A DNA stretch of 64,000 bases. Origin: Bacillota bacterium (GTDB lineage: Bacteria > Bacillota > Bacilli > Paenibacillales > NBRC-103111). Where the stretch lies: positions 62,001-126,000 of the forward strand of contig JAEWIS010000021.1 in NCBI GenBank assembly GCA_023386955.1, given 5' to 3'. Both the position numbers and the translations under genes were made by a program. How positions within the stretch are numbered: position 1 is the stretch's first letter; the number at the start of each line of letters is the position of its first letter. Under the pieces are notes generated by a model. The model saw only the letters and a list, made by a program, of their open reading frames with translations, did not search any database and was not told where the DNA came from. Shown piece after piece: positions 1 through 64,000 of the stretch.

Positions 1-576
1 TTCTCGCCGGAATTTCTTTCCGGAGAGGACGGGTCGATTTTAGAGCAGGCGCCTTTTTTGGAGTCGGGAATGATTCATCTGCCCTTGAAGGAGCAGCCCG
101 AGCTGGAAAGACTGCTTCTGGGCATGCTGGCCGAATGCCAGGAAAGCCACAATTTTTATGAGACCTTTGTCAGACAGCTGTTGACTGAATTCCTTATCCG
201 TGTACACCGTACTGCTCTAGGGGCCGACGATATGCCGCAGCCCCGACATCCCATGCACCAAAAGATTTCGGAAATTTCCGCCTATATTCACGAGCATTAC
301 CGGGAGCCGTTGACGCTGGAGGAGCTTTCCCGGCAATTTTACATCAGTCCGGCTTACCTTAGCCGGGTGTTCCTCAAGCTGACAGGCTTCCATTTGAGCG
401 AATACATTCGGGTGGTCCGGGTCAGGGAAGCCCAGAATATGCTCCGCAACACCCGGGAAAAGATTCAGCTGATTGCCGAGCAGGTAGGCTTCGAGCATGT
501 TTCCCACTTTAACAAAACCTTCAAAAGCATTACCGGCTCCTCTCCGCTTCACTACCGGAAGCAGCACAGAATGTAG
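1..576 (+). CDS. AraC family transcriptional regulator, C-terminal part (cut by window start)
   Basis: The reading frame is open from the first base, so the N-terminal part lies outside the window. The last 100 or so residues form a complete AraC-type double helix-turn-helix: IHEHYREPLTLEELSRQF is the first helix pair, YLSRVFLKLTGFHLSEYI the recognition region, and a second HTH follows with the signature IAEQVGFEHVSHFNKTFK. Such proteins bind promoter DNA and usually control carbohydrate or stress genes. The visible N-terminal residues look like the end of a ligand-binding domain, but the ligand cannot be told. A hairpin terminator follows at 601-641. The family is certain; the role is unknown. 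Confidence 0.93.
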   Translation, partial: FSPEFLSGEDGSILEQAPFLESGMIHLPLKEQPELERLLLGMLAECQESHNFYETFVRQLLTEFLIRVHRTALGADDMPQPRHPMHQKISEISAYIHEHYREPLTLEELSRQFYISPAYLSRVFLKLTGFHLSEYIRVVRVREAQNMLRNTREKIQLIAEQVGFEHVSHFNKTFKSITGSSPLHYRKQHRM

Positions 577-600
577 ATGGCAGGCCGCAGTACGCAGAAC

Positions 601-641
601 AAACAAACCGTCTTCGGCGTTGGAGGCGGTTTGTTTATGTT
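601..641 (+). terminator. Rho-independent terminator after the AraC gene
   Basis: AAACAAACCG at 601-610 pairs perfectly with CGGTTTGTTT at 627-636 around a 16-nt loop, followed by a T-rich run. It lies 25 bases after the AraC stop codon. Confidence 0.8.
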
Positions 642-753
642 TTTCCGGTATGAGCTGATATTCCTTTTCTATGGTATTTTTTTACATCCCCTTCTCCACC
701 AAATACCCTCCTACCTCTTCTTTCGAACACTATCCCATCTGCTCAGAAACAGG

Positions 754-863
754 CTTATGGCCTAAGCCTGTTCGCTTATGATCTAACCCCTGTTCGCTAT
801 GATCTTACCCCTGTCTGCTTACCATCTAAGCCCTGTTTGGTTGCGATCTAACCCCTGTTTGAA
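754..863. repeat. Five imperfect tandem repeats of 21-23 bp
   Basis: Units start at 754, 775, 797, 818 and 841 and share the core ATCTAACCCCTGTT with small changes. They end about 45 bp upstream of the promoter of the transposase-like gene. Units are contiguous, without the unique spacers of a CRISPR array. The period is close to two turns of the DNA helix. Confidence 0.75.
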
Positions 864-906
864 TAAATTTCAAATAATCAAGTCCAGAAAATAATCGAGT
901 TACAGC

Positions 907-935
907 TTGAAACAGGAACAAACGTTTGGTATAAT
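907..935 (+). promoter_or_regulatory. Sigma-A type promoter of the transposase-like gene
   Basis: TTGAAA at 907-912 and TATAAT at 930-935 are separated by 17 bp. The spacer contains the palindrome CAAACGTTTG, which could be a repressor site overlapping the promoter; that role is inference. Confidence 0.7.
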
Positions 936-978
936 GGGAACATAAGTTCTTGTTTCGCTATATATGAAGGTTGAGGCG

Positions 979-1845
979 ATGCTGGTGTCACAGGTCAATT
1001 ATGAGCAAATTCTATCGGCTGGGGAGCATGAACTGGTCTCGGAAGAGGCGTGCGCGGCTTATTTGTTTGCGCTTAAATGGCCCCACGGATTTGTTTGCCC
1101 CGAGTGCCGCCATTGTAAAGCCTACACGATTGCCACCCGCAGACTGCCTTTATTTGAATGTGTAAAATGCAGCTTTCAGGCTTCATTGACCAGCGGCACC
1201 ATTATGGAGAGATCCAGAACCCTCCTGGTAAAATGGTTTGCCGCCATCCGTTTTATTTCCAGCATGGATAATGGAATTAGCGCACTGGCTTTATCCCGGG
1301 AGCTTAGGCTTACCTATAAGACAGCCTGGACCATGCTTCACCGGATCCGCACGGCTATGGCCAGCGAAGAGCTGGATTTTCCCTTGGAAGGGGAGGTTGC
1401 GATCCATAATGATACTTATGCCAGCCCCTGGTACCATGGTTCATTGTCGCCACATCCCCGGGAGAGCCGGGTAATCGTGGGGGCCACCCTGTCCAAGGCT
1501 GGGGAACCCGAACGCGTAACCATCCAGCTTGTAGCCCGAGAGCATTGGAACAGCTGGCGCTTCAACCGGAGTGCTATCCGGCATTTTATGGAGACACGCA
1601 TGGACTGGAAAGCCAGGCTGGTTTATTGTCCTATCAATTTCTATGCCTCTCCCCGCCATAAGAAAAGGCTGTCTATAATGAAAGATGCAGCCCGATGGCT
1701 GAACAACATCTTCCATGGCATCGGGAAAAAGTATCTGCAGTCTTATTTGCTGGAATTCTGCTGCCGTGTGAACCTGTCCCTGGCGGGCCGGCCGGCTTTC
1801 CATGCCATCAGTCAAATTTGCACAGGCAGCAGGACGGTGACCTGA
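979..1845 (+). CDS. ISXO2/IS1595-family transposase-like protein, catalytic residues apparently lost
   Basis: The protein has the plan of IS1595-family transposases. A zinc ribbon with C40, C43, C61 and C64 (CPEC and CVKC) is followed by the conserved GTIMERSR and KWF segments and a helical DNA-binding part reading GISALALSRELRLTYKTAW. The C-terminus LQSYLLEFCCRVN matches the family motif near YLDEFCFRYN. Where the family has VDETY, this protein reads HNDTY, and the later catalytic Asp and Glu regions are also not recognisable, so transposition activity is unlikely. I see no terminal inverted repeats. The start at 979 is chosen because AAGG/GAGG lies just before it; an in-frame ATG at 964 has no such site. 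It has its own good promoter. Either a decaying insertion or a domesticated DNA-binding protein. Confidence 0.75.
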   Translation: MLVSQVNYEQILSAGEHELVSEEACAAYLFALKWPHGFVCPECRHCKAYTIATRRLPLFECVKCSFQASLTSGTIMERSRTLLVKWFAAIRFISSMDNGISALALSRELRLTYKTAWTMLHRIRTAMASEELDFPLEGEVAIHNDTYASPWYHGSLSPHPRESRVIVGATLSKAGEPERVTIQLVAREHWNSWRFNRSAIRHFMETRMDWKARLVYCPINFYASPRHKKRLSIMKDAARWLNNIFHGIGKKYLQSYLLEFCCRVNLSLAGRPAFHAISQICTGSRTVT

Positions 1846-2334
1846 CAGCCAGTATTATATAGGCGCGTCTTCGTCACGCAGCCAGATCTTTCTTACATCG
1901 GCTGGACCCTGCCCCAAAAGCGGAAACATTAGCTTTGTTGGCCCTTTTCGTTCCCTTCATACTGGATTCCTTATCCTTCCTCTCTAGTTCCTTGTCTCAA
2001 TCTCATTTGCAGCTCCCTCCCCCGTACGCATCGGCCTCCGCTCTGCTTTCCGCACTTCTTTTCCCTTTATGCGGCATCAGACTGCGCTCTGTACTCCTGT
2101 TCTTTGGGTACCTTCCTGCCTTAGCCGTATCTTGACCTGTCCGCTCCTTATATGTGAATGCTCCTTTTATCTTTATGTACTTGGTTATCCCCGCCTTTTC
2201 CACCTTTTCCTGAGTCAATGGGATAGTGTTGGAAAGGAAAAAGAGAGGGTGGATATCCAGCCCTCTTCGTCGAATAATATCTATATTCTTCCAATCTAAT
2301 GATGCAGTGGTGATACAAGATGGCGAATATGGAG
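1846..2334. other. Intergenic, no gene recognised
   Basis: About 490 bp. The first half is strongly pyrimidine-rich on the plus strand. The overlapping small open frames in several frames show no recognisable protein and no good ribosome-binding sites. I see no terminal repeats that would mark the end of an insertion sequence. Confidence 0.5.
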
Positions 2335-3120
2335 TTACCCGCGTTTGCTGTAGTCCTTGCGTTGATGCAGAGAGATGGAGCGGTAGCGGGAGGTTAAGGC
2401 TTTTAGCTTGGCGGCGGATAGCAGGCGGAAAGGGGTGTGCAGGGCTTTGTTGCGGGCTGGACGCAGCAGCACTTTGTTGGGCATACGGCTGTACAGGAAG
2501 TTGCCATAGGTTTCGAATTCGGAGAAGGCGAATTGTTTTTTCTTGTTCATGCTGCGGATAATGGCTTTATACCAGCTGATTCCGTGCCGGGCTTCAATAG
2601 TCCGTTTCAGCTGGGTGACCTGCGCTTTTTCGAACAGCATATAGTGGGTGACCAGGGAGGAAGGAGCCGCGGGTCGCTGTCCCATCAGCTTGCGGTAGGT
2701 GACGAAGTATTCGCTTTGACTCCAATTCCGGGTATAAAAGACGGTCTTCCCTTCCCCTGTCCGGAACCGATGGGGGCGGATCAGCACCGTATCTGCGTCT
2801 ACCACCAGATAATAGCTAGAGCTGCAGAGCTTGGCTGCGCCCAGCTTCAGCAATTGCTGGTAGAGCCAGCCTGACCGTTCCCAGCGGCTGGAGCTGTAGT
2901 GAATGTGTTTTTTGGTAATGGGGAGTACCGTGTCCTCGTCCACAAACCGGCAGCCCTTCACGCGGCAAAGCTCCAGGATCCGTTTTTTGCGGGGAGCAAT
3001 AATGAGAATTTGTCCAATGGGATGCTGCACCTGCTTGCGCAGGGCATCAATGACATGGGGCAAGGTTGCCAGGTCCTTTTCGATGGCGGGAATCACAATG
3101 TCTATCCGGGGTAAGGCCAT
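2335..3120 (-). CDS. DUF6492-like putative glycosyltransferase
   Basis: A 261-residue soluble protein. It begins with IDIVIPAIEKDL, the first strand of a nucleotide-sugar-binding fold, and contains YYLVVDADTVLI, which has the D-x-D character of the metal and sugar-nucleotide site of GT-A enzymes. This arrangement is that of the DUF6492 family, whose members sit in polysaccharide clusters; the exact donor and acceptor are unknown. The C-terminal end is basic. It stands alone, divergent from the aldehyde dehydrogenase gene, with 148 bp between the two starts that must carry both promoters. Confidence 0.6.
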   Translation of the reverse strand: MALPRIDIVIPAIEKDLATLPHVIDALRKQVQHPIGQILIIAPRKKRILELCRVKGCRFVDEDTVLPITKKHIHYSSSRWERSGWLYQQLLKLGAAKLCSSSYYLVVDADTVLIRPHRFRTGEGKTVFYTRNWSQSEYFVTYRKLMGQRPAAPSSLVTHYMLFEKAQVTQLKRTIEARHGISWYKAIIRSMNKKKQFAFSEFETYGNFLYSRMPNKVLLRPARNKALHTPFRLLSAAKLKALTSRYRSISLHQRKDYSKRG

Positions 3121-3268
3121 ATGCTCATCTCCGATGCGGCCGAATTTTCCCCTTATGATATGCCGCTTCAGCTTACACGGTGCAGTTGCTTCGCGAATCG
3201 GGCATACAGTAGTATGGAGAGAAACAGGGCTCGTCTACGCCCCTACCTTGTATTGGAGGAGTTTAAGA

Positions 3269-4660
3269 ATGCAGGTATCAACAAAGGAGCAAGCAGGCAA
3301 TATTGTGGAAGCGCAGCAGCGCCTATGGAGAACGGGTCAAACGCTTGAATTGCAATTCCGTCTGGAGCAGCTGCAGAAGCTGAAGGACGCCCTGCTCCGG
3401 TTTGAAAAGCCTTTGCTGGAAGCCCTCAGCAAGGACTTGGGGAAAAGCGAGTTTGAGGGTTATACCACCGAATTGGGGTTTTGTCTGAAGAGCATAAGTG
3501 AAACTGCGAAGAAGCTCCGGAAGTGGATGAAGCCCAAGAAGGTTGCGGTGCCGCTTCATTTGCAGCCCTCGCGCAGTTGGGTTCAAGCGGAGCCTTATGG
3601 TTCCGTCCTGATCATCGGTCCGTTTAATTATCCGTTCCAGCTGTTGATCGAGCCCTTAATCGGCGCTATGGCGGCAGGCAATTGCGCTGTGCTGAAGCCC
3701 TCGGAGGCTGCTCCATCCGTAGCGGCGGTCGTCGCCCGTCTGATCGGAGAAACCTTCCCCGAGGATTATATCCGGGTGGTGGAAGGGGAAAAGGAAACCG
3801 TGGAGGCGTTGATTCACGCTCCTTTTGATTATATGTTCTTTACAGGCAGCGCGGCGGTGGGCAAAATTGTGATGAAGGCGGCAGCGGAGAATCTGGTGCC
3901 GGTGACGCTGGAGCTGGGGGGCAAAAGTCCGGTGATCGTGGAGCCGGATGCCAACCTGGAGCTGGCTGCCAAACGCATTATCTGGGGCAAGCTGATTAAT
4001 GCGGGGCAAACCTGTATTGCGCCGGACTATGTGCTGGCTCATTCCAGCATCAAGAATGAGCTGGTCCGGCTGATGAAAGAGGCGATTAGCCATTTCTATG
4101 GGGAGAATCCGTCAGCCAGCAAGGATTACGGCCGGATTATCCATACCCGGCATTTGGACAGACTGGCCGCCATTCTGGAGCAGGACCGTGCCCGTATCGT
4201 TCATGGAGGAGGGGTTTCCCGGGAGAACCGGTTTATGGAGCCGACCCTGCTGGACGGAGTACAATGGGAGGATGCCTCCATGGCAGAAGAAATCTTCGGG
4301 CCTATTCTGCCCATCCTGACTTATGACCGGCTGGAGGATGCCATCCGGCAGATTCAGGACCGGCCCAAACCTTTGGCTTTGTATCTGTTTACGGAGAGCA
4401 AAAGTGTGGAGCGGCTGGTGTTGAGCCGGGTTTCCTTCGGCGGCGGCTGCATTAATGATACCATCTCCCATGTAGCCAGCTCGGCGCTGCCTTTTGGAGG
4501 AGTCGGACAATCAGGAATCGGGGCCTATCACGGACACCATAGCTTTGAGCTGTTTTCCCACCACAAGAGCATATTAAAAAAGACCAGCCGGTTGGAAACC
4601 GGACTGGCCTTTCCGCCTTACAAGGATAAGATCAAGCTGGTGCGCCGATTGTTGAAGTAA
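3269..4660 (+). CDS. Aldehyde dehydrogenase, class 3 (YwdH-like)
   Basis: A 463-residue NAD(P)-dependent aldehyde dehydrogenase of the short class 3 type, which oxidises fatty or aromatic aldehydes to acids. Visible motifs are the substrate-channel segment GPFNYPFQL, the cofactor loop FTGSAAVGK, the general-base Glu in LELGGKSP and the catalytic Cys in NAGQTCIAPDY. The length agrees with Bacillus subtilis YwdH. The frame is open far upstream, but the start at 3269 has GGAGG at 3255-3259 at a proper distance and fits the family start. It is a monocistronic gene; a minus-strand gene ends just after it. Confidence 0.92.
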   Translation: MQVSTKEQAGNIVEAQQRLWRTGQTLELQFRLEQLQKLKDALLRFEKPLLEALSKDLGKSEFEGYTTELGFCLKSISETAKKLRKWMKPKKVAVPLHLQPSRSWVQAEPYGSVLIIGPFNYPFQLLIEPLIGAMAAGNCAVLKPSEAAPSVAAVVARLIGETFPEDYIRVVEGEKETVEALIHAPFDYMFFTGSAAVGKIVMKAAAENLVPVTLELGGKSPVIVEPDANLELAAKRIIWGKLINAGQTCIAPDYVLAHSSIKNELVRLMKEAISHFYGENPSASKDYGRIIHTRHLDRLAAILEQDRARIVHGGGVSRENRFMEPTLLDGVQWEDASMAEEIFGPILPILTYDRLEDAIRQIQDRPKPLALYLFTESKSVERLVLSRVSFGGGCINDTISHVASSALPFGGVGQSGIGAYHGHHSFELFSHHKSILKKTSRLETGLAFPPYKDKIKLVRRLLK

Positions 4661-4673
4661 CGGCCCCCAGTGG

Positions 4674-5528
4674 CTACACGTCGTATTCCAGCTGCTTGAC
4701 GGCCTGCTCCATAAAATCCAAGGGCGAGGGAATGGTCTCGGCGTTGTATTCCACCGCCCCGATTTTGAGGATCAGCTTCACCTTGTACTTGTCGTTGAAT
4801 TCCTCGGTATTAAATTCATAAAGCTTCTGCCTGATCCGTTCCATAACCACCTTGGCCCCTTCCTTTTCCGTAAACAGGAGGAGTCCCCAGGTGGCTTCTT
4901 CTTTATCCAGCAAATACAGAATATCATTGGTCCGGATGCTGGACTGGCTGATCCGGGAGATGTCCAGAATAGCCTCCGTCAACTGGTCGGGGGGAATAAA
5001 ACGCCGGATTTCCCGCCAATATTTAACCTTAATGACCAGCAGGGTTAACGGAATGTTATACCGGACGGAAATACCGGTGAATACAGTAGCATCCTTCTGG
5101 AAGGCAAGGCTGTTCTTCAGATCCGTATTCTCATCCAGCGTGGCCAGTTTGGCTGTCTGTTCCCGCAGGACAGTATTCTCCTCCTGAAGCTGGCGCGCAG
5201 ACCAGGAATACAGCCACATGGACAAGGTGAAGAGCGGAGTCATCAGCAGCCAGAAATAGGTGCGCCCCTCAATCACTCCGGCTTGGGCAACCGTCTGGTA
5301 GAGGACCATGCTGCCATAGGCGAAGATGAACACCACATTGATGATCAGCCCGGCGGTCACAGAGGAGAAGAAGGTGATTACCGCAATAAAAAAGGCGATG
5401 GCCAGCATTATCAAATTGGTCATGGTTTGCTGCGGATCTCCGCTGATAAACAGGATGGAGACCAGGCACAGAAGCATAAAGCCAATGAGGGCGGCGTCTG
5501 AAACTAGAGCGGGCGAGGTCCGTCTCAT
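4674..5528 (-). CDS. ydaK: YdaK-like membrane protein with degenerate GGDEF domain (c-di-GMP receptor)
   Basis: A 284-residue protein with about four membrane segments in residues 15-110, a short coiled coil (112-128) and a GGDEF-fold domain starting at DENTDLKNSLAF. The active-site GGDEF is replaced by DKEEA (208-212), so it cannot make c-di-GMP. The allosteric site RxxD is kept as RTND (199-202), six residues before the lost motif, exactly as in true cyclases. Length and plan match B. subtilis YdaK, a c-di-GMP receptor that switches on exopolysaccharide synthesis. Its start overlaps the end of the BcsB-like gene by 4 bp (ATGA). It is the last gene of the operon, so it probably gates the synthase encoded upstream. 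Confidence 0.85.
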   Translation of the reverse strand: MRRTSPALVSDAALIGFMLLCLVSILFISGDPQQTMTNLIMLAIAFFIAVITFFSSVTAGLIINVVFIFAYGSMVLYQTVAQAGVIEGRTYFWLLMTPLFTLSMWLYSWSARQLQEENTVLREQTAKLATLDENTDLKNSLAFQKDATVFTGISVRYNIPLTLLVIKVKYWREIRRFIPPDQLTEAILDISRISQSSIRTNDILYLLDKEEATWGLLLFTEKEGAKVVMERIRQKLYEFNTEEFNDKYKVKLILKIGAVEYNAETIPSPLDFMEQAVKQLEYDV

Positions 5529-7669
5529 GGCCGTTTCCTCCTTGTCAGTTGTTCATTCGGCAAAGCAGGCTTGGATTGTGCCGTTTTTCTTCTGGTGTGC
5601 TTTCTGACCAGCAGAATCAGCGACACCAGAACCAGCGCCAGCACCAACACGGCCGCCGCGGTGAAGGTCACCACATCCTGCCGCTGCAGGATTTCGTCAA
5701 GCCCGGTGAGCGGTTTGGGGGCCGCGGTTTTTTTGAAGCGGAAGGCCTGGGTTTTGCCATCTCTGTCCGTTAATACACCGTCCCCATAAACCTTCCACCG
5801 CGCCTCCTCCCCAGCCAGCAGGCGGGATGCCCGGAAGACAGACTCGGGCTCCGCTCCCGTCACTACCAGCATCCCACCGTTACCGTATGGCGAAGGCAGC
5901 AGTTGGAGGGTGCCGATCGTGGATGCATACCCGGGCTCCAGGCTTATTTTTTCATTGGATAGGATACGTGTCCCTTCCGCGTCGTATCGGAAGTAAAGAT
6001 TATCATTCTGCGCCTTAATTACCGCGTTGTCCCGCAAAGAGCCTATGGCGATCAGGTTCCGGTCCTTCAGCTCCTCCGGCGCAGCTGAGGCTTGGCTGAA
6101 CCTGACTTCACCCGTATTGCCGATGGCATACCGGCCCAAAAGGTGAAACAGATTGCCCACGGTCCGGTACAGCTCGTTGTCCCGCCGGTCAGGGAGGACC
6201 ACGGAGACGGAAGCAAACTGCCCGTCCTGGATAAACGGGTACGGATAATTGTTCAGCAGCAGCTCTGTTCCCTGCCGGGTCTGCAGCTGCAGGAGGGACT
6301 CCGGGGTAATGTATGCCCACGGGGTATCCTCCCGGTTGGCGGCACATGCATTGAAGTCTGCCTCCAGATCAAAGGCTACAGTTACAGTAAAGTTTCCGGA
6401 AACCGCAAGATCCCCAGGCACCGTGAATACTGCCCGGTCGGCTTGGGCCAGCTCCTTGTGGAGCTTTTTGCTGCCGATGGGTACTCCATTAATCTTCACC
6501 GTCATTAGGGAGCGGTCAAAATTCAAATTTTCCGCATATCGGAAATCCAGATTGATCTTGCTGGCATCTCCCAGCTCCAGATTTCCGGGCATGGCGATGT
6601 AGTAGTTGTACTCCTGGTGGAAGGGTCCTGTAAGCACACTCCCGCTTTCCGTCAGGCGAATCTCCCGAGTGAAACCGGCTGCAGGCTTGGCTACATCGGT
6701 TGCTGCATCAAGCAGCAGTGTATTGCCAGCAGCCTGGGCCATATGCTCCTGGTTGGCTACCAGCCTGCCAGCCTTCACGAGAAGCTCCGGGGAGCGGGAG
6801 GTTACGATCAACACAGCCTTGTCCTGCACATTCACCAGCCGGATTATACCTTGATGGTCCAGGTCCGGCGGAGTCTGAAAACCAGCTACAGCCGGCTCCT
6901 TCAGCTCCTGGGGCAGGCTGTCATACAGGCCGACTGCGGTCACATAATCTTTATTCTGGATATGCTCCGCCGAATACGGCAAAAACGGGATGGCATTCTC
7001 CGACAGCAGATTGGTTCGGGCATACCCGGTCAGGGCATAAACGGCGGCTTCCCAGTCGGCAGCCTTGGAGTCGGCGGGAAGGGCCACCAGGCTGCGGCCT
7101 GAAGCAACGGCATCCGGACCGGTGATCCGGGCATTGAAGTCCCGGATGGAATCCTCCACCGGACGCAGGGTATATTCCGTCTCGATCCGGGAGGCGCCGC
7201 CAATCCGCAGCCAATGGCCAATCCCCGTATCCTCCTGGCAGACCTGTTCGTCTGCGTAAGACCGCAGCTCCGTCTGCAGCTTCAGGGTGTTGCCCCCCTG
7301 TGCCAAGAGCCCTGCCGGCACCGGAATTTCCAGGCGCTGGGCGATCTCCGTTCCCGTCTCCGGGTGGAAGGAATAGAAGGGGTTCCCGTTCAGCAGAAGG
7401 GTGACCGTGGACCATTCCTTCCGGGAAACCGCGCTAACCTGCACCTCCAGCAGCAGCTTCACCCGGCTGACTTCCCAATAGGAGGGAAGCTGAAAGGTCG
7501 TTTCACTTGAACCTGCGGAGCCGGAGAGGGAAACATCCTCCCTCACAAAAGGGACCGTATAGCTGTGGGTCCCGGTTTTGGCAAGCAAAATGGCAGCCTG
7601 GGCCCAGCTTCCCTGCATCAACAGCCCGAGAACGATTAAAACCGGCAGCGTTATCCTTTTAAAGATCAT
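5525..7669 (-). CDS. ydaN: BcsB-like exopolysaccharide synthase subunit (YdaN-like)
   Basis: 714 residues with a signal peptide, a long extracellular region and one C-terminal membrane helix (about VVTFTAAAVLVLALVLVSLI) followed by a basic tail. This is the plan of bacterial cellulose synthase subunit B and of B. subtilis YdaN (about 700 residues). Such proteins guide the growing polysaccharide outside the membrane next to the glycosyltransferase. Repeated beta-sandwich segments of the carbohydrate-binding type can be seen, for example KINLDFRYAENLNFDRSLM and VTVAFDLEADF. It lies 19 bp after the GT2 gene and overlaps the GGDEF gene by 4 bp. Confidence 0.85.
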   Translation of the reverse strand: MIFKRITLPVLIVLGLLMQGSWAQAAILLAKTGTHSYTVPFVREDVSLSGSAGSSETTFQLPSYWEVSRVKLLLEVQVSAVSRKEWSTVTLLLNGNPFYSFHPETGTEIAQRLEIPVPAGLLAQGGNTLKLQTELRSYADEQVCQEDTGIGHWLRIGGASRIETEYTLRPVEDSIRDFNARITGPDAVASGRSLVALPADSKAADWEAAVYALTGYARTNLLSENAIPFLPYSAEHIQNKDYVTAVGLYDSLPQELKEPAVAGFQTPPDLDHQGIIRLVNVQDKAVLIVTSRSPELLVKAGRLVANQEHMAQAAGNTLLLDAATDVAKPAAGFTREIRLTESGSVLTGPFHQEYNYYIAMPGNLELGDASKINLDFRYAENLNFDRSLMTVKINGVPIGSKKLHKELAQADRAVFTVPGDLAVSGNFTVTVAFDLEADFNACAANREDTPWAYITPESLLQLQTRQGTELLLNNYPYPFIQDGQFASVSVVLPDRRDNELYRTVGNLFHLLGRYAIGNTGEVRFSQASAAPEELKDRNLIAIGSLRDNAVIKAQNDNLYFRYDAEGTRILSNEKISLEPGYASTIGTLQLLPSPYGNGGMLVVTGAEPESVFRASRLLAGEEARWKVYGDGVLTDRDGKTQAFRFKKTAAPKPLTGLDEILQRQDVVTFTAAAVLVLALVLVSLILLVRKHTRRKTAQSKPALPNEQLTRRKRP

Positions 7670-7688
7670 AGATGTGTTCTCCTTTGGG

Positions 7689-8939
7689 CTAATACCGCTC
7701 CGTTTTGTACCATTTCACTTCCCGTTTAAAGATCTGATCCTTGGCGAAGTTATACAGACCGTATACGGCCACAACCATCCACATCTGGCAATAGGTAATG
7801 TACATCAGCATGATGAGCCACAGGTTGGAGAGGGACATCTCCCCTTTTTCCGTGGTCAGCGTCGTGAAGGTGCCCAACACAAACAGCAGAATAGCCAGCA
7901 GCCACAACAGGGTGCTGATCCCGGCAATGGAGGTGTGGACATACCCCAGCGCATGGAGGACCAGCAGAATATCGGAGGTGACAAGAGAACCCACTAGCAG
8001 GAAATAAATCGATATATAATACAGGATGTCAAACCGGATTTTACGGGCGGAGCTTTTAAACAAAAGCGGAATATTCTTCACGATCACATACACATTCCCC
8101 TTGGCCCAGCGGCTGCGCTGGCGGAACCATACCTTCACCGTCTGGGGCTCCTGCTCCCAGGTGACGGCTTTGGGCTGGAATTTAATCCGGTAGCCCATCA
8201 TGTAAATGCGGAAGCTGATTTCCGTATCCTCGGCAATCGCCTTCACATCCCACCCGCCCACTGCCTCCACGATGCTGCGGCGCATAATGAAGTTGGTGCC
8301 TGGAATGGTGCACAGCCGGAACAGCTGCCAGCGTCCCGCCTGAGCCATCCATTGAAAAGAGAGGGTCTCGATATTAATAAACCGGGTCAGCATGCTGGCA
8401 TCCCGGTTGCGGGTGCGGAATTTGCCGATAACCGCACCTAACGTAGAATCTCCGGTGATTTCCGCAGCCAGGATACTCAGGGCGTCCCGCTCGGGCGTAT
8501 TGTCTGCATCATAGATGGCGATGAGCTCCCCCCGGCTTTCCTTAAAGCCGATGTTCAAAGCGTTGGATTTGCCTTTGCCGCCGGTAACCTTGTCCGTGTT
8601 GATGACCTTGAATTGCCTGCCGGGATAACGCCGCTGCACATCGGCCAGCAGAGCAGCGCTGTTGTCGGAGGAATTGTCGTTGATGACAATAAGCTCATAA
8701 CGGTCCGCCGGGTAATCAAAGGCCAGCAGCGACTCCACGGTCTGGACGATCACTTTGCCCTCGTTGTGGGCCGGGACCAGAATAGAGACAAAAGGGTGTT
8801 CCCCCTGCAGCTTGGGTGAAGGGCTGCGTTCGGTCCGTATGTAATAGATATACCCCGCTATGATCAGTGCCACATTAACCAACAGCAATGACCAGATGGC
8901 CACCACTGCCATAACCATCAGTAGATCTGGAAGCCTCAT
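7689..8939 (-). CDS. ydaM: Membrane glycosyltransferase family 2, polysaccharide synthase (YdaM-like)
   Basis: 416 residues. An N-terminal membrane helix leads into a GT2 domain with the donor-binding strand FVSILVPAHNEG, the D-x-D-type motif YDADN, the acceptor-site motif IAEDTE and the processive-synthase motif QRSRW (in VWFRQRSRWAKGN). Three or four C-terminal helices would form the translocation channel. These are the hallmarks of cellulose/hyaluronan/PNAG-type synthases that polymerise and export a beta-linked glycan. The sugar cannot be told from sequence; the related Listeria Pss system makes an N-acetylmannosamine-based polymer. It is the catalytic centre of the operon. Confidence 0.9.
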   Translation of the reverse strand: MRLPDLLMVMAVVAIWSLLLVNVALIIAGYIYYIRTERSPSPKLQGEHPFVSILVPAHNEGKVIVQTVESLLAFDYPADRYELIVINDNSSDNSAALLADVQRRYPGRQFKVINTDKVTGGKGKSNALNIGFKESRGELIAIYDADNTPERDALSILAAEITGDSTLGAVIGKFRTRNRDASMLTRFINIETLSFQWMAQAGRWQLFRLCTIPGTNFIMRRSIVEAVGGWDVKAIAEDTEISFRIYMMGYRIKFQPKAVTWEQEPQTVKVWFRQRSRWAKGNVYVIVKNIPLLFKSSARKIRFDILYYISIYFLLVGSLVTSDILLVLHALGYVHTSIAGISTLLWLLAILLFVLGTFTTLTTEKGEMSLSNLWLIMLMYITYCQMWMVVAVYGLYNFAKDQIFKREVKWYKTERY

Positions 8940-8948
8940 ACATAACCC

Positions 8949-10364
8949 CTATTTTAAGAATTTGCGCCGGTACAGCCGTCTGCCCGCGGCGATAAATAAT
9001 GTGAACACGGCCAGAGCGCCTACGACCACGGCGAGGAAGATCTGGTTTTGGGCCTGAAAAAAGCCTGTGAAGCTGGCTTTCTCCCGTTCGATATAGGTGT
9101 AGTCCTCATCCTGCGCATCACCTGCATCCCGGGTTTCCGCGGCAAGAAGTGCCCCGTCGATCCTCACCTTGCCCCCTAGTGTCGAAGCCGAATGGGTAGC
9201 GGTCCGGGTGGTATGCCCCCGCTCACGGTAATCGGCAAAAACGGCAGGGTACGCTTTCAGGGTTTTCACCAGTGTGTCCAGCTCCCTTTTACTCTCCGGG
9301 AAATCCAGCGTAACCGCTGTATCTACGGGATAGTTGGAGGCGGATTCCCTTAGCATTTCCCATTCGTCGGGAAAATCAGGGCTGACGCTGTATAAAGTGG
9401 AGGGAAAATAAGCGGGGCTGGTGCTTCTCTCCCTGTATACGGGTGACTCCGTCTTATCTGCGTATACCACCGCCGAATTGAAAAAGCCCATTCCCTCCCG
9501 GCTGTAGTGGCGGTCGAAGGTCCAATACTGTTCCGCCGCAATGCCCAGGGGAGCCACACCTGCAGTCATTAGCATATCAAGAAATGAGCCGGTCTGCAGC
9601 TTTAGCGGGTCGGTTCCTGCCGAAATAACGGGAAAAACGGCGGGAGCCTCCAACAAAACACTGCCCTGCTTACCTTGGATGTAACGAAGCGCCTCCGCGT
9701 AGCGTTTGGCGGCGGGGAACTGAAGGTTGTCCAGCACAGGCCGGGCTCCCACCAAAAAAGGGATGCCTCCTTCGTACAGCTCATCCGCCAGATTGCGGAG
9801 GAGACTGTAATCGGAGTAGGGGGTAAAGCCGCGGATCAGCGCATACAGCTGACCGTGGCCCGGCAGCCCCATCCACTCCCGGAGCAGCCGGGCTGTTGCC
9901 AGCCGCCCCTCGGCCCCGCCTTGCGGAGCGGGGCCGTACCGGCGCAGCGGTGGGTCCCCCGCTGCTAATATCGGTGCCCCACCCAACTGCAGCACACTGC
10001 CGGTGAAGCTCTCCAACTCCCGCCGGAGCTCTGGCGGGGCAGCCGATTCTTGGGCTGGATCAAGGGTAAGCATCACCAGCCGCTCATAGTTCGCCAGAGC
10101 GCCGGAACGATAGACGCTCATGGACTCTACCGTCACCTTGGCTCCCAGTGTCTGAAGAAAGCGCGCTGCCGCGCCGGCTTCATTTTCTCGTCCTGTGCCT
10201 ATAGCCAAGCTGTCATATAACAACAATACCGGCGTACCTTCATCGGGAGCCGGCGAAGCACCTGCTGCCGCAGTGGCTGTTGCGCCATACGGCAGCCAAA
10301 ACCATACGGCCGCCGCCAGGATCAGCAGCAGGCGAAACAATCTTTTGGGCACAATAGAAGGCAT
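8949..10364 (-). CDS. ydaL: YdaL-like (DUF2334-related) extracellular membrane-anchored protein
   Basis: 471 residues with an N-terminal signal or anchor helix and a C-terminal membrane helix near residue 440 followed by a basic tail. The central region resembles the DUF2334 deacetylase-like fold: IRGFTPYSDYSLLRNLADELYEGGIPFLVG has the usual order of segments, but the paired Asp residues that bind metal in polysaccharide deacetylases are not evident. It is shorter than YdaL of B. subtilis (about 550). Its ATG directly follows the stop of the preceding gene (TGAATG), suggesting coupled translation. A role in modifying or tethering the polymer is inferred from position. Confidence 0.7.
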   Translation of the reverse strand: MPSIVPKRLFRLLLILAAAVWFWLPYGATATAAAGASPAPDEGTPVLLLYDSLAIGTGRENEAGAAARFLQTLGAKVTVESMSVYRSGALANYERLVMLTLDPAQESAAPPELRRELESFTGSVLQLGGAPILAAGDPPLRRYGPAPQGGAEGRLATARLLREWMGLPGHGQLYALIRGFTPYSDYSLLRNLADELYEGGIPFLVGARPVLDNLQFPAAKRYAEALRYIQGKQGSVLLEAPAVFPVISAGTDPLKLQTGSFLDMLMTAGVAPLGIAAEQYWTFDRHYSREGMGFFNSAVVYADKTESPVYRERSTSPAYFPSTLYSVSPDFPDEWEMLRESASNYPVDTAVTLDFPESKRELDTLVKTLKAYPAVFADYRERGHTTRTATHSASTLGGKVRIDGALLAAETRDAGDAQDEDYTYIEREKASFTGFFQAQNQIFLAVVVGALAVFTLFIAAGRRLYRRKFLK

Positions 10365-11918
10365 TCAGGCATTCACACCTTTGTTTGCTAATGGAGGAAG
10401 CACCGCTCCATGTATTGGAGCTTCGAACGCCTGATCCGGCGCCTGCCGGTAACCCAGCTCCCCGCCGATCAGATCCGCAATGGCCAGCACACTGACCAGG
10501 TCAAATCCCAAGGTAAACAGGAATTCATGCTTGGCCAAATCCGCATCGCCTGCCCCGATAATGGAAACCATAATGCCCGACAGCCCGATGCCCATTCCGG
10601 CGACAATCAGCGCAAGCTTCTGGATGTGTCGCATATCCCGTGCTTTAACCGCCTGCACAAAACCCGGCAGATACAATCCTGCGACGAGCATCATCCAAAT
10701 GACGATGAAGCCGAAGGTTTTGGGGGCGGCGGCCTGCTTTATGAGACTGTAGGCGGAGAAAAAGCGGCTCTGGGCACCGAAATCCTTGCCTGCCGACTGC
10801 TCGAAGCTGCCCATCGCTTCGGGACGGATGGTGAAGGCATTACGTGCGGCCACGTTAAGAAGGGCTCCCATTTCATCGGGATGAGCGGCGTAATAAGCCG
10901 CAATGGAAACAAACCCGTATTTCCCGTAGAACGTCTTCTCCAGCTCAGATCCGCTCACGTCCACACTGGAATACGGCGCATAATAAATGGTGCCCTTCAG
11001 GAGGGCATACTGCCGATCCATGCCGAAGGCCTCCAGAGCCTTCTCGGGATTATCTGTGGTTTGCAATATCCCCCGGGACATGGCATGGTACTGATTAATA
11101 TTTACGAAATCCTTGGGAATCCATACATAGGTGGCAATGCCCGCCGCAAAAAGCAAGGCCAAAACCCCGCCTGCCGAAAACCGGAACAATCTGTCCCGCC
11201 GCATAAACAGCAGGGATACCCCCGCCACAGCCAGAACAACACCCACTGGAGCATTCTGCTGCTTGACGGTAATCAGAAGCAGAGCACTGACAGTAAACAG
11301 GCTTAGTAGGAAGTAATCGTTATACCGTTTCCGGTAGAACAGCAGCCATGACGCCACTAAGAAAACCATCGTGATCAAAACAATGCTTTCTCCAAAAAAG
11401 GAATTGAAGTAAGCCGTATAGGCGGTATCTGCAAACACGAACACCGTTATGGCGGCAACAGCATAACCCTTCAGCCGTGACATCCGGCAGGTTATCCCTT
11501 CCACCAGAAGATAGATGGCCGCCGTATACATAAGGGTCAGCAGCGCCGCCTGGATGCGGATATCGAATACCGTCGTGCTGTAAACCAGCTTGTTCACCGC
11601 CAGAGCCAGGCGAATGAACAGGGATTGGGATGAATAAAGCAGGGTCTGATGCTCATTAAAATATTGAAAAATGCCATATTCCCGGACAAAGTGGCCCAGA
11701 TACTGGCTGTCATAATCCGGCTGGCTGAAATAAAGCCCATTGCCGTAGAGGATCCGGTAGTAGTCGCCGTTATCCGCCATACCCACGAAGGGTGGCACAA
11801 ACAGAGCCAGCACCGTAATAATCAGGACGCCGGACGCTGCCAACACCGCCGGTGAAACGAAACGGGCCGCAAAAATTGCGGCCCGTTGTAACCCGGACGG
11901 TATGCGCGGAAAACCCAT
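10365..11918 (-). CDS. Polytopic membrane protein, possible GT-C glycosyltransferase, in the exopolysaccharide operon
   Basis: 517 residues with about ten to twelve predicted membrane helices. The first long loop after helix 1 contains MADNGDYYRI; an acidic motif in this loop is where GT-C enzymes (dolichol-phosphate-sugar-dependent transferases) keep their catalytic acid. A soluble loop near residues 270-370 follows. It resembles the large hexose-transferase-like membrane proteins of Paenibacillus glycan clusters, but I cannot assign a family firmly. The basic five-gene ydaJ-N operon has no such gene. It lies between the YdaJ-like and YdaL-like genes on the same strand with no gap to the latter. 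Confidence 0.6.
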   Translation of the reverse strand: MGFPRIPSGLQRAAIFAARFVSPAVLAASGVLIITVLALFVPPFVGMADNGDYYRILYGNGLYFSQPDYDSQYLGHFVREYGIFQYFNEHQTLLYSSQSLFIRLALAVNKLVYSTTVFDIRIQAALLTLMYTAAIYLLVEGITCRMSRLKGYAVAAITVFVFADTAYTAYFNSFFGESIVLITMVFLVASWLLFYRKRYNDYFLLSLFTVSALLLITVKQQNAPVGVVLAVAGVSLLFMRRDRLFRFSAGGVLALLFAAGIATYVWIPKDFVNINQYHAMSRGILQTTDNPEKALEAFGMDRQYALLKGTIYYAPYSSVDVSGSELEKTFYGKYGFVSIAAYYAAHPDEMGALLNVAARNAFTIRPEAMGSFEQSAGKDFGAQSRFFSAYSLIKQAAAPKTFGFIVIWMMLVAGLYLPGFVQAVKARDMRHIQKLALIVAGMGIGLSGIMVSIIGAGDADLAKHEFLFTLGFDLVSVLAIADLIGGELGYRQAPDQAFEAPIHGAVLPPLANKGVNA

Positions 11919-11940
11919 GCTGCATCACCCTCCATATTTA

Positions 11941-13086
11941 TTAGTAACGGTAGGCTAAAAGGGCCATCAGGTTGTCGAAGGAGTAAGCCTGGCCGCTTCC
12001 GGTATCGCCGAAGCCCCCGAACAGAGAGCTGGCGGGATCATCGACCCGGTAAGCCTGCATTCTTTGTACTGCCGCTTCATACAGCTCCCGGTCCCGAGTC
12101 TCGGAGCCGATCATTGCAGCCAAGGCATAGATAGCGGTGGATTGGATGCCGTTCAGCGGCTTCCCGGCAAGGGAATATGCACCGAACAGCGCCCCGTGCA
12201 GCACCTCCTGCTTGATATAACGGAGGCTGGCTTCCGGCGCTTGGCCTATTTCGGCCAACGAAAGTAAAGTCAAAAGCGATTCTACCGTATGAATGGAATC
12301 TGCTTCATAAGACTTGCTTTCATAATTGTACCTTGTCTGATAGAAGGGAAACAAGTCGGAAATGTACCCATTTGCGACAATTTTCTGCATATTATTTATC
12401 AAATCAGAATGCTCCTTGGAGGGTAAAGGAAGCCTGCCCAGTGTCTTCAGATCAATATAGCACAGCGTAATAAACGAATTGGCCTTATTGTACGTCTCGT
12501 CATAGAAATCCCGCATTTCACCGTCCAAGATATTGTACTTGGCAAAGCGCAGCCCGTACTTGTCCGCCAGTGACGTGTATGCATTGTCATTAAAGGCCTC
12601 CCCCGCCTCATACAAGGCGCGGATCATCCGCAGATCATCCACTGCCGCATTCAGCGGATACTGCTTGGGAAGCTTCGGACTGTACCGGTAGCTGAACAGC
12701 CGCTCCCGGTCAAATACCCGTTTGGCCTGCTCCCAGCCCACCGCGAATTCCTCCCGCTTGCCGGACAGTGCCTGGTAACGCAGCAGAAGAGACGCCGATT
12801 CGCTTAAAATTTCATGCCCGGTAGCCTGCTCTCTATTCTGCTCGGTGTCGATGTAATTGGTCTGAACACCGTCAGGGCCGCTTAGTTTTTCCCGGATAAA
12901 CCGGTGCAGCTGCTCCTCCCGGTCTGCCGCCCCCTGGATTTGGCCCCCGAAATAAGAAGCGGGAAGCATAGATTGGCCAGAGATATTGCCGCTGCCGGAG
13001 GACTGACACGCCGTTCCGGCAATAAGCAAGATTCCGGCCGTTATGGCGGCCGCGGCGCGTTTGATCATGTTGTGGGCAGGCTTCAT
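11941..13086 (-). CDS. ydaJ: YdaJ-like glycoside hydrolase-related lipoprotein, first gene of the operon
   Basis: 381 residues. The N-terminus has a basic segment, a hydrophobic stretch (AAAAITAGILLIAGTAC) and a Cys followed by Gln/Ser/Gly-rich linker, as in lipoproteins, although the residue three before the Cys is Gly rather than the usual Leu. The remainder is alpha-helical with aromatic-rich repeats (for example AEIGQAPEASLRYIKQEV), like the (alpha/alpha)6 barrel of B. subtilis YdaJ, a GH8-related protein. In related systems this enzyme trims or releases the polymer. GAGGAGGG precedes the ATG. It opens a six-gene minus-strand operon and is divergent from the YerB-like gene. Confidence 0.72.
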   Translation of the reverse strand: MKPAHNMIKRAAAAITAGILLIAGTACQSSGSGNISGQSMLPASYFGGQIQGAADREEQLHRFIREKLSGPDGVQTNYIDTEQNREQATGHEILSESASLLLRYQALSGKREEFAVGWEQAKRVFDRERLFSYRYSPKLPKQYPLNAAVDDLRMIRALYEAGEAFNDNAYTSLADKYGLRFAKYNILDGEMRDFYDETYNKANSFITLCYIDLKTLGRLPLPSKEHSDLINNMQKIVANGYISDLFPFYQTRYNYESKSYEADSIHTVESLLTLLSLAEIGQAPEASLRYIKQEVLHGALFGAYSLAGKPLNGIQSTAIYALAAMIGSETRDRELYEAAVQRMQAYRVDDPASSLFGGFGDTGSGQAYSFDNLMALLAYRY

Positions 13087-13252
13087 TATAGCCCTCCTCG
13101 TTGTGCGTTGTGGTCAGGCGTATTCACTCTATGTCACCAAACGTTTCCATTTTTCAGTATACCCAACAGGATTCGGATGGCTCCGCGGCGAAATGAAAAT
13201 AGACGAATCCGTTGGGCGAGACTGCCCATAACAGAAATGAGGGCTGTCCCTG

Positions 13253-14335
13253 ATGGTTATGAATTCCCGCCACATGTCCCGCTTCCGTCTTCTGCTGATG
13301 GGTGCTTGCACCGCCGCCGTTCTGACGGCCTGCTCCCCGGATGTTTCCTCCGAGGGTCCGCCGGGTGCATCTACTCCATCCGCTGCCGCTTCCCAAAGCG
13401 CGTCCGCCCTGCCGGCCACACCTACTCCCGCTCCCTTTCGTTATCCCCTGACAGGGCTGGGAAGTCAAACCGAAATGCTGACACGCCCCTATATGGTTAT
13501 GGTGGAAAATGCCCCCCAGGCCAGACCGCAATCCGGTCTGCAGCAAGCCGATATCGTTTTTGAAATCCTGGCGGAGGGGGAAATCACCCGGTTCGTCAGC
13601 GTCTTCCAAAGCCAGCCTGCCGAGACCATCGGACCTGTGCGCAGCATCAGGCCTTACTTCGTAGAGCTTGGTGAAATGCTGGATGCCGTGATCGTCCATG
13701 CAGGCTGGAGCCAGGATGCCATGAACCTGCTGCAGAGCCATAAGCTGAACCATCTAGACCAGGTGTACGGGGACCATGCCTTCTACTGGCGGGCCTCAGA
13801 CCGCAAAGCGCCTCACAACCTCTACACCTCTACCGCCAAAATTGCCGAAGGTGCGGAAGCCCGGAAATTCCGCAAGGAGTGGAAGCAAAAGGGCCTTTTG
13901 TTTGCTGCCAAACCAGGCAGCTCCCCTGCGGCCTCCGGCTCCGCCGGTACCACTGCTCCAGCCACCCATGTACAGATTCCGTATATCCGGGGATATGTAG
14001 TGTCCTATGACTATGATACCTCAAAAGAAGCCTATCTGCGCACCATGGACGGCAAACCTCATGCCGACAAGGAAACCGGCAGCCAGCTGCATACCCGCAA
14101 TCTGCTGGTGCTGGAGGCCAAACATGCCGTGCTGGACAAGGAAGGGCGCCGCAGCGTAAACGTTACCGGACCAGGCAAGGGCACCCTCATCCAGGAGGGC
14201 CGGGCTCTATCCGTCACCTGGCAGCAAAAGGACGGTATGCTCCGCGTGTATGCCGACAGCAAGGAGGTTCCCCTTTTGCCGGGCAACACTTGGGTACAGG
14301 TAGTTCCCGAAGGAACGGCATTGCAGATGGAATAA
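13253..14335 (+). CDS. yerB: DUF3048 (YerB-like) lipoprotein
   Basis: Up to 360 residues. The lipoprotein signal ends in VLTACSPD, so the mature protein is attached to the outer face of the membrane through Cys. A Ser/Pro/Ala-rich linker precedes the DUF3048 domain, seen in YMVMVENAPQARPQSGLQQAD, GPVRSIRPYFVEL and DGKPHADKETG. The family is common in Bacillales; its function is not established. Three possible starts (13253, 13259, 13274) all keep the signal peptide and none has a strong ribosome-binding site, so the exact start is open. The spacing to the divergent exopolysaccharide operon is 166 bp. Confidence 0.85.
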   Translation: MVMNSRHMSRFRLLLMGACTAAVLTACSPDVSSEGPPGASTPSAAASQSASALPATPTPAPFRYPLTGLGSQTEMLTRPYMVMVENAPQARPQSGLQQADIVFEILAEGEITRFVSVFQSQPAETIGPVRSIRPYFVELGEMLDAVIVHAGWSQDAMNLLQSHKLNHLDQVYGDHAFYWRASDRKAPHNLYTSTAKIAEGAEARKFRKEWKQKGLLFAAKPGSSPAASGSAGTTAPATHVQIPYIRGYVVSYDYDTSKEAYLRTMDGKPHADKETGSQLHTRNLLVLEAKHAVLDKEGRRSVNVTGPGKGTLIQEGRALSVTWQQKDGMLRVYADSKEVPLLPGNTWVQVVPEGTALQME

Positions 14336-14440
14336 CAGAGGAATTTTTTCTTGAACCTTCCAATACAATTCAGTATACTCAAGCTAGTCTTTGTCGTTTT
14401 TTGTAGACAAGTATACGACATTTTATTGGGAAGGTGAACC

Positions 14441-14785
14441 ATGGCAGAACAGCGCAGTGTAGCAGCTGCAGTGATCCTCACATTAATTACCTGTGGGATT
14501 TATGGTATTTATTGGTTTATTGTTTTGACGAGTGATGTTGGGAAGGTAAGCGGCGATCGTGATTTTACCGGAGGCAAGCATTTCCTCCTATCGTTAATCA
14601 CCTGCGGAATTTGGAGCTATGTATGGGCATTCCAAGTCGGACGGCATGTGGAGCAGGCCCAGCATCAAAGGGGCTGGCACGCCTCCGATAATGCACTCAT
14701 CTATCTGATCCTGAATTTCTTCGGCTTGGGAATTGTCGTCATGGCACTGGTTCAGTCCGATGTTAACAAAATGGCCTCTTATTAA
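14441..14785 (+). CDS. DUF4234 family membrane protein
   Basis: 114 residues with three hydrophobic segments. The repeated pattern LITCGIYGIYWF and LITCGIWSYVWAFQVG, with the pair of Gly-Ile motifs, is the DUF4234 signature. Function of the family is unknown. GGGAAGGTGAACC precedes the ATG. The next gene starts inside its last codons, so the two are probably translated together. Confidence 0.85.
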   Translation: MAEQRSVAAAVILTLITCGIYGIYWFIVLTSDVGKVSGDRDFTGGKHFLLSLITCGIWSYVWAFQVGRHVEQAQHQRGWHASDNALIYLILNFFGLGIVVMALVQSDVNKMASY

Positions 14786-15164
14786 CCGTCTTCCCCGCCC
14801 ATTGCCAAAAAAGCTGCTGCCTCTGACGGCAGCGGCGGCGGGTGGGCTGCTCTACCTGAAGGTATGGCTTCCCTACACGCATATTGGGATTCCATGCCCG
14901 GTTTACACGGTCACCGGGTTTTATTGCCCCGGCTGCGGAATCACCCGGATGCTCCTGGCTTTATTGGAGCTTGAGCCTGCACAAGCCCTACGCTTCAATG
15001 CACTTCCTTTTGTATTGATTCCGTTATACTTGCTTCATTGGACAACAAAACGCAAGGGAATGAAGCGCACAAGCAGTGTTGTAATGGGAATCATGCTGGC
15101 TTTGACCTTGTCTTATGGTGTGCTTCGAAATTTTGAGGCTTTTTACTGGCTGGCACCGCCCTAA
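14760..15164 (+). CDS. DUF2752 family membrane protein
   Basis: About 134 residues with three membrane segments. The family motif CPGCGITRMLLALLEL is present. The function of DUF2752 is unknown; it is often beside small DUF4234-type membrane proteins as here. The start at 14760 overlaps the previous gene by 26 bp. A still earlier ATG at 14733 is possible, but neither has a clear ribosome-binding site, in keeping with translational coupling. A bidirectional terminator follows. Confidence 0.85.
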   Translation: MLTKWPLINRLPRPLPKKLLPLTAAAAGGLLYLKVWLPYTHIGIPCPVYTVTGFYCPGCGITRMLLALLELEPAQALRFNALPFVLIPLYLLHWTTKRKGMKRTSSVVMGIMLALTLSYGVLRNFEAFYWLAPP

Positions 15165-15192
15165 AACAGACAGTTTACTTACCGGACATGCT

Positions 15193-15236
15193 AAAACCTT
15201 CGAGCCTGCCATTCCGGCAGATCCGAAGGTTTTTTG
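15193..15236. terminator. Bidirectional terminator between DUF2752 and rlmN
   Basis: AAAACCTTCG pairs with CGAAGGTTTT, enclosing a second stem TGCC/GGCA. A run of T follows on the plus strand and A-rich sequence precedes it, so it can serve both converging genes. Confidence 0.85.
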
Positions 15237-15247
15237 CTTGCGCCGGT

Positions 15248-16306
15248 CTAAACGCCGCGCAGCTGCTTGGACCGCAGCTGGCCGCAGGCCGCGTCGATAT
15301 CCGCCCCCTGCTCCTGGCGGATGGTGGAGTTGATGCCGTGTTTTTTGAGAACATCGTAGAACGCATCCACCGCCTCCTTGCTGCTCCGCTTATACTGCTG
15401 GAACTCATCCACCGGGTTGTAGGGAATCAGGTTCACTCCGGTGGCATTCTTCCGTTCGCCGATCAGACGGACCAGTTCCAGAGCATGGGCAGGCTGGTCA
15501 TTGACGCCCTGAAGCATAATGTATTCCAGGGTAATCCGCCGCCTGGTGGTATCCTGGTAATAATGAATGGCGTCCATCAGCTCACGGAGGGGATAGGCCC
15601 GGTTGATCTTCATAATCCGGGTCCGCAGCTCATCATTGGGAGCGTGCAGGGAGATAGCCAAATTCACCTTCAGCATAGCGTCGGCAAAATCCCGGATCCG
15701 TGGAACCAGCCCGCTGGTGGAGACGGTAATATGGCGGGGCCCGATCACCAAGCCTTTTTGGTCTGTTACAATGCGCAGGAAGGCCATCAGGTTATCCCAG
15801 TTGTCCAAAGGCTCCCCGATCCCCATCACCACTAGATGGGTAACGGCAGCGCCTGGTTCGTGCCGGTCCAGATATGCCTGTACCATCATCACCTGGCCGG
15901 TCAGCTCTCCGGCCGTCAGGTCCCGCTTCTTGGCCATGGTGCCGCTGGCGCAGAAGCTGCAGCCTATATTGCACCCCACCTGTGTGGTAACACAAACCGA
16001 TAATCCATATTTATGGCGCATCAGCACCGTTTCGATCAGATCGCCGTCGGCCAGACGGAACAAAAACTTGATTGTACCGTCCGTTGCCTGCTGCCGGGTA
16101 TGCTCCTCCAGCGTCTGGACGGCAAAATGCTCCTCCAGCAATACGCGGCAGGATTCATGGACGTCAGACATTATGGCAAACTCAGCCGTCCGCTTCTTAT
16201 ACAGCCAATCCCATACCTGGAGCGCCCGGTGCTTCCGGTGTCCCCGGCTCTCCAGCCAAGCTACCAGCTCATCAAAGGCCAGTCCGTAAATCGAAGGCTT
16301 GTTCAT
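15248..16306 (-). CDS. rlmN: Radical SAM 23S rRNA (adenine-C2)-methyltransferase, RlmN family
   Basis: 352 residues. It carries the radical SAM cysteines in GCNIGCSFCASG, the SAM-binding MGIGEPLDN and STSGLVPRI segments, SLHAPNDELR, and the C-terminal cysteine in DIDAACGQL, which takes part in methyl transfer to A2503 of 23S rRNA. The GEPLDN motif is RlmN-like rather than Cfr-like. The iron-sulfur loop (CNIGC, then MAKKRDL) differs from the usual Bacillales form (CRxGCTFCASTLGGLKRNL), and the gene is not beside the protein phosphatase/PrkC genes where rlmN often sits. It may therefore be a second RlmN-like paralogue. Start at 16306: AAAGGAG lies just upstream. Confidence 0.85.
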   Translation of the reverse strand: MNKPSIYGLAFDELVAWLESRGHRKHRALQVWDWLYKKRTAEFAIMSDVHESCRVLLEEHFAVQTLEEHTRQQATDGTIKFLFRLADGDLIETVLMRHKYGLSVCVTTQVGCNIGCSFCASGTMAKKRDLTAGELTGQVMMVQAYLDRHEPGAAVTHLVVMGIGEPLDNWDNLMAFLRIVTDQKGLVIGPRHITVSTSGLVPRIRDFADAMLKVNLAISLHAPNDELRTRIMKINRAYPLRELMDAIHYYQDTTRRRITLEYIMLQGVNDQPAHALELVRLIGERKNATGVNLIPYNPVDEFQQYKRSSKEAVDAFYDVLKKHGINSTIRQEQGADIDAACGQLRSKQLRGV

Positions 16307-16430
16307 AAGGACTCTCCTTTTTTCGTTCTGTCTGTATTGTCCCAAATTCCAAGACAAATTGCCAGCCCTATGGACATCTGCTATCTTTAGAATATTGACA
16401 ATGAAGACTCGACGAGAAAGGGTCCTGCAC

Positions 16431-17276
16431 ATGCTTGCACCTCGAGAGAGCATCTACACCCACTATCAACCCGCTTATATTCCCGACCACGAGCCGGGCG
16501 CTGCTGCCTATTGGTTTATCTCACGGACGGGAAATCTCCTGATCCGGGAAACCGCGGACGGCGTAGAGATTCCAGAAGCCGCCGAATCCGGGGAGTTGGG
16601 TCTTGCTATCCGGCGGACTCAATATGTGGGCACCTGGAAAGGCACCCCCTGTTACGCCGCGTCGGCAGAATCCGAGATCGCGTCAGTTGAAGGTTTGGCC
16701 TTCCACCCCTTACGCAGCCTCTATGGCAAAATGGACGAGGGTCTGTTCCATCTGGCGGGCCGGGCTGTGCAGTTGGCAGCCTTCGGACTGACCCACCGCT
16801 TTTGCGGCACCTGCGGCACCGAAACCGTCCCATCGCCCAAGGAGCATGCCCTGCTGTGCCCGGCTTGCGGAAGCGTGAGCTTTCCCCGGTTGGCGCCTGC
16901 GGTGATTACTGTCATCCTCAAGGACCGGCAGGTGCTCCTCGCCCGGGCCAAGCATTTTACCAATAATATGTACGGTCTCATCGCAGGCTTCGTGGAGCCG
17001 GGAGAGACACTGGAGGACTGCGTCCGCCGGGAAACAAAAGAGGAGATTGGGATTATCGTGACTAATATCCGCTATTTTGGCAGCCAGCAATGGCCCTTCC
17101 CCCATTCCCTGATGATCGGCTTTATCGCAGACTACGAAAGCGGCGAGATCCATGTGGACGGTGAAGAAATTGTGGAAGCCGGCTGGTTTGACTCGGACAA
17201 GCTTCCCGTTATTCCTTCACCCGTCAGCATCGCCCGCAAAATGCTGGACTGGTACGTGGAGCAATATGCGGGTTAA
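16431..17276 (+). CDS. nudC: NAD+ diphosphatase (NADH pyrophosphatase), NUDIX
   Basis: 281 residues. An N-terminal domain leads into a zinc ribbon (CGTCG and CPACG) and a Nudix domain with the complete box GFVEPGETLEDC...RETKEEIGI. The SQQWPFPHSLM segment corresponds to the SQPWPFPxS motif specific to NudC, which splits NAD(H) and removes NAD caps from RNA. The start at 16431 has GAGAAAGGG eight bases upstream; an upstream in-frame ATG (16401) has none. It is divergent from rlmN with only about 125 bp between. Confidence 0.93.
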   Translation: MLAPRESIYTHYQPAYIPDHEPGAAAYWFISRTGNLLIRETADGVEIPEAAESGELGLAIRRTQYVGTWKGTPCYAASAESEIASVEGLAFHPLRSLYGKMDEGLFHLAGRAVQLAAFGLTHRFCGTCGTETVPSPKEHALLCPACGSVSFPRLAPAVITVILKDRQVLLARAKHFTNNMYGLIAGFVEPGETLEDCVRRETKEEIGIIVTNIRYFGSQQWPFPHSLMIGFIADYESGEIHVDGEEIVEAGWFDSDKLPVIPSPVSIARKMLDWYVEQYAG

Positions 17277-17279
17277 CAG

Positions 17280-17525
17280 TCATCCCAAGGCGGGCGACTG
17301 TAGAGCTGCGGCAACCGCATCCGCTAATACATGGGGCAGAAACGGCTTCGCCACAAATCCTGCCGCTCCGTAACTGAGGCATTCCTGTATCACCTCCGGA
17401 GTGCCTCTGCCGGAGCACATCACTACCTTGGCGTGCGGGTCCAACTTCAGGATCCGCTTCAAAACCTGGAGGGAATATGCGTCAGGCTGGCGGATACAAG
17501 GTGTATCGCCGAGTCCTTTCGGACA
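17280..17525 (-). pseudogene. Fragment of a CheY-like response regulator receiver domain
   Basis: The minus strand encodes about 80 residues that read as the second half of a receiver domain: LQVLKRILKLDPHAKVVMCSG, then EVIQECLSYGAAGFVAKPF with the conserved Lys-Pro pair at the end of strand 5. The phosphoacceptor Asp region is only vaguely visible (GDTPCIRQPDAYS). Upstream, an in-frame stop at about 17523 cuts it off, and the N-terminal strand with the acidic pair is missing. No start with a ribosome-binding site exists. It is best read as a decayed gene. It ends 4 bp from the nudC stop. Confidence 0.65.
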
Positions 17526-17604
17526 CTATCCCATTGGTTCGGGAGACAGATGAAAGGGCAGCAGAAAATGACCGAAATCCAGCGGGTATAGCCTGGCAGC
17601 GTAT

Positions 17605-17688
17605 ATGCAGCTTGGTTTACCGTCTACGCAGCTTAATTTACCGATTATGCAGCTTGGTTTACCGTTTATGCAGCTTAGTTATCCTCAT
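17605..17688. repeat. Four tandem copies of a 21-bp repeat
   Basis: Units start exactly at 17605, 17626, 17647 and 17668. The consensus is ATGCAGCTTGGTTTACCGTT; the third copy differs from the first at only one position near its end, the second and fourth are more diverged. The period is a multiple of three and could be read as a heptapeptide repeat, but there is no start signal or wider coding context. No unique spacers, so not CRISPR. Confidence 0.85.
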
Positions 17689-17699
17689 ACGAGGTTGGC

Positions 17700-17882
17700 T
17701 TACGGAACTGAGCGACTCTTAAACGTGAAAAATTAGCTGTTCCAAATTATAACGGAACTAACAGACTCTTAGCGCATCAAAGAGGCAGAAAAACCTGCCC
17801 CGTGGCCGTTTAAGGGTCGTATAGTTCCGTTATTTTGTCAAAACACCCGATTTCGCCCTCTAAGGGTTTCCCAGTTCCGTTA
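17700..17882. repeat. Paired inverted box array, 50-bp period (AACGGAACT type)
   Basis: Boxes of 22 nt at 17700-17721 and 17750-17771 read TWACGGAACT-n5-GACTCTTA. Two inverted copies at 17811-17832 and 17861-17882 read TAAGGGT-n-AGTTCCGTTA. Both pairs have a spacing of exactly 50 bp. The inner pair could form a stem with at least ten paired bases (AACGGAACTA with TAGTTCCGTT). The same layout recurs at 22360 and 54848 with different box sequence. Confidence 0.8.
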
Positions 17883-18321
17883 GAGCGCGCCACCTACCTT
17901 CTGGCCAATGATCGCCTCCATCCCAGCGCCGAATCCACTTTCATCTTAGCCAAAACACCAATTTCGACTTCGGCGGCCAATCGTGCGCTGAAGAGTATGA
18001 CCTCCCCTCCCGAGGAACATCCTACAAAGGCGCCAGGGCGTCCGGCCGAGCCGGAGCTGACTGTGATAGAGAGAGCAACTATGCGGAAACAGACTGGGGC
18101 AGATCTGACTGCGGTGAAGTAAACAGCGTTGGAGTAAATAGTCGCAGGGCAGCAACCGTGGAACGGCAGTGGTGGAGTGGCAGCAGTAGGAGCGGTGGGC
18201 AGCGGTGAAGTAAGCAGCTCCAGAGCAGACAACAGCGGACCAAGCAGTCCCGCAGGAAGCAGCGGTTTGCCTCCGCTCCTCCAGGGTAAGGATTGGTAAA
18301 ACCAGCAGGAGGCTGATGGGG

Positions 18322-19560
18322 ATGGATTTATACTATGGCACATTATACTGGAACACTACCGGAACTTCGGCGCTCCGCCTGACTCCAAGGGAGCCCGCTT
18401 CCCGCTATGATGCCATTGTGGTGGGTGGAGGCATGTCCGGCGCTTTAACCGCGTATACTCTGGCCGAAGAAGGACTCAAGGTGGCGGTGATGGACAAGGG
18501 TGCCATGGCCTGCGGCAGCAGTCTGGCCAACACGGGGCTCATTCAATACTCCAATGACATCATGCTTCACCAGCTTATGCAGCAGATCGGCGAAACCAAG
18601 GCGGTGCAGTTTTACCGGATGTGTGTGAAGGCCATCGACCGGCTGGAGCAGGTTGCCCGTTCTTTGCATGAGCCGACAGATTTTATCCGCCGGGCCAGTC
18701 TGTACTTTGCCAGTGTCGATCCGGATGTGGAGCTGCTGCAAAAGGAATTTCAAGCCCTCCACGAAAACGGCTTCCCGGTTGACTACCTGACTGCGGATGA
18801 GGTGTCACGGCGATACCCCTTCCGGAAACCGGCGGCACTTCTTACATACGGGGACGCGGAGCTGAATCCGTTCCGGTTCGTCAGAGCTATCCTTACATAT
18901 TTGGACCAAAAGGGTGTTCATTTCTTCGAGGGTACGGAGGTCACATCCCTGGAGGACAGACCGGACGGCATAAGCGTCCACACCCCCCAAGGCATCTTTA
19001 CCGCTGAAAACGTCATCGTGACCACCGGCTACAGCCAGCCTCCCGGGCTGGAGGAGAGCGGAGTGGATCTTAACCGCTCCTATGCCGTCGCTACACGCCC
19101 TCTGGAGAATCTGGAAGCCGCGTGGAAGGACAGGGTACTGATTTGGGAAACCAGACGCCCGTACTTCTATTTGCGTACCACCATGGACGGAAGGATTGTG
19201 GCGGGAGGATTGGATGAGGATAAGCCGGAGGTGCCCCATAACAAGGAACTGATTGCCCGCCGGGCAGAGGCGCTGAAGCAGGAGCTGGTGAGTCTTTTTC
19301 CCATGCTGGATATCCAAATCGAATATGCCTGGGCAGCGGTCTTCGGAGAATCCAGAGATAATTTGCCCTTTATCGGGCAGCATCCGGAGCGGAAGCGGTT
19401 GTACTATCTTTTGGGCTATGGCGGTAACGGCACGGTGTACAGCACACTCGGTTCCGAGATTATCCGTGACCTGATCCTGGGCAAGAGCGATGCCAAAGCC
19501 GAATTAGTGAAGCTGGCCCGGCCGGGTCGGACGGCGCCGGATACAGCCGCGTCACGTTAG
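18322..19560 (+). CDS. FAD-dependent amino-acid/amine oxidoreductase (DadA family)
   Basis: 412 residues. The N-terminal dinucleotide-binding motif YDAIVVGGGMSGALTAYTLAEEG binds FAD. The DAO-type domain follows with SSLANTGLIQYSND, ALLTYGDAELNPFRFVRAI and a C-terminal substrate/flavin segment GESRDNLPFIGQHPERK and LLGYGGNGTVYS. Family members oxidise D-amino acids, glycine or related amines, giving imine and peroxide or passing electrons to the membrane; the substrate here is unknown. AGGAGG at 18307-18312 is nine bases before the ATG at 18322 but only three before the ATG at 18316, so 18322 is preferred. Confidence 0.88.
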   Translation: MDLYYGTLYWNTTGTSALRLTPREPASRYDAIVVGGGMSGALTAYTLAEEGLKVAVMDKGAMACGSSLANTGLIQYSNDIMLHQLMQQIGETKAVQFYRMCVKAIDRLEQVARSLHEPTDFIRRASLYFASVDPDVELLQKEFQALHENGFPVDYLTADEVSRRYPFRKPAALLTYGDAELNPFRFVRAILTYLDQKGVHFFEGTEVTSLEDRPDGISVHTPQGIFTAENVIVTTGYSQPPGLEESGVDLNRSYAVATRPLENLEAAWKDRVLIWETRRPYFYLRTTMDGRIVAGGLDEDKPEVPHNKELIARRAEALKQELVSLFPMLDIQIEYAWAAVFGESRDNLPFIGQHPERKRLYYLLGYGGNGTVYSTLGSEIIRDLILGKSDAKAELVKLARPGRTAPDTAASR

Positions 19561-19654
19561 GAATTCAAGCCCCTCTGGTTGCACTGCCCCCCTGTCTGTC
19601 CTATCATTAAGGAAAACGGCGAAAAACCCGCCGGATGGGAGGGCAGGCGCTGGC

Positions 19655-20890
19655 ATGCAGCAGCAATTAAAAGAGAAGGTCAAGGCGCTTCCCCTTACAC
19701 CCGGTGTTTATCTGATGAAGGATTCCCTGGGCAATATCATCTACGTGGGCAAAGCCAAGCAGCTCCGCAAGAGGGTTCAGTCCTACTTTGTCAAAAACAG
19801 CGGCCACAGCCCCAAGACCCGGGTGCTGGTCTCCCATATCCGTGATCTGGAGGTCCGGCATACGGATACGGAATTTGAGGCTTTTCTGTTGGAATGCCGC
19901 CTCATTAAGGAACTGCGCCCCGCCTATAACCGCAAAATGAAAAACCCCGAGGCCTACACCTACATCACCCTCCACCGGGCCAGGGAAAACGGCCTGCGCT
20001 ACTTCTCTGTCAGCTACAGTCCGGAGGATAAGGTTGGCCTCCGACGGTTCGGCCCCTACAGCAGCCGCGGCACGGTGGAACGCGCGTTAGAGGGCATCAA
20101 GGAAGGCCTGCGGATTGCCTGCAGCAACCCTTCCGGCCGCAGCGGCCCCTGCTTGAACCATGCGCTGGGACGGTGCATCGGCATGTGTGCCGGAGGCAAA
20201 GCAGCGGAGGCCTATGAGGCGATTGTGGACCGGATCATCCTGTTCCTGGAGGGGCAGAGCACCGACATTCCCGAATTGATGGAAAAACGGATGGTGGGGG
20301 CCGCCGAACGTTTTGATTTTGAGGCCGCCGCCAGATACAGGGATGAAGGCCGGGCAGTCGCGTATCTATTGCAAAAGGAGAAGATGATCAGCTTTGCGGA
20401 GACGGGGCATATCTCAGTGGTGCTGGAGGAAATGGACGGCGGCCTGGCCAAGCTGTTCCTGATCAAAGGCAACCGCCTGCTCCTGAATCACCGGCTGTCT
20501 CTTGCTGCCGACGAACATACAACGCCTGCTCTTGCCCGGGAAATCGCTGCACGGGTGCGGTCCGCCTATGTTTCTGCCGGGGCGGATACACAAGGCCCCA
20601 TTACCCGGTTTGACGTGGATGAGGCGCAAATCATCTACAGCTATCTGCAAAGTAACGCTGCCTGCAGCCGTCAATTGGACCAAGCATGGTTGGGCGATAA
20701 CGCCCCACCCTCCCTGCTGGAGGAAGAGGCCGCACAGCTGCTGGAGGACCAGTCAAGACTGGCGGTTTTGGAGGCGGCGGCCGGTGACGGGGAAGCGGCA
20801 GCCGGTGGTGACGCAGAGGTGGTGGCGGAAATGGTCGAGCATGAGTTTGATCCGGAGCGCGGGTACGATTACGGACCCGGCCAAAATTAA
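19655..20890 (+). CDS. UvrC-like GIY-YIG protein lacking the C-terminal nuclease half
   Basis: 411 residues. The GIY-YIG domain is clear (GVYLMKDSLGNIIYVGKAKQL, residues 17-37), followed by four cysteines C156, C166, C174 and C178 in IACSN...GPCLN...GRCIGMC, spaced like the iron-sulfur cluster of UvrC. A UVR motif (DFEAAARYRDEGRAVAYL) for contact with UvrB follows. Full UvrC is about 600 residues and continues with an RNase H-like nuclease and two helix-hairpin-helix motifs; neither is visible, and the last 60 residues are acidic and Ala/Gly-rich. It may nick only on the 3' side of a lesion, like Cho, or act in regulation. GGGAGGG stands 11 bases before the ATG. Confidence 0.85.
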   Translation: MQQQLKEKVKALPLTPGVYLMKDSLGNIIYVGKAKQLRKRVQSYFVKNSGHSPKTRVLVSHIRDLEVRHTDTEFEAFLLECRLIKELRPAYNRKMKNPEAYTYITLHRARENGLRYFSVSYSPEDKVGLRRFGPYSSRGTVERALEGIKEGLRIACSNPSGRSGPCLNHALGRCIGMCAGGKAAEAYEAIVDRIILFLEGQSTDIPELMEKRMVGAAERFDFEAAARYRDEGRAVAYLLQKEKMISFAETGHISVVLEEMDGGLAKLFLIKGNRLLLNHRLSLAADEHTTPALAREIAARVRSAYVSAGADTQGPITRFDVDEAQIIYSYLQSNAACSRQLDQAWLGDNAPPSLLEEEAAQLLEDQSRLAVLEAAAGDGEAAAGGDAEVVAEMVEHEFDPERGYDYGPGQN

Positions 20891-20937
20891 AACGTCCTGC
20901 ACAACCTCCCCTGGGGAGAATGCAGGACGTTTTTTTG
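20891..20937. terminator. Terminator between the UvrC-like and MFS genes
   Basis: AACGTCCTGCA at 20891-20901 pairs with TGCAGGACGTT at 20921-20931, followed by seven T. It begins at the stop of the UvrC-like gene and lies between converging genes. Confidence 0.9.
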
Positions 20938-20955
20938 CTCCGAGAGGGAGTTGCC

Positions 20956-22197
20956 CTAGGTTGCTCCCGTTTCCGCCGCAGCGGGCTCCAGTGGCGACCC
21001 AGCCTTTAACAAAGCTTTATTCTTCAACAGCAAGAGGGATAAAAGCATCAGCAGGGCGCCGGTCGCCAGCATAATCCATTCAATAGCCACCTTATCTGCC
21101 ATCGGGCCAAATACCAGCATCCCCATGGGCATCATGGAGCTGCTGATCATCCCGAACACCCCGAATACCCGGCCGGTGAAATCCTTGTCGACCCGGTCCT
21201 GAAGCAGTACAGTGGAGGGCGTATTGAACAAGGGCAAGGCCAAGCCGAATATGGACATAAAACCGAGGTATATCCAGAAGAACGGCACCAAGCCGAAGGC
21301 TGCTGTACAAGCACCCATCACCACACCGGACAACGTCATGGAGTGGATCTTGTTGCGGAAGCCGCCCCAAGAGGCAATAAGCAGCCCGCCCAGCATCATA
21401 CCTACGGAAAAGGTAATTTCAATGGCTACCAGCCGCCATACCTGGTCCCCGAAGCTGCGGGCGACCTGAAGCGGCGTGAGGAAGGCGGCAGGCGCCACCA
21501 GCACGAAGAAAAACCCGCTGAAAATAAAGAACTGCTTGAGGTACGGATGGGTGGCAATAAACCGGACACCCTCCCGCAGATCGCCGAAATATCCGCCCTC
21601 CTGGGCCTTCTGCATCCGGTCGTGGTCCTTAACCCGGAGAAACAGGAACAAAGTGCTCACCGCGATGAAGCAGGTCACCACGTCGATGAAGAAGATGGTG
21701 GACAGGGGGGCCAACCCCAGCAATGCGCCGCTGGCCATAGGGGCCACCAGCATAATCAAGGCCTGGATACTCCCGTTGATCCCGTTCACACGGGTTAGCT
21801 GGTCCTCGGGCACCAGCTGCGGCAGAATCGCCCCGACGGCAGGCGTCTGGACCGCCGAACCCAAAGCACGGATGGCCGACATCACGAAGAGCAGCCATAG
21901 GGACTCATGCCCCGCCATAAACAGCAGGGCCATAATTAGAGTCGTCAGCGCAATGGCGCTGTCGGAAATCATGATCAGCCGCTTGCGGTTATAGCGGTCG
22001 GCCCATACTCCGGCGAAGGGCGACAGGAAGAAGGTGGGCAAAAAGCCGCACACAATGGCGATGGTCATCATACTGCCGGATTGGGTGGTCAGGGTAATAT
22101 GCCAGGTAATGGCGTATTGCACCAGCGCGGTACCGAACAGGGATATGGTCTGAGTGGCAAGAAACAGGGTAATTCTTCGTTTCCAGTTGGTGTCCAT
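20956..22197 (-). CDS. MFS transporter, drug-efflux (MefA/TetV-like) type
   Basis: 413 residues with 12 predicted membrane helices. The loop after helix 2 carries the MFS motif GVWADRYNRKRLIMISD. The overall pattern (SLFGTALVQYAITWHITLTTQSG at the start, IRALGSAVQTPAVGAILPQLVPEDQLTRVNG in the middle) is that of the macrolide-efflux MefA-like group of proton-driven exporters. The substrate cannot be told. It is a single gene. The 400 bp upstream contain a repeat array. Confidence 0.88.
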   Translation of the reverse strand: MDTNWKRRITLFLATQTISLFGTALVQYAITWHITLTTQSGSMMTIAIVCGFLPTFFLSPFAGVWADRYNRKRLIMISDSAIALTTLIMALLFMAGHESLWLLFVMSAIRALGSAVQTPAVGAILPQLVPEDQLTRVNGINGSIQALIMLVAPMASGALLGLAPLSTIFFIDVVTCFIAVSTLFLFLRVKDHDRMQKAQEGGYFGDLREGVRFIATHPYLKQFFIFSGFFFVLVAPAAFLTPLQVARSFGDQVWRLVAIEITFSVGMMLGGLLIASWGGFRNKIHSMTLSGVVMGACTAAFGLVPFFWIYLGFMSIFGLALPLFNTPSTVLLQDRVDKDFTGRVFGVFGMISSSMMPMGMLVFGPMADKVAIEWIMLATGALLMLLSLLLLKNKALLKAGSPLEPAAAETGAT

Positions 22198-22604
22198 CTT
22201 TCAGGGCACGCTCCGTTTCTTCAAATTTGAACGTTTCTGGACCATTATATCATAACCGATTCTTATAAATGTCCGCCCCAAGCCCGAGAATATCCGGAAA
22301 AAATCATTGAAACGATTCTGCCCGCCGATGGGTTAGGGGAAACGGGATGGAGGACAGACCTAACGAACCTGTAACATGCTATTTGGCCCAAATGGGCATG
22401 AAAAAAATCTAACGAATCCTAGCCGCTCTATTTGTCCGATTTGGCGTAGAAATGCCATCAAACCGGCGAATAGCGTGCGACAGATTCGTTAGATTTTAAG
22501 AACGCCCGCATGGAGCCAAATAGCGATGCTCCTGTTCGGTAGAGGAGATTCGGTAGAGCAGAATCCCAGAGGTTCTCGCGATTTGGGCGCAGGACACCGG
22601 GACC
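22198..22604. other. Intergenic between MFS and beta-helix lipoprotein genes
   Basis: About 400 bp without a supported gene. It contains the promoter region of the MFS gene on the right edge of that gene and the array of 27-nt boxes at 22360-22542. No terminator for the beta-helix gene was recognised. Confidence 0.5.
22360..22542. repeat. Paired inverted box array, 49-50 bp period (CTAACGAA...CTATTTG type)
   Basis: Two 27-nt boxes at 22360-22386 and 22409-22435 begin CTAACGAA and end near CTATTTG. Two inverted boxes at 22466-22492 and 22516-22542 read RAATAGCG...TTCGKTAG. Spacing is 49 bp in the first pair and 50 bp in the second. The layout (two direct, about 30 bp gap, two inverted) equals that at 17700 and 54931. 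Confidence 0.8.
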
Positions 22605-24719
22605 CTACTGCTGCCCCCCGGTTTGGCCCTGCGTGTTCGGCCGCTGGCCGCGCTGGCTCTGCTGGCCGCTCATCTGGCCTTGGCCGCCCTTGCCGCCGTC
22701 CATGCGGCCACCGCCCATACCGCCGCCCATGCCGCCGGAAGGCTTCGTGGTCACACCTGTCTCCGACAGGTAAGTCACTGGACCCGACGGCGTAAATTCC
22801 ACCACCTTGGTGCCGCCGGAGAGGGTTCCGCCGCTGGTGAGGCCCGCTTCGGTTTGACCGGATACGGTGCCGCCGGAATAAACCGTATAGGTGCCGTCCT
22901 TACTGAGACCAGGGGAAGCGAACACAATGGTCTGGAACTGCTTGGCGGGGGTGAAGGACGCCACCACCTGGCCGCTTTTATCCGTCAGGGTTACCGTTGT
23001 GCCTGCTTTTTGGGCCGAAGAGAAGCTCATCATGACGGAATACGAGGAGGATTCCTCCGAAGGAGCCTGTGCCATGCCGGAGCTGCCTGCAGCCACCAGG
23101 GAGCCGCCGGTCATAGTGAAGGTGCCGTCGTAATCCAGCGCCCCGTTGCCGTTGTCCGACGGGCCGTTAACGGTAACGGTTCCGCCCGACATCTTGATAA
23201 GCCCGTTGGAATCCAGCCCGTCGCCGGCGGCATTTACGGCGATGCTGCCGCCGGTAATATTCAGCCACGTGTCGCCTGAGGCGCTGAAGCCGTTTTGTCC
23301 CGGGCGCCCATTTACGGATGAGCCGTCATTGCCGCCGCCTGCGTTGATGCCATCGTCGCTGGCGGTGACCTCGATTTTGCCCCCGGCCAGAGTAATCTGC
23401 TTGCTTTCGATACCTTCATAGCTCTTTTTGATGAAGATCGTACCATTGGAAACCGTCAGCGCGGAATCCGCATGCAGCCCGTCGTCCCCGGAGGTGATGC
23501 TCAGCTCGCCACCGCCGATGGTCAGGGTATTGTTGCTGTGAATGGCATCGTCAGCGGAGTCAATGGTGAAGGAACCTCCGGTAATCGCCAGATCGGACGC
23601 TGCCTTGATGGCCTTGGCGCTGGAGGTTTGCGCGGCTGCGGCAGTGGTGGCTGCGGCGGTTGTTGTAGCAGCGGAGCCGCCCACCGGAGCCACGTTGCCG
23701 GAGCCAGCCGGCGCACCATTCCCGGCGGGTGCTCCGCCCCCGAAGCCGCCGCCCATAGGCTGCCGGCTGTCCTCAGCCTTGATCGCCGCATTGGCGCTGC
23801 CACCGCCCGTGGTAAGGGCATATTGCCCGCCGGAGATCAGCAGAGAGCCTGCGGCCTGGATGCCGTCCCTGCCGGAGGTCAGCTTGTAGGTCCCGCCGGA
23901 CAAAGCGATATATCCCTTGTCCGCCTTCTCGTCATTGGTGGAGCGGAGGGCGTCGCCTTGCGCCTCCACCACAATGCTGCCATCCTTCACGGCCAGCATA
24001 TCCCGGCCCACAATACCGTCATCCACGGAATAAACCGTAATGCGGCCGCCAGTGATCCTCAGCTCATCCTTGCTCATGATGCCATTGTTAAAATTAGCAT
24101 TCACGGTGAGCGCCCCGGTGCCGTTGATGGTTAGATTGTCCTTGCTGAACAGCGCCGCGTTGGGCTCGTCAGTCTTGGGATCGCTGTAGACATACTCCGC
24201 CGCATCCGTCAGGACGTTCTCGGTGCCGTCGGGTAAGGAAACCACCGTTTTGTCGGCGTTTTTCACATAAATGGCAGCACTGGACTTGCTGGTAATGTCC
24301 ACACCGTTCATCACCAGCTTCACTGTTCCGGAGCCTTGACTGTCTACGACAATTTGGCCATCGTTCAGCGTACCGCTGATTACGTACACACCAGGGAGCG
24401 CGATCATAACGGTGGAGCCCTCCACGGCTGCACCGGTTCCGGTAATGGCGGCGGTATTGCCATTTAGCTGGATGGTATTAGGTTTTTCCTTCGTCCAGTC
24501 GGTATAGTTATCGTCAGAGGTGTAGGTGACCATTTTGGCGGTTACGGGACTTGCCGTCACATTGCCTTCCACGACGGCGGAGGCTGCCGGAGAAGCGGAG
24601 CCCGCAGCTGCAGAGACGGATGCCGAGGTCGCTGCATTTTCCGGAGCCGCACTGCAGGCGGCCAGGGCTGTCGACAACAGGGCAAAGGACAGCAATTTGG
24701 AGGTTAAAGGGTTACGCAT
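22605..24719 (-). CDS. Carbohydrate-binding beta-helix lipoprotein (Cthe_2159 type)
   Basis: About 704 residues. The N-terminal lipoprotein signal ends LSTALAACSA, giving a lipid-anchored surface protein. The body is built of short repeats with Gly-Gly and Asp-Asp-Gly/Ala turns (GGRITVYSVDDGIVGRD, GGSFTIDSADDAIHSN, GGELSITSGDDGLHADS, GGKIEVTASDDGINAG), typical of the right-handed beta-helix of Cthe_2159-like proteins, which bind cellulose or polygalacturonate. Two low-complexity Ala/Gly insertions interrupt the helix, and the C-terminus is Gly/Gln-rich. The ATG at 24719 is used; a GTG three codons upstream lies closer to AAAGGA. Confidence 0.8.
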   Translation of the reverse strand: MRNPLTSKLLSFALLSTALAACSAAPENAATSASVSAAAGSASPAASAVVEGNVTASPVTAKMVTYTSDDNYTDWTKEKPNTIQLNGNTAAITGTGAAVEGSTVMIALPGVYVISGTLNDGQIVVDSQGSGTVKLVMNGVDITSKSSAAIYVKNADKTVVSLPDGTENVLTDAAEYVYSDPKTDEPNAALFSKDNLTINGTGALTVNANFNNGIMSKDELRITGGRITVYSVDDGIVGRDMLAVKDGSIVVEAQGDALRSTNDEKADKGYIALSGGTYKLTSGRDGIQAAGSLLISGGQYALTTGGGSANAAIKAEDSRQPMGGGFGGGAPAGNGAPAGSGNVAPVGGSAATTTAAATTAAAAQTSSAKAIKAASDLAITGGSFTIDSADDAIHSNNTLTIGGGELSITSGDDGLHADSALTVSNGTIFIKKSYEGIESKQITLAGGKIEVTASDDGINAGGGNDGSSVNGRPGQNGFSASGDTWLNITGGSIAVNAAGDGLDSNGLIKMSGGTVTVNGPSDNGNGALDYDGTFTMTGGSLVAAGSSGMAQAPSEESSSYSVMMSFSSAQKAGTTVTLTDKSGQVVASFTPAKQFQTIVFASPGLSKDGTYTVYSGGTVSGQTEAGLTSGGTLSGGTKVVEFTPSGPVTYLSETGVTTKPSGGMGGGMGGGRMDGGKGGQGQMSGQQSQRGQRPNTQGQTGGQQ

Positions 24720-24821
24720 GTTCTGCACCCATCCTTTCAGTCTTTGGAATACCTCTACAGTATCCTGCCAAGCTGAAAGCCCCCTGAACCCTTTCTGAAA
24801 GCTGGCTGTGAATGTGCCTGA

Positions 24822-24856
24822 AATAGAAAAGGACCCGTTCCATCATGGACGGGCCT
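24822..24856 (-). terminator. Terminator of the SRPBCC gene
   Basis: On the minus strand GGCCCGTCCAT pairs with ATGGAACGGGTCC and is followed by TTTTCTATTT, 15 bases after the SRPBCC stop codon. Confidence 0.8.
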
Positions 24857-24870
24857 GCTGCAAGGCTTCT

Positions 24871-25386
24871 TTATTTTACTGAAGGCAGATAGGCCTCCAA
24901 GCGGCTCCAGGTTTCCAGGATGCCTTGCTCCATCCCCATCTCCATTACCTGGCGCAGACTCTCTTCCGTATCGAAGATGCTGCGGCACACCACCCGGGTT
25001 TTGTCCCCGTCGGCAGCAAAAGAGAGCTCCACCTCCGTGGCAGGCATCCCCTCCGCCTCATTGCCCTCCGCATCGGAGAAGTAGTCGGTATAGGTAAGTG
25101 CCTCAGGAGCATGAATCGAACCGTACACACCCTTGCCCCAGGATTCCATACCGTAAAAATCCCCCTGCTCGGGGTCCTCACATTTCATACAATAATGCCA
25201 GACGCCTCCGGGCCGCAGGTCGATGGTGCAATGGGGCATACTCCAGCCCTGGGGCCCCCACCAATGCTTTAAGTGTCCGGCTTCCGTAAACGCCTGGAAA
25301 ACCAGCTCCCGCGGAGCATCAAAGGTTTTCTCCAGAATAAACTCCCGGCCTTCTATCCGGACAGCGGTTTTGCCTGCCTCAGCCAT
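24871..25386 (-). CDS. SRPBCC / AHSA1 domain protein
   Basis: 171 residues forming one START-like hydrophobic pocket fold: FILEKTFDAPRELVFQAFTEAGHLKHWWGPQGW is the usual N-terminal signature, followed by DLRPGGVWHYCM and a C-terminal long helix (ESLRQVMEMGMEQGILETWSRLEAYL). Bacterial members (YndB-like) may bind small lipids or flavonoids; the ligand is unknown. AGGAGGG seven bases before the ATG at 25386 fixes the start; the frame stays open upstream but has no such signal. Confidence 0.92.
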   Translation of the reverse strand: MAEAGKTAVRIEGREFILEKTFDAPRELVFQAFTEAGHLKHWWGPQGWSMPHCTIDLRPGGVWHYCMKCEDPEQGDFYGMESWGKGVYGSIHAPEALTYTDYFSDAEGNEAEGMPATEVELSFAADGDKTRVVCRSIFDTEESLRQVMEMGMEQGILETWSRLEAYLPSVK

Positions 25387-25669
25387 CGCAATTCCCTCCT
25401 GTGGACTTGTCCGGTGAAGTGTTCTGGCATTCCACGGACAGATGCCCTGAATGGTCTTCAACGTTACTATATCCCAGGGACAGGCTTTCCGCAATGGATT
25501 TATTACAAATTTGTGAACAAGCGTATAGCGACTCATGCTGCGGTTCCCGCCGCACCGTATTTCGATGAAATATCGAAGAAGACCCTCAAACCGGTTCTGC
25601 CGGTTTCGAGGCTACCATAACATATCCGGCCTGCGGCACAGACCATGTAATTTTAAGGGTAGGGTCCGG

Positions 25670-27118
25670 TTAATTCTCCTGCAGGCTGGGGGCAAAGCCC
25701 CGTTCATCCGCTAAGGAGGCGTGGTTTTTTTCCCACATGGCTTCGATTTCCTCCAGGGATTTGCCCTTGGTTTCGGGAACCTGGGACATGGTAAACAGGA
25801 AGGTGAACAGCGCAGCCGCTCCATAAATCCAGAAGGTTTTGCCCGGTCCGATGGAGGACAGGAGAGACGGGAAGGACTGGGAGACCACAAAGTTCATCGC
25901 CCAAAGCGCCATATTGGCAATAGCCGTGGCCACACCCCGGATACGGTTGGGGAACATCTCCGCCAGCAGCACCCACACCACCGCCCCGAGAGACACGGCG
26001 AAGGCAGCCACATAGGCGAGTATACATACTATAATGACGACACCCCCGGTTTGCCCCAGCTCAAAGGACACTCCGATCAGGAGCAGACTTACGGTCATCA
26101 CCCCCGAGCCGATCAAGAGAAGCAGCTTGCGGCCCAGCTTATCAACCAGCCACAAGGACAGGGCGGTGAACACCACATTCACGACACCGACCAGCAGAGT
26201 TTGCAAAAGAGAGCCGCTGGTGCCCGAGCCGGTCTGCCGGAATATCTCCGGCGCATAATACATCACCGCGTTGATCCCTGTGATCTGCTGGGTCATGGCC
26301 ACAATCGTACCGATAACCAGGATTTTCCGGGTTTTGCCCTTCATCAGCTGGCGGGCCGCTTCCCCGAAGGAAAGCTTGGTCTCCTCGGCGAAGGAGCGTT
26401 TAATGTCCAGCACCTCCTGCCGGGCGGCGGTATTCCCGTGAATCCGCAGCAGAATGGGCAGGGCCTCCTCCGCTCTGCCCTTTTGGATTAACCAGCGGGG
26501 GCTTTCCGGAACGAAGAACAGCAGGATCAGAAACAAGGTGCCCGGCACCACACCGGCTCCGAACATAAAACGCCAGCCGGAGGTGATGTTCCAGGCCTCA
26601 TTGCCGGCTCCCGCAATGAAATAGGAGAGCAGCATGCCGCTGAGAATAGCGGTAACGGTCGCCATTTGGGTCATGGCCACCAGCCTGCCGCGGTATTTGG
26701 CCGGGGCAATCTCCGCATTGTACATGGGACACAGGGAGCAGTTGATGCCGATAGCCACACCCTCCAGCATACGCAGGGCGATAAACGGGACCAATCCGCC
26801 CGCCAGCGCGGAGCCGCCGATGCCGATGATGTAGAGCAGGGCGGATACGATCAGCACCCGCTTGCGTCCGTAACGGTTGCCCATCATGCCTGCGAAGGCC
26901 GCTCCGGCAATACAGCCGATGATGATGCACGAGACGGTCCAGCCCAGCATGGCGTCACCCAAGCCGAAGCGCAGGCGGAGATAGCCGTTGGCACCGGACA
27001 TCACGGAGGTGTCGAAGCCGAATAAAAAGCCGCCCAACGCGGCAACTAAGGATACGAGTATAACAAACCGGAGACTGCCTTTTTCCGGCGTCTGTGTAAG
27101 AATGGTGTCGGAATACAT
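25670..27118 (-). CDS. Sugar:H+ symporter, MFS sugar porter family
   Basis: 482 residues with 12 membrane helices. Sugar-porter signatures are present: GNRYGRKRVLI after helix 2, PESPRWLIQKGRAEEA after helix 6, QQITGINAVMYYAPEIF in helix 7, DKLGRKLLLL after helix 8 and PETKGKSLEEIE near the C-terminus. The family imports xylose, arabinose, galactose, glucose or inositol. AAGGAGG precedes the ATG. It lies 190 bp downstream of a sugar-sensing three-gene system on the same strand, so the sensed sugar is probably its substrate; which sugar is not shown. Confidence 0.92.
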   Translation of the reverse strand: MYSDTILTQTPEKGSLRFVILVSLVAALGGFLFGFDTSVMSGANGYLRLRFGLGDAMLGWTVSCIIIGCIAGAAFAGMMGNRYGRKRVLIVSALLYIIGIGGSALAGGLVPFIALRMLEGVAIGINCSLCPMYNAEIAPAKYRGRLVAMTQMATVTAILSGMLLSYFIAGAGNEAWNITSGWRFMFGAGVVPGTLFLILLFFVPESPRWLIQKGRAEEALPILLRIHGNTAARQEVLDIKRSFAEETKLSFGEAARQLMKGKTRKILVIGTIVAMTQQITGINAVMYYAPEIFRQTGSGTSGSLLQTLLVGVVNVVFTALSLWLVDKLGRKLLLLIGSGVMTVSLLLIGVSFELGQTGGVVIIVCILAYVAAFAVSLGAVVWVLLAEMFPNRIRGVATAIANMALWAMNFVVSQSFPSLLSSIGPGKTFWIYGAAALFTFLFTMSQVPETKGKSLEEIEAMWEKNHASLADERGFAPSLQEN

Positions 27119-27309
27119 CGGTCATTCCTCCTTCCACTCCAGTATAGCGCGGGCTGTATGTGGGGAAGGGGGCCAACTCCAGCAGGTTTTTGGCGGGTTC
27201 ACAGCACTTCTTTGTGATCCGGGCGGCTCCCGCTCACAGCCGGAAGAGGAATAGCATTATTTTAAGGCGGGCGGCAAAATGATGCGGCTTACAAATGTTT
27301 CGCTCCTCC

Positions 27310-28662
27310 CTACCCGTCCTCTGCCTCTCCGCTGCGGCTGTCCCGGTACTCCGTGGGGGTAAGGCCGGTTACTTTCTTGAATACGCGGCTGAAATAATTG
27401 GGGTCATTGTAGCCCGCCAGATAACAGATTTCCTTCTGGCTGTAACCGCCCTGGGCCATCAGCTCCTTGGCCCTGCCAATCCGCAGGGAGGTCAGGTAGT
27501 CGATGAAGGTTTCGCCGGTCTGCTGCTTGAAGATTTTGCTGAAATAATACGCGTTGAGATGGACGTAATCCGCCGCCTTCTCCAGAGACAGCTCCTCGGT
27601 GTAATGAGCCCGGATAAAGGCCTTGGCCTTATCCATCAGGGTGGCGGTCTCCTCCTCCCGCTCCTGGCGGATGCGGGCCATCGCAGCCAGCACATAGCTG
27701 CGGTCCTCTCTGCGTGAGGCCTCCCCCTGCGGCTCCCCCTCATACAGCAGGCGCTCCTCCGACTTGAGATCGGCGAAGAAAACCGCCGGCCCTCCCGGTT
27801 GGGCCGCGCCGGAGGCAAATACCGCCTCGTAGTAGGAGCGGTGCCACCCGGCAGCACCCTCCTGCAGCGTACCGATGCCAAGCGAAACAGACAGCTCCAG
27901 CCGGGTCAGGGTATATTCCCTCAGCTGCTCCCCGAAGCGGCGGACGCCGATCATCCAGTCCGCCTCTTGCCCCTCCGGAGGCATCCGCAGGAACATGGCC
28001 AAATGGTGGTCCACCGGGGAGCTGGTGATGCCCTGCCCGAAGCCTGCCGCCATCCGCCGGAAGGCGTCGTAGAGCCGCCGCTCCGCAGCCTCCGGCACAG
28101 CGGGCATAGCGGCCACCACGGCCAGCCCCCGGTCCAGAGGGAAATCCAGCCAGTCCGGCGACGGGCTGCCCGGTCCTTCCGGACGGGAGCGCAGCATCAA
28201 GGACATGGCCAGCTCGCTCTCAGCCAGGGGCAGGAGCTGGGATACCCGGTCCTGCAGCAAAAGCTCCGCCGCCCGCTTCTGCTTCTCCCGGTCCAGCTCC
28301 TCCGTGAGCCGCTGGAGCAGCAGCACAATTTCCTCCTGGGAGGCGGGTTTGACGATGTACTCCTTCACTCCCAGGGACAACGCTTCTTTGGCATAGGAAA
28401 AATAATCGTAGGCGGTCACCATCACCAGCTTGGCCTCCGGCAGGAAGGAGCGGATTTCCCGAAGTGCCTCCAGTCCCTGAATTCCCGGCATGTTCACGTC
28501 CATAAAGATGATATGCGGACGCTCCTCCGCCGCCAGCTCAATGGCCCCCCGGCCGTTCTCCGCATGGGTGACAGTGAATCTGCCCGGCATCGATTTCCCG
28601 ATGATCCACTCCAGTCCTTCCCGCTCCAAAGGCTCGTCATCCGCGATGAGAAGACGGTACAT
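27310..28662 (-). CDS. yesN: YesN-type response regulator with AraC output domain
   Basis: 450 residues. The receiver domain starts MYRLLIADDEPLEREGLE with the acidic pair, the phosphoacceptor Asp in IIFMDVNMPG and the Lys in YIVKPAS. A middle region of about 200 residues is followed by an AraC double HTH (SLEKAADYVHLNAYYFSKIF and ICYLAGYNDPNYFSRVFKK). Phosphorylated by the adjacent kinase, it would activate sugar transport or use genes. The start at 28662 has AGGAGG eight bases upstream, and overlaps the kinase gene by 26 bp. The frame stays open upstream inside the kinase gene. Confidence 0.92.
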   Translation of the reverse strand: MYRLLIADDEPLEREGLEWIIGKSMPGRFTVTHAENGRGAIELAAEERPHIIFMDVNMPGIQGLEALREIRSFLPEAKLVMVTAYDYFSYAKEALSLGVKEYIVKPASQEEIVLLLQRLTEELDREKQKRAAELLLQDRVSQLLPLAESELAMSLMLRSRPEGPGSPSPDWLDFPLDRGLAVVAAMPAVPEAAERRLYDAFRRMAAGFGQGITSSPVDHHLAMFLRMPPEGQEADWMIGVRRFGEQLREYTLTRLELSVSLGIGTLQEGAAGWHRSYYEAVFASGAAQPGGPAVFFADLKSEERLLYEGEPQGEASRREDRSYVLAAMARIRQEREEETATLMDKAKAFIRAHYTEELSLEKAADYVHLNAYYFSKIFKQQTGETFIDYLTSLRIGRAKELMAQGGYSQKEICYLAGYNDPNYFSRVFKKVTGLTPTEYRDSRSGEAEDG

Positions 28663-30112
28663 GGGCATCCCCTCCTTCCATGATGCGCAGGTTCTCCACG
28701 GGGTCAGGCACCCGCATTCGGATCCGTGTGCCCTGTCCCGGCCCGCTGTCGATCTCCACCAGATCCTCCCGACCGCAGGCCAGCTCCAGCCGGCGGAACA
28801 CATTGCGGACTCCCATCCCCGTGGAGCCGCTGCCGGACGCAACAGGTCCGCCTCCCGGCTCCAGCAGCGCCGCCCGCCGTTCCGGGTCCATGCCCTGTCC
28901 GTTATCAGCGATTTCAATGACGGTATCGTTGCCGTCCCGCCGCAGCACAATTCTGATCTGTCCGCCGCTCTCCAGTCTTTCCACCCCATGGACAAAAGCA
29001 TTCTCCACCAAGGGCTGCAGCAAAAGCGGCGGAACCGGGGTGCTTAGCGCCTCCTCCTCCACCTGAAATTCCACCTGCACCCGGCCCCGGAAGCGGGCCT
29101 CTTGAATGCCCAGATAGGTGCGGACATGGGCCAGCTCCTCCCGCAGGGTAGTGGCCGCATCCAGACTGCGCAGATTGTAGCGCAGAAGCTGTGAAAGCTG
29201 GACGGTGAAGCCGCTGGTTTTATCCGCACCCTCCAGCAGGGCCATTTTGGACAGGGAATTTAAGGTGTTGAACAAAAAGTGGGGATTAATCTGGCTCTGC
29301 AGCGCCTGCAGCTCCAAGGTCTTCACCAGCCGCTCCTGCTCGGAGAGCCGCCGGTCCTTGGCAATGGACGCCCGCAGACCCTCCAGCATCTGACGGAAGG
29401 AGGCGGTCAGGGTGTCCAGCTCGCTGCCGGAACGGGCTTCTGGAAGCCGCGGCTCCAGATTGCCCGAGGACACCGCCTCCGCCGCCCGGACCAGCTGGTT
29501 CACCGGCTCCGTCACACTCCGGGACACCCAAATGGCCATGGCTACACTCAGCAGGGTGCCGATGGCAAACACCGCAATCCCCAGGCGGTTCAGCCGCTCA
29601 TTCTCCGCCTGGATGCCGGCGTACAAGGGACGGTATGCCGCCAGCTCCTGGCCGGCCAAACGCTGGCCGCCTTCCCGGATATAGCCGAGGGTGGTTTCCG
29701 CCTCCCGGTACCGATCCAAGGCGGCGGAGACCTGCCCCGACTGTGCAGCCCTCAAGCTGCCGCCGGCCTGCTCGCCCAGGGTGGCCAGCATACCGGCGTG
29801 GCCCTTCAGGGAGGCGGCGTATTCATGCCCGCCCGCCTGGCCCTCCAGGGAGCCGCGCAGCCGCTCCAGCTCCGCAAGGGCGATGCCCGCACGGGTTTCT
29901 TCTTCGGGTGCGGGGTGAATTAAATATTCGTTCAATGCAGTAATGCCGGCCTCTGCCGCCTGCACCGTCTCCTGATACAGCAGGAGCCGGTTCATCATCA
30001 GCCCGTACCCGTCCTGCACCAGCCGGCCGCTCTGAAACACCAGGAACAGCACCGCACTCATCATCGCGACCAATAGGGGAACCAGCACCAGAAGGCGCCG
30101 CCGGACCGTCAT
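28637..30112 (-). CDS. LytS/YesM-type sensor histidine kinase
   Basis: 491 residues. One N-terminal and one central membrane helix flank an extracellular helical sensor of about 150 residues. A HAMP linker (SRSVTEPVNQLVRAAEAVSSGNLEPRLPE) follows. The His-kinase module has the LytS/YesM phosphorylation site QSQINPHFLFNTLNSL and an ATP-binding domain with LVENAFVHG, DNGQGMD and GMGVRN. The start overlaps the end of the binding-protein gene by 4 bp (ATGA). The extracellular part probably contacts the anchored binding protein encoded just upstream. Confidence 0.93.
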   Translation of the reverse strand: MTVRRRLLVLVPLLVAMMSAVLFLVFQSGRLVQDGYGLMMNRLLLYQETVQAAEAGITALNEYLIHPAPEEETRAGIALAELERLRGSLEGQAGGHEYAASLKGHAGMLATLGEQAGGSLRAAQSGQVSAALDRYREAETTLGYIREGGQRLAGQELAAYRPLYAGIQAENERLNRLGIAVFAIGTLLSVAMAIWVSRSVTEPVNQLVRAAEAVSSGNLEPRLPEARSGSELDTLTASFRQMLEGLRASIAKDRRLSEQERLVKTLELQALQSQINPHFLFNTLNSLSKMALLEGADKTSGFTVQLSQLLRYNLRSLDAATTLREELAHVRTYLGIQEARFRGRVQVEFQVEEEALSTPVPPLLLQPLVENAFVHGVERLESGGQIRIVLRRDGNDTVIEIADNGQGMDPERRAALLEPGGGPVASGSGSTGMGVRNVFRRLELACGREDLVEIDSGPGQGTRIRMRVPDPVENLRIMEGGDAHVPSSHRG

Positions 30113-31107
30113 GAGCGGCCACCGCCCTTCGTCACAGCAGTCGGCGGCTCCTGAAGAATGCGGATCGGCGTATAGCGTTTCTCCGGCACCGGTTGGCCAT
30201 TCAGCCTGGCCTGGAGCAAAACCACCGCCTCCCGTCCCATCTGCCGCGGCTCCTGGACCACGGAGGCGCGGATCAGGCCCTGACTGATGGCTGCCACCGT
30301 GTCCGGCAGATCATCAAAGGCGAAGATCTCCGGCAGCTCCAAGGGCTGCCGCAGCCGCTCTGCAGCATCCAGGGCGCCCAGCCCGTCCAGAGAGCTGAAG
30401 CCCACGATAAAGCGGACCGGCGGCTCCATGGACAGGAAAACCTCCGCCTCATTGGCCGCCTGGAGCCGGGAAATGTCCGTCGTCCGGACTCCGGCTACGG
30501 TCAGCTCCGGATAACGGGCCAAGGCCCGGCGGAAACCCTCCACCCGCAGACGCTGGCTGTCGGCGCGGAGGGTACCCGCCAGGATGCCTACACGGCCCGC
30601 TCCCCCGGAGGCCTCCGCGACCAGCTCCGCCATGGCCGCTCCCGCCGCTTCATTGTCCGTTCCGGTGTAAGCAACCCGCCAGCTGTCCGGCTCATCCGCA
30701 TCCACCGCCACCACCGGAATGCCCTTCTCCGCCGCCTTGGAAACCAAAGCGCGGCTTCCGGGGTCCCCCGTCCCTTGAATCAGAATGCCATCCGCTCTTG
30801 AAGCGATAGCCTGATCCAGAAGACGGAGCTGCTCCTCCGGATTGATCCGGTACGGGCCGGTATATTCGATATCCATGCCGTATTCCTCCCCGGCGGCCCG
30901 CGCCCCCTCCTCTACCGCCCGCCAATACGGGTTGTCCAGCTCCTGGGACACCAGCACAATACGCTTGCGGGGGGCTTCACCGCCATGCGGAGCCAGCGGC
31001 TCCACCATATCCCGGATCCGGGCGGTGGACCGGAAGAAGAGACCCAGCGCCAGCGCAAAGCAAATAAACAGCACCAGCACGCCGATGCCCCATTTCCGCC
31101 CGTACAT
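30109..31107 (-). CDS. Membrane-anchored sugar-binding protein (XylFII-like sensor)
   Basis: 332 residues. An N-terminal uncleaved membrane helix (IGVLVLFICFALALGLFF) carries an outside type I periplasmic binding domain: KRIVLVSQELDNPYWRAVEEGARAAG, then ILIQGTGDPGSRALVSKAAEKGIPVVAVD and GTDNEAAGAAMAELV, with ribose/xylose-type contact residues. No lipobox and no ABC permease or ATPase gene is nearby, so it is a sensor rather than a transporter part, as XylFII of the XylFII-LytS-YesN system. First gene of three. GGAGG lies eight bases before the ATG at 31107. Confidence 0.85.
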   Translation of the reverse strand: MYGRKWGIGVLVLFICFALALGLFFRSTARIRDMVEPLAPHGGEAPRKRIVLVSQELDNPYWRAVEEGARAAGEEYGMDIEYTGPYRINPEEQLRLLDQAIASRADGILIQGTGDPGSRALVSKAAEKGIPVVAVDADEPDSWRVAYTGTDNEAAGAAMAELVAEASGGAGRVGILAGTLRADSQRLRVEGFRRALARYPELTVAGVRTTDISRLQAANEAEVFLSMEPPVRFIVGFSSLDGLGALDAAERLRQPLELPEIFAFDDLPDTVAAISQGLIRASVVQEPRQMGREAVVLLQARLNGQPVPEKRYTPIRILQEPPTAVTKGGGRS

Positions 31108-31325
31108 GGCCCCCACCTCCGCTTCAATTTGGTTATTGCTTACTATACCATAGAGGGGTGTCCGGTAAACGCACTTCGGATGGACAACGGTTTGTAAGCG
31201 TTTTATTAAGAAATTGTAAGGATACGCGAATATACGCGAGAAATAGACTGAAAATTCAAAACCATCGCCGGAAATGGCGGATTTCCGAGGTTTTCAATTC
31301 CGCCGGGATGGCTTATGATATAGAC

Positions 31326-31832
31326 ATCACCACAAAGGAAGCGAAAGTAATGAAAGCCAACCCGGCAAACGGCGAAACGGGTAAGGGACGTATCCCTAAC
31401 AGGAAAAGAGTGCGGCAGGGCTGGCAGCGGATGTAAAGCTGCATCTATCTCCCCTGAGAGGCTGTTTCCACAAACAGTAAAGCCTAAGGTTGGGAGCCGC
31501 GGACATTTTTTCGTAAACCTTCCGGAAGGGTGATGCAAGCACCGAGGGTTAAGCAAGCAAGTGCAATGCCTACGCAGGCCATCTGCGCAAGACATGGAGT
31601 TTTCGGTGGGCGAATCCGAATCCGTCAGAAACGGAGGAGCAAACAAGCACGTTGTATTTGAGTAAACCATCCTTATCCGGTTCAGGCAGTCAAGTGCCGC
31701 CGGCAGCAAGTGACCATCGAATTGACAGGCCATGTCAGTGGTATGGATTGTGAGGAGGAACGAATTCATTGCTTAGCCACAAGGACAAATAACCCCCTGC
31801 AGCATGGAGCTGAGGGGGTTATTTGTGTTTTC
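31326..31832 (+). ncRNA. Candidate long structured RNA, identity unknown
   Basis: Between weak promoter elements (TTTTCA and TATGAT, 17 bp apart, 31291-31319) and a strong terminator (31786-31832) lie many short stems: AGGGACGTATCCCT, GGCTGTTT/AAACAG, CCTTCCGGAAGG, GCAG/CTGC, CCGTCAGAAACGG and TGACAGGCCATGTCA. The 13-mer CCGAATCCGTCAG near 31615 resembles the 3' conserved part of ydaO (c-di-AMP) riboswitches as I remember it, but the other conserved half is not found. A strong GAGGAGGAA (31752-31760) precedes a seven-codon TTG frame running into the terminator stem, and AAAGGAAG precedes a 28-codon frame at 31350-31436. No plus-strand gene follows. It could be a diverged orphan riboswitch, a small RNA, or neither. 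Confidence 0.35.
31786..31832. terminator. Strong hairpin terminator
   Basis: CAAATAACCCCCT at 31786-31798 pairs perfectly with AGGGGGTTATTTG at 31813-31825, then GTGTTTT. It could end the candidate RNA on the plus strand and also the LLM oxidoreductase gene, which stops 34 bp away on the minus strand. Confidence 0.85.
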
Positions 31833-31866
31833 CGGAGGGAAACGCCGCCGCTTCCCCTCGTCTGCT

Positions 31867-32925
31867 TCAGTCCGCCTTCCCTTCCGCTTCCCAGCGGGTG
31901 ATCTCCTCCCGGACAATAGGCGCCACCTTGGTGCCCAAGAGCTCAATGGCGGTCATCACCTCATCATGGGGCATGGTGCCTAAGGGCAGATGCAGGAAGA
32001 AACGGGTGATGCCCACTTCCTTGCGCAGGGCGATGATCTTCCGGGCTACCGTCTCCGGGTCCCCCACATACAGCGCTCCCTCCGGACTGCGGGCATAATC
32101 ATACGCCGCCCGGTCATAATGGGGCCAGCCCCGCTCCCGGCCGATCACATTCATCGCCGCCTGGGTGGAGGGGAAGAAGGAATCGGCTGCCGCCTTATCC
32201 TCTGGGCCAACGAAGCCGTGGGAATGGGAGGCAATAGGCAGCTTGGCGGGATCGAAGCCCGCTTGGGCCGCCGCCTGCTTATACAGCTTCACCAGCGGGG
32301 CAAAACGGAAGGGGCTGCCTCCGATAATGGCCAGCACCAAGGGCAATCCCTGCATGCCTGCGCGGATGACCGACTCCGGATTGCCGCCGCTTCCGATCCA
32401 GACAGGAAGCGGATTCTGCACCGCCCGCGGGAAAATCTCCAACCCGGAAATGGCGGGGCGGTGTTTGCCGCTCCAATTGATTTTGCCGCCCCGGCAGATC
32501 TGCAGCAGCAGCTCCAGCTTCTCCTCGAACAGCTCGTCGTAATCCGCCAGGTTATAGCCGAACAGAGGGAAGGACTCAATAAAGGACCCCCGGCCAGCCA
32601 TAATCTCGGCTCTTCCTCCGGAGATGCCGTCCAGGGTGGCAAAATCCTGATACACCCGCACCGGATCATCGGAGGACAGCACCGTAACCGCACTGGTCAG
32701 CCGGATACGCTTGGTCCTCGCCGCTCCGGCAGCCAGCAGCACAGCCGGCGATGATGCGGCATAATCCTGGCGGTGATGCTCCCCGATGCCATACACATCC
32801 AGTCCCACTTGGTCCGCCAGCTCCATCTCCTCGACAACCTCCGCCAGCCGCTCCGCATGACTTTTTAATACCCCTGTTTTCACATCCGGGGTAGTTTCTA
32901 CGAATGTGCTGATCCCAATCTCCAC
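31867..32925 (-). CDS. LLM-class flavin-dependent oxidoreductase (luciferase-like)
   Basis: 352 residues of the bacterial luciferase-like TIM barrel: MEIGISTF at the start, YGIGEHHRQDYAASSP, RIRLTSAVTVLSSDDPVRVYQDFATLDGISGGRAEIMAGRG and PVWIGSGGNPESV. These enzymes use FMN supplied by a reductase to oxygenate or desulfonate small substrates; the substrate is unknown. The frame has an upstream ATG, but a GTG at 32925 has GGAGG seven bases before it and matches the family start, so it is used here. Confidence 0.9.
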   Translation of the reverse strand: MEIGISTFVETTPDVKTGVLKSHAERLAEVVEEMELADQVGLDVYGIGEHHRQDYAASSPAVLLAAGAARTKRIRLTSAVTVLSSDDPVRVYQDFATLDGISGGRAEIMAGRGSFIESFPLFGYNLADYDELFEEKLELLLQICRGGKINWSGKHRPAISGLEIFPRAVQNPLPVWIGSGGNPESVIRAGMQGLPLVLAIIGGSPFRFAPLVKLYKQAAAQAGFDPAKLPIASHSHGFVGPEDKAAADSFFPSTQAAMNVIGRERGWPHYDRAAYDYARSPEGALYVGDPETVARKIIALRKEVGITRFFLHLPLGTMPHDEVMTAIELLGTKVAPIVREEITRWEAEGKAD

Positions 32926-33308
32926 ACCTATTCCTCCCAAACGGCATAGAAGCCGAATTATTGTAAGTACCTTATTTTTAGTATGCACTATTTCTTCTGA
33001 TTTGGATAGCCGAAGTGATGCCTTCTCCTATAATTTATCCCAGCTTATAACGAATCTAACGGTATAACTGTCTAATTTGGCCAAAAAACGCCAAATTACT
33101 CTGATATCCTCCTAATAATCCATTAATTAGACGAATAATCTGCGATTTTATTACTAAATCGCCGACTATTATCGGTTTTATTTTCCAAGATGTGCCTGTT
33201 ATACTAAGTTATAACCATAAGAAGCATAATGCACCAAGCTTCCTTATAGCTGGTTATGGGAGTACATAAAGAGCAGGTAGAAACCATTTCGTGGAGGGAG
33301 ATATTCTG
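32926..33308. other. AT-rich intergenic region
   Basis: About 380 bp between divergent genes. It must carry both promoters. It contains one possible degenerate repeat box at 33048-33080 (TAACGAATCTAACGG then CTAATTTGG). No gene is seen. Confidence 0.5.
33048..33080. repeat. Possible single degenerate copy of the intergenic box
   Basis: CTAACGG at 33056 and CTAATTTGG at 33072-33080 are 25 bp overall, close to the 27-nt boxes found at 22360 and 54931. No second box at +50 bp and no inverted pair is convincing, so this may be a relic or chance. Confidence 0.35.
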
Positions 33309-34331
33309 ATGCAGCATTCTAATGTTAGAATTTCCGGAGTCGGCACGTACCATCCCCAGAACAAACTGACCAACGAAGTGATTTTTGAGCATTTCCGCAA
33401 GGTGGGCAAGGATGTGGAAAGCCTGTACAAGCATCTGGGCCGTGAGGAGCGTTATTACGCCGATCCGGGTGAAACCGCCATTACCATGGGCGTCATCGCC
33501 GCCAAACGGGCTCTGGAAGATGCCAACCTCTCTCCTGACCAGATTCAAATGATTGTGTTTGCCTCCGATACCCCGGAGTACCTGATTCCTACCAACGCCC
33601 TTCTGATCAGCAGGGAGCTGGAAACCAAAAACGCTCATATTGTGTACGACCTCAATGCCAACTGCACCGGTATGATTACCGCTATCGACCAGGTTTACCG
33701 CTACATGGACCATAAGAAGCTCCGTTATGCTCTTCTGGTGAGCAGTGTACATATTTCTCCCTGGTGCAATGAGGATGATGAGTTGTATTACGGGGCGTGG
33801 GGGGATTCCGGCGCAGCAGTAGTTCTGGAGCGTGTGGAAAGCGACGAACGCTTCGGTGTGATCGATTCCGAATTCTTCTCCGACAGCAGCTATTACCGCA
33901 TGACCACAATGCCGGACAGCGGCATGGCCCGCATCCATGACGAGTCCCTTCCCCTGGCTAAGCGCAAGGGCGGCTGGGAGCCGGTGGATTTCGACTTCCT
34001 GCCGGAAAAGTGGAACATCCTGATCCGTGAGCTGGCCCAGCGCAACGGCCTGGAGCTGAAGCAAATCGACCACATCATTTTCTCGCAATTCTCCATTTAT
34101 GCCATTAAGGAAGCCTTGAAAAACCTGGGTCTGGAGGATGATCCCCGGCTGTATACCTTTGTGGGGAACAAGTACGGCTATACCGGCCATACCAGCCCCA
34201 TCTTCGGACTGAGCCACGCCCTGCAAGACGGGAAAATCAAGGACGGGGACAATGTGGTTTTCATCTCCGCCGGAGCCGGATACATCATTTCCTCATTCCT
34301 GTACAAGTTTGACGGTGCGCTTCTGAAATAG
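33309..34331 (+). CDS. KAS III-like (FabH-fold) acyl transferase with altered active site
   Basis: 340 residues of the thiolase fold. The nucleophile Cys is present as C119 in DLNANCTGM. Where FabH has the catalytic His in a HQAN motif, this protein has FSQFS (Ser259), and where FabH has the Asn in GNTSAAS it has YGYTGHTS (Tyr291). Without these two residues decarboxylative condensation of malonyl-ACP is unlikely; relatives with such changes act as acyl transferases or form esters and amides. It is not in a fatty-acid operon. GGAGGGAG eight bases before the ATG at 33309 decides the start; a GTG at 33291 overlaps that site. A small STAS-like gene converges on it. Confidence 0.85.
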   Translation: MQHSNVRISGVGTYHPQNKLTNEVIFEHFRKVGKDVESLYKHLGREERYYADPGETAITMGVIAAKRALEDANLSPDQIQMIVFASDTPEYLIPTNALLISRELETKNAHIVYDLNANCTGMITAIDQVYRYMDHKKLRYALLVSSVHISPWCNEDDELYYGAWGDSGAAVVLERVESDERFGVIDSEFFSDSSYYRMTTMPDSGMARIHDESLPLAKRKGGWEPVDFDFLPEKWNILIRELAQRNGLELKQIDHIIFSQFSIYAIKEALKNLGLEDDPRLYTFVGNKYGYTGHTSPIFGLSHALQDGKIKDGDNVVFISAGAGYIISSFLYKFDGALLK

Positions 34332-34356
34332 GCCCTATTTCCTTCATACGATGCAT

Positions 34357-34402
34357 AAAAAAGCCCCGGCACGCATCACGGCGCCCCCGGGGCTTGTTAT
34401 TT
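34357..34402. terminator. Bidirectional terminator
   Basis: AAGCCCCGG at 34361-34369 pairs with CCGGGGCTT at 34387-34395, with A-rich sequence on one side and TTATTT on the other. It separates the converging KAS III-like and STAS-like genes. Confidence 0.85.
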
Positions 34403-34418
34403 CTGTTCGATTATTCTC

Positions 34419-34793
34419 TTACAGCTTCTTGAAATCTGCGATAGCGTCTTCCACGGAGCCGATCTTCACCAGCTCATTGTGATCGCCGGCCACCCGCTTG
34501 ATTTGGTTAGCCTGGATGCCCGAGCTCAGCTCAATCATGTATTTGGCCTTGAAGGGAGTGTTAGTGTACAAGGTCATAACCTCCTGAAGCAGCGGAACCA
34601 CATCGGCGGAAACAGTCTTAGCATCCTTACCGTCGATAATCAGCGCATATTCCTTGGTGTTCACCTTCTGGATAGCTTCCTTAAACTGACGGATAATTTC
34701 GGCAGCGTCCTCTACCTTAATAAAGCCGGAAGCCCGAGAAATAATGGTTTTTTCGGAAGTATTCAGCGCAACTCCGTAATTCTGGTTAGACAT
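34419..34793 (-). CDS. Small STAS/SpoIIAA-like protein of unknown function
   Basis: 124 residues, soluble. The pattern of strands and helices (GVALNTSEKTIISRASGFIKVEDAAEIIRQF, YALIIDGKDAKTVSADVVPLLQEV, KAKYMIELSSGIQANQIKRVAGD) resembles a SpoIIAA/STAS fold, but the Ser/Thr phosphorylation site of anti-sigma factor antagonists is not obvious. The function is unknown. GGAGAGATCATTA precedes the ATG at 34793. Its only close neighbour is the converging KAS III-like gene. Confidence 0.65.
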   Translation of the reverse strand: MSNQNYGVALNTSEKTIISRASGFIKVEDAAEIIRQFKEAIQKVNTKEYALIIDGKDAKTVSADVVPLLQEVMTLYTNTPFKAKYMIELSSGIQANQIKRVAGDHNELVKIGSVEDAIADFKKL

Positions 34794-34921
34794 TAATGAT
34801 CTCTCCATTCTGGATTATTATGGTGTGTATTAGGGCAATTTTCTACAATATATACCAAATAATTTGAAAAATCAAGCAGTATATTATCGAATTATGTAAG
34901 TATTTGAATATATATCAATGG

Positions 34922-34955
34922 AAAAAAGCCCCGAAGTCGTCAAGTTTCGGGACTT
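34922..34955 (-). terminator. Terminator of the metallopeptidase gene
   Basis: On the minus strand AAGTCCCGAAA pairs, with one mismatch, with TTCGGGGCTT and is followed by six T. It lies about 45 bases after the metallopeptidase stop codon. Confidence 0.75.
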
Positions 34956-35000
34956 GTGAAGTTTGTCATACCTAAAACAAGTCTTCCAGGACCTTACTGC

Positions 35001-35840
35001 TCAAAGCTCACCGGCGTTGAAGGTATCCCCACCCTCAATCGTGCCGCTTTCGTAGCCCTTCTGAAACCAGCGTTTGCGCTGCTCGGAGGTGCCGTGGGTG
35101 AAGCTGTCCGGGACCGCATAACCCTGGGCCTGCTTCTGCAGGGTATCATCGCCGATGGCATTGGCCGCCGTCAGCGCCTCATCAATATCCCCCGCCTCCA
35201 ACACCTCCATATCCTCTGCGTGATGGGCCCATACCCCGGCGAAGTAGTCTGCCTGCAGCTCCATTCTAACCTGCATCCGGTTATATTCGGTTTCATTCAG
35301 CTTCTGGCGCAGCGCGTCCATCTGGGCCGAGGTGCCCAGAAGAGTCTGCACATGGTGCCCAACCTCATGGGCCACCACATACGCCATGGCAAAATCGCCG
35401 GGGGCCTTGAAGGTCCGCTGCAGCTCCTCATAAAAGCTCAGGTCTATGTACAGCTTTTGATCACCTGGGCAGTAGAAAGGCCCTACCGCCGAAGTAGCCC
35501 GGCCGCAGGCTGAGCTTACGCTTCCGCTGTACAGCACCAGCACCGGGTCCTTGTATTGCATTCCCCGCTCCCGGAACAGCTCCTCCCAGACCTCCTCCGT
35601 GTCGGCCAGGACCACGGAAACAAATTGGGCCAGCTCCTCCTCCTGGGCCGTGCCCTGATAAGCCGATTGCTGGCTGGAGCTACCGGTCAGATTGCCCAGG
35701 ATATCCGCCGGATTGCCGCCCAGCAGGGTTACCAGCAGCAGGATCAGAATCCCGCCGATTCCGCCTCCCACCAGCGTCCCTCCGCCCATTCCCCGCCGGT
35801 CCTCCACATTGGCGCTGCCTCTTCTTCCGCTCCATTTCAT
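35001..35840 (-). CDS. Neutral zinc metallopeptidase (YpfJ/KPN_02809 family)
   Basis: 279 residues. A Gly-rich N-terminus (RRGMGGGTLVGGGIGG) leads into one membrane helix (ILILLLVTLLGG), and the rest is outside the cell. The zinc motif HEVGHH is seen in YVVAHEVGHHVQTLLG, with the further ligand region ELQADYFAGVWAHH; SSACGRATSAVGPFYCPGDQKLYID is the usual family segment with a Cys pair. The family is widespread; the physiological substrate is unknown. GGAGGAAGCAAA precedes the ATG. Single gene. Confidence 0.93.
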   Translation of the reverse strand: MKWSGRRGSANVEDRRGMGGGTLVGGGIGGILILLLVTLLGGNPADILGNLTGSSSQQSAYQGTAQEEELAQFVSVVLADTEEVWEELFRERGMQYKDPVLVLYSGSVSSACGRATSAVGPFYCPGDQKLYIDLSFYEELQRTFKAPGDFAMAYVVAHEVGHHVQTLLGTSAQMDALRQKLNETEYNRMQVRMELQADYFAGVWAHHAEDMEVLEAGDIDEALTAANAIGDDTLQKQAQGYAVPDSFTHGTSEQRKRWFQKGYESGTIEGGDTFNAGEL

Positions 35841-35996
35841 TTTGCTTCCTCCTTCCGCTTTCTGTCGGTATCACATCTTTACCCGGCAGCGGATACAGGT
35901 AAGCATACGGACAAACCGAAAACCGCCAGGACACTGTCCTGACGGCAATAAGCTAAGGGATCGGCATAGGGGCAAGGCCCCACCAGCTCTTTTTTG

Positions 35997-36569
35997 CTAA
36001 ACCCGGCTCTTCGCTTTCCGCTGGAGAGCCAGAAACAAGTCCGTTGTCAGCTTGGGCACAAGGCCGATGACCACATAGAACAGGAAGAGCTCCCAATAGG
36101 TCGTGTCGCGAATCCTGATAAACCGGGTTATCTGCATCAGAGGCTTCACTCCGAAGGCGAAGGCGACGCACAGCAGGAGCATGTATAAGTAGTAGTTTTT
36201 GTGGCGGTGAACCGTCCACTGATACATGAGCATGTAGGATACTGGTATGAGTGAAGCATCCAGCCCGAAGCTGGCTGTCGGAAACGGCAGCAGCACGAAG
36301 GGATACACCCACATGGCATGGGAGGTGCCGTACAAATCGCAATACAGCGCCACCGTATGCACCCCCAGTCCATAAAAAAGAACCTGCAGGAGACGCTGCC
36401 GGTCCAACCTCCAAAACAGCACCAGGAGGGGAATCAGCACAACCCCTGCCAAAACCCAGAACTGCCAGGTGAACAAGGAATAAGTACTCCAGTAGATGCT
36501 CCAGTTATATGTGAAGGCAGACAATTGATCGGATAATTCCCGGACAAGCTGCTCCTGTTCCGCACTCAT
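35997..36569 (-). CDS. CBO0543 family membrane protein
   Basis: 190 residues with five or six membrane helices. LFWRLDRQRLLQVLFYGLGVHTVALYCDLYG and YPFVLLPFPTASFGLDASLIPVSYMLMYQ are typical of the CBO0543 family, common in spore-forming Firmicutes and of unknown function. It stands alone on the minus strand between the metallopeptidase and bceR genes. Confidence 0.8.
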   Translation of the reverse strand: MSAEQEQLVRELSDQLSAFTYNWSIYWSTYSLFTWQFWVLAGVVLIPLLVLFWRLDRQRLLQVLFYGLGVHTVALYCDLYGTSHAMWVYPFVLLPFPTASFGLDASLIPVSYMLMYQWTVHRHKNYYLYMLLLCVAFAFGVKPLMQITRFIRIRDTTYWELFLFYVVIGLVPKLTTDLFLALQRKAKSRV

Positions 36570-36645
36570 GGGATATCACTCCTTTTCAGGAATACTATCC
36601 CCCTCCCGCTGCAAAATATCCATTCCCCGGCCACACCGCATAAGC

Positions 36646-36675
36646 TTGGTGTTTCCCCGGGCCAGCTAGTATACT
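36646..36675 (+). promoter_or_regulatory. Putative sigma-A promoter of bceRS
   Basis: TTGGTG (36646-36651) and TATACT (36670-36675) with an 18-bp spacer. A transcript would start near 36682, so the first in-frame ATG at 36683 could not carry an upstream ribosome-binding site. Confidence 0.5.
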
Positions 36676-36715
36676 GGAGGAAATGATTGCATTCTTTTTC
36701 CACGGGGGAATATCC

Positions 36716-37387
36716 ATGTTTTCCATTATGCTGGTGGAGGATGACGATAAAATCCGTACCATTGTGGCCGATACGCTGCGCAGGTGGCAGTTCCAGGTGT
36801 TTGAGGTAACAGCCTATGACCAGGTGCTGGCGGAGTTCAACCGGCTGGGCCCGCAGTTGGTGCTGCTGGACGTCAATTTACCTGTACTGGACGGCTACCA
36901 CTGGTGCCAGCAGATTAGAGCCGCCTCCAAGGTGCCGATTTTGTTCCTCTCCTCCCGCAACCAGAATATGGACATGATTATGGCCATGAATATGGGAGCC
37001 GACGACTTTGTCCAGAAGCCCTTCGATCTGGGGGTGCTGGTAGCCAAGGTGAACGCCTTGCTGCGGCGCAATTATCTGTACCACGAGGAGAGCTTGCAGC
37101 TGGCCCACCGGGGACTAACGCTGAATGTGGCCAACTCCACGCTTCATTACCAGGGGAAAAGCACGGAGCTGTCCCGCAATGAGTTCATCATCATGCAGCT
37201 GTTTATGCGCAGCATCGGCAAAATTGTGTCCCGGGAGGAGCTGATGCAGGCCCTTTGGCGGGAAGAGCAGTTCGTGGATGACAATACCCTCACCGTCAAT
37301 GTCAACCGCCTGCGGCGCAAGCTGGCTCAATTGGGGATGGAGGATCTGATCACCACCCGCAAAGGAATGGGGTATATCGCGGAATGA
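36716..37387 (+). CDS. bceR: BceR-like response regulator (OmpR family)
   Basis: About 223 residues. The receiver domain has IMLVEDDDKI, the phosphoacceptor Asp in LVLLDVNLPVLDG and DDFVQKPFD. The winged-helix output domain has ELSRNEFIIMQLFMR and DDNTLTVNVNRLRRKL. With the kinase and ABC genes that follow it forms a Bce-type module responding to cell-wall-active peptides such as bacitracin. Start 36716 is preferred over 36683 because homologues begin MFKIMLVEDD and because of the promoter position. The stop overlaps the kinase start by 4 bp. Confidence 0.9.
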   Translation: MFSIMLVEDDDKIRTIVADTLRRWQFQVFEVTAYDQVLAEFNRLGPQLVLLDVNLPVLDGYHWCQQIRAASKVPILFLSSRNQNMDMIMAMNMGADDFVQKPFDLGVLVAKVNALLRRNYLYHEESLQLAHRGLTLNVANSTLHYQGKSTELSRNEFIIMQLFMRSIGKIVSREELMQALWREEQFVDDNTLTVNVNRLRRKLAQLGMEDLITTRKGMGYIAE

Positions 37388-38379
37388 AGCTGTGGCGGTT
37401 TTTCAAATATGAGCTGCCGTACCTGGCTGTTTTTCTGGCGGGGTACGGCATTATGCTGGCGGTGGTTGCGGCCGATCCGGCCGCCCGTTTGCGCGGGGAG
37501 ACCGCCTTGTACGGGCTGGCGCTGCTGGTGCTCTTGTGGGGCTGCTTTTTCATCCGCCGGTATGTCCTGACCCTGCAGGCCGCCAGGCAGCTGTACGAAC
37601 CAGAAGCGGCCGCACTGTCCCTGGAGGCGGAGCTGTGCCGGGAGGCGCTGGATACCCGGGAGAAAGCGCATATCCGCACCTTGAACGAAGTCCGGGCGCG
37701 CCAGAATGATCATTACAATTACATCGTCTCCTGGTTCCATGAGGTCAAAACCCCCATTTCCGTGCTGCGGCTTCTGCAGCAGACCGGCATGGACGCGAAC
37801 AGCCTGGAGGAGGAGATTTCCCGGATTGAGCATTATGTGGATCAGGCGCTCTATTATGCCAAGCTGGACAGCTTTAATCAGGATTATGAGCTGGTGAATT
37901 GCGATCTGGAGAAGCTGGTGAAGGAACTGGTGAAAAGCCATGCGAAAACCTTCATCTCCCGGAAGGTGCAGCTCCGGCTGGACCTGGCTCCGGCCACCGT
38001 CCAAAGTGACGCCAAGTGGCTGGCCTTTATCCTGAACCAGCTTTTGACCAACAGTCTGAAATATACCGCCGTCCAGGGGGAGATCTCCATTACCTTGGCC
38101 GCCACCACAGAGGAGAGGCTGCTGATTATCCGGGACAACGGCATCGGCATTGAGCCGAAGGATCTGCCCCGGGTGTTCAACCGCGGCTTCACCGGCACCA
38201 ACGGGAGAGCCTACGCCCATTCCACCGGCATGGGCTTGTATCTGGCCCAGGAGCTGTCCAGGAAGCTGGGGCACTACATTACCTGTGCTTCGGAGGTGGG
38301 CCGGTTTACGGAAATGACCGTTCATTTCCCCCGCAATTATGACGCCTATCTGGATACCGTTGCACCAACAAAGCCCTGA
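37384..38379 (+). CDS. bceS: BceS-like intramembrane-sensing histidine kinase
   Basis: 331 residues. Two N-terminal membrane helices separated by a very short loop, with almost no outside domain, mark an intramembrane-sensing kinase that depends on the ABC transporter for its signal. The dimerisation/phosphorylation segment is WFHEVKTPISVLRLL, followed by ATP-binding motifs NQLLTNSLKY, DNGIGI and GMGLYLAQ. It follows the regulator gene with an ATGA overlap and converges on the transporter genes. Confidence 0.92.
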   Translation: MKLWRFFKYELPYLAVFLAGYGIMLAVVAADPAARLRGETALYGLALLVLLWGCFFIRRYVLTLQAARQLYEPEAAALSLEAELCREALDTREKAHIRTLNEVRARQNDHYNYIVSWFHEVKTPISVLRLLQQTGMDANSLEEEISRIEHYVDQALYYAKLDSFNQDYELVNCDLEKLVKELVKSHAKTFISRKVQLRLDLAPATVQSDAKWLAFILNQLLTNSLKYTAVQGEISITLAATTEERLLIIRDNGIGIEPKDLPRVFNRGFTGTNGRAYAHSTGMGLYLAQELSRKLGHYITCASEVGRFTEMTVHFPRNYDAYLDTVAPTKP

Positions 38380-38416
38380 TGAACCGCCGGCAGACGGTCT
38401 ATCAGGGCTTCTTATT
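38369..38416. terminator. Terminator between bceS and bceB
   Basis: AAGCCCTGAT at 38371-38380 pairs with ATCAGGGCTT at 38401-38410; the loop holds a second stem CCG/CGG. It lies between converging genes. Confidence 0.85.
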
Positions 38417-38419
38417 GGT

Positions 38420-40387
38420 TTAACGCTGGTTGACGATCCGGTAATAGAGACTGGCGGAGGACAGATAAAAGAACAGATAAACCAGACCGTATATGCCCAG
38501 AATAACCAGGACAATCCCGGGGAGATCAGGGAAATCCTGAAGCGACTCCAGCATGTAATACCGGATGACCAGCCAGCTGAATACCACGGCCAAAATCAGC
38601 GGAGGAGCAAAAATAAACACCAGCTGCTTGCGGATAGCGCTCCGTATCCGGCGGTTGTCCACACCCAGCTTGCGGAGGACGGCATACTGCCGCGCTTCCT
38701 CCGCCGCCACCTTCAGCTGGCGGAAGTAGACCACGCTGGCCAGGGCGAATACGGCGATCAGAGCCAGGAAGGCCGCCGCGAACAGGAGCAGCGACGAGCT
38801 CTCAATCTGGATGGAATAAACATCCGCATAGGAGGAGTAATACCAACCTGGCCGGGCCCCTTCTCCCGCCAGCCGGTACACCTCCGCCGACAAATCCTCC
38901 GCATGCTCCGGGTCACGGATCTGGTACAGCTCCAGCATAACAGCTTCACCCGCCTGACGGGCCTGCTCGAACGCTCCATCGGAGATCACGATGACGGCAG
39001 GCTTCTTCTCCATGGAATGGCCGGGAATGGTAGCCCAGCCGAGCAGAGCGTAATCCTTCATCTCTGCCAGCCGGAGTGTAGTCCGGGAAGCCGCACCCAC
39101 TACAAACTCCGGCTGCGCTTCAGGCGGATACGTCCGGGCCAGATCCGTTCCCTGGGACAGAGAAACCGCCTCCTCTCCCCGGAGCTGCACCCGCTCATCA
39201 TCCCCGCGCCAGGCAACCAGGCTGTTATAATCCCTTGCCGCCATGAGGAGAACCGGCTCTTCGTAATATTGCGGATTCTCGAATGCCACGCTCCGGTCCG
39301 TCACGGCCTGGGTGCGGATCAGCTCCAGCCTGCGGTAATCCTTCACCGGATGCTCTGACGCTTCAATAGTGCTGCGGATGGCTGCACTGGCCCGCTCACC
39401 CGGATATTCGAAGGCGATGCCGTTGGGCACATTCATCCGCACAGCGTCGAATTGCACCCGGTAGTTCACCACCACAAAGCTGGTCAGCAGAATAATAGCC
39501 GCCCCTGCCAGCGTGATAAAGGTGAGATTGGAGGTATTCCCCCGCACCTGAAAGCGGAGAGAGGACGTCCACAGCATGGTATTGCCCTCATAGTAGCGCC
39601 TCCTGCGGGAAATCACGCCCAAGATCCATCCGGAGAATTGCCGGAAGAACAGATAGGTTCCCCCGATTACCCCCACAGCCGTCAGAATCATACAAACCGT
39701 AGCATGCTCCCGCCAAAGGGCGGAATTCATCCCCCGGCTTAACACAAACACCGCCTCGCCCAGCAGAAGAACAGCCAGCAGCGCCAGGACAGGGGAAGAC
39801 CGGATCGGCTTCTCCGCCGTTTCCCCGGCATGGAACAGCTCCACCAGCTGCACCCGCCGGATAGCGATATGGCTCTGGACGGCAATGATCACGGACAGCA
39901 GCAGGAACAGCGCCACTGTAGTGCCGATGGCCTGCAGCGGGAAGGAGAAGGACACGGTCTCTTCATACTGCATCAGCTTCATCAGCAGCATCCCGAACAG
40001 CTTGGAGAGAAATCCACCCAGCAGGATTCCTGCCGAAAGGGAGATGCCGCTCAGGATCAAGGTTTCATAGAAAACCATCCAGGTAATCTGCCGTTCGGAT
40101 AGCCCCAAGAGCAGATACAGGCCGAATTCACGCTGCCGCTGCCGCATGAAGAAGGAGTTGGCATACAGGATAAACACAATAATGAACACAAATACCACGA
40201 CGGAGGCAATCCTGATGCCGTTCTGAAAATTGCCCCGGTTCTTGACCATATCCAGAATATCCGGATTAAACATCAATGCCGAAAACGTAAAATGGATGAT
40301 GACCCCTATGATCATGGAAACGAGATAAATGGTATACAGGCGAAAATTCCGGCGGACATTGCGCAGGGTCAGGTCGAAGAGCTTCAT
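38420..40387 (-). CDS. bceB: BceB-like ABC transporter permease
   Basis: 655 residues with ten predicted membrane helices and one large outside domain of about 200 residues between helices 7 and 8 (roughly residues 305-520), the plan of BceB-type peptide-detoxifying and sensing permeases. FtsX-like segments are present, such as FFMRQRQREFGLYLLLGLSERQI and AEEARQYAVLRKLGVDNRRI. It would bind lipid II cycle-targeting peptides and pass the signal to BceS. The start overlaps the ATPase gene by 4 bp. Confidence 0.92.
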   Translation of the reverse strand: MKLFDLTLRNVRRNFRLYTIYLVSMIIGVIIHFTFSALMFNPDILDMVKNRGNFQNGIRIASVVVFVFIIVFILYANSFFMRQRQREFGLYLLLGLSERQITWMVFYETLILSGISLSAGILLGGFLSKLFGMLLMKLMQYEETVSFSFPLQAIGTTVALFLLLSVIIAVQSHIAIRRVQLVELFHAGETAEKPIRSSPVLALLAVLLLGEAVFVLSRGMNSALWREHATVCMILTAVGVIGGTYLFFRQFSGWILGVISRRRRYYEGNTMLWTSSLRFQVRGNTSNLTFITLAGAAIILLTSFVVVNYRVQFDAVRMNVPNGIAFEYPGERASAAIRSTIEASEHPVKDYRRLELIRTQAVTDRSVAFENPQYYEEPVLLMAARDYNSLVAWRGDDERVQLRGEEAVSLSQGTDLARTYPPEAQPEFVVGAASRTTLRLAEMKDYALLGWATIPGHSMEKKPAVIVISDGAFEQARQAGEAVMLELYQIRDPEHAEDLSAEVYRLAGEGARPGWYYSSYADVYSIQIESSSLLLFAAAFLALIAVFALASVVYFRQLKVAAEEARQYAVLRKLGVDNRRIRSAIRKQLVFIFAPPLILAVVFSWLVIRYYMLESLQDFPDLPGIVLVILGIYGLVYLFFYLSSASLYYRIVNQR

Positions 40388-41130
40388 CCCGCCTGTCCCC
40401 CCAGCATGCTCTGGGTGTCCAGAATCCGTTCATAGAAGGTCTTCCGGCTCTGCCCGCCGGCATACAATTCATTGACGACCGAACCGTCCCGCAGGAAAAT
40501 AACCCGCTGGCAATAGCTGGCCGCATAGCTGTCATGGGTCACCATGAGAATGGTGGTGCCGAAGGAGCCGTTAAGCTGGGCCAGCTGTTCCAGCAGCTGG
40601 GTGGCCGAGCGTGAATCCAGAGCTCCCGTAGGCTCGTCGGCGAACACAATGTCCGGCTTGGTGATGAGAGCCCGTGCGGAGGAGGCCCGCTGCTTTTGGC
40701 CCCCGGATATCTCATGGGGATACCGCTCCAGCACCTCTCCGATCTGAAGCGCCGACACCAAGGGACCCAGCCGGGCCTCCATCTCTCCAGTTTTGAATCC
40801 GCGCAGGGATAAGGGAAGGAGAATATTCTCCTTGACCGTCAAGGTATCCAACAGATTGTAATCCTGAAAAATAAAGCCTACATGCTCCTGGCGGAACCGC
40901 CGAAGCTCATTTTTATTCAAATCCAGCAGGGACTGCTCCTTCACCCAGACCTCTCCGCCGGAGAAGCGGTCAATGGTGGAGAGCACATTCATCAGAGTGG
41001 ACTTGCCCGATCCGGACGGTCCCATCACGGCGGTAAACTCCCCGGCGGTGATGGTCAGGTCCAGGTTCCTCAACACCGGCGTATTGCCGTAATGCTTGGT
41101 CAGGTTTTTGGTGCGGATTACAGGTTCCAT
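40384..41130 (-). CDS. bceA: BceA-like ABC transporter ATPase
   Basis: 248 residues. Walker A is MGPSGSGKST, the Q-loop FIFQDYNLLD, the signature HEISGGQKQRASSARAL and Walker B IVFADEPTGALD, followed by the His switch VTHD. This is the MacB/LolD-like type paired with BceB permeases. AGGAGG seven bases before the ATG at 41130 decides the start. It is the first gene of the transporter operon, transcribed towards bceRS. Confidence 0.94.
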   Translation of the reverse strand: MEPVIRTKNLTKHYGNTPVLRNLDLTITAGEFTAVMGPSGSGKSTLMNVLSTIDRFSGGEVWVKEQSLLDLNKNELRRFRQEHVGFIFQDYNLLDTLTVKENILLPLSLRGFKTGEMEARLGPLVSALQIGEVLERYPHEISGGQKQRASSARALITKPDIVFADEPTGALDSRSATQLLEQLAQLNGSFGTTILMVTHDSYAASYCQRVIFLRDGSVVNELYAGGQSRKTFYERILDTQSMLGGQAG

Positions 41131-41302
41131 GGCGCTTCCTCCTATTCTGTTACCTACTATAGCCGGAAGGCGGATTTCTAACCATGTCTTTAGGACAGCG
41201 GAAGGTGACAGTTTCGTCATCTTGGGACGGAAACAGCGGAGGAAAAATTAGAGGAGGGGTTTAGCCACGCAAAAGAGGAATTCAGCGGAACGTGCCGAAA
41301 TA

Positions 41303-44300
41303 ATGGGCATGATTCCAATTTTAAACAATAGACCCTTCCAAAACATTCTTCTTGTCCTTCTATTTGTCGGGTTCTTGTTCGGGTTACGGATGATGTGGGG
41401 GAGCATCTTCCCTTCCTCGGAACAAGCCTCCGCTGTAAATGGCGTGTTGGACCTCCGGGGCCGCAATCTGGAGCAGTCCCCGACCTTTAGGCTGGATGGC
41501 GAATGGCAGCTTTACCCGGGAAGGCTGGTATATCAGGATGAGCTTCCCCAGCTGGAGACGGGGTTCCGGCCCATTCAGGTACCGGGAGACTGGAGCAGCC
41601 TCGTATCCGACGCCTCCGGCAAGGCCTACGGAACCGGCACTTACCGGCTGCGCATTCTGATTGATCCCGTCAAAAACCCCCTTTCCATTTGGATGGCCGG
41701 GGTGGAGGCCTCGTCCTCCGTATACATCAACGGGACAGATATGGACGAAAAACGGGATTCCCGTCAGGGGGATGATTCGTACTCGCCGAAAAGCATCTCA
41801 TACACGGCCACCTGCTATGACGTGGAAGGAGTTGATGAGCTTGATGTCCTGATTCATGTGGCCAACTACGAAAACCCGGTAAACGGTGGTATCCTGCACA
41901 CTCTCCGCTTCGGCTCTCAGGCCTCCATCAGTTTTGTGCGCTGGTATTCCATCGGCTTTCAGTTGATGGTTTTCCTGGTGCTCCTGCTGCATGCCCTGTA
42001 TGCCTTTATACTTTTTTCATTTCATACTCAAGAGCGGACCTTACTGCTTGTCTGCCTGCTTACCCTGCTGGTGGCCGTATCCGTTATCGTCGGCAATGAC
42101 AATATTCTCTTGTTATGGCTGCCGGTCAATTACGCAGGGGCTCTGAAAATCCGGCTGCTCTCCTATGTGTGGTATGCCTATCTCATCCTGCTGTTATTCC
42201 GCCGGCTATCCTCCGCTCCCGCCGCCAATATGCCGATCCGTCTGTTTACCGCAGCGCTTTTGGCCTATTCCGGCTTTGTTTTGATTGCACCAGCTCCTTG
42301 GATTCATATTTCTACGGCATTGGGAATCTATCACATGTTTTATCTGCTTCCCTTTCTTTGGTTTGCCTGTATGTTCGGCACCATGATTTTCCGGAGGCAA
42401 TCCGGTGACGGCACCACATACTTTCTCCTCTCCGCCGCGGGTATCATGAACGACACGGCTTGGGGGCTGTGGAACACGTCCTGTCCCGTCTTTTATCCGT
42501 TGGATATCATTATTGCCATTATCGGTTATTGCGCGTACTGGTTCAAAAAGTACTACCTCCACGCGAGGGAGAATGCAGTCCTGAACGAACAGCTGCGCCG
42601 GGCCGATAAGCGGAAAGATCACTTCCTGGCTAATACCTCCCACGAGCTGAGAACGCCTCTACACGGGATTTTGAATATTGCCCGGACCGTAGCGGAGAAG
42701 GAGAAGGACAAGATAGACGGGAAAAGCTTCCGGGATATGGAGCTGCTGATTACCATCAGCCGCCGCATGTCCGACCTGCTGGACGATCTTCTGGATGACG
42801 CCCGGCTGAGGGAGAAGCGTATCGTGTTGCAGCAAAAGCCTGTGCTGATCCAAGCCGTAGTTCCCGGAGTGATCGGCATGCTTCAATTTATGATGGAGGG
42901 TAAGGCGATTCAGATGGAAACGGACATACCTGGCTCCTTGCCGCCGGTTATGGCGGATGAGAAAAGACTGATTCAAATCCTGTACAATCTTTTGCACAAT
43001 GCACTTAAGTTTACGGAGGAAGGCTTTATTACTGTCTCTGCGGAAAAGCGGGACAGGCGCCTGCTGGTTCATGTTTCCGATACGGGGATGGGAATGGATG
43101 CGGAAACCCGGGCACGGGTATTCCTGCCGTATGAGCAAGGCCCGGAGGGAGCTGACGACGGCAAGGGCATCGGGCTTGGCCTCAGCATCTGCAAGCAGCT
43201 GGTGGAGCTGCACGGCGGAGCCTTAACGGTCTGCTCCGAGCAAGGCAAGGGCTCCGTCTTCCGCTTTGATTTGCCCGTGGCCGATACAGCCGGTTCCTCC
43301 GCGCCGCAAAAGGAAGAGCCCGGCCTCTCCCCTGAAGTGACGGGAAACGCCGAGCCCTTCTTCCTGAATGCAAACGCCGGCAAGGTTACGGACCCCGGCC
43401 CTCTGCCGGTGCCTTGGCATAACGGAAAAGCCCAAATCCTGGCGGTTGATGATGACCCGGTGAACCTGACGGTGCTGGCGGGCATCCTCTCTACAGAGCC
43501 TTATTCCGTCACCACAGCCACTTCCGCCCGTGACGCGCTGAAGCTCCTGGGGACCCGCAAGTGGGATCTGCTGATTGCCGATGTGATGATGCCCTTTATG
43601 TCCGGTTATGAGCTGACGCAGCGGGTCCGGGAATTGTACTCGGTATCGGAGCTCCCGGTGCTGCTCCTGACGGCGCGCAGCCAGCCCGCCGATATTTATA
43701 CCGGCTTCGTATCGGGAGCCAATGATTACGTGACCAAGCCTGTGGATGCTCTGGAGCTGAGATACCGGATCAGCGCCCTGATCCGGCTGAAGCAATCCGT
43801 CAACGAGCGGCTGCGGATGGAGGCGGCTTATCTCCAGGCGCAGATCCACCCCCATTTTTTGTTTAACACCCTCAACTCCATCATGGCGCTGAGCGAGCTG
43901 GACACAGCCAAAATGCAGCAATTGGTGTATTCCTTTGCCACCTATCTGAGAGTGAGCTTTGATTTTATGAATACGGGCGAACTGGTGGAGCTTTCCCATG
44001 AGCTGGAGCTGGTTAAGGCCTATCTGTATATTGAGAAGGAAAGATTCGAAAACACCCTGACCGTGGTGTGGGAGGTGGAGCCCCACCTTAATCCGCTTCT
44101 GCCCCCCCTGACGCTGCAGCCGCTGGTAGAGAATGCCATCAAACACGGAATTTTCAGCAGATCCAAGGGAGGCACGTTATACATCCGCATTTCCCGGCAA
44201 AACAATGCCGTCCGGTTCGAAGTCCGGGATGACGGCAAGGGTATGGACCAAGGGAAGATTGACCAGCTCCTGGAGCCGACCCGGAAGGGAACCGGCGGCA

Positions 44301-44413
44301 TCGGTATTTTCAACACCAACCGGCGTCTGATCCAGTTGTACGGCCAGGGTTTGTCCATTGTAAGCGGGCCTAATGAAGGGACGAGAGTTTCCTTCTCCAT
44401 TCCCGACGATTGA
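41303..44413 (+). CDS. Hybrid sensor protein with two histidine kinase modules and an internal receiver
   Basis: 1036 residues. Order: one membrane helix (about 13-32); an outside beta-sandwich of the sugar-binding/7TMR-DISM type (FRLDGEWQLYPGRL to ANYENPVNG); about seven membrane helices (220-425); a HisKA site in ANTSHELRTPLHG with a full ATP-binding domain (NLLHNALKF, DTGMGMD, GIGLGLSICK); a receiver domain (ILAVDDDPVNLTVL, LLIADVMMPFMSG, YVTKPVD); and then a second LytS-type kinase (AQIHPHFLFNTLNSI, LVENAIKHG, DDGKGMD). Two complete kinases of different classes in one chain suggest a branched phosphorelay. No regulator gene is adjacent. The ribosome-binding site is weak, so the start is tentative. 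Confidence 0.88.
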   Translation: MGMIPILNNRPFQNILLVLLFVGFLFGLRMMWGSIFPSSEQASAVNGVLDLRGRNLEQSPTFRLDGEWQLYPGRLVYQDELPQLETGFRPIQVPGDWSSLVSDASGKAYGTGTYRLRILIDPVKNPLSIWMAGVEASSSVYINGTDMDEKRDSRQGDDSYSPKSISYTATCYDVEGVDELDVLIHVANYENPVNGGILHTLRFGSQASISFVRWYSIGFQLMVFLVLLLHALYAFILFSFHTQERTLLLVCLLTLLVAVSVIVGNDNILLLWLPVNYAGALKIRLLSYVWYAYLILLLFRRLSSAPAANMPIRLFTAALLAYSGFVLIAPAPWIHISTALGIYHMFYLLPFLWFACMFGTMIFRRQSGDGTTYFLLSAAGIMNDTAWGLWNTSCPVFYPLDIIIAIIGYCAYWFKKYYLHARENAVLNEQLRRADKRKDHFLANTSHELRTPLHGILNIARTVAEKEKDKIDGKSFRDMELLITISRRMSDLLDDLLDDARLREKRIVLQQKPVLIQAVVPGVIGMLQFMMEGKAIQMETDIPGSLPPVMADEKRLIQILYNLLHNALKFTEEGFITVSAEKRDRRLLVHVSDTGMGMDAETRARVFLPYEQGPEGADDGKGIGLGLSICKQLVELHGGALTVCSEQGKGSVFRFDLPVADTAGSSAPQKEEPGLSPEVTGNAEPFFLNANAGKVTDPGPLPVPWHNGKAQILAVDDDPVNLTVLAGILSTEPYSVTTATSARDALKLLGTRKWDLLIADVMMPFMSGYELTQRVRELYSVSELPVLLLTARSQPADIYTGFVSGANDYVTKPVDALELRYRISALIRLKQSVNERLRMEAAYLQAQIHPHFLFNTLNSIMALSELDTAKMQQLVYSFATYLRVSFDFMNTGELVELSHELELVKAYLYIEKERFENTLTVVWEVEPHLNPLLPPLTLQPLVENAIKHGIFSRSKGGTLYIRISRQNNAVRFEVRDDGKGMDQGKIDQLLEPTRKGTGGIGIFNTNRRLIQLYGQGLSIVSGPNEGTRVSFSIPDD

Positions 44414-44429
44414 AGGATTTGGCAATGCG

Positions 44430-45206
44430 TTAAGAGGATGCAGGCTCTCCCGGCAGCGGCTCATTGTCGGAGAAGAGATGCGGATTCTCCTTCAGCATGT
44501 CCGACAGCACCTCGTTCATCCGGACCGTATCGCATACCCACATGAGAGCATCCCCCAGTTGGCTCCGGCGGATGGCTCCCGCACGCTCCAGCACTCCCTC
44601 CACCTTCCAGAAGTGAAGGGACCAGCGGAGCCCGCAGTGCCGGCGGGACGGTACGGGAATTTCCCTGCCGTCCGGCAGTACGGTGACCAGCGGTTCATGC
44701 CCGTCGGTCAGCCGTCCGGGAATGTCCACCCACTCTTCGATCCCGTGGATGAAGGTATTGCGCTTCAGGTCTACCCCCACCAGCAGAATGGTAGCCTTGC
44801 GGTCCAGCAGCTTGCCCCAGGGGGATTCCCGGTGGCAGGGGGTATCATAACACTCTGCCCCCTCTACATATTCCGCCGCCTCCCGTCCCAAGGCCGCAAC
44901 CGAATGGGTAGGATGCAGCGAGCGGATCACCCCGGGGCGCTTGCGGAACAGCTCGGTGAGAATACCCACGCAGGAGGGGGAATCCTCAACCGAATAGCGG
45001 GGGTTGTCCGCGTTGATATAGGACCAGGTATGGGTGGGCAGCACAAGCAGGCCGTCCTTCATATAGTCGGACAGCGCATCCAAGACGGTATCCGCTCCGC
45101 CGTCCACCTGGCCGATGCTTTTCATGGAGGAGTGCATGAGCACAGTCCCCTCCTTGGGAATTTGGGCTTCCTCCAGTTGCTTGAACAGGCTTTCTTTGGT
45201 GTGCAT
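44430..45206 (-). CDS. Aminoglycoside N(3)-acetyltransferase family protein
   Basis: 258 residues of the AAC(3)/YokD fold: EGTVLMHSSMKSIGQVDGGADTVLDAL at the start, LVLPTHTWSYI, RSLHPTHSVAALG with the catalytic His region, and DTPCHRESPWGKLLDRKATILLVGVDLKRNTFIH. The family acetylates amino groups of aminoglycosides with acetyl-CoA, though chromosomal members such as YokD may have other substrates. It is 29 bp after the UMP kinase gene on the same strand, so both probably share a transcript. Confidence 0.9.
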   Translation of the reverse strand: MHTKESLFKQLEEAQIPKEGTVLMHSSMKSIGQVDGGADTVLDALSDYMKDGLLVLPTHTWSYINADNPRYSVEDSPSCVGILTELFRKRPGVIRSLHPTHSVAALGREAAEYVEGAECYDTPCHRESPWGKLLDRKATILLVGVDLKRNTFIHGIEEWVDIPGRLTDGHEPLVTVLPDGREIPVPSRRHCGLRWSLHFWKVEGVLERAGAIRRSQLGDALMWVCDTVRMNEVLSDMLKENPHLFSDNEPLPGEPASS

Positions 45207-45235
45207 CGTATGTTCTCCTTTATTGTTGTCGATGG

Positions 45236-45973
45236 TTACTCCAACTCCAGCACCGAACGGCTGCTGATATAAGTGCCGCGGTCAATGCCCTGACAGATGG
45301 CCTTCATGGAGCCGGGTTGGTCAAAATTGAATACATGCATGGGCAGCTCGTAGTCCCGGGCGAGGATGAATGCCGCCTGATCCATCACTCGCAGGTCGCG
45401 GGAGAGCACGTCATTGTAGTGCAGGGACACGAACCGCCGCGCCGTTTTGTCCTTGCGGGGATCGGCATGCAGCACGCCGTCCACCCCTTGTTTGGCCACC
45501 AGCAGCGCGTCGCAGCCGGTTTCAATGGCCCGCTGCACAGAGGGATAATCCGTCGTTACATAGGGCTGACCGTTGCCTCCGGCAAAAATGACGATGTAGC
45601 CTTTTTCCAGATGGTGCACGGCCCGTAACCGGATGTAAGGCTCTGCCACGGATGCAACGGGAATGGCGGTCATCACCCGGACCTCCCGGGTGGTTTTGGA
45701 CTTCAGCACTCCCCGCAGCATCAGACTGTTAATGACAGTGGCCAACGTCCCGATGTTGTCCGCCTCCGCCCGTTCGATTCCCCAGGCTTCCCCCATATTG
45801 CCGCGGAAGATATTGCCGCCCCCGATAACCAGCCCCACCTCTACCCCCAACTCTACCACAGACAGAATCTCGTTGGCGATATGGTCCAGCCGCTCCGGCT
45901 CGAATCCGAACTCCGATGCTCCAGCCACCGCCCCTCCGCTCAGCTTAATCAATACCCGTTTGTACCTGGTCAT
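45236..45973 (-). CDS. pyrH: UMP kinase (PyrH) paralogue
   Basis: 245 residues of the amino-acid-kinase fold. KRVLIKLSGGAVAG, VGLVIGGGNIFRGNM, DNIGTLATVINSLML, FAGGNGQPYVTTD and the nucleotide site LLVAKQGVDGVLHADPR are standard UMP kinase motifs, converting UMP to UDP. The housekeeping pyrH normally lies between tsf and frr; this copy stands beside an acetyltransferase gene instead, so it is probably a second copy. AAGGAGG precedes the ATG. A terminator directly upstream isolates it from the GNAT gene. Confidence 0.88.
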   Translation of the reverse strand: MTRYKRVLIKLSGGAVAGASEFGFEPERLDHIANEILSVVELGVEVGLVIGGGNIFRGNMGEAWGIERAEADNIGTLATVINSLMLRGVLKSKTTREVRVMTAIPVASVAEPYIRLRAVHHLEKGYIVIFAGGNGQPYVTTDYPSVQRAIETGCDALLVAKQGVDGVLHADPRKDKTARRFVSLHYNDVLSRDLRVMDQAAFILARDYELPMHVFNFDQPGSMKAICQGIDRGTYISSRSVLELE

Positions 45974-45991
45974 ACAACCGCCTCCTTATCA

Positions 45992-46027
45992 AATAAAAAA
46001 ACACTAAAGCGGCTGCCGCTTTAGTGT
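45992..46027 (-). terminator. Hairpin terminator upstream of the UMP kinase gene
   Basis: ACACTAAAGCGGC at 46001-46013 pairs perfectly with GCCGCTTTAGTGT at 46015-46027. On the minus strand it is followed by nine T-rich bases, so it ends transcripts arriving from the GNAT gene. Confidence 0.9.
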
Positions 46028-46235
46028 CCCCATGAAGCAAATATATGAAATGACCAACCTCCGGGCTGAGACTGAACAGGTCCGTATCCGGTGCTGGCGC
46101 TTCATACTCTCACCCCTTATTCACTATAAAAAATCAGGTTTCCAAGATTTCTCTGATTTATTCTATACCGGGCTGCGGAGGAATGCAACACGCCAAAAAG
46201 GATTTTCATCCCACATCCCTATACAAGGCCGGTTG

Positions 46236-47234
46236 TTACCCTTCTCTGCCGGTAGCCCACAGAATCCGCGGGTCCACCTGCCGAACGAGGCGATACGCAT
46301 AAGGCGCGAAGCCGCGTCGGGGCCAAAACCGTGAGGACTCCAGATTGGTGATTCTCCAATCCGTCACACAGTTCACAAACCCTGCCTGGCGCGCATGGAC
46401 GAGGCCATAACGGGTAAGCGACTTGCCCACACCCAACCCCCGGGCATGGGGAGCAGTGGCCCCCACCTCCAGGCAGATGCACGAGCCGGGCATCATCATA
46501 TCGGACTCCGACTCCTCCGCCGGAAAAAAGGCCTGAAATCCAAGCAGCTCGCCGTCCTGGACAGCCACCCATAAAAACCCGGATTCATCGTCAATGAGAG
46601 CCGCATAACCATCCTCAAATCTCTTCCGGTCTTCGGCATAAGCCACACCCCAGACAGGCTCCTGAGCCTGATGCTCCATGATATATACCGCCGCTTTCCG
46701 TATAGCTGCTTCGTCCTCCTTCCGCGCCAGACGGATTTCTATACCGCCGGCCCGTTGAGGCAATTCAAGCTCCGGGGGAATCGTCTGCACCCCATGCACC
46801 TGTTCATACCCGAAGCCCAGCCGCAGCCACCCGTCCATAGCTCTGGCATCTCCGGCAGGCACCAGCGCATAATGCCGAAAGGCACCGCGCTTCACCCATT
46901 CCGCCGCAGCGGCGGCATACAAATCACGGTACAGCTCCGAACTTTCCCCTTCGGCAATCGCCGCTCCGGCATAGGCCACCCATACATGGCGCTCACGGAG
47001 CTTATCTGTTTCCAGCTTGCCGATGAGATAACCGGCCAACTTCTCTCCCCGGAACGCAGCCACTCCGACGGCTCCCGGCGGGGCCAGAAGATCCTCTATC
47101 ATCCGGGCGGCCTGCTCCGGTTCCTCGAACCTCTGCTGCAGGACAGATGTGCCCTGCCTCTCAGCCGCATGGCGCGCAGCCAGCAGGCGGCCCGCGGCTT
47201 CTGCATAGGAAGATTCAAATCCGACGATCCTCAT
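46236..47234 (-). CDS. GNAT N-acetyltransferase with two GNAT-like domains
   Basis: 332 residues. The N-terminal half (RLLAARHAAERQ to RLGFGYEQVHGVQTIP) is a degenerate GNAT domain. The C-terminal half has the acetyl-CoA binding motif ATAPHARGLGVGKSLTRYGLVHA and the final ITNLESSRFWPRRGFAPYAYRLVR. Such tandem enzymes acetylate amines of small molecules or proteins; the substrate is unknown. About 200 bp of non-coding sequence without features separates its stop from the terminator at 45992. Confidence 0.88.
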   Translation of the reverse strand: MRIVGFESSYAEAAGRLLAARHAAERQGTSVLQQRFEEPEQAARMIEDLLAPPGAVGVAAFRGEKLAGYLIGKLETDKLRERHVWVAYAGAAIAEGESSELYRDLYAAAAAEWVKRGAFRHYALVPAGDARAMDGWLRLGFGYEQVHGVQTIPPELELPQRAGGIEIRLARKEDEAAIRKAAVYIMEHQAQEPVWGVAYAEDRKRFEDGYAALIDDESGFLWVAVQDGELLGFQAFFPAEESESDMMMPGSCICLEVGATAPHARGLGVGKSLTRYGLVHARQAGFVNCVTDWRITNLESSRFWPRRGFAPYAYRLVRQVDPRILWATGREG

Positions 47235-47261
47235 TGGCTTCCCTCATTCCCGTATATAAAT

Positions 47262-47290
47262 AAAAAAGCCTGATCGCATCAGGCTTTAGT
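47262..47290. terminator. Hairpin terminator between GNAT and DUF4037 genes
   Basis: AAAGCCTGAT at 47265-47274 pairs with ATCAGGCTTT at 47278-47287. Minus-strand readthrough would meet TTTTTTA after it. It lies upstream of the GNAT start, so it might be an attenuator or the end of an unseen transcript. Confidence 0.65.
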
Positions 47291-47436
47291 TTTATAAAAA
47301 AGAGTCCGGATTTCCACCAAGACTTCAATCTAAATGATAACACAACCGTTATGAACAGTCTAGTAAAATTGGAGCAAACTGGTAAGATAGGGGTACCGGT
47401 ATATCTGCAAGGCGCGCCTGCAAAAGGAGCATATCA

Positions 47437-48552
47437 GTGAAAGGACTTGATCTTTGCGAAGCATTCTATTGGGAGGTGGTAAGGCCGATTATGGCCCACC
47501 GCTTTCCGACTTTATTGGAGCGGCACGCAGCCGGATTGATTGGGTACGGCTCAGATGTGCTGGGGCATGATGATGAATGGTCCCGCGATCACGAGTGGGG
47601 AGCCAGATGCCATATCTGGCTAACCGAAAGAGATTATGCGGAGCATGCTGCCGGATTGGACCGGGCCTTGACTGAAGAAGTACCCGTCTCATTTCGAGGC
47701 TGTCCGGCCCGGTTTACCCCGGATGAAGCCGGGGAGGTCCTTGTTCCTCATAAGGACAGCACCGGTCTGCATCATGTCGCCATCACAACCCTTTCCCGCC
47801 ACATGCACATCCAATTGGGAATGACTGCTGCGGAGCCAGCCTGGGTGGATTGGCTGGTTATCCCCGAGCAGAAGCTGCTGGAATGGACTCGGGGGCGGAT
47901 ATTTATAGACCCTCCGGGGGAAATTACCGCCTTGCGCAAAAGGCTGGCTTATCTGCCGGAAGGGGTTTGGCTGTACAAGCTGAAGGAGGCCTGGAGCCAC
48001 TTTGGAGGATTGTATGTGCCGGTACTCGCGGACCGCAGGGGGGACTCCTTCTCCGCCCGGCTTGCCCTCAACCGGCTGGCGGAAAAAGCGGTGCAGCTGA
48101 TCTTTTTGTACAATCGACAATACCGTCCTGGCACCTATAAGTGGATATCCCGGGAACTTGCCCGGATTGGTCCTGCCGCCGCTCGGCAAGGCCGGATGCT
48201 GGAAGCGGCCATCCTGGAGCCGAATGCTGCCCAGGCTGTCCACCGGATCGAAGAGGTTCTGGAGGAGCTGGCAGACCTGCATAACCAGCTCCGAATTACG
48301 GCTCCCGTCAAGCTGGAAGCTTCGCATCCCTATGCCCGTGGTTTGCAGGACCGTTCCTACAGCTCCTTGGAGAAAGTACTGACAGCCTCCTTGTCCCCGG
48401 AGCTCTGCCAGTTGGAGATTCCCGGCGGTGTAGACCAGTTTGTGACCAGTCCCTATATTCTTGTATGGGCAGAGCATTACAGCAAATTCAGAACGTTGTA
48501 TCAAATGAAGGCTGATATCGACCGCACGGGAATCGGCGACATGATGGTCTGA
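47437..48552 (+). CDS. DUF4037 nucleotidyltransferase-like protein
   Basis: 371 residues starting with GTG; AAAGGAG is located eight bases upstream. The segment GYGSDVLGHDDEWSRDHEWG carries the Gly-Ser and paired-Asp pattern of nucleotidyltransferase domains, with a long helical C-terminal DUF4037 domain (YLPEGVWLYKLKEAWSHFG and YNRQYRPGTYKWI). Relatives resemble aminoglycoside nucleotidyltransferases, but their activity is not established. Single gene followed by a terminator. Confidence 0.88.
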   Translation: MKGLDLCEAFYWEVVRPIMAHRFPTLLERHAAGLIGYGSDVLGHDDEWSRDHEWGARCHIWLTERDYAEHAAGLDRALTEEVPVSFRGCPARFTPDEAGEVLVPHKDSTGLHHVAITTLSRHMHIQLGMTAAEPAWVDWLVIPEQKLLEWTRGRIFIDPPGEITALRKRLAYLPEGVWLYKLKEAWSHFGGLYVPVLADRRGDSFSARLALNRLAEKAVQLIFLYNRQYRPGTYKWISRELARIGPAAARQGRMLEAAILEPNAAQAVHRIEEVLEELADLHNQLRITAPVKLEASHPYARGLQDRSYSSLEKVLTASLSPELCQLEIPGGVDQFVTSPYILVWAEHYSKFRTLYQMKADIDRTGIGDMMV

Positions 48553-48579
48553 TGACGTCTGCCTGAACATCACACATTA

Positions 48580-48607
48580 AAGGACGCTCCACTGGGAGCG
48601 TCCTTGT
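48580..48607. terminator. Terminator between DUF4037 and pirin genes
   Basis: AAGGACGCTCC at 48580-48590 pairs with GGAGCGTCCTT at 48595-48605, between two converging genes. Confidence 0.85.
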
Positions 48608-48612
48608 TCGTG

Positions 48613-49317
48613 TTACGGCAGATCGATTAGCATGAAGCTTGCTCCCGCGGCTGTCTGCAGGTTCAGCTCCTCCACTTCGCTGATCCGGGCGGCGTCCCGC
48701 TTCCCGAGCTGCTTCTCTCCGTTCAGCGTCAGCTCGCCCTCGATAACGAAGAGGTAAATCCGGCGCCCTGCTTCCTGCCGGAAGGTGAGGGTTTGCCCTG
48801 CCTCCAGCTCAGATAGGTAGAGGGTCAGATCCTGGTGGATAAACACAGTTTTGTCAGAATGGGTTGTGTTGGAGACAACCGGCAGCAGACGGTTTTTCAT
48901 GGCGGACAGATCGTAGGCGATCTGCTCGTAGGATGGCTGCAAGCCCTGCTCGCCGGGCATAAACCACAGCTGGAGGAAGTTCACTTCCTCCTCCGCCGAT
49001 GGATTCATCTCCGAATGGACAATCCCGGTACCAGCGGTCATCCGTTGAACCTCACCACGCCGGAGCACCTCCCGGTTCCCCGTGCTGTCCTGATGCTGGA
49101 GCTCCCCCTTCAACACGACGGACACAATCTCCATTTCCTTGTGGGGATGGGAGCCGAAGCCCTTCAGCGGGGCGACAAAATCATCGTTGAACACCCGGAG
49201 CGGACCAAAATGCATATTGTCCGGATCGCGGTACTCGGCAAAGGAAAAGCTGAAATTGCTTTGCAGCCAACCATGGTCTGCGGAGAATCTGTCTGCTGCA
49301 GGATAGACGTTAATCAT
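48613..49317 (-). CDS. Pirin family protein (YhhW-like bicupin)
   Basis: 234 residues. Two cupin folds: the first has the metal-binding His motif FGSHPHKEMEIVS and GTGIVHSEMNP, the second is shorter and lacks clear metal ligands. Family members such as YhhW act as quercetin 2,3-dioxygenases or redox sensors. The start at 49317 has GGAGGG seven bases upstream. A textbook sigma-A promoter precedes it. Confidence 0.92.
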   Translation of the reverse strand: MINVYPAADRFSADHGWLQSNFSFSFAEYRDPDNMHFGPLRVFNDDFVAPLKGFGSHPHKEMEIVSVVLKGELQHQDSTGNREVLRRGEVQRMTAGTGIVHSEMNPSAEEEVNFLQLWFMPGEQGLQPSYEQIAYDLSAMKNRLLPVVSNTTHSDKTVFIHQDLTLYLSELEAGQTLTFRQEAGRRIYLFVIEGELTLNGEKQLGKRDAARISEVEELNLQTAAGASFMLIDLP

Positions 49318-49345
49318 TTGTGATCCCTCCATTTCGTATATCTGT

Positions 49346-49375
49346 ATTATAGAGTTATTTACTTACTATTGTCAA
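49346..49375 (-). promoter_or_regulatory. Sigma-A promoter of the pirin gene
   Basis: On the minus strand TTGACA (49370-49375) and TATAAT (49346-49351) are separated by 18 bp; both hexamers are perfect. The transcript would start about 20 bp before the start codon region. Confidence 0.8.
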
Positions 49376-49498
49376 GCGACTAATATATGTGTAGTAAAAT
49401 TCATGGGTTTTTACATTTGGGGCATACTGCTAATTAGGCCTTTTTGGAGGGTGCACACTCTCCGGTCCAACACACCTATAAAGGACGGACCCCAAAAT

Positions 49499-50356
49499 AT
49501 GATGAATACTGTATCGTTTGCGGTGCTGGCCCTAATAGCTTTAGCTACCCTCATCTTTTTTATTGTCCGGACTAAAAGCTACTTCATTGTATTCCTGTTC
49601 TTAGCGTATGTCGGCATGATCTACGTCTTCGAATATGTCATTCTGGTCCTGTTCCATTCCTATACCTATCATCCCCGGATGCTGCCAGACCCGTATATGG
49701 ACAGCATGATGGGTGCGTTTATCTCCAATTTCCTGACGGTCCCTACCCTAGGCCTGGCCATGGTGATTTACCGGCTGAGGTTCCGCTGGGCCATCCTATT
49801 TTCTTGTTTAATGGTTGGGATTGAGTGGCTGTTTTTGAGGCTGGGAATTTATGAGCATGAATGGTGGAGACTGTCTTACTCCTTCGTCGCGTTTATTTTC
49901 TTCTTTTGGCTGGTTAGCTTTTGGGCGCGCCGAGTTGAGCACGGAAACCGCCTCTTCCAATACGTCAGCCTGCTGATGTTTTCCTTAAGTGTCCTAAATA
50001 CGCTGGCATTTGTAAGAATGCTAGTGAACATAGGTATTTTCGAGCCGGGATTTTTTGAAAATCCAACACGGGATGATGTTGCCTTCACGGTTCCGTATGT
50101 TTTCCTGAAGGGGATCCTCCTGACAAACGCCATTTATTGGACGCGGAAGCTCCGGTGGACCTTGGCAGTTGTGGCTGTTCTGCTCGGCCTCCACTATGTT
50201 CTCGTCAGCGCGGGTATTCTGAAGCTGTTTATCTCCCCATGGACCTACTGGCCGATTTACACTATCAGCCTTCTGGTTGGAGCCGGACTCATTTGGTTGG
50301 CGATGCGGCTCCTCCGCCGTCCTGCCGGTTCCGCTCCCGGTATTGGCCGGGGGTGA
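49499..50356 (+). CDS. Multi-pass membrane protein of unknown function
   Basis: 285 residues with about eight or nine membrane helices, for example TVSFAVLALIALATLIFFIV and FIVFLFLAYVGMIYVFEYVIL. No catalytic motif was recognised and I cannot assign a family, though it has the general look of the CBO0543-like spore-former membrane proteins. AAGGACGG lies upstream of the ATG at 49499; the frame extends further upstream without a better signal. Its last 68 bp overlap the 3' end of the AraC regulator gene on the other strand. Confidence 0.75.
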   Translation: MMNTVSFAVLALIALATLIFFIVRTKSYFIVFLFLAYVGMIYVFEYVILVLFHSYTYHPRMLPDPYMDSMMGAFISNFLTVPTLGLAMVIYRLRFRWAILFSCLMVGIEWLFLRLGIYEHEWWRLSYSFVAFIFFFWLVSFWARRVEHGNRLFQYVSLLMFSLSVLNTLAFVRMLVNIGIFEPGFFENPTRDDVAFTVPYVFLKGILLTNAIYWTRKLRWTLAVVAVLLGLHYVLVSAGILKLFISPWTYWPIYTISLLVGAGLIWLAMRLLRRPAGSAPGIGRG

Positions 50357-52619
50357 TCCCCTCCTGCTTCCGGAAAAAGCGGATAAAGTTCTGCGAGTTG
50401 TTATAGGTCAGGCGTTCGGCAATGTCCTTGATGGGCATATCCGTTTCCAACAGCCACCGTTTGGCCATATGAACCCGGTAGGCTGCCAGGTATTCGCTGA
50501 ACAGCTGGTTGGTCTCTCGCTTGAACACACCACTGAGATAATGGGTGTTGTAGTGCAGGATCGAAGCACATTCCTCCAGGGTGAAATCCGTATCAAACCG
50601 TTTGTGGATCATGTCGATCATAGCCTCGGAAAGATTGCGGTACTGGGAATCCCCCCGCTCCTGGAAGATGCGGGCCAAAGGTGCCACCAGACGGCGGGCA
50701 AACCATTTTTCGATTTCCCCTGGCACATACAGCTGGAGCAGCTCATTATACAGCTGGGCATACTCCTCCGCCTCCAGCTGGGACAGCGTTATCCCGGACT
50801 CCTGCATGAGGATCATCAAATCGTTCAGGAGGCGGACCAGCGCAATCTGGTATTCACCCGGGCTGCGCTCAGCTGAGAAGGTTTCCTCCATCCATTGATG
50901 CAATATTCCAAGCGCCTTTTCCTCATCCGCCAGCTTCACCGCATCCGTCAGCTCATGCAGCAGCTGCCGCGGATAATGGTACAAGGCGGAATGATGGCCC
51001 CGGTTGACGTCTGCAAAATGGATGGTTACCCCTGTTCCCAGCTTCAGGCGGTGCTTCAGGGCATCCGCCGCTTCTCTGTACCCCCGCGCGGACTCCCGCA
51101 CACTTCCGAAGGGCAGACTGATGCCCATACTGATGGACAGCTTCAAATAAGCTTCGATGTTCCTCCGCATGGTTTCAGTCAGGGCAAAAACATGCCGGCG
51201 GAACGCCTCCTCCGTCATCCCTGCCGCCCCGATCAGGGTAATTTGGGTTTGGTCCAGAGTGACGGGAGGAAAGCAAATCTCCGGCCCCAGACTCTCCTCT
51301 ACAATATTATTGGAGGCAAACAGAAGAAGATCGGCATCCCCCGGGGAATACGGGGTTCCCTCCAGGGTATCGGTTTGCATGGCCACTACGGCCAGCCTGT
51401 CCCACTGCTTCACCCGTTCCCCCAAGCCGTAGCGGGTGATTTGCTCCCCGATCTCCGACTCCTTCAGCTGGCCCTGGTACAGCTTCATCAGAAACAGCAC
51501 ACGCAGCTGCCGGGTATTAATGGAAATTTCTTTTTTCATATAGGAGTTTGAGGCCGTTAAATGGTCCAGGTGCTCCTCAATCATCTGAAATTCATTCTGC
51601 GCCCGCAAGGACTGGCGCTTCCCGATCCGCTGCAGCAAGCTTTGAATCGGGGTATACATGCTCCTGCTGCCCAGCCAGACGAAACACAGGGTCACTGAGA
51701 CGATAGCCAGGAATATAATCAGCATCACCCAGGCCAGCTGTGTGGATTGCGCCGACATCAGGTGGAGATCCGTCACCAGCACGTAAATCCATCCGTTGTA
51801 ATCTGAACGTACATACGTAAGGGTATAGTCCCCCCGGCCTGCCTCGACCTCCATCTGACCGCTCTGTTCCGTCAATCTCTCCAGAGTTTCCTTGGTGATA
51901 TAGCCTGTGTCCATAGCAGACATACCGGTAAGGGCCGGGTCGCGGTGGAACAGCAGATGCCGGTCGGGCCCGATAATAAACATATCCTGAAAATCCGACT
52001 CCAGATCCACCCATTGCTCCAGGCGGCAGCTGGGGATATAGGCCAGCGCCAGCCCCCGCTTTTCCGAGCTGCGGACGGGGAGTTTTTTGGACAGGGCTAT
52101 GGTATACTTGCACCCAGATACCTCCGAGGACGGAGATCCCAGGGACACCGTCTGCCGCAGGGACCAGCTGGAATCGTACGGAAGATCATTGAAGGCCAGG
52201 AGTGCATCCTTGGCGGGGAACTCCTCGAATTCATATAGACGTTCGTTATTAATCAGCCAATTGTCGCTAAAGTTCAACAGCACCACGTCCGTCACCGGCG
52301 AACCTCCCGACTGGAGGTTGCTGAGATTTTTGCGGAAGCTGTTGTTCTGGGCAAACTCCCGGCTGGTAATGGGCTGGTACAGGGCATCCTGTACGGCGGC
52401 GGAATTCACCACCTGATTCAGGTTGGTGTCCGTGTTCTTCAGCACCTGCTCCACGTTGCCCGCCAGCTGGCGGAGCAGATCATGGCTGGTCTGATCCAGA
52501 TGGGAGCGGATTTCACCGCTGGATTTCATATAAGAGAACACGCCGAACGCCAACACCGGAATCACGCCGATGGCGAACCCGAACCATAATAAACTGCGGT
52601 AAATGCTTCTATGCTTCAC
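50289..52619 (-). CDS. Membrane-anchored AraC regulator with extracellular sensor
   Basis: 776 residues. Two membrane helices (about 12-32 and 290-312) flank an outside sensor of the Cache type. A cytoplasmic middle region of about 300 residues leads to a C-terminal AraC double HTH (TLEECASILHYNTHYLSGVF and DIAERLTYNNSQNFIRFFRKQ). This one-protein receptor-regulator type is frequent in Paenibacillus near polysaccharide-use genes. The GTG at 52619 is preferred as start because GGAGGT is seven bases upstream; an ATG at 52643 lacks a site. It is near a solute-binding protein gene that could belong to its regulon. Confidence 0.9.
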   Translation of the reverse strand: MKHRSIYRSLLWFGFAIGVIPVLAFGVFSYMKSSGEIRSHLDQTSHDLLRQLAGNVEQVLKNTDTNLNQVVNSAAVQDALYQPITSREFAQNNSFRKNLSNLQSGGSPVTDVVLLNFSDNWLINNERLYEFEEFPAKDALLAFNDLPYDSSWSLRQTVSLGSPSSEVSGCKYTIALSKKLPVRSSEKRGLALAYIPSCRLEQWVDLESDFQDMFIIGPDRHLLFHRDPALTGMSAMDTGYITKETLERLTEQSGQMEVEAGRGDYTLTYVRSDYNGWIYVLVTDLHLMSAQSTQLAWVMLIIFLAIVSVTLCFVWLGSRSMYTPIQSLLQRIGKRQSLRAQNEFQMIEEHLDHLTASNSYMKKEISINTRQLRVLFLMKLYQGQLKESEIGEQITRYGLGERVKQWDRLAVVAMQTDTLEGTPYSPGDADLLLFASNNIVEESLGPEICFPPVTLDQTQITLIGAAGMTEEAFRRHVFALTETMRRNIEAYLKLSISMGISLPFGSVRESARGYREAADALKHRLKLGTGVTIHFADVNRGHHSALYHYPRQLLHELTDAVKLADEEKALGILHQWMEETFSAERSPGEYQIALVRLLNDLMILMQESGITLSQLEAEEYAQLYNELLQLYVPGEIEKWFARRLVAPLARIFQERGDSQYRNLSEAMIDMIHKRFDTDFTLEECASILHYNTHYLSGVFKRETNQLFSEYLAAYRVHMAKRWLLETDMPIKDIAERLTYNNSQNFIRFFRKQEGITPGQYRERNRQDGGGAASPTK

Positions 52620-52749
52620 TATAAGGACCTCCGGTAAAACCATGCTGTTCGAAGCTGGTTAAAGTGTACCACATCGCCGCGATTTCGTTGAGGCAAGTCG
52701 GGTGATATCAGGTATAATGGGCAGGAGAAGAAGTCCGGCGAACATCCGC

Positions 52750-53193
52750 TCACGTAACATCAAGCTGCATCCGCCGCGCCGGTCCCCCTTGTGTGTGGGT
52801 TACGCCGTTAGTGATGAAACCAACAGATTCATAAAACCCTGCCGCCTGCGGGCTGGCGGTTACCTCAATACGCAAGCCGCGGCGCGCAGCGTCTTCGATC
52901 AGGGCAGTTGCAACGCCTTTGCGCATCCAATGGGGATCTGTGAACAGATCCTCAAGCTCAAGGAAATCATCAACAGGACGTGCAGACGCAAAACCGACCA
53001 CACGTCCGTCCACAACAGCAACACGCGCGAACGGCAGCATGGAATCGTCCCACTCGAGCCATTCCGGATGGGCAGCGAAGAGCTCACGGGCACCCTCATA
53101 GGTCAGCGAAGCGCAACGAAAGATACTGCGCAGTGTATCGGCATCGCCGCCGACTGCACTTCTAATGACAATTTTAGCCGAGATATCATTCAC
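52750..53193 (-). CDS. GNAT family N-acetyltransferase
   Basis: 147 residues. A single GNAT domain with the acetyl-CoA motif DPHWMRKGVATALIEDAARRG and the final strand ASPQAAGFYESVGFITNG. The substrate is unknown. The GTG at 53193 has AAAGGAG eight bases upstream; the ATG pair further upstream overlaps that region. It is divergent from the solute-binding protein gene, with only 71 bp between the two starts. Confidence 0.88.
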   Translation of the reverse strand: MNDISAKIVIRSAVGGDADTLRSIFRCASLTYEGARELFAAHPEWLEWDDSMLPFARVAVVDGRVVGFASARPVDDFLELEDLFTDPHWMRKGVATALIEDAARRGLRIEVTASPQAAGFYESVGFITNGVTHTQGGPARRMQLDVT

Positions 53194-53264
53194 CGCAGAT
53201 TCTCCTTTTACGAGCATCAATCAACTTTACCTTACATGTGTCACCAGGAGGTTTTAAAAAGGAT

Positions 53265-54803
53265 ATGAGCCGTTTCCGGTCTTACTTCATGATACCGCTT
53301 CTATTGGGCTTAGGGCTAGTCCCGGCCGGCTTGGCCGGCTGCTCCGGGCCGCCAGCCGGAGACCCGAAGGAGGAGAGTGCCGAGCCTCTCCGCATCACCG
53401 CCATGGCCTATCTGATGAATGCGGGGAACCCCTCGGAAACCCTCAAGCAGCTGATTGAGGAAAAAACCAATACCAAGCTTGACATCCAATGGGTGCTGGA
53501 CAGCAACTATGACGAAATCATGGAAGCCTCCTTCGCAGCAGGGACATTGCCGCAGGTGGTCTATATCAAAAACCAGGTTTCCTTCCAGCAATACCGGGAC
53601 GCCATGAAAAGCGGCTACTTCTGGGAGGTCGGCCATCTGTTTAAGGACTACCCCAACCTGAGCAGGCTGCGGCCGGAAATCCTGCAGAATACCGCCGTGG
53701 ACGGCAGGGTGTATTCCATCTATGCGGAGGTGCCCTCCTCCCGCCAGGGCATCATCTACCGCAAGGATTGGGCGGACCGACTGGGGCTTGAGGCCCCGTC
53801 TACCGTAGAGGAGCTGTACCGGATGATGAAGGCCTTCACAGAGGATGATCCTGACGGCAACGGGTTGCCGGACACCATCGGCTTGGCGGACCGCAGCGAT
53901 CTGGTCTTCGGCGCCTTCAAAACGGTGTCCTCCTACTTCGGCACCCCCAACAATTGGGGGCTGGCAGAGAATGGGCTGCAGCCGGAATTCCTGTTCCCCG
54001 GCTACCGGGATACAATGGACTTCTTCCGCAGGCTGTACCGGGAGAAGCTGATTAACCGGGATTTTACCATCATGAGCAAAAACGATCAGATTAACCTGCT
54101 GCTAACCGGCAAAGCAGGCATGTACATCGGCTCCATGGAGGATGTGCAGACCTTCTCCCGGAAGCTTGCCGCCCATGACCCTGCTGCTGTCCTGGATGTC
54201 CAGAACCGGATTCAAGGGCCCCGGGGAACAGGCGTATGGGGACTGCCCGGTTATATCTCGGCGGTGGTTTTCCCCAAATCCTCCGTCAAAACGGAGCAGG
54301 AGCTGCGGGCCATTCTCGGCTTCTTCGACCGGCTGATGGAGCCGGAGATGGCGAATCTGGTCACCTATGGGGTCGAGGGTATCCACTATACACTGGTGGA
54401 GGGCAAGGTGCTGTCCAGTGAAAACAGGCAGCTGCTGGAGAAGGAAGTGATTCCCTATGCCACCCTGCTGCAGCGCGGAAACGGCCATGACACCGGGATC
54501 CGGGATTCCTACTTCACCTTGCCCGTCCGGCAGAAAGCGGCACGGCTGGTTCAGGATAATGAGGCCATCGTTATCCAGGACCCCACCGCCGCCCTGGATT
54601 CCAAAACCTTCGCCGAAAAGGGAACCCGCCTGGCGGATATGATCCGGGACGCCACCTATGCCTACATCCTGGAGGAGGGCTCCGGCGACGCCGGATTTAC
54701 GGAGGCGGTGGAGAAGTGGCGTCAGGAAGGCGGCAGCAGCATGATTGCCGAATACAACGAGGCATACCGGCAGCAGCAGGCGGGGGGCCCACTCTCCCGG
54801 TAA
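53265..54803 (+). CDS. Extracellular solute-binding lipoprotein (ABC sugar importer type)
   Basis: 512 residues. The signal ends LAGCSGPP, a lipobox. The mature part has the two-lobed type 1 family fold: ITAMAYLMNAGNPSETLKQLIEE near the start, SSRQGIIYRKDWADRLGL and GKAGMYIGSMEDVQ. The segment EDDPDGNGLPDTIGL is the calcium-binding-like loop found in many Paenibacillus LipO-type binding proteins. These capture oligosaccharides for import, but no permease genes follow here. AGGAGG at 53246 and AAAAGGAT nearer the ATG precede 53265. Confidence 0.9.
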   Translation: MSRFRSYFMIPLLLGLGLVPAGLAGCSGPPAGDPKEESAEPLRITAMAYLMNAGNPSETLKQLIEEKTNTKLDIQWVLDSNYDEIMEASFAAGTLPQVVYIKNQVSFQQYRDAMKSGYFWEVGHLFKDYPNLSRLRPEILQNTAVDGRVYSIYAEVPSSRQGIIYRKDWADRLGLEAPSTVEELYRMMKAFTEDDPDGNGLPDTIGLADRSDLVFGAFKTVSSYFGTPNNWGLAENGLQPEFLFPGYRDTMDFFRRLYREKLINRDFTIMSKNDQINLLLTGKAGMYIGSMEDVQTFSRKLAAHDPAAVLDVQNRIQGPRGTGVWGLPGYISAVVFPKSSVKTEQELRAILGFFDRLMEPEMANLVTYGVEGIHYTLVEGKVLSSENRQLLEKEVIPYATLLQRGNGHDTGIRDSYFTLPVRQKAARLVQDNEAIVIQDPTAALDSKTFAEKGTRLADMIRDATYAYILEEGSGDAGFTEAVEKWRQEGGSSMIAEYNEAYRQQQAGGPLSR

Positions 54804-54847
54804 ACCTGATGCTCCGGCAGAGGTTCTGGCCGCGGGGGTTTTCGGGC

Positions 54848-55115
54848 CGATTAGCCTGGTTTTCCGGCCGTTAGCATTCCAAGCCGGTGATTTGCCGCGG
54901 AAATAGCGGCTCTGATGTCCGGCTGCATTTCTAACGGCGGCCACAGCCGCTATTTCCGCAAATTCGCTGCTTCCCGCATTCTAACGGCGGCCACAGCCGC
55001 TATTTGGACCAAACAGCCTGCGGGATGCCCGTTTGGAGCGGAATAACGGCTCCTGCTTCCGTTAGAATTTCAAACCCCGGGTTTTCGGCTAAATAGCGGC
55101 TCTCACTTCCGTTAG
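54848..55115. repeat. Inverted box array, six units, 50-bp period (CTAACGG...CTATTT type)
   Basis: Two direct 27-nt boxes at 54931-54957 and 54981-55007 share their first 25 bases and are exactly 50 bp apart. Two inverted boxes at 55039-55065 and 55089-55115 (..TARCGGCTC..CTTCCGTTAG) are also 50 bp apart. Two further, more degenerate inverted boxes end near 54874 and 54925. The gap between the direct and inverted pairs is 31 bp. Each box also holds an inner GGC/GCC symmetry. Confidence 0.85.
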
Positions 55116-55257
55116 AAAATCCGACGACGACGGAGCGACCCTAGTTACTGCGATAAGCGGCAGCCACCCGGATAATATCCCCTCAGTTGCCGCATGGCCA
55201 TATTATTTCCGTCCCTCGCACACTCCCAGCGCCGTCACCAGCGCCCGCCCCAACAGC

Positions 55258-55296
55258 AGGAGCCCTGCCGCAGCGTTGCGGAGGGCTCCTTTTTTG
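55258..55296 (+). terminator. Hairpin terminator
   Basis: AGGAGCCCT at 55258-55266 pairs with AGGGCTCCT at 55282-55290, inner stem CCGCA/TGCGG, then six T. It is the likely end of the solute-binding protein transcript, beyond the repeat array. Confidence 0.85.
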
Positions 55297-55309
55297 TTAC
55301 GGCGGCAAA

Positions 55310-58048
55310 TTACCGCTTGATCTTCAGCTCCTGCCCAATGTAGATCAGGTCAGGGTTCGCGATGATGTCCTTATTCCATTCATACAGGGTCCGCCATTGG
55401 TTGGCGCTGCCCAGCAGTGCCTTGGCGATGGCGCTCAGATTGTCGCCGGCCTTCACCGTATAGGTGGTGTAGGACGGAGCGGCTGCGGGCTCCTGAGGGG
55501 CAGCCGGCTGTTCTGCGGCCGGTTGTTCGGCTGCAGGGGCTTCCGGTGCGGCAGGCTGCTCCACAGCAGGTGCTTCCGGCGCTTCCTTGTACGCAACCGC
55601 CAGCTCCAACAGCTGGGTGCGGTTGCCGCCGCCTACGGTGCCGGTATGCTGGATGCCGAAGCCGCCGAAAGTATTGCCGCCAACAGAAGCAGACAAGGAT
55701 ACTTCATTGGGCAGCTTGGCTTCCTTTTGATCGGAGCTTTGGGCCGTGGCCGAGGTTGCCTTTGCATACAGGGTGTTGTTCTCTACCCGCAGGTCAATGG
55801 TGGCGCCCGGATTAAAGGCTGTGGTGGATACGGACTCGCTGATGGGCTTGCCCGCTCCGTTCACGTATTCGTACAGGGTGTAGTCTGTAGCAATCCCGTA
55901 TTTGGTGGTCCGTTCAATACGAAGCGCATAACCGGTTTGGGTAGCGGCATCGTATTTGATGTAAACCTCCAGATATTGTCCGTTCGCGCTGCCGAAGCCT
56001 TGGCCCGCGGTTTTCTCCGGGTTGAGCTTCAGCTGGAGAGACATATCCCCGAAGCGTCCGTCCAGCGGGTACAGCAGGCGTCCGCCGCGTCCTGTGGTCA
56101 ACAGCCCTTGGCTGTCCGCTGCCCCGTTAATACCCTTGGTATAGCTCCAGGCGCTTTTTTCCTCTGCCTTCCATTCTACCTTCTGGTCCTGGGGATAGAG
56201 AGTATCCACAGTCCAGACACCACTCAGCAACTTCGGCTGCCAGGTGGTGGAGAAATGCTCGAAGGTGGTGCGGTAGTTATACTTCTCGATACCAGTGCCG
56301 GAGATATCCTCCAGAGTAATGGCTCTGCTGCTGACAGCGGTAACTGCCGGGCCTTCATGGCTCCGCAGATGCTTGGGCTGAACCGATGCCATCACATAAT
56401 AGCCCACATCGCCCACTGTAAGCGCGTAGGTGCTTAGTGGTTTATTCCCGCGGGATACGGCCATTTCCACCGGATTGGAGCCGTTCTTGTCATCTACACG
56501 ATACCAGGTAACGAGAGACTGATCGGCTCGTACTCCCTTTTCGTAAGACAGGTCCAGACCATATTGAACGGATACGGTACCGTTTTGCGGCTCGGTCAAT
56601 ACAGGTGCTTGGGTAAAAGCAGGTGCATCAATAAAGGACGGGGATACGGTAACCACCGCCTGGTTGGAAATTCCATTATCAGCAGTAGCGGTTACGGTCA
56701 CCTTAACCGGCTCCTCGCCGGTGTTGCGTCCCTCCACCTTCACACTTGCTCCGGTGGTGGCGGAGAGTACAGCAGCATCGCTGTTGATGGACCAGGTAAT
56801 GTTCTGGCTGGCGCTGGCCGGGAATACACCGGCGGTCAGCTCGGCAGAGCCTTCACCCGTGCGGATGGCAGCGGACTGGGTGACGGAGATATTGATGGGC
56901 AGATCCTTCTCTGCTGCAGCGGCGGTCTTCATACCAGCAGGATCCCAGTTGTCCTCACCCTTCAGCAGGCTGTAAACGGAATAGGCCTTCAGCTGCTCCT
57001 GGTTCAGAACCGTGCCGTTTTCCTCCGGCAGAATCGTGTAGGGTTTACCGTCCAGCGTAATATTGTAGGCATACGATTTAATGTTGCTTGCCGGATATGG
57101 CGCCCATTGAATGGACTTCAGATTGCCGTTCAGATCCTTGAAGCTGTTGTTGATCAGGTACAGGGTGGAGGAATTTTTGGCCAGGAACAAATCTTGGCTG
57201 TCGGCAAAATCAATCTCCCACACGCAATCGATAAAGGCCATCCCTTCCTTGCCAGCGGCATAGATCGGCTTGTTGGTGAAGTTGTGGAGGGTCGTGTTCT
57301 TCATCAGCTGAATCACACCGCCGCCCATGTAGTCATCTGTACCCTGCACATAGGAGTTTTCGTAGTATACCCGTTCCACTTCTCCAAGGGCAAGAGTGTC
57401 CAGCATGCTCACGAAACGGACGTTGTCAAAGGAATAATGGTCCAGCTTCTTTTCCTTGTTGGCCGCTCCAATAACATAGGCTTGAGTAATGGTGGAGGAG
57501 CGCTTCTCTTGATTCTTGGAGGGATCGCGGGGGTAGACCAGATCCACATTGCAATAGTTGCCGATGGTCAGATTCTCCGCATGGAAGCCGGTTCCGGTGA
57601 TGAAGATGGTCTCGGCGGGAGAGGAACCGCTGGCGCTTTCGGCGCCGATGGTATGCCCCCGGTTATCTGCCAGCACCACATCGCGGGCGTCTTCAGCAAG
57701 GCCGATCAGGCTGACCCAGTCTTTATCCACATACAGGCCCCGGTCATGCAGGGTCCCGTTCATTTGGTACACATCAGGCTCGATATAAATGGTCATCGGC
57801 TCAGCCTGTGTGCCGTCCACGGCGGCGGCTACCGCTTCATGAAGGGTTTTGAATTGAAAGGCGGCCGGATTGCTTGCTGTGAGAGCGCCGTCTACATACA
57901 GGGACTTGGCACCCAGCACCAGCTGCTTGCCGTTTTTGGCCGTAATGGTTACCCCTCCTGTCTCAGCTTGTACGTTCAGCGCCTGGTATGTAAACATACA
58001 CGTAAAAACCAGCGCCAGACAGATAAACCGGATGAAACTTGTTTTCAT
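55310..58048 (-). CDS. Secreted pectinesterase-like protein with Ig-like and LysM domains
   Basis: 912 residues with a signal peptide ending near NVQAETG. Residues 30-360 form a right-handed beta-helix of pectin methylesterase type (CE8): TIYIEPDVYQMNGTL, FHAENLTIGN, then VRFVSMLDTLALGEVERVYYENSYVQGTDDYMGGG, which keeps two Asp residues equivalent to the catalytic pair. A Big_2-like domain (NITWSINSDAAVLSATTG), further beta-sandwich segments with a concanavalin-like fold, a Pro/Ala/Glu-rich linker and a C-terminal LysM (YTVKAGDNLSAIAKALLG) follow. It probably removes methyl groups from pectin or acts on a related polymer while bound to the cell wall. Confidence 0.85.
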   Translation of the reverse strand: MKTSFIRFICLALVFTCMFTYQALNVQAETGGVTITAKNGKQLVLGAKSLYVDGALTASNPAAFQFKTLHEAVAAAVDGTQAEPMTIYIEPDVYQMNGTLHDRGLYVDKDWVSLIGLAEDARDVVLADNRGHTIGAESASGSSPAETIFITGTGFHAENLTIGNYCNVDLVYPRDPSKNQEKRSSTITQAYVIGAANKEKKLDHYSFDNVRFVSMLDTLALGEVERVYYENSYVQGTDDYMGGGVIQLMKNTTLHNFTNKPIYAAGKEGMAFIDCVWEIDFADSQDLFLAKNSSTLYLINNSFKDLNGNLKSIQWAPYPASNIKSYAYNITLDGKPYTILPEENGTVLNQEQLKAYSVYSLLKGEDNWDPAGMKTAAAAEKDLPINISVTQSAAIRTGEGSAELTAGVFPASASQNITWSINSDAAVLSATTGASVKVEGRNTGEEPVKVTVTATADNGISNQAVVTVSPSFIDAPAFTQAPVLTEPQNGTVSVQYGLDLSYEKGVRADQSLVTWYRVDDKNGSNPVEMAVSRGNKPLSTYALTVGDVGYYVMASVQPKHLRSHEGPAVTAVSSRAITLEDISGTGIEKYNYRTTFEHFSTTWQPKLLSGVWTVDTLYPQDQKVEWKAEEKSAWSYTKGINGAADSQGLLTTGRGGRLLYPLDGRFGDMSLQLKLNPEKTAGQGFGSANGQYLEVYIKYDAATQTGYALRIERTTKYGIATDYTLYEYVNGAGKPISESVSTTAFNPGATIDLRVENNTLYAKATSATAQSSDQKEAKLPNEVSLSASVGGNTFGGFGIQHTGTVGGGNRTQLLELAVAYKEAPEAPAVEQPAAPEAPAAEQPAAEQPAAPQEPAAAPSYTTYTVKAGDNLSAIAKALLGSANQWRTLYEWNKDIIANPDLIYIGQELKIKR

Positions 58049-58155
58049 GTCCTCTCCTCCTGTTGGGTAGCGGGCGTTCCTTAAAGCAGTTTAAGGCCCT
58101 GCCACCATTAAAGCCCATGGAGACGGTTACGGACATAATCACTAGCGTACCCAAG

Positions 58156-58186
58156 CCAAAAAACCCCGTTATAACGGGGTTTTTCC
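58156..58186. terminator. Bidirectional terminator
   Basis: AAAAAACCCCGTTA pairs with TAACGGGGTTTTT around the centre at 58171. It ends the oxidoreductase gene (minus strand) before the pectinesterase-like gene. Confidence 0.9.
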
Positions 58187-58208
58187 TCATGAAGAGGTGG
58201 ATTTGGGA

Positions 58209-59177
58209 TTATGACCGGACATATTGATTATGGAATGAACTCCGGATCGTTGCGGCAATACCCTCCTCATAAGAAGTCCCCGGTATGGCCCCGATCAGCC
58301 GCTCATACTTGCCTCCGCTAAGCCGCAGCGGTTCTTCCGTCAGATACAGCATCTCCACAATTTCACCCATGACAGGAACGAATCTGCCGAGCAGAGACAG
58401 GCTGGCTCTGCCCAACGGAATGACAGGAAGCTTGGAGCCGCTGGCCCGGCGGGCAATGCGAACCAGTTCCTTTCCCGAGATTGCGCCGTTACCTGGAATA
58501 TTCCATTCCTGCCCATAGGATTGGTCCCTCAGGGCAATGTTGACAATCATATGGGCCGCATCCGGCAAATAGACATATTCCCGGGGCACCCGCATATTGC
58601 CGATAAAAAAAGCCAGCTTTCCGGCCGCCACCGCTGCCAATGTTGATCCTAGATAAGAAGCCTCATTGGCCGTAGGTCCATAATAATCCGGGAGCCGGAC
58701 GATCAAAGCCCGCGCGCGGCTCCAACGGCTCCCCATGACCATTTCTCCGAATGCCAGCCTAATCCTGCCCTTCCGGGTATGGGGCTGCTTCGGATGCTCC
58801 TCAGTTACCGGAGTCGCCTGCCGTCTGCCATAAGGGTAAATGCCATCTACCGCCACTACCTTGAGGCCCAGACGGTCCGCCGCCTCCAGCACAGCCTCAC
58901 CCAGCGGGATCAGCTGACGCTCCATCTCGTGGTACGGAACATTGGCGCAGTGGAAGAGGACCTCCGCATCTGCGGCGGCGGATACTATATCTTCCGGATT
59001 GAAGGCATTTCCCACCGCCAGCGACAAATGGGCAGGATACCCTAAAGATCCGGCCAGGCTCTCCAGCTTGCTGCGGGATCTCCCGAAGGCAATAACCGGA
59101 ATCCCCCGTTTCACAAGCTCTTCTGTAATAGCAGCTCCCGTACCTCCTGAAGCACCGACGACGATTGCCTTCTTCAT
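58209..59177 (-). CDS. NAD-dependent epimerase/dehydratase-like oxidoreductase
   Basis: 322 residues of the extended short-chain dehydrogenase type. The cofactor motif is AIVVGASGGTGAAITEELVKRG (an atypical GASGGTG), followed by AEVLFHCANVPYHE, VDGIYPYGRRQ and DAAHMIVNIAL. The Tyr of IYPYG may take the usual catalytic position, but the YxxxK pattern is not obvious. The substrate is unknown. AAGGAGG precedes the ATG at 59177. Its promoter overlaps one of two operator-like palindromes matching that of the TetR gene just upstream, so it is the likely target of that repressor. Confidence 0.85.
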   Translation of the reverse strand: MKKAIVVGASGGTGAAITEELVKRGIPVIAFGRSRSKLESLAGSLGYPAHLSLAVGNAFNPEDIVSAAADAEVLFHCANVPYHEMERQLIPLGEAVLEAADRLGLKVVAVDGIYPYGRRQATPVTEEHPKQPHTRKGRIRLAFGEMVMGSRWSRARALIVRLPDYYGPTANEASYLGSTLAAVAAGKLAFFIGNMRVPREYVYLPDAAHMIVNIALRDQSYGQEWNIPGNGAISGKELVRIARRASGSKLPVIPLGRASLSLLGRFVPVMGEIVEMLYLTEEPLRLSGGKYERLIGAIPGTSYEEGIAATIRSSFHNQYVRS

Positions 59178-59201
59178 AATAAATTCCTCCTTTTGAATTT
59201 G

Positions 59202-59219
59202 TAATTGATCAATCAATAA
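59202..59219. promoter_or_regulatory. Putative TetR operator O1
   Basis: TAATTGATCAATCAATAA lies between the promoter and the start codon of the oxidoreductase gene. It shares ATTGATCAATCAATAA with O2. Confidence 0.7.
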
Positions 59220-59231
59220 CTAATTGTCTCC

Positions 59232-59260
59232 ACTATACCAGCATTTTTGTTATTGATCAA
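59232..59260 (-). promoter_or_regulatory. Promoter of the oxidoreductase gene
   Basis: On the minus strand TTGATC (59255-59260) and TATAGT (59232-59237) are 17 bp apart. The -35 hexamer lies inside operator O2. Confidence 0.65.
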
Positions 59261-59267
59261 TCAATAA
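59250..59267. promoter_or_regulatory. Putative TetR operator O2
   Basis: TTATTGATCAATCAATAA covers the -35 box of the oxidoreductase promoter. Binding here would block transcription. Confidence 0.7.
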
Positions 59268-59279
59268 TTATAAAAGAAG

Positions 59280-59303
59280 AAAAAAAGGCCTTTGAAGGCC
59301 TTT
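59280..59303 (-). terminator. Terminator of the TetR gene
   Basis: On the minus strand AAAGGCC and GGCCTTT pair around a six-base loop, followed by eight T. The stem touches the stop codon. Confidence 0.8.
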
Positions 59304-59823
59304 ACGTTTCCATCAACTCCGGCAAATCCAGCGCCATGGCAATGTTGCAGAGCATGCCTCTGGCCAGAAACAGCATGGTGCGCTCCTCAGGATTGGGGAT
59401 GCCATGCTTCCTGAATGCATCCAGAACAATGCCGCGCACCTCCCTAAGGCCCTTTTGCATCGCTTCGCGGATGGGAGCATCCGGGATGGTCTGCGCCTGC
59501 ATGTGCAGGAAGGTCTCCGGTCTGTGTCCTGCCAGAATCTCTTCATATGCTTCAATGAGCTCCTGCTCGAGGCTGCCGGCACCAACGGAATCGGCCACTT
59601 TCCGGAAGGACCCGGCTATGCGGGCCCAAGCCGTCTCCAGCGCGGCAAGCAGCAGCGCCTCCTTGGTATCGAAAAAGCGGAACACGTAGGGCTGGGAAAT
59701 CTCCGCCCGCTTCGCCACATTGGCGGTGGTGGCTTTATAATAGCCGATTTCCGCAAACACCTCGATCGCCGCCCGGATAATCTCTTCACGGCGGTTAGCG
59801 GAGGCCCCGTTTTGCTTTGCCAT
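59302..59823 (-). CDS. TetR family transcriptional repressor
   Basis: 173 residues. The N-terminal HTH reads RREEIIRAAIEVFAEIGYYKATTANVAKRAEISQPYVFRFFDTKEALL, typical of TetR. The C-terminal helical part binds an unknown ligand. GAAGGAG precedes the ATG. A perfect 24-bp palindrome lies 20 bp upstream of the gene, and two related sites lie before the next gene, suggesting it controls itself and the neighbouring oxidoreductase. Confidence 0.93.
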   Translation of the reverse strand: MAKQNGASANRREEIIRAAIEVFAEIGYYKATTANVAKRAEISQPYVFRFFDTKEALLLAALETAWARIAGSFRKVADSVGAGSLEQELIEAYEEILAGHRPETFLHMQAQTIPDAPIREAMQKGLREVRGIVLDAFRKHGIPNPEERTMLFLARGMLCNIAMALDLPELMET

Positions 59824-59842
59824 ATGAAAGCTCCTTCACTTG

Positions 59843-59866
59843 TATTAATTGATTAATCAATTAATA
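59843..59866. promoter_or_regulatory. Putative TetR operator O3, perfect 24-bp palindrome
   Basis: The half-site TATTAATTGATT is followed directly by its reverse complement. It sits just upstream of the TetR ribosome-binding site and resembles O1 and O2 (TTGATyAATCAA core). Confidence 0.75.
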
Positions 59867-60031
59867 GTGTAGCAGGAATGCTCCGCACAGCGCAACATTC
59901 CCGGCCCGCGGACGGATTCTAAGGGCCAAAGATTATTCCTAGGCTTCTCCCAATCTGCGGATTCCATCTGCAATGGAATTATACTGTGAAGCAGACATGG
60001 TCGGCTGCCCTCCCGGCGGCATGGACCTGGC

Positions 60032-62389
60032 TTAGGGCTGCCGCCTCCGGAGTGCCCGGTATTCATTGGGGGTGATGCCCTGCACCTTTTTGAATACCCG
60101 CAGGAAGGTGGTCCGGCTTAGGATACCTACCTGTCCGGCAATTTCGTGAACCTTCAGATCAGTGGATTCCAGCAGCTCGCAGGCCTTGCGGACCCGCACC
60201 AGATTAATATAATCCGTGACGTACAAACCCGTTTTTTCCACAAACACCCGTGACACGTACTTTTCGGACACGCCCATTTCCGCGGCAATCTGCTCCAGCC
60301 CCAAATCCCGGACATAGTTGTCCCGGATGTACTGCTCGATCAGAGACACCAGATTCCCCGGCTTCCTCCCCTTCTGCGACTGCGTGATCTCCAGCACCCG
60401 GCTGTAAAACTCCAGCAGCAGCTCCTTCAACTCATCCGGCTCCCGGAGCATACGGCCGGAGGGAGCCTCCAGCAGCAGCTGGAATTCATCCTTGTCGGCC
60501 ATATCGGCCTGAAGCCCTTTTTCAGATAAAAAGCGGATTCCCGAGGTGTGCATATCCTTCAGCAGGGCCAACTGCTGCTCGTAGGAGATACCCCCGCCCG
60601 CATTCCTCTCCAGAATCGCCTCCACGGTTTCCCGCAGAGTTTCCTCCTCCCCCAGCTTCAGACTGTTCAGAATCCGCTGCTCGTCATATAAGGAATATTC
60701 ATACCGGCCGAGGCATCCGTCACACATCCGGCTGCCGTACAGAATCTCGAAGCGCTGCTCTTTATCCCGTTTGCTGATGGCGGTCATGGCTTCATTGAAG
60801 GACACACCGATATCATTGATCCCTTCGTAATAGGTGCCGATTCCCACCGCAATGTCATAGTACATCCGCATATCGTAGGCGAACACCCCCAGCATCTGCT
60901 GGAACGCATCCTTCATTTGCGCTGCTTGGCCAGGCTCCGGCACATTGACCAGACAAACGAAGAGATTGGGCCGGTACTCCGCCACATAAGCGGGAAAAGC
61001 GCCGGCAAGGAATTTCCAGACTATTTTCTTGATGCCTCCGATGATCAGAGGACGCTCCGTGTCCTGAATATCGGCATAGAAGGGCTCCTTGAAATCAAAC
61101 AGCACCGTACAGCAGATAAAGCCGGCATGCTCGAAGCCGAAGTCCACCCGCAGGGTCTCCCGCAGGATGGCCTCTTCATTGAGTGTATGGCCCCGCAAGA
61201 TAAACAAAAGGGAGTATTCCACATATTCGCTGGTATGTTTGCTGTATTTCATTTTGAATTGTCGGTTGCTGTCGGATAGGCGATTAATTCCCTGCAGGAT
61301 CACATCGAATTCATTGGCGGCACGCTCATGCCCGTCTGTGCCTCCCTCCGGCTCCTGGCTGATCATCCGGCTGATGTTGCGGATGGGATTATAGATGTTG
61401 AGGCTGAATACAAATGAGAAGCCGACCCCCATCACAATCAACACCAGACATAAAAGCAGGGTCATCTCCATAATACTGCCGGTATGGCGGTTGAACTCCG
61501 AGTAGGGGGTGAAAGAATAATAGTCCCAGCCGTACAAATCCGACTTGATATGCGCTACGGCATACCGCTTGCCGGCTACCTTCATCTCCCGGGTCGGGCT
61601 GCCGTCGCTGAAGGCCTCCGCCAGCTCCGCCTCCGGAACATTGTCCAGATAGCCGCGCTGGTCGTAGAGCCTGTTGCCTTGGCCGTCCAACACCACAAAG
61701 GTGGTGGAATCAAACACCGCATTGCCGGCCAGCACCCGCTCCACCGTGGATACGGCCAGATTGACCACCATCACCGCCTGATCGTTGCCCACCCGGTTAA
61801 AAAGCACCAGCGGCACCACCTGCTTCGTGTTGATACCGTCCTGGATGACCGTGGTGGCCGGAAGAAGGTCGATGAATTTGTCCGTCTGGAGCAGCCCCGT
61901 CCAGTAAGCGCTGTCATATTCCTCGTAACGGTACATCCGTTTAAAGAAGGATTCAAAGGAGTTGGCTCCGCCGCTCACATACACATCCTGGTCATCCACA
62001 TAGACAAAGGTTGAATCGGTAAAGCTGCTGATCACATTCTCATGGCGCTGCAAAATCCGGGGAAGCCTCCACAGCTCCACTTTATCCTCCAGGGTTTGCT
62101 TTTCCTTGGGCATCAGCAGCCGCTGGACAGTTTCGTCATTCAAAAAATTGACCCCGGTAATCTGGGAGGTTTGAATATACGAATCCATCGCCTCCGAGGC
62201 GGTTTCCAGATTGGTGGTGATCCGGCTGGCGAACTCCCGCTCCATCAGGTGGGCCGAATAGCTGTACTCCACAACCCCGATAATGATGATGGGAATCAAA
62301 AGGGACAGAAAGCAGCCGAGTATCTTCAGGAAGAGCCGGTTGGATTTGCCCTGTATTGTCCTTCTTCCCGTCCGTCCCCGCTGCCCCAT
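60032..62389 (-). CDS. Membrane-anchored AraC regulator with extracellular sensor
   Basis: 785 residues. A basic N-terminus, a membrane helix (LFLKILGCFLSLLIPIIIIGVV), an outside Cache-type sensor (about 45-290), a second helix (MTLLLCLVLIVMGVGFSFVFS), a HAMP-like linker (YNPIRNISRMISQEP), a long cytoplasmic region and a C-terminal AraC double HTH (GLEQIAAEMGVSEKYVSRVFVEK and HEIAGQVGILSRTTFLRVFKKVQG). Same plan as the regulator at 50289 but with little sequence likeness in the sensor. It lies 25 bp after a glycosyl hydrolase gene on the same strand, so it may control that polysaccharide pathway. Confidence 0.92.
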   Translation of the reverse strand: MGQRGRTGRRTIQGKSNRLFLKILGCFLSLLIPIIIIGVVEYSYSAHLMEREFASRITTNLETASEAMDSYIQTSQITGVNFLNDETVQRLLMPKEKQTLEDKVELWRLPRILQRHENVISSFTDSTFVYVDDQDVYVSGGANSFESFFKRMYRYEEYDSAYWTGLLQTDKFIDLLPATTVIQDGINTKQVVPLVLFNRVGNDQAVMVVNLAVSTVERVLAGNAVFDSTTFVVLDGQGNRLYDQRGYLDNVPEAELAEAFSDGSPTREMKVAGKRYAVAHIKSDLYGWDYYSFTPYSEFNRHTGSIMEMTLLLCLVLIVMGVGFSFVFSLNIYNPIRNISRMISQEPEGGTDGHERAANEFDVILQGINRLSDSNRQFKMKYSKHTSEYVEYSLLFILRGHTLNEEAILRETLRVDFGFEHAGFICCTVLFDFKEPFYADIQDTERPLIIGGIKKIVWKFLAGAFPAYVAEYRPNLFVCLVNVPEPGQAAQMKDAFQQMLGVFAYDMRMYYDIAVGIGTYYEGINDIGVSFNEAMTAISKRDKEQRFEILYGSRMCDGCLGRYEYSLYDEQRILNSLKLGEEETLRETVEAILERNAGGGISYEQQLALLKDMHTSGIRFLSEKGLQADMADKDEFQLLLEAPSGRMLREPDELKELLLEFYSRVLEITQSQKGRKPGNLVSLIEQYIRDNYVRDLGLEQIAAEMGVSEKYVSRVFVEKTGLYVTDYINLVRVRKACELLESTDLKVHEIAGQVGILSRTTFLRVFKKVQGITPNEYRALRRRQP

Positions 62390-62414
62390 GCTTAGCGCCC
62401 CTTTCGATTCTCTG

Positions 62415-64000
62415 TTATATCTTCACGATGCGGACCTGCTCCATTAATCCGTAAGGCACTGTCCGGTATTCCGGTGTAAACCCCGCTCCCTCTGTCCGGA
62501 AGGACTCCCAGCTTGTGGTGGGCTGATCGCCTGCCGCCTGATGGAACGGGCCGAACATATTGCGCGGACTGCCCATCACCTCCACCTCCAGGTGATTGAC
62601 GCCTTCCCGCAGGTATCCGGTCAGCTCCACTCCGTCCGCCGCCCGCCAAGGCACATGTCCGGCGGTCTCCCCGTTTATCCGGATCTCCACGGTAACGGCC
62701 TCATATTGACCCAGCATCAGCAGCGTTCTCTCCTCCGCCTGGCCTCCGGTGGCGTGGCTGTGGGTAAACTCCATCCGGTATATCATGCTGCCGTTGTAAT
62801 GGAGATACCCCTGCTGCCCCCAATCCCCCAGAGTGAGCGAGTCAGGCTCCTTGACCAAGCTGCGGCCGGGAGTGACGGCGAAGTCTCCGGTGAGGTAACA
62901 GTCCTCCAGCTCCATGTCCGCATGATACGCACACCTGAGCTCCAGCTGATTACGGCCTTGAACAAGTTGGGGCAGACGGATTTTGGTGAAGGCCCGATCC
63001 ACAAACCATCCTTGGGGTATGTCTGGCACCTCCTGCCCGTTCAGCCGGATGCGGAACCGTTCCGCCGCCTCCAACACCAGATACACTTCCGTCTCGGGCA
63101 CCTCTTCTACTGTAAAGACAAACCGCAGCCCCACCTCCATCCCGTTGGCGGGATGGTACTGTCCAATCCATTTATAACGTTGGGTAATGCCGTTGGCGTA
63201 CACCTGCCGCATCCCCAAGGTTTGGCGGATGTCCCGCTGGGCCTGCCATACCTGCAGTCCCTCCGACCAAGCCCCGCCTGCGATGCTGTACGAACAGCTG
63301 TCCAGGGTCAGCACATTGGGCATAGTCCGGGTGAAGACAAATACCGGCCCCAGATTTGCCTCCGTCCGTTTCTCTGCAACAGGGGCTTGCGCCGCCGGAG
63401 GGAGCTCAACTCGTCCTGCAGCAGCATCCTGGCTGTATATCACATAAAGCTTGGAGCCGGCCGGGCCAAAATAGGCTTGAAAACGGATATGTCCGCTGTC
63501 TGCTGCCTCCGCCACCACTGCCCGCCGTTCTCCGGTAAGCGGGTCCCATTCCTCCACCTGTCCGTACACCGCCGCTTCAATTGTCACCTGAAAGGAGCGG
63601 TTCCGGTCATTGTTCACCACAAATAAAGTATGTCCCTCATCCGTTTCCTTCAGCAGATAAAGCAGCTCGTACGTTTCCTGATGGCTGGAGGCCTCCCGTA
63701 TGCTTACTGTACGCGGAAGTGTCTGCTCCAGCAATGCTGTCAGCTCTTGAAGGCCGGTGACCACCGTAACGCCGGGATGGTGGTACAGCTCTCCCGCAGC
63801 TTCTGACGGGCGGCCTTCGATCATGGAGGCCTCCGGAGCCATGGCAGTAATGCGTCCGCCTGCCGCCAGGAACTCCTCCAGCAGCCTGCGGGTGCTCTCC
63901 AGCATGGTGCGGATGGGCGGCAAAACGATCGTGTTGTAGGCGGCCAGGTTGATCCGCAGCTCCCCGTTCTCTATGCTGCCTGCTTCCGCCATAACCGTCT
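62415..64000 (-). CDS. Glycosyl hydrolase, C-terminal part (cut by window end)
   Basis: The frame is open to the window edge; at least 525 residues are present. YNTIVLPPIRTMLESTRRLLEEFLAAGGRI is the Rossmann-like strand-helix pattern of the second domain in GH106/GH42-like enzymes. Further on are GH2-like sugar-binding beta-sandwiches (FRIRLNGQEVPDIPQGWFVDRAF and VTVEIRINGETAGHVPW). This order suits a large alpha-L-rhamnosidase-like (GH106) enzyme acting on pectic side chains, but the catalytic domain is outside the window. It is followed by the AraC regulator gene. Confidence 0.75.
   Translation of the reverse strand, partial: TVMAEAGSIENGELRINLAAYNTIVLPPIRTMLESTRRLLEEFLAAGGRITAMAPEASMIEGRPSEAAGELYHHPGVTVVTGLQELTALLEQTLPRTVSIREASSHQETYELLYLLKETDEGHTLFVVNNDRNRSFQVTIEAAVYGQVEEWDPLTGERRAVVAEAADSGHIRFQAYFGPAGSKLYVIYSQDAAAGRVELPPAAQAPVAEKRTEANLGPVFVFTRTMPNVLTLDSCSYSIAGGAWSEGLQVWQAQRDIRQTLGMRQVYANGITQRYKWIGQYHPANGMEVGLRFVFTVEEVPETEVYLVLEAAERFRIRLNGQEVPDIPQGWFVDRAFTKIRLPQLVQGRNQLELRCAYHADMELEDCYLTGDFAVTPGRSLVKEPDSLTLGDWGQQGYLHYNGSMIYRMEFTHSHATGGQAEERTLLMLGQYEAVTVEIRINGETAGHVPWRAADGVELTGYLREGVNHLEVEVMGSPRNMFGPFHQAAGDQPTTSWESFRTEGAGFTPEYRTVPYGLMEQVRIVKI

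Follow-up and report, generated by a model that had tools for sequence, protein, structure and literature searches.

In the window, the whole 64,000-nucleotide stretch of DNA that was analysed, an array of short boxes lies between two converging genes, with stop codons at 54803 on the + strand and at 55310 on the - strand. The flanking genes encode an SBP_bac_1 solute-binding protein and a 912-aa protein with a terminal LysM domain. The array is a dyad-symmetric element of four 26-bp boxes, two direct and then two inverted, whose starts lie at 0/50/111/161 (Table 1). The preliminary description of this locus had reported two direct 27-nt boxes exactly 50 bp apart, two inverted boxes at the same distance and two weaker inverted boxes on the left. 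All of these were recovered: the identity of boxes 1 and 2 spans 27 nt (54929-54955 versus 54979-55005), the inverted boxes are exactly 50 bp apart, and the two weaker boxes are 51 bp apart. Boxes 2 and 3 proved to be separated by 35 nt, where that description gave 30 nt. The location between converging genes also held; as for the terminator that the array was said to precede, a terminator-like hairpin with a T run can be read by eye at about 55256-55295, and a terminator scan of 54700-55400 detected none.

The box consensus of the main family is TCTAACGG-N9-CCGYTATTT. The four-box match at 54930 scores 127 of 156, against a maximum of 74 among first-order Markov copies of the window (n=40). 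The best A/T period of the element is 10.05 bp, with none of 500 shuffles equally strong, and the strongest 10.09-bp signal in the whole 64 kb begins at 54834. Rfam matches in the window numbered zero, and PLSDB plasmids held no match to the window array. A CRISPR array was considered and rejected, since 54930 combines two direct with two inverted boxes and the box sequences are variable.

Table 1. Coordinates of the four-box elements of the window and of their parts
Feature	Position	Strand	Description
Complete element	54930..55116	.	187 bp, dyad at 55023, four boxes and phased spacers
Box 1	54930..54955	+	offset 0
Box 2	54980..55005	+	offset +50, same sequence as box 1
Box 3	55041..55066	-	inverted, offset +111
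Box 4	55091..55116	-	inverted, offset +161
Left spacer	54956..54979	.	24 bp, A/T and G/C in phase
Centre with dyad	55006..55040	.	35 bp
Right spacer	55067..55090	.	24 bp
Weaker left half-array	54850..54926	-	inverted boxes 54850-54875 and 54901-54926; 10-bp phase shared with 54930-55116
Second element	17698..17884	.	box family AACGGAACTnnnnGACTCTTA, offsets identical to 54930, score 112
Third element	22359..22543	.	box family CTAACGAATC...GCTATTT, offsets 0/49/109/159
Possible fourth, degraded element	33006..33192	.	found by 10.09-bp rhythm alone, one lone TCTAACGG

Arrays of the same geometry had also been announced near 17700 and 22360. The first has exactly the offsets of 54930, and the second agrees with them only to within 1-2 bp. 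Apart from 54930 and 17698, no position in the window exceeds an exact-offset score of 75; the 22359 array is inconspicuous by this score because its boxes are shifted by 1-2 nt. It is probably real, judging from four same-family copies with the full layout in G008, the nearest relative found, where they lie in differing surroundings and two are nearly identical. In the A/T-G/C rhythm described below, the 17698 array lies 5 degrees from the mean phase (0/1000 shuffles equally strong) and the 22359 array 38 degrees off (5/1000). The rhythm power at 33006-33192, 3.79, is the second highest peak in the window, and this stretch is possibly a further element, now worn down. Judged by open reading frames of at least 150 aa, the 17698 array lies between two + genes and the 22359 array between two - genes; our own codon-score gene calls classed both 17698 and 33006 as divergent gaps, in conflict with the ORF reading at 17698. 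A 21-bp tandem repeat (3.9 copies, 81% matches) occupies 17600-17680, directly before the 17698 array.

Spacing, distribution and box families

A pattern with free gaps, 5-14 inside the box and 5-35 between boxes, matched at least 120 stretches over genome contigs. Among the matches listed, with both gaps free, the two-box match was 58 nt long in 145 of 153, and 211 of 212 boxes measured 26 nt. In 19 genomes picked for carrying the box, 367 matches with a gap of 14-34 were found, against none in a reversed control; in the 14 box-carrying genomes that were searched both ways, the gap was exactly 24 in 267 of 281 such matches. Direct half-arrays lying off locus edges (n=262, counted with overlapping loci kept, so that some arrays are counted twice) were followed by an inverted half at +111 (+-4) in 236 cases, by a weak one in 19 and by none in 7.

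The element class is found mainly in Paenibacillus and related bacteria. Among the stretches listed, 119 of 120 are labelled as Paenibacillus, Cohnella, Saccharibacillus, Gorillibacterium or Paenibacillaceae bins. Within the order, 49 of 392 sampled genomes contain the exact-spacing pattern (reversed control, 0); in a phylum sample of 299 genomes its sole match was the centre itself. The remaining listed stretch (L087) is labelled Bacillus sp. Marseille-Q3570 and contains a full array of four boxes at a spacing of 51 bp; the class possibly extends outside Paenibacillaceae, unless this label is mistaken. A looser pattern matched two stretches of viral contigs. One viral contig, L263 (IMGVR_UViG_2881766583_000004), contains, at locus position 913, a TCTAACGGTTG-type array of four boxes.

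Six box families, including the main TCTAACGG family, have this layout in common. A scan of three genomes and the window by offsets only revealed the further families AACGGAACTnAGnGACTCTTA, CGGACAGAGAATCCGTTATTT, AAATTCCTGCAnATCTGCAGG and CTAACGAATC, and it placed TCTAACGGTTG as a subfamily of the main one. In G141, a member of the order in which the TCTAACGG pair has no match, GGGAACTnnnnnnCGCTATTT boxes keep the layout with a spacing of 50 or 51 bp, and the 51-bp geometry outscores the 50-bp one (15 versus 8 at score 80). Arrays from four of the other families are at best 0.38-0.57 identical to any of 68 main arrays. Two kinds of offset control limit how such scans are read: moving both inverted boxes by 6 is uninformative, being a register shift only that keeps most peaks, and control offsets of 45 and 51, as multiples of 3, gather coding repeats (in G005, at score 50, 16 peaks versus 8 with the real geometry). 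With copies numerous across genomes, spacing near-constant rather than freely varying, and unrelated box sequences set in one layout, the earlier suggestion that geometry is selected over sequence is supported.

A 10.09-bp rhythm through boxes and spacers

When 74 arrays picked by their boxes alone were stacked, the diverged spacers between the boxes were seen to alternate A/T and G/C. Conservation in this stack drops sharply outside 0-187, with one G004 family reaching further. A non-redundant set of 68 arrays, pairwise less than 75% identical and drawn from 20 other genomes and the window, gave a period of 10.09 bp over the whole element (bootstrap 10.08-10.10). The spacers alone gave a best period of 10.10 with a wide bootstrap interval (10.08-12.00), and their power at 10.0 was 1.386, whereas 1000 permutations reached no more than 0.024. 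Every one of the 68 arrays had a spacer phase within 60 degrees of the mean, and the spacer A/T fraction by position modulo 10 ranged from 0.34 to 0.86. The flanks of the same arrays show no comparable rhythm. All 21 arrays of four other box families are in the same phase, within 38 degrees for the whole element and 51 degrees for the spacers; two arrays of the TTG subfamily are also in phase, but they are 83-84% identical to members of the 68 and add little. What unites the box families is the A/T-G/C rhythm, which runs through boxes and spacers.

This rhythm persists at a mean spacer identity of 0.356. In 17 A/T columns across the 68 arrays (1156 cells), the major A/T base occurs 727 times, the other A/T base 309 times and G or C 120 times; A and T thus replace each other and the 'weak' state persists, a pattern that selection for bendability would be expected to leave. 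Among recent copies within one genome, spacer substitutions showed no preference for keeping A/T or G/C (14/79; right tail, 43/156), so that this comparison gives no sign of selection on resident copies.

The rhythm can also be searched for without reference to boxes. Segments of 187 bp with a power of at least 3 at 10.09 bp numbered 11 per 400 kb in G005, 29 in G004 and 50 in G002, and each of five control periods yielded 0-3. Although it lacks the main box pair, G141 has 22-24 such segments at 10.1-10.2 bp; among 22 listed, GGGAACT or GGAACT boxes can be seen by eye in 15, three are one tandem repeat and others seem unrelated. No segment at 9.9-10.5 bp was found in 347 kb of G541, taken from the phylum sample, and none at 10.15 bp in 50 kb of E. 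coli K-12. The 400-kb stretches of G004, G002 and G005 also show GGCGCTATTT and GGCCGTTATTTCGGCC units, and G005 shows AATGCAAAAGTGCAGTTATTT. The G005 stretch (L153-L172) has 19 segments at 9.0 bp, far above the other genomes, versus 10 of its own at 10.1 bp; this excess is perhaps a coding repeat, as the peaks of the 45-bp control geometry suggest.

Rhythm peaks are mostly non-coding (108 of 111 at 10.15 bp in G141, G005, G004, G002 and the window). By the gene calls of our own codon-score script, used in place of an annotation pipeline for all context counts, 32 lie in convergent, 42 in tandem and 13 in divergent gaps, with 21 more sharing a gap; comparison gaps of at least 200 bp numbered 42, 151 and 76, respectively. 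Convergent gaps are therefore enriched for rhythm peaks (odds ratio 3.1, p 6e-5) and divergent gaps depleted (odds ratio 0.45, p 0.015). The 68 box-defined arrays were found in 17 convergent, 36 tandem and 2 divergent gaps, with 13 lacking an assignable context, and a count over 118 gaps, in which some arrays are doubled, gave 37, 75 and 6 against 28, 98 and 48 for other gaps of at least 150 bp. A rule that arrays always lie behind a terminator was rejected: a crude test found a terminator between stop codon and array at 8 of 36 tandem and 5 of 34 convergent gene ends, and the position relative to a terminator is therefore not general.

Proposed wrapping and known systems

With somewhat more confidence than doubt, we assign the 54930 array to a large class of intergenic elements of about 187 bp that has no name so far; the elements are most likely sites at which DNA is wrapped round a protein. 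The phased A/T-G/C pattern would let the DNA bend one way round a protein core, like nucleosome-positioning DNA, and the boxes would offer base-specific contacts to the putative wrapping protein. Free DNA has 10.5 bp per turn. The period of the element is shorter than this, which favours a left-handed superhelical path, and such a path would hold negative supercoils. The preliminary description had proposed, as one of two options, a protein that binds the boxes on one face of the DNA. The phasing and the unrelated boxes agree with a protein; 'one face' holds for wrapped rather than free DNA, since 50 bp corresponds to complete turns only when one turn takes about 10.0-10.1 bp. The elements have dispersed as small units that move or are duplicated and that settle between genes, preferring convergent gaps and entering divergent promoters less often, and a constrained, wrapped knot between genes could then serve as a topological or transcriptional boundary. 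A stronger version, in which sequence-free, geometry-coded mobile elements are wrapped left-handed by a dedicated protein complex into positioned nucleosome-like particles that bound supercoiling and transcription domains, is put forward only tentatively.

A wedge model was used to examine the path of the DNA. Static curvature was slightly above that of shuffles (end-to-end 0.89 versus 0.93 shuffled), and 80 of 1064 window positions exceed 54930 in curvature; strong static curvature was rejected on this slight excess. The phasing would accordingly act through directional flexibility and not through a strong static bend. In the same model, writhe was negative in 59 of 68 arrays versus 36 of 68 shuffled (mean -0.03), and writhe came out negative for test repeats of 10 bp and positive for those of 11 bp.

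Nucleosome-positioning DNA of eukaryotes and archaea carries a rotational A/T-G/C code of about 10.2 bp and is wrapped left-handed. A code of this kind, near 10.1-10.2 bp as in nucleosome-like wrapping sites, is present here, whereas an archaeal-type histone (PF00808) was found in none of the 12 genomes tested. Interspersed intergenic repeats of about 100-200 bp are familiar in Bacillota, for example bcr1 in Bacillus cereus and BOX/RUP in pneumococcus. The 187-bp elements resemble them in being interspersed and intergenic, but those repeats are defined by sequence and the present class by geometry. The bacterial histone HLp binds nonspecifically and wraps about 60 bp (PMC12701072, in part). 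Clusters of A-tracts, that is, helically phased A/T runs, have been proposed to act in nucleoid loops of bacteria, and their description includes no boxes, dyad or fixed length in the part of the source available (PMC3431218); in E. coli the A-tract period is near 11 bp (PMC516772, in part).

Among interspersed elements there is a likeness to BIME and REP sequences, which are also intergenic, present in many copies and built of inverted units. REP units are palindromic, and REPs are 20-40 bp long and tagged by GTAG or CGTC (PMC3733652, in part), a tag absent here from the main box consensus and the other families; the word Paenibacillus is absent from the main text of that article. E. coli BIME-2 contains gyrase cleavage sites (PMC6379681, in part). 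The present elements differ in their fixed 187-bp four-box dyad, their 10.1-bp rhythm and their variable sequence. The statement that no named element has this design stood up to a search of the open-access literature, judged by titles and abstracts, in which no description of the class was recognised.

A class that keeps its geometry and helical phase while the letters turn over would be direct evidence of selection on DNA shape at defined bacterial sites. If a protein wraps the elements, a whole bacterial group would possess positioned nucleosome-like particles, and the role of the 10-11-bp periodicity of bacterial genomes, an old question, would become testable at discrete, countable loci.

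Dispersal and other explanations

A serious rival is that the arrays are selfish, non-autonomous transposable elements of the MITE kind, with boxes 1 and 4 as ends, boxes 2 and 3 as inner transposase sites, and geometry and phasing needed solely to build a transposition complex. Terminal inverted repeats are indeed present as boxes 1 and 4, and several observations on copies agree with mobility. G004 contains 40 or more copies of one family, 88-100% identical, and the 21 that were aligned measure about 350 bp; the differing surroundings of the G008 copies point the same way. In G008 the gap orthologous to the 54930 site lacks the array, its flanks being about 85-89% identical and the stretch about 220 bp shorter; a short part of this gap resembles box 4, so that loss of the array is possible. 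At the 17698 site G008 retains a single box-like remnant, and its contig ends short of the 22359 site. The G005 stretches matching the 17698 and 22359 sites show no array by reading, with more than the array missing at 17698. No readable orthologous site in relatives thus has an intact array. The elements are, moreover, copied whole, as the 236 complete arrays among the 262 half-arrays show, and tandem multiplication is seen in P. faecis.

Other results speak against a purely transposable element. Lone halves number just 14, and only one of the seven direct ones (L086) has an inverted half within 6 kb. By eye, the aligned ends of the 21 copies of the one G004 family show no target duplication; 104 neighbours include no recurrent gene (largest groups, 3), and neither a half-gene-half arrangement nor an autonomous partner was clear among half-arrays and neighbours. 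The layout is also single and the box families many. This explanation is considered rather unlikely. It can be compatible with protein wrapping, and if the elements were merely transposons, their assembly geometry would still be new. Arrays with their flank stand in tandem, about 230-420 bp apart and repeated 3-4 times, in L002 and L019 (P. faecis) and in L017 (Paenibacillus sp. MAHUQ-63).

The arrays might also be strong DNA gyrase sites, corresponding in Paenibacillus to BIME-2 or the Mu site, at which gyrase wraps the element and removes positive supercoils between converging genes. The gyrase wrap is right-handed, which fits a period of 10.75 bp. The E. coli gyrase motif is degenerate, symmetric and 130 bp long, with a G/C content phased at 10.75 bp (PMC6379681, in part); both this motif and the Mu site share with the present elements a symmetric, helically phased A/T-G/C pattern taken as wrapping, and an intergenic, often convergent position would also suit such a role. 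However, the period here is 10.09 bp over 187 bp with conserved, sequence-specific boxes, power in the 68 arrays is 3.68 at 10.0 versus 0.015 at 10.75, and the opposite handedness is expected. A gyrase site is thus improbable.

The other option in the preliminary description, RNA hairpins, was not supported. An RNA element would form hairpins within boxes, or pair boxes 1/4 and 2/3, in a 3' UTR or small RNA. Main-family boxes form imperfect inverted repeats, a terminator-like hairpin occurs in a G004 family, and the inner box pair 10-14 is paired at 0.316 versus the 0.245 predicted from independent columns. Otherwise stem pairs in the 68 arrays occur as independent columns predict (e.g. 0.562 versus 0.562 and 0.621 versus 0.620), and box pairs 1/4 (0.616) and 2/3 (0.546) are no more alike than others (0.585-0.647). 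The window has no Rfam family, and a 10.1-bp rhythm through spacers is unexplained by any RNA model. As base pairing hardly covaries, the element appears to act as DNA, and an RNA function is highly improbable. Chance or simple local duplication, to which the identity of boxes 1 and 2 might point, is refuted by the score against Markov copies and by the recurrence of the layout in other genomes, and its probability is practically nil.

The G004 family of about 350 bp (C1; L213-L242) has a property of its own. Among 200 first-look candidates, the orientation of all 40 scored copies follows the replichore and switches at dnaA (1.852 Mb). Of 30 fetched copies, 29 are faced by the 3' end of a leading-strand gene. 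Replication-strand polarity was rejected as a property of the class: a second G004 family occurs, by eye, in both orientations on one arm, and this, together with the leading-strand position of the facing genes, indicates that the polarity is not class-wide. The elements of the 350-bp family carry their own terminator-like hairpin at the end opposite the facing gene.
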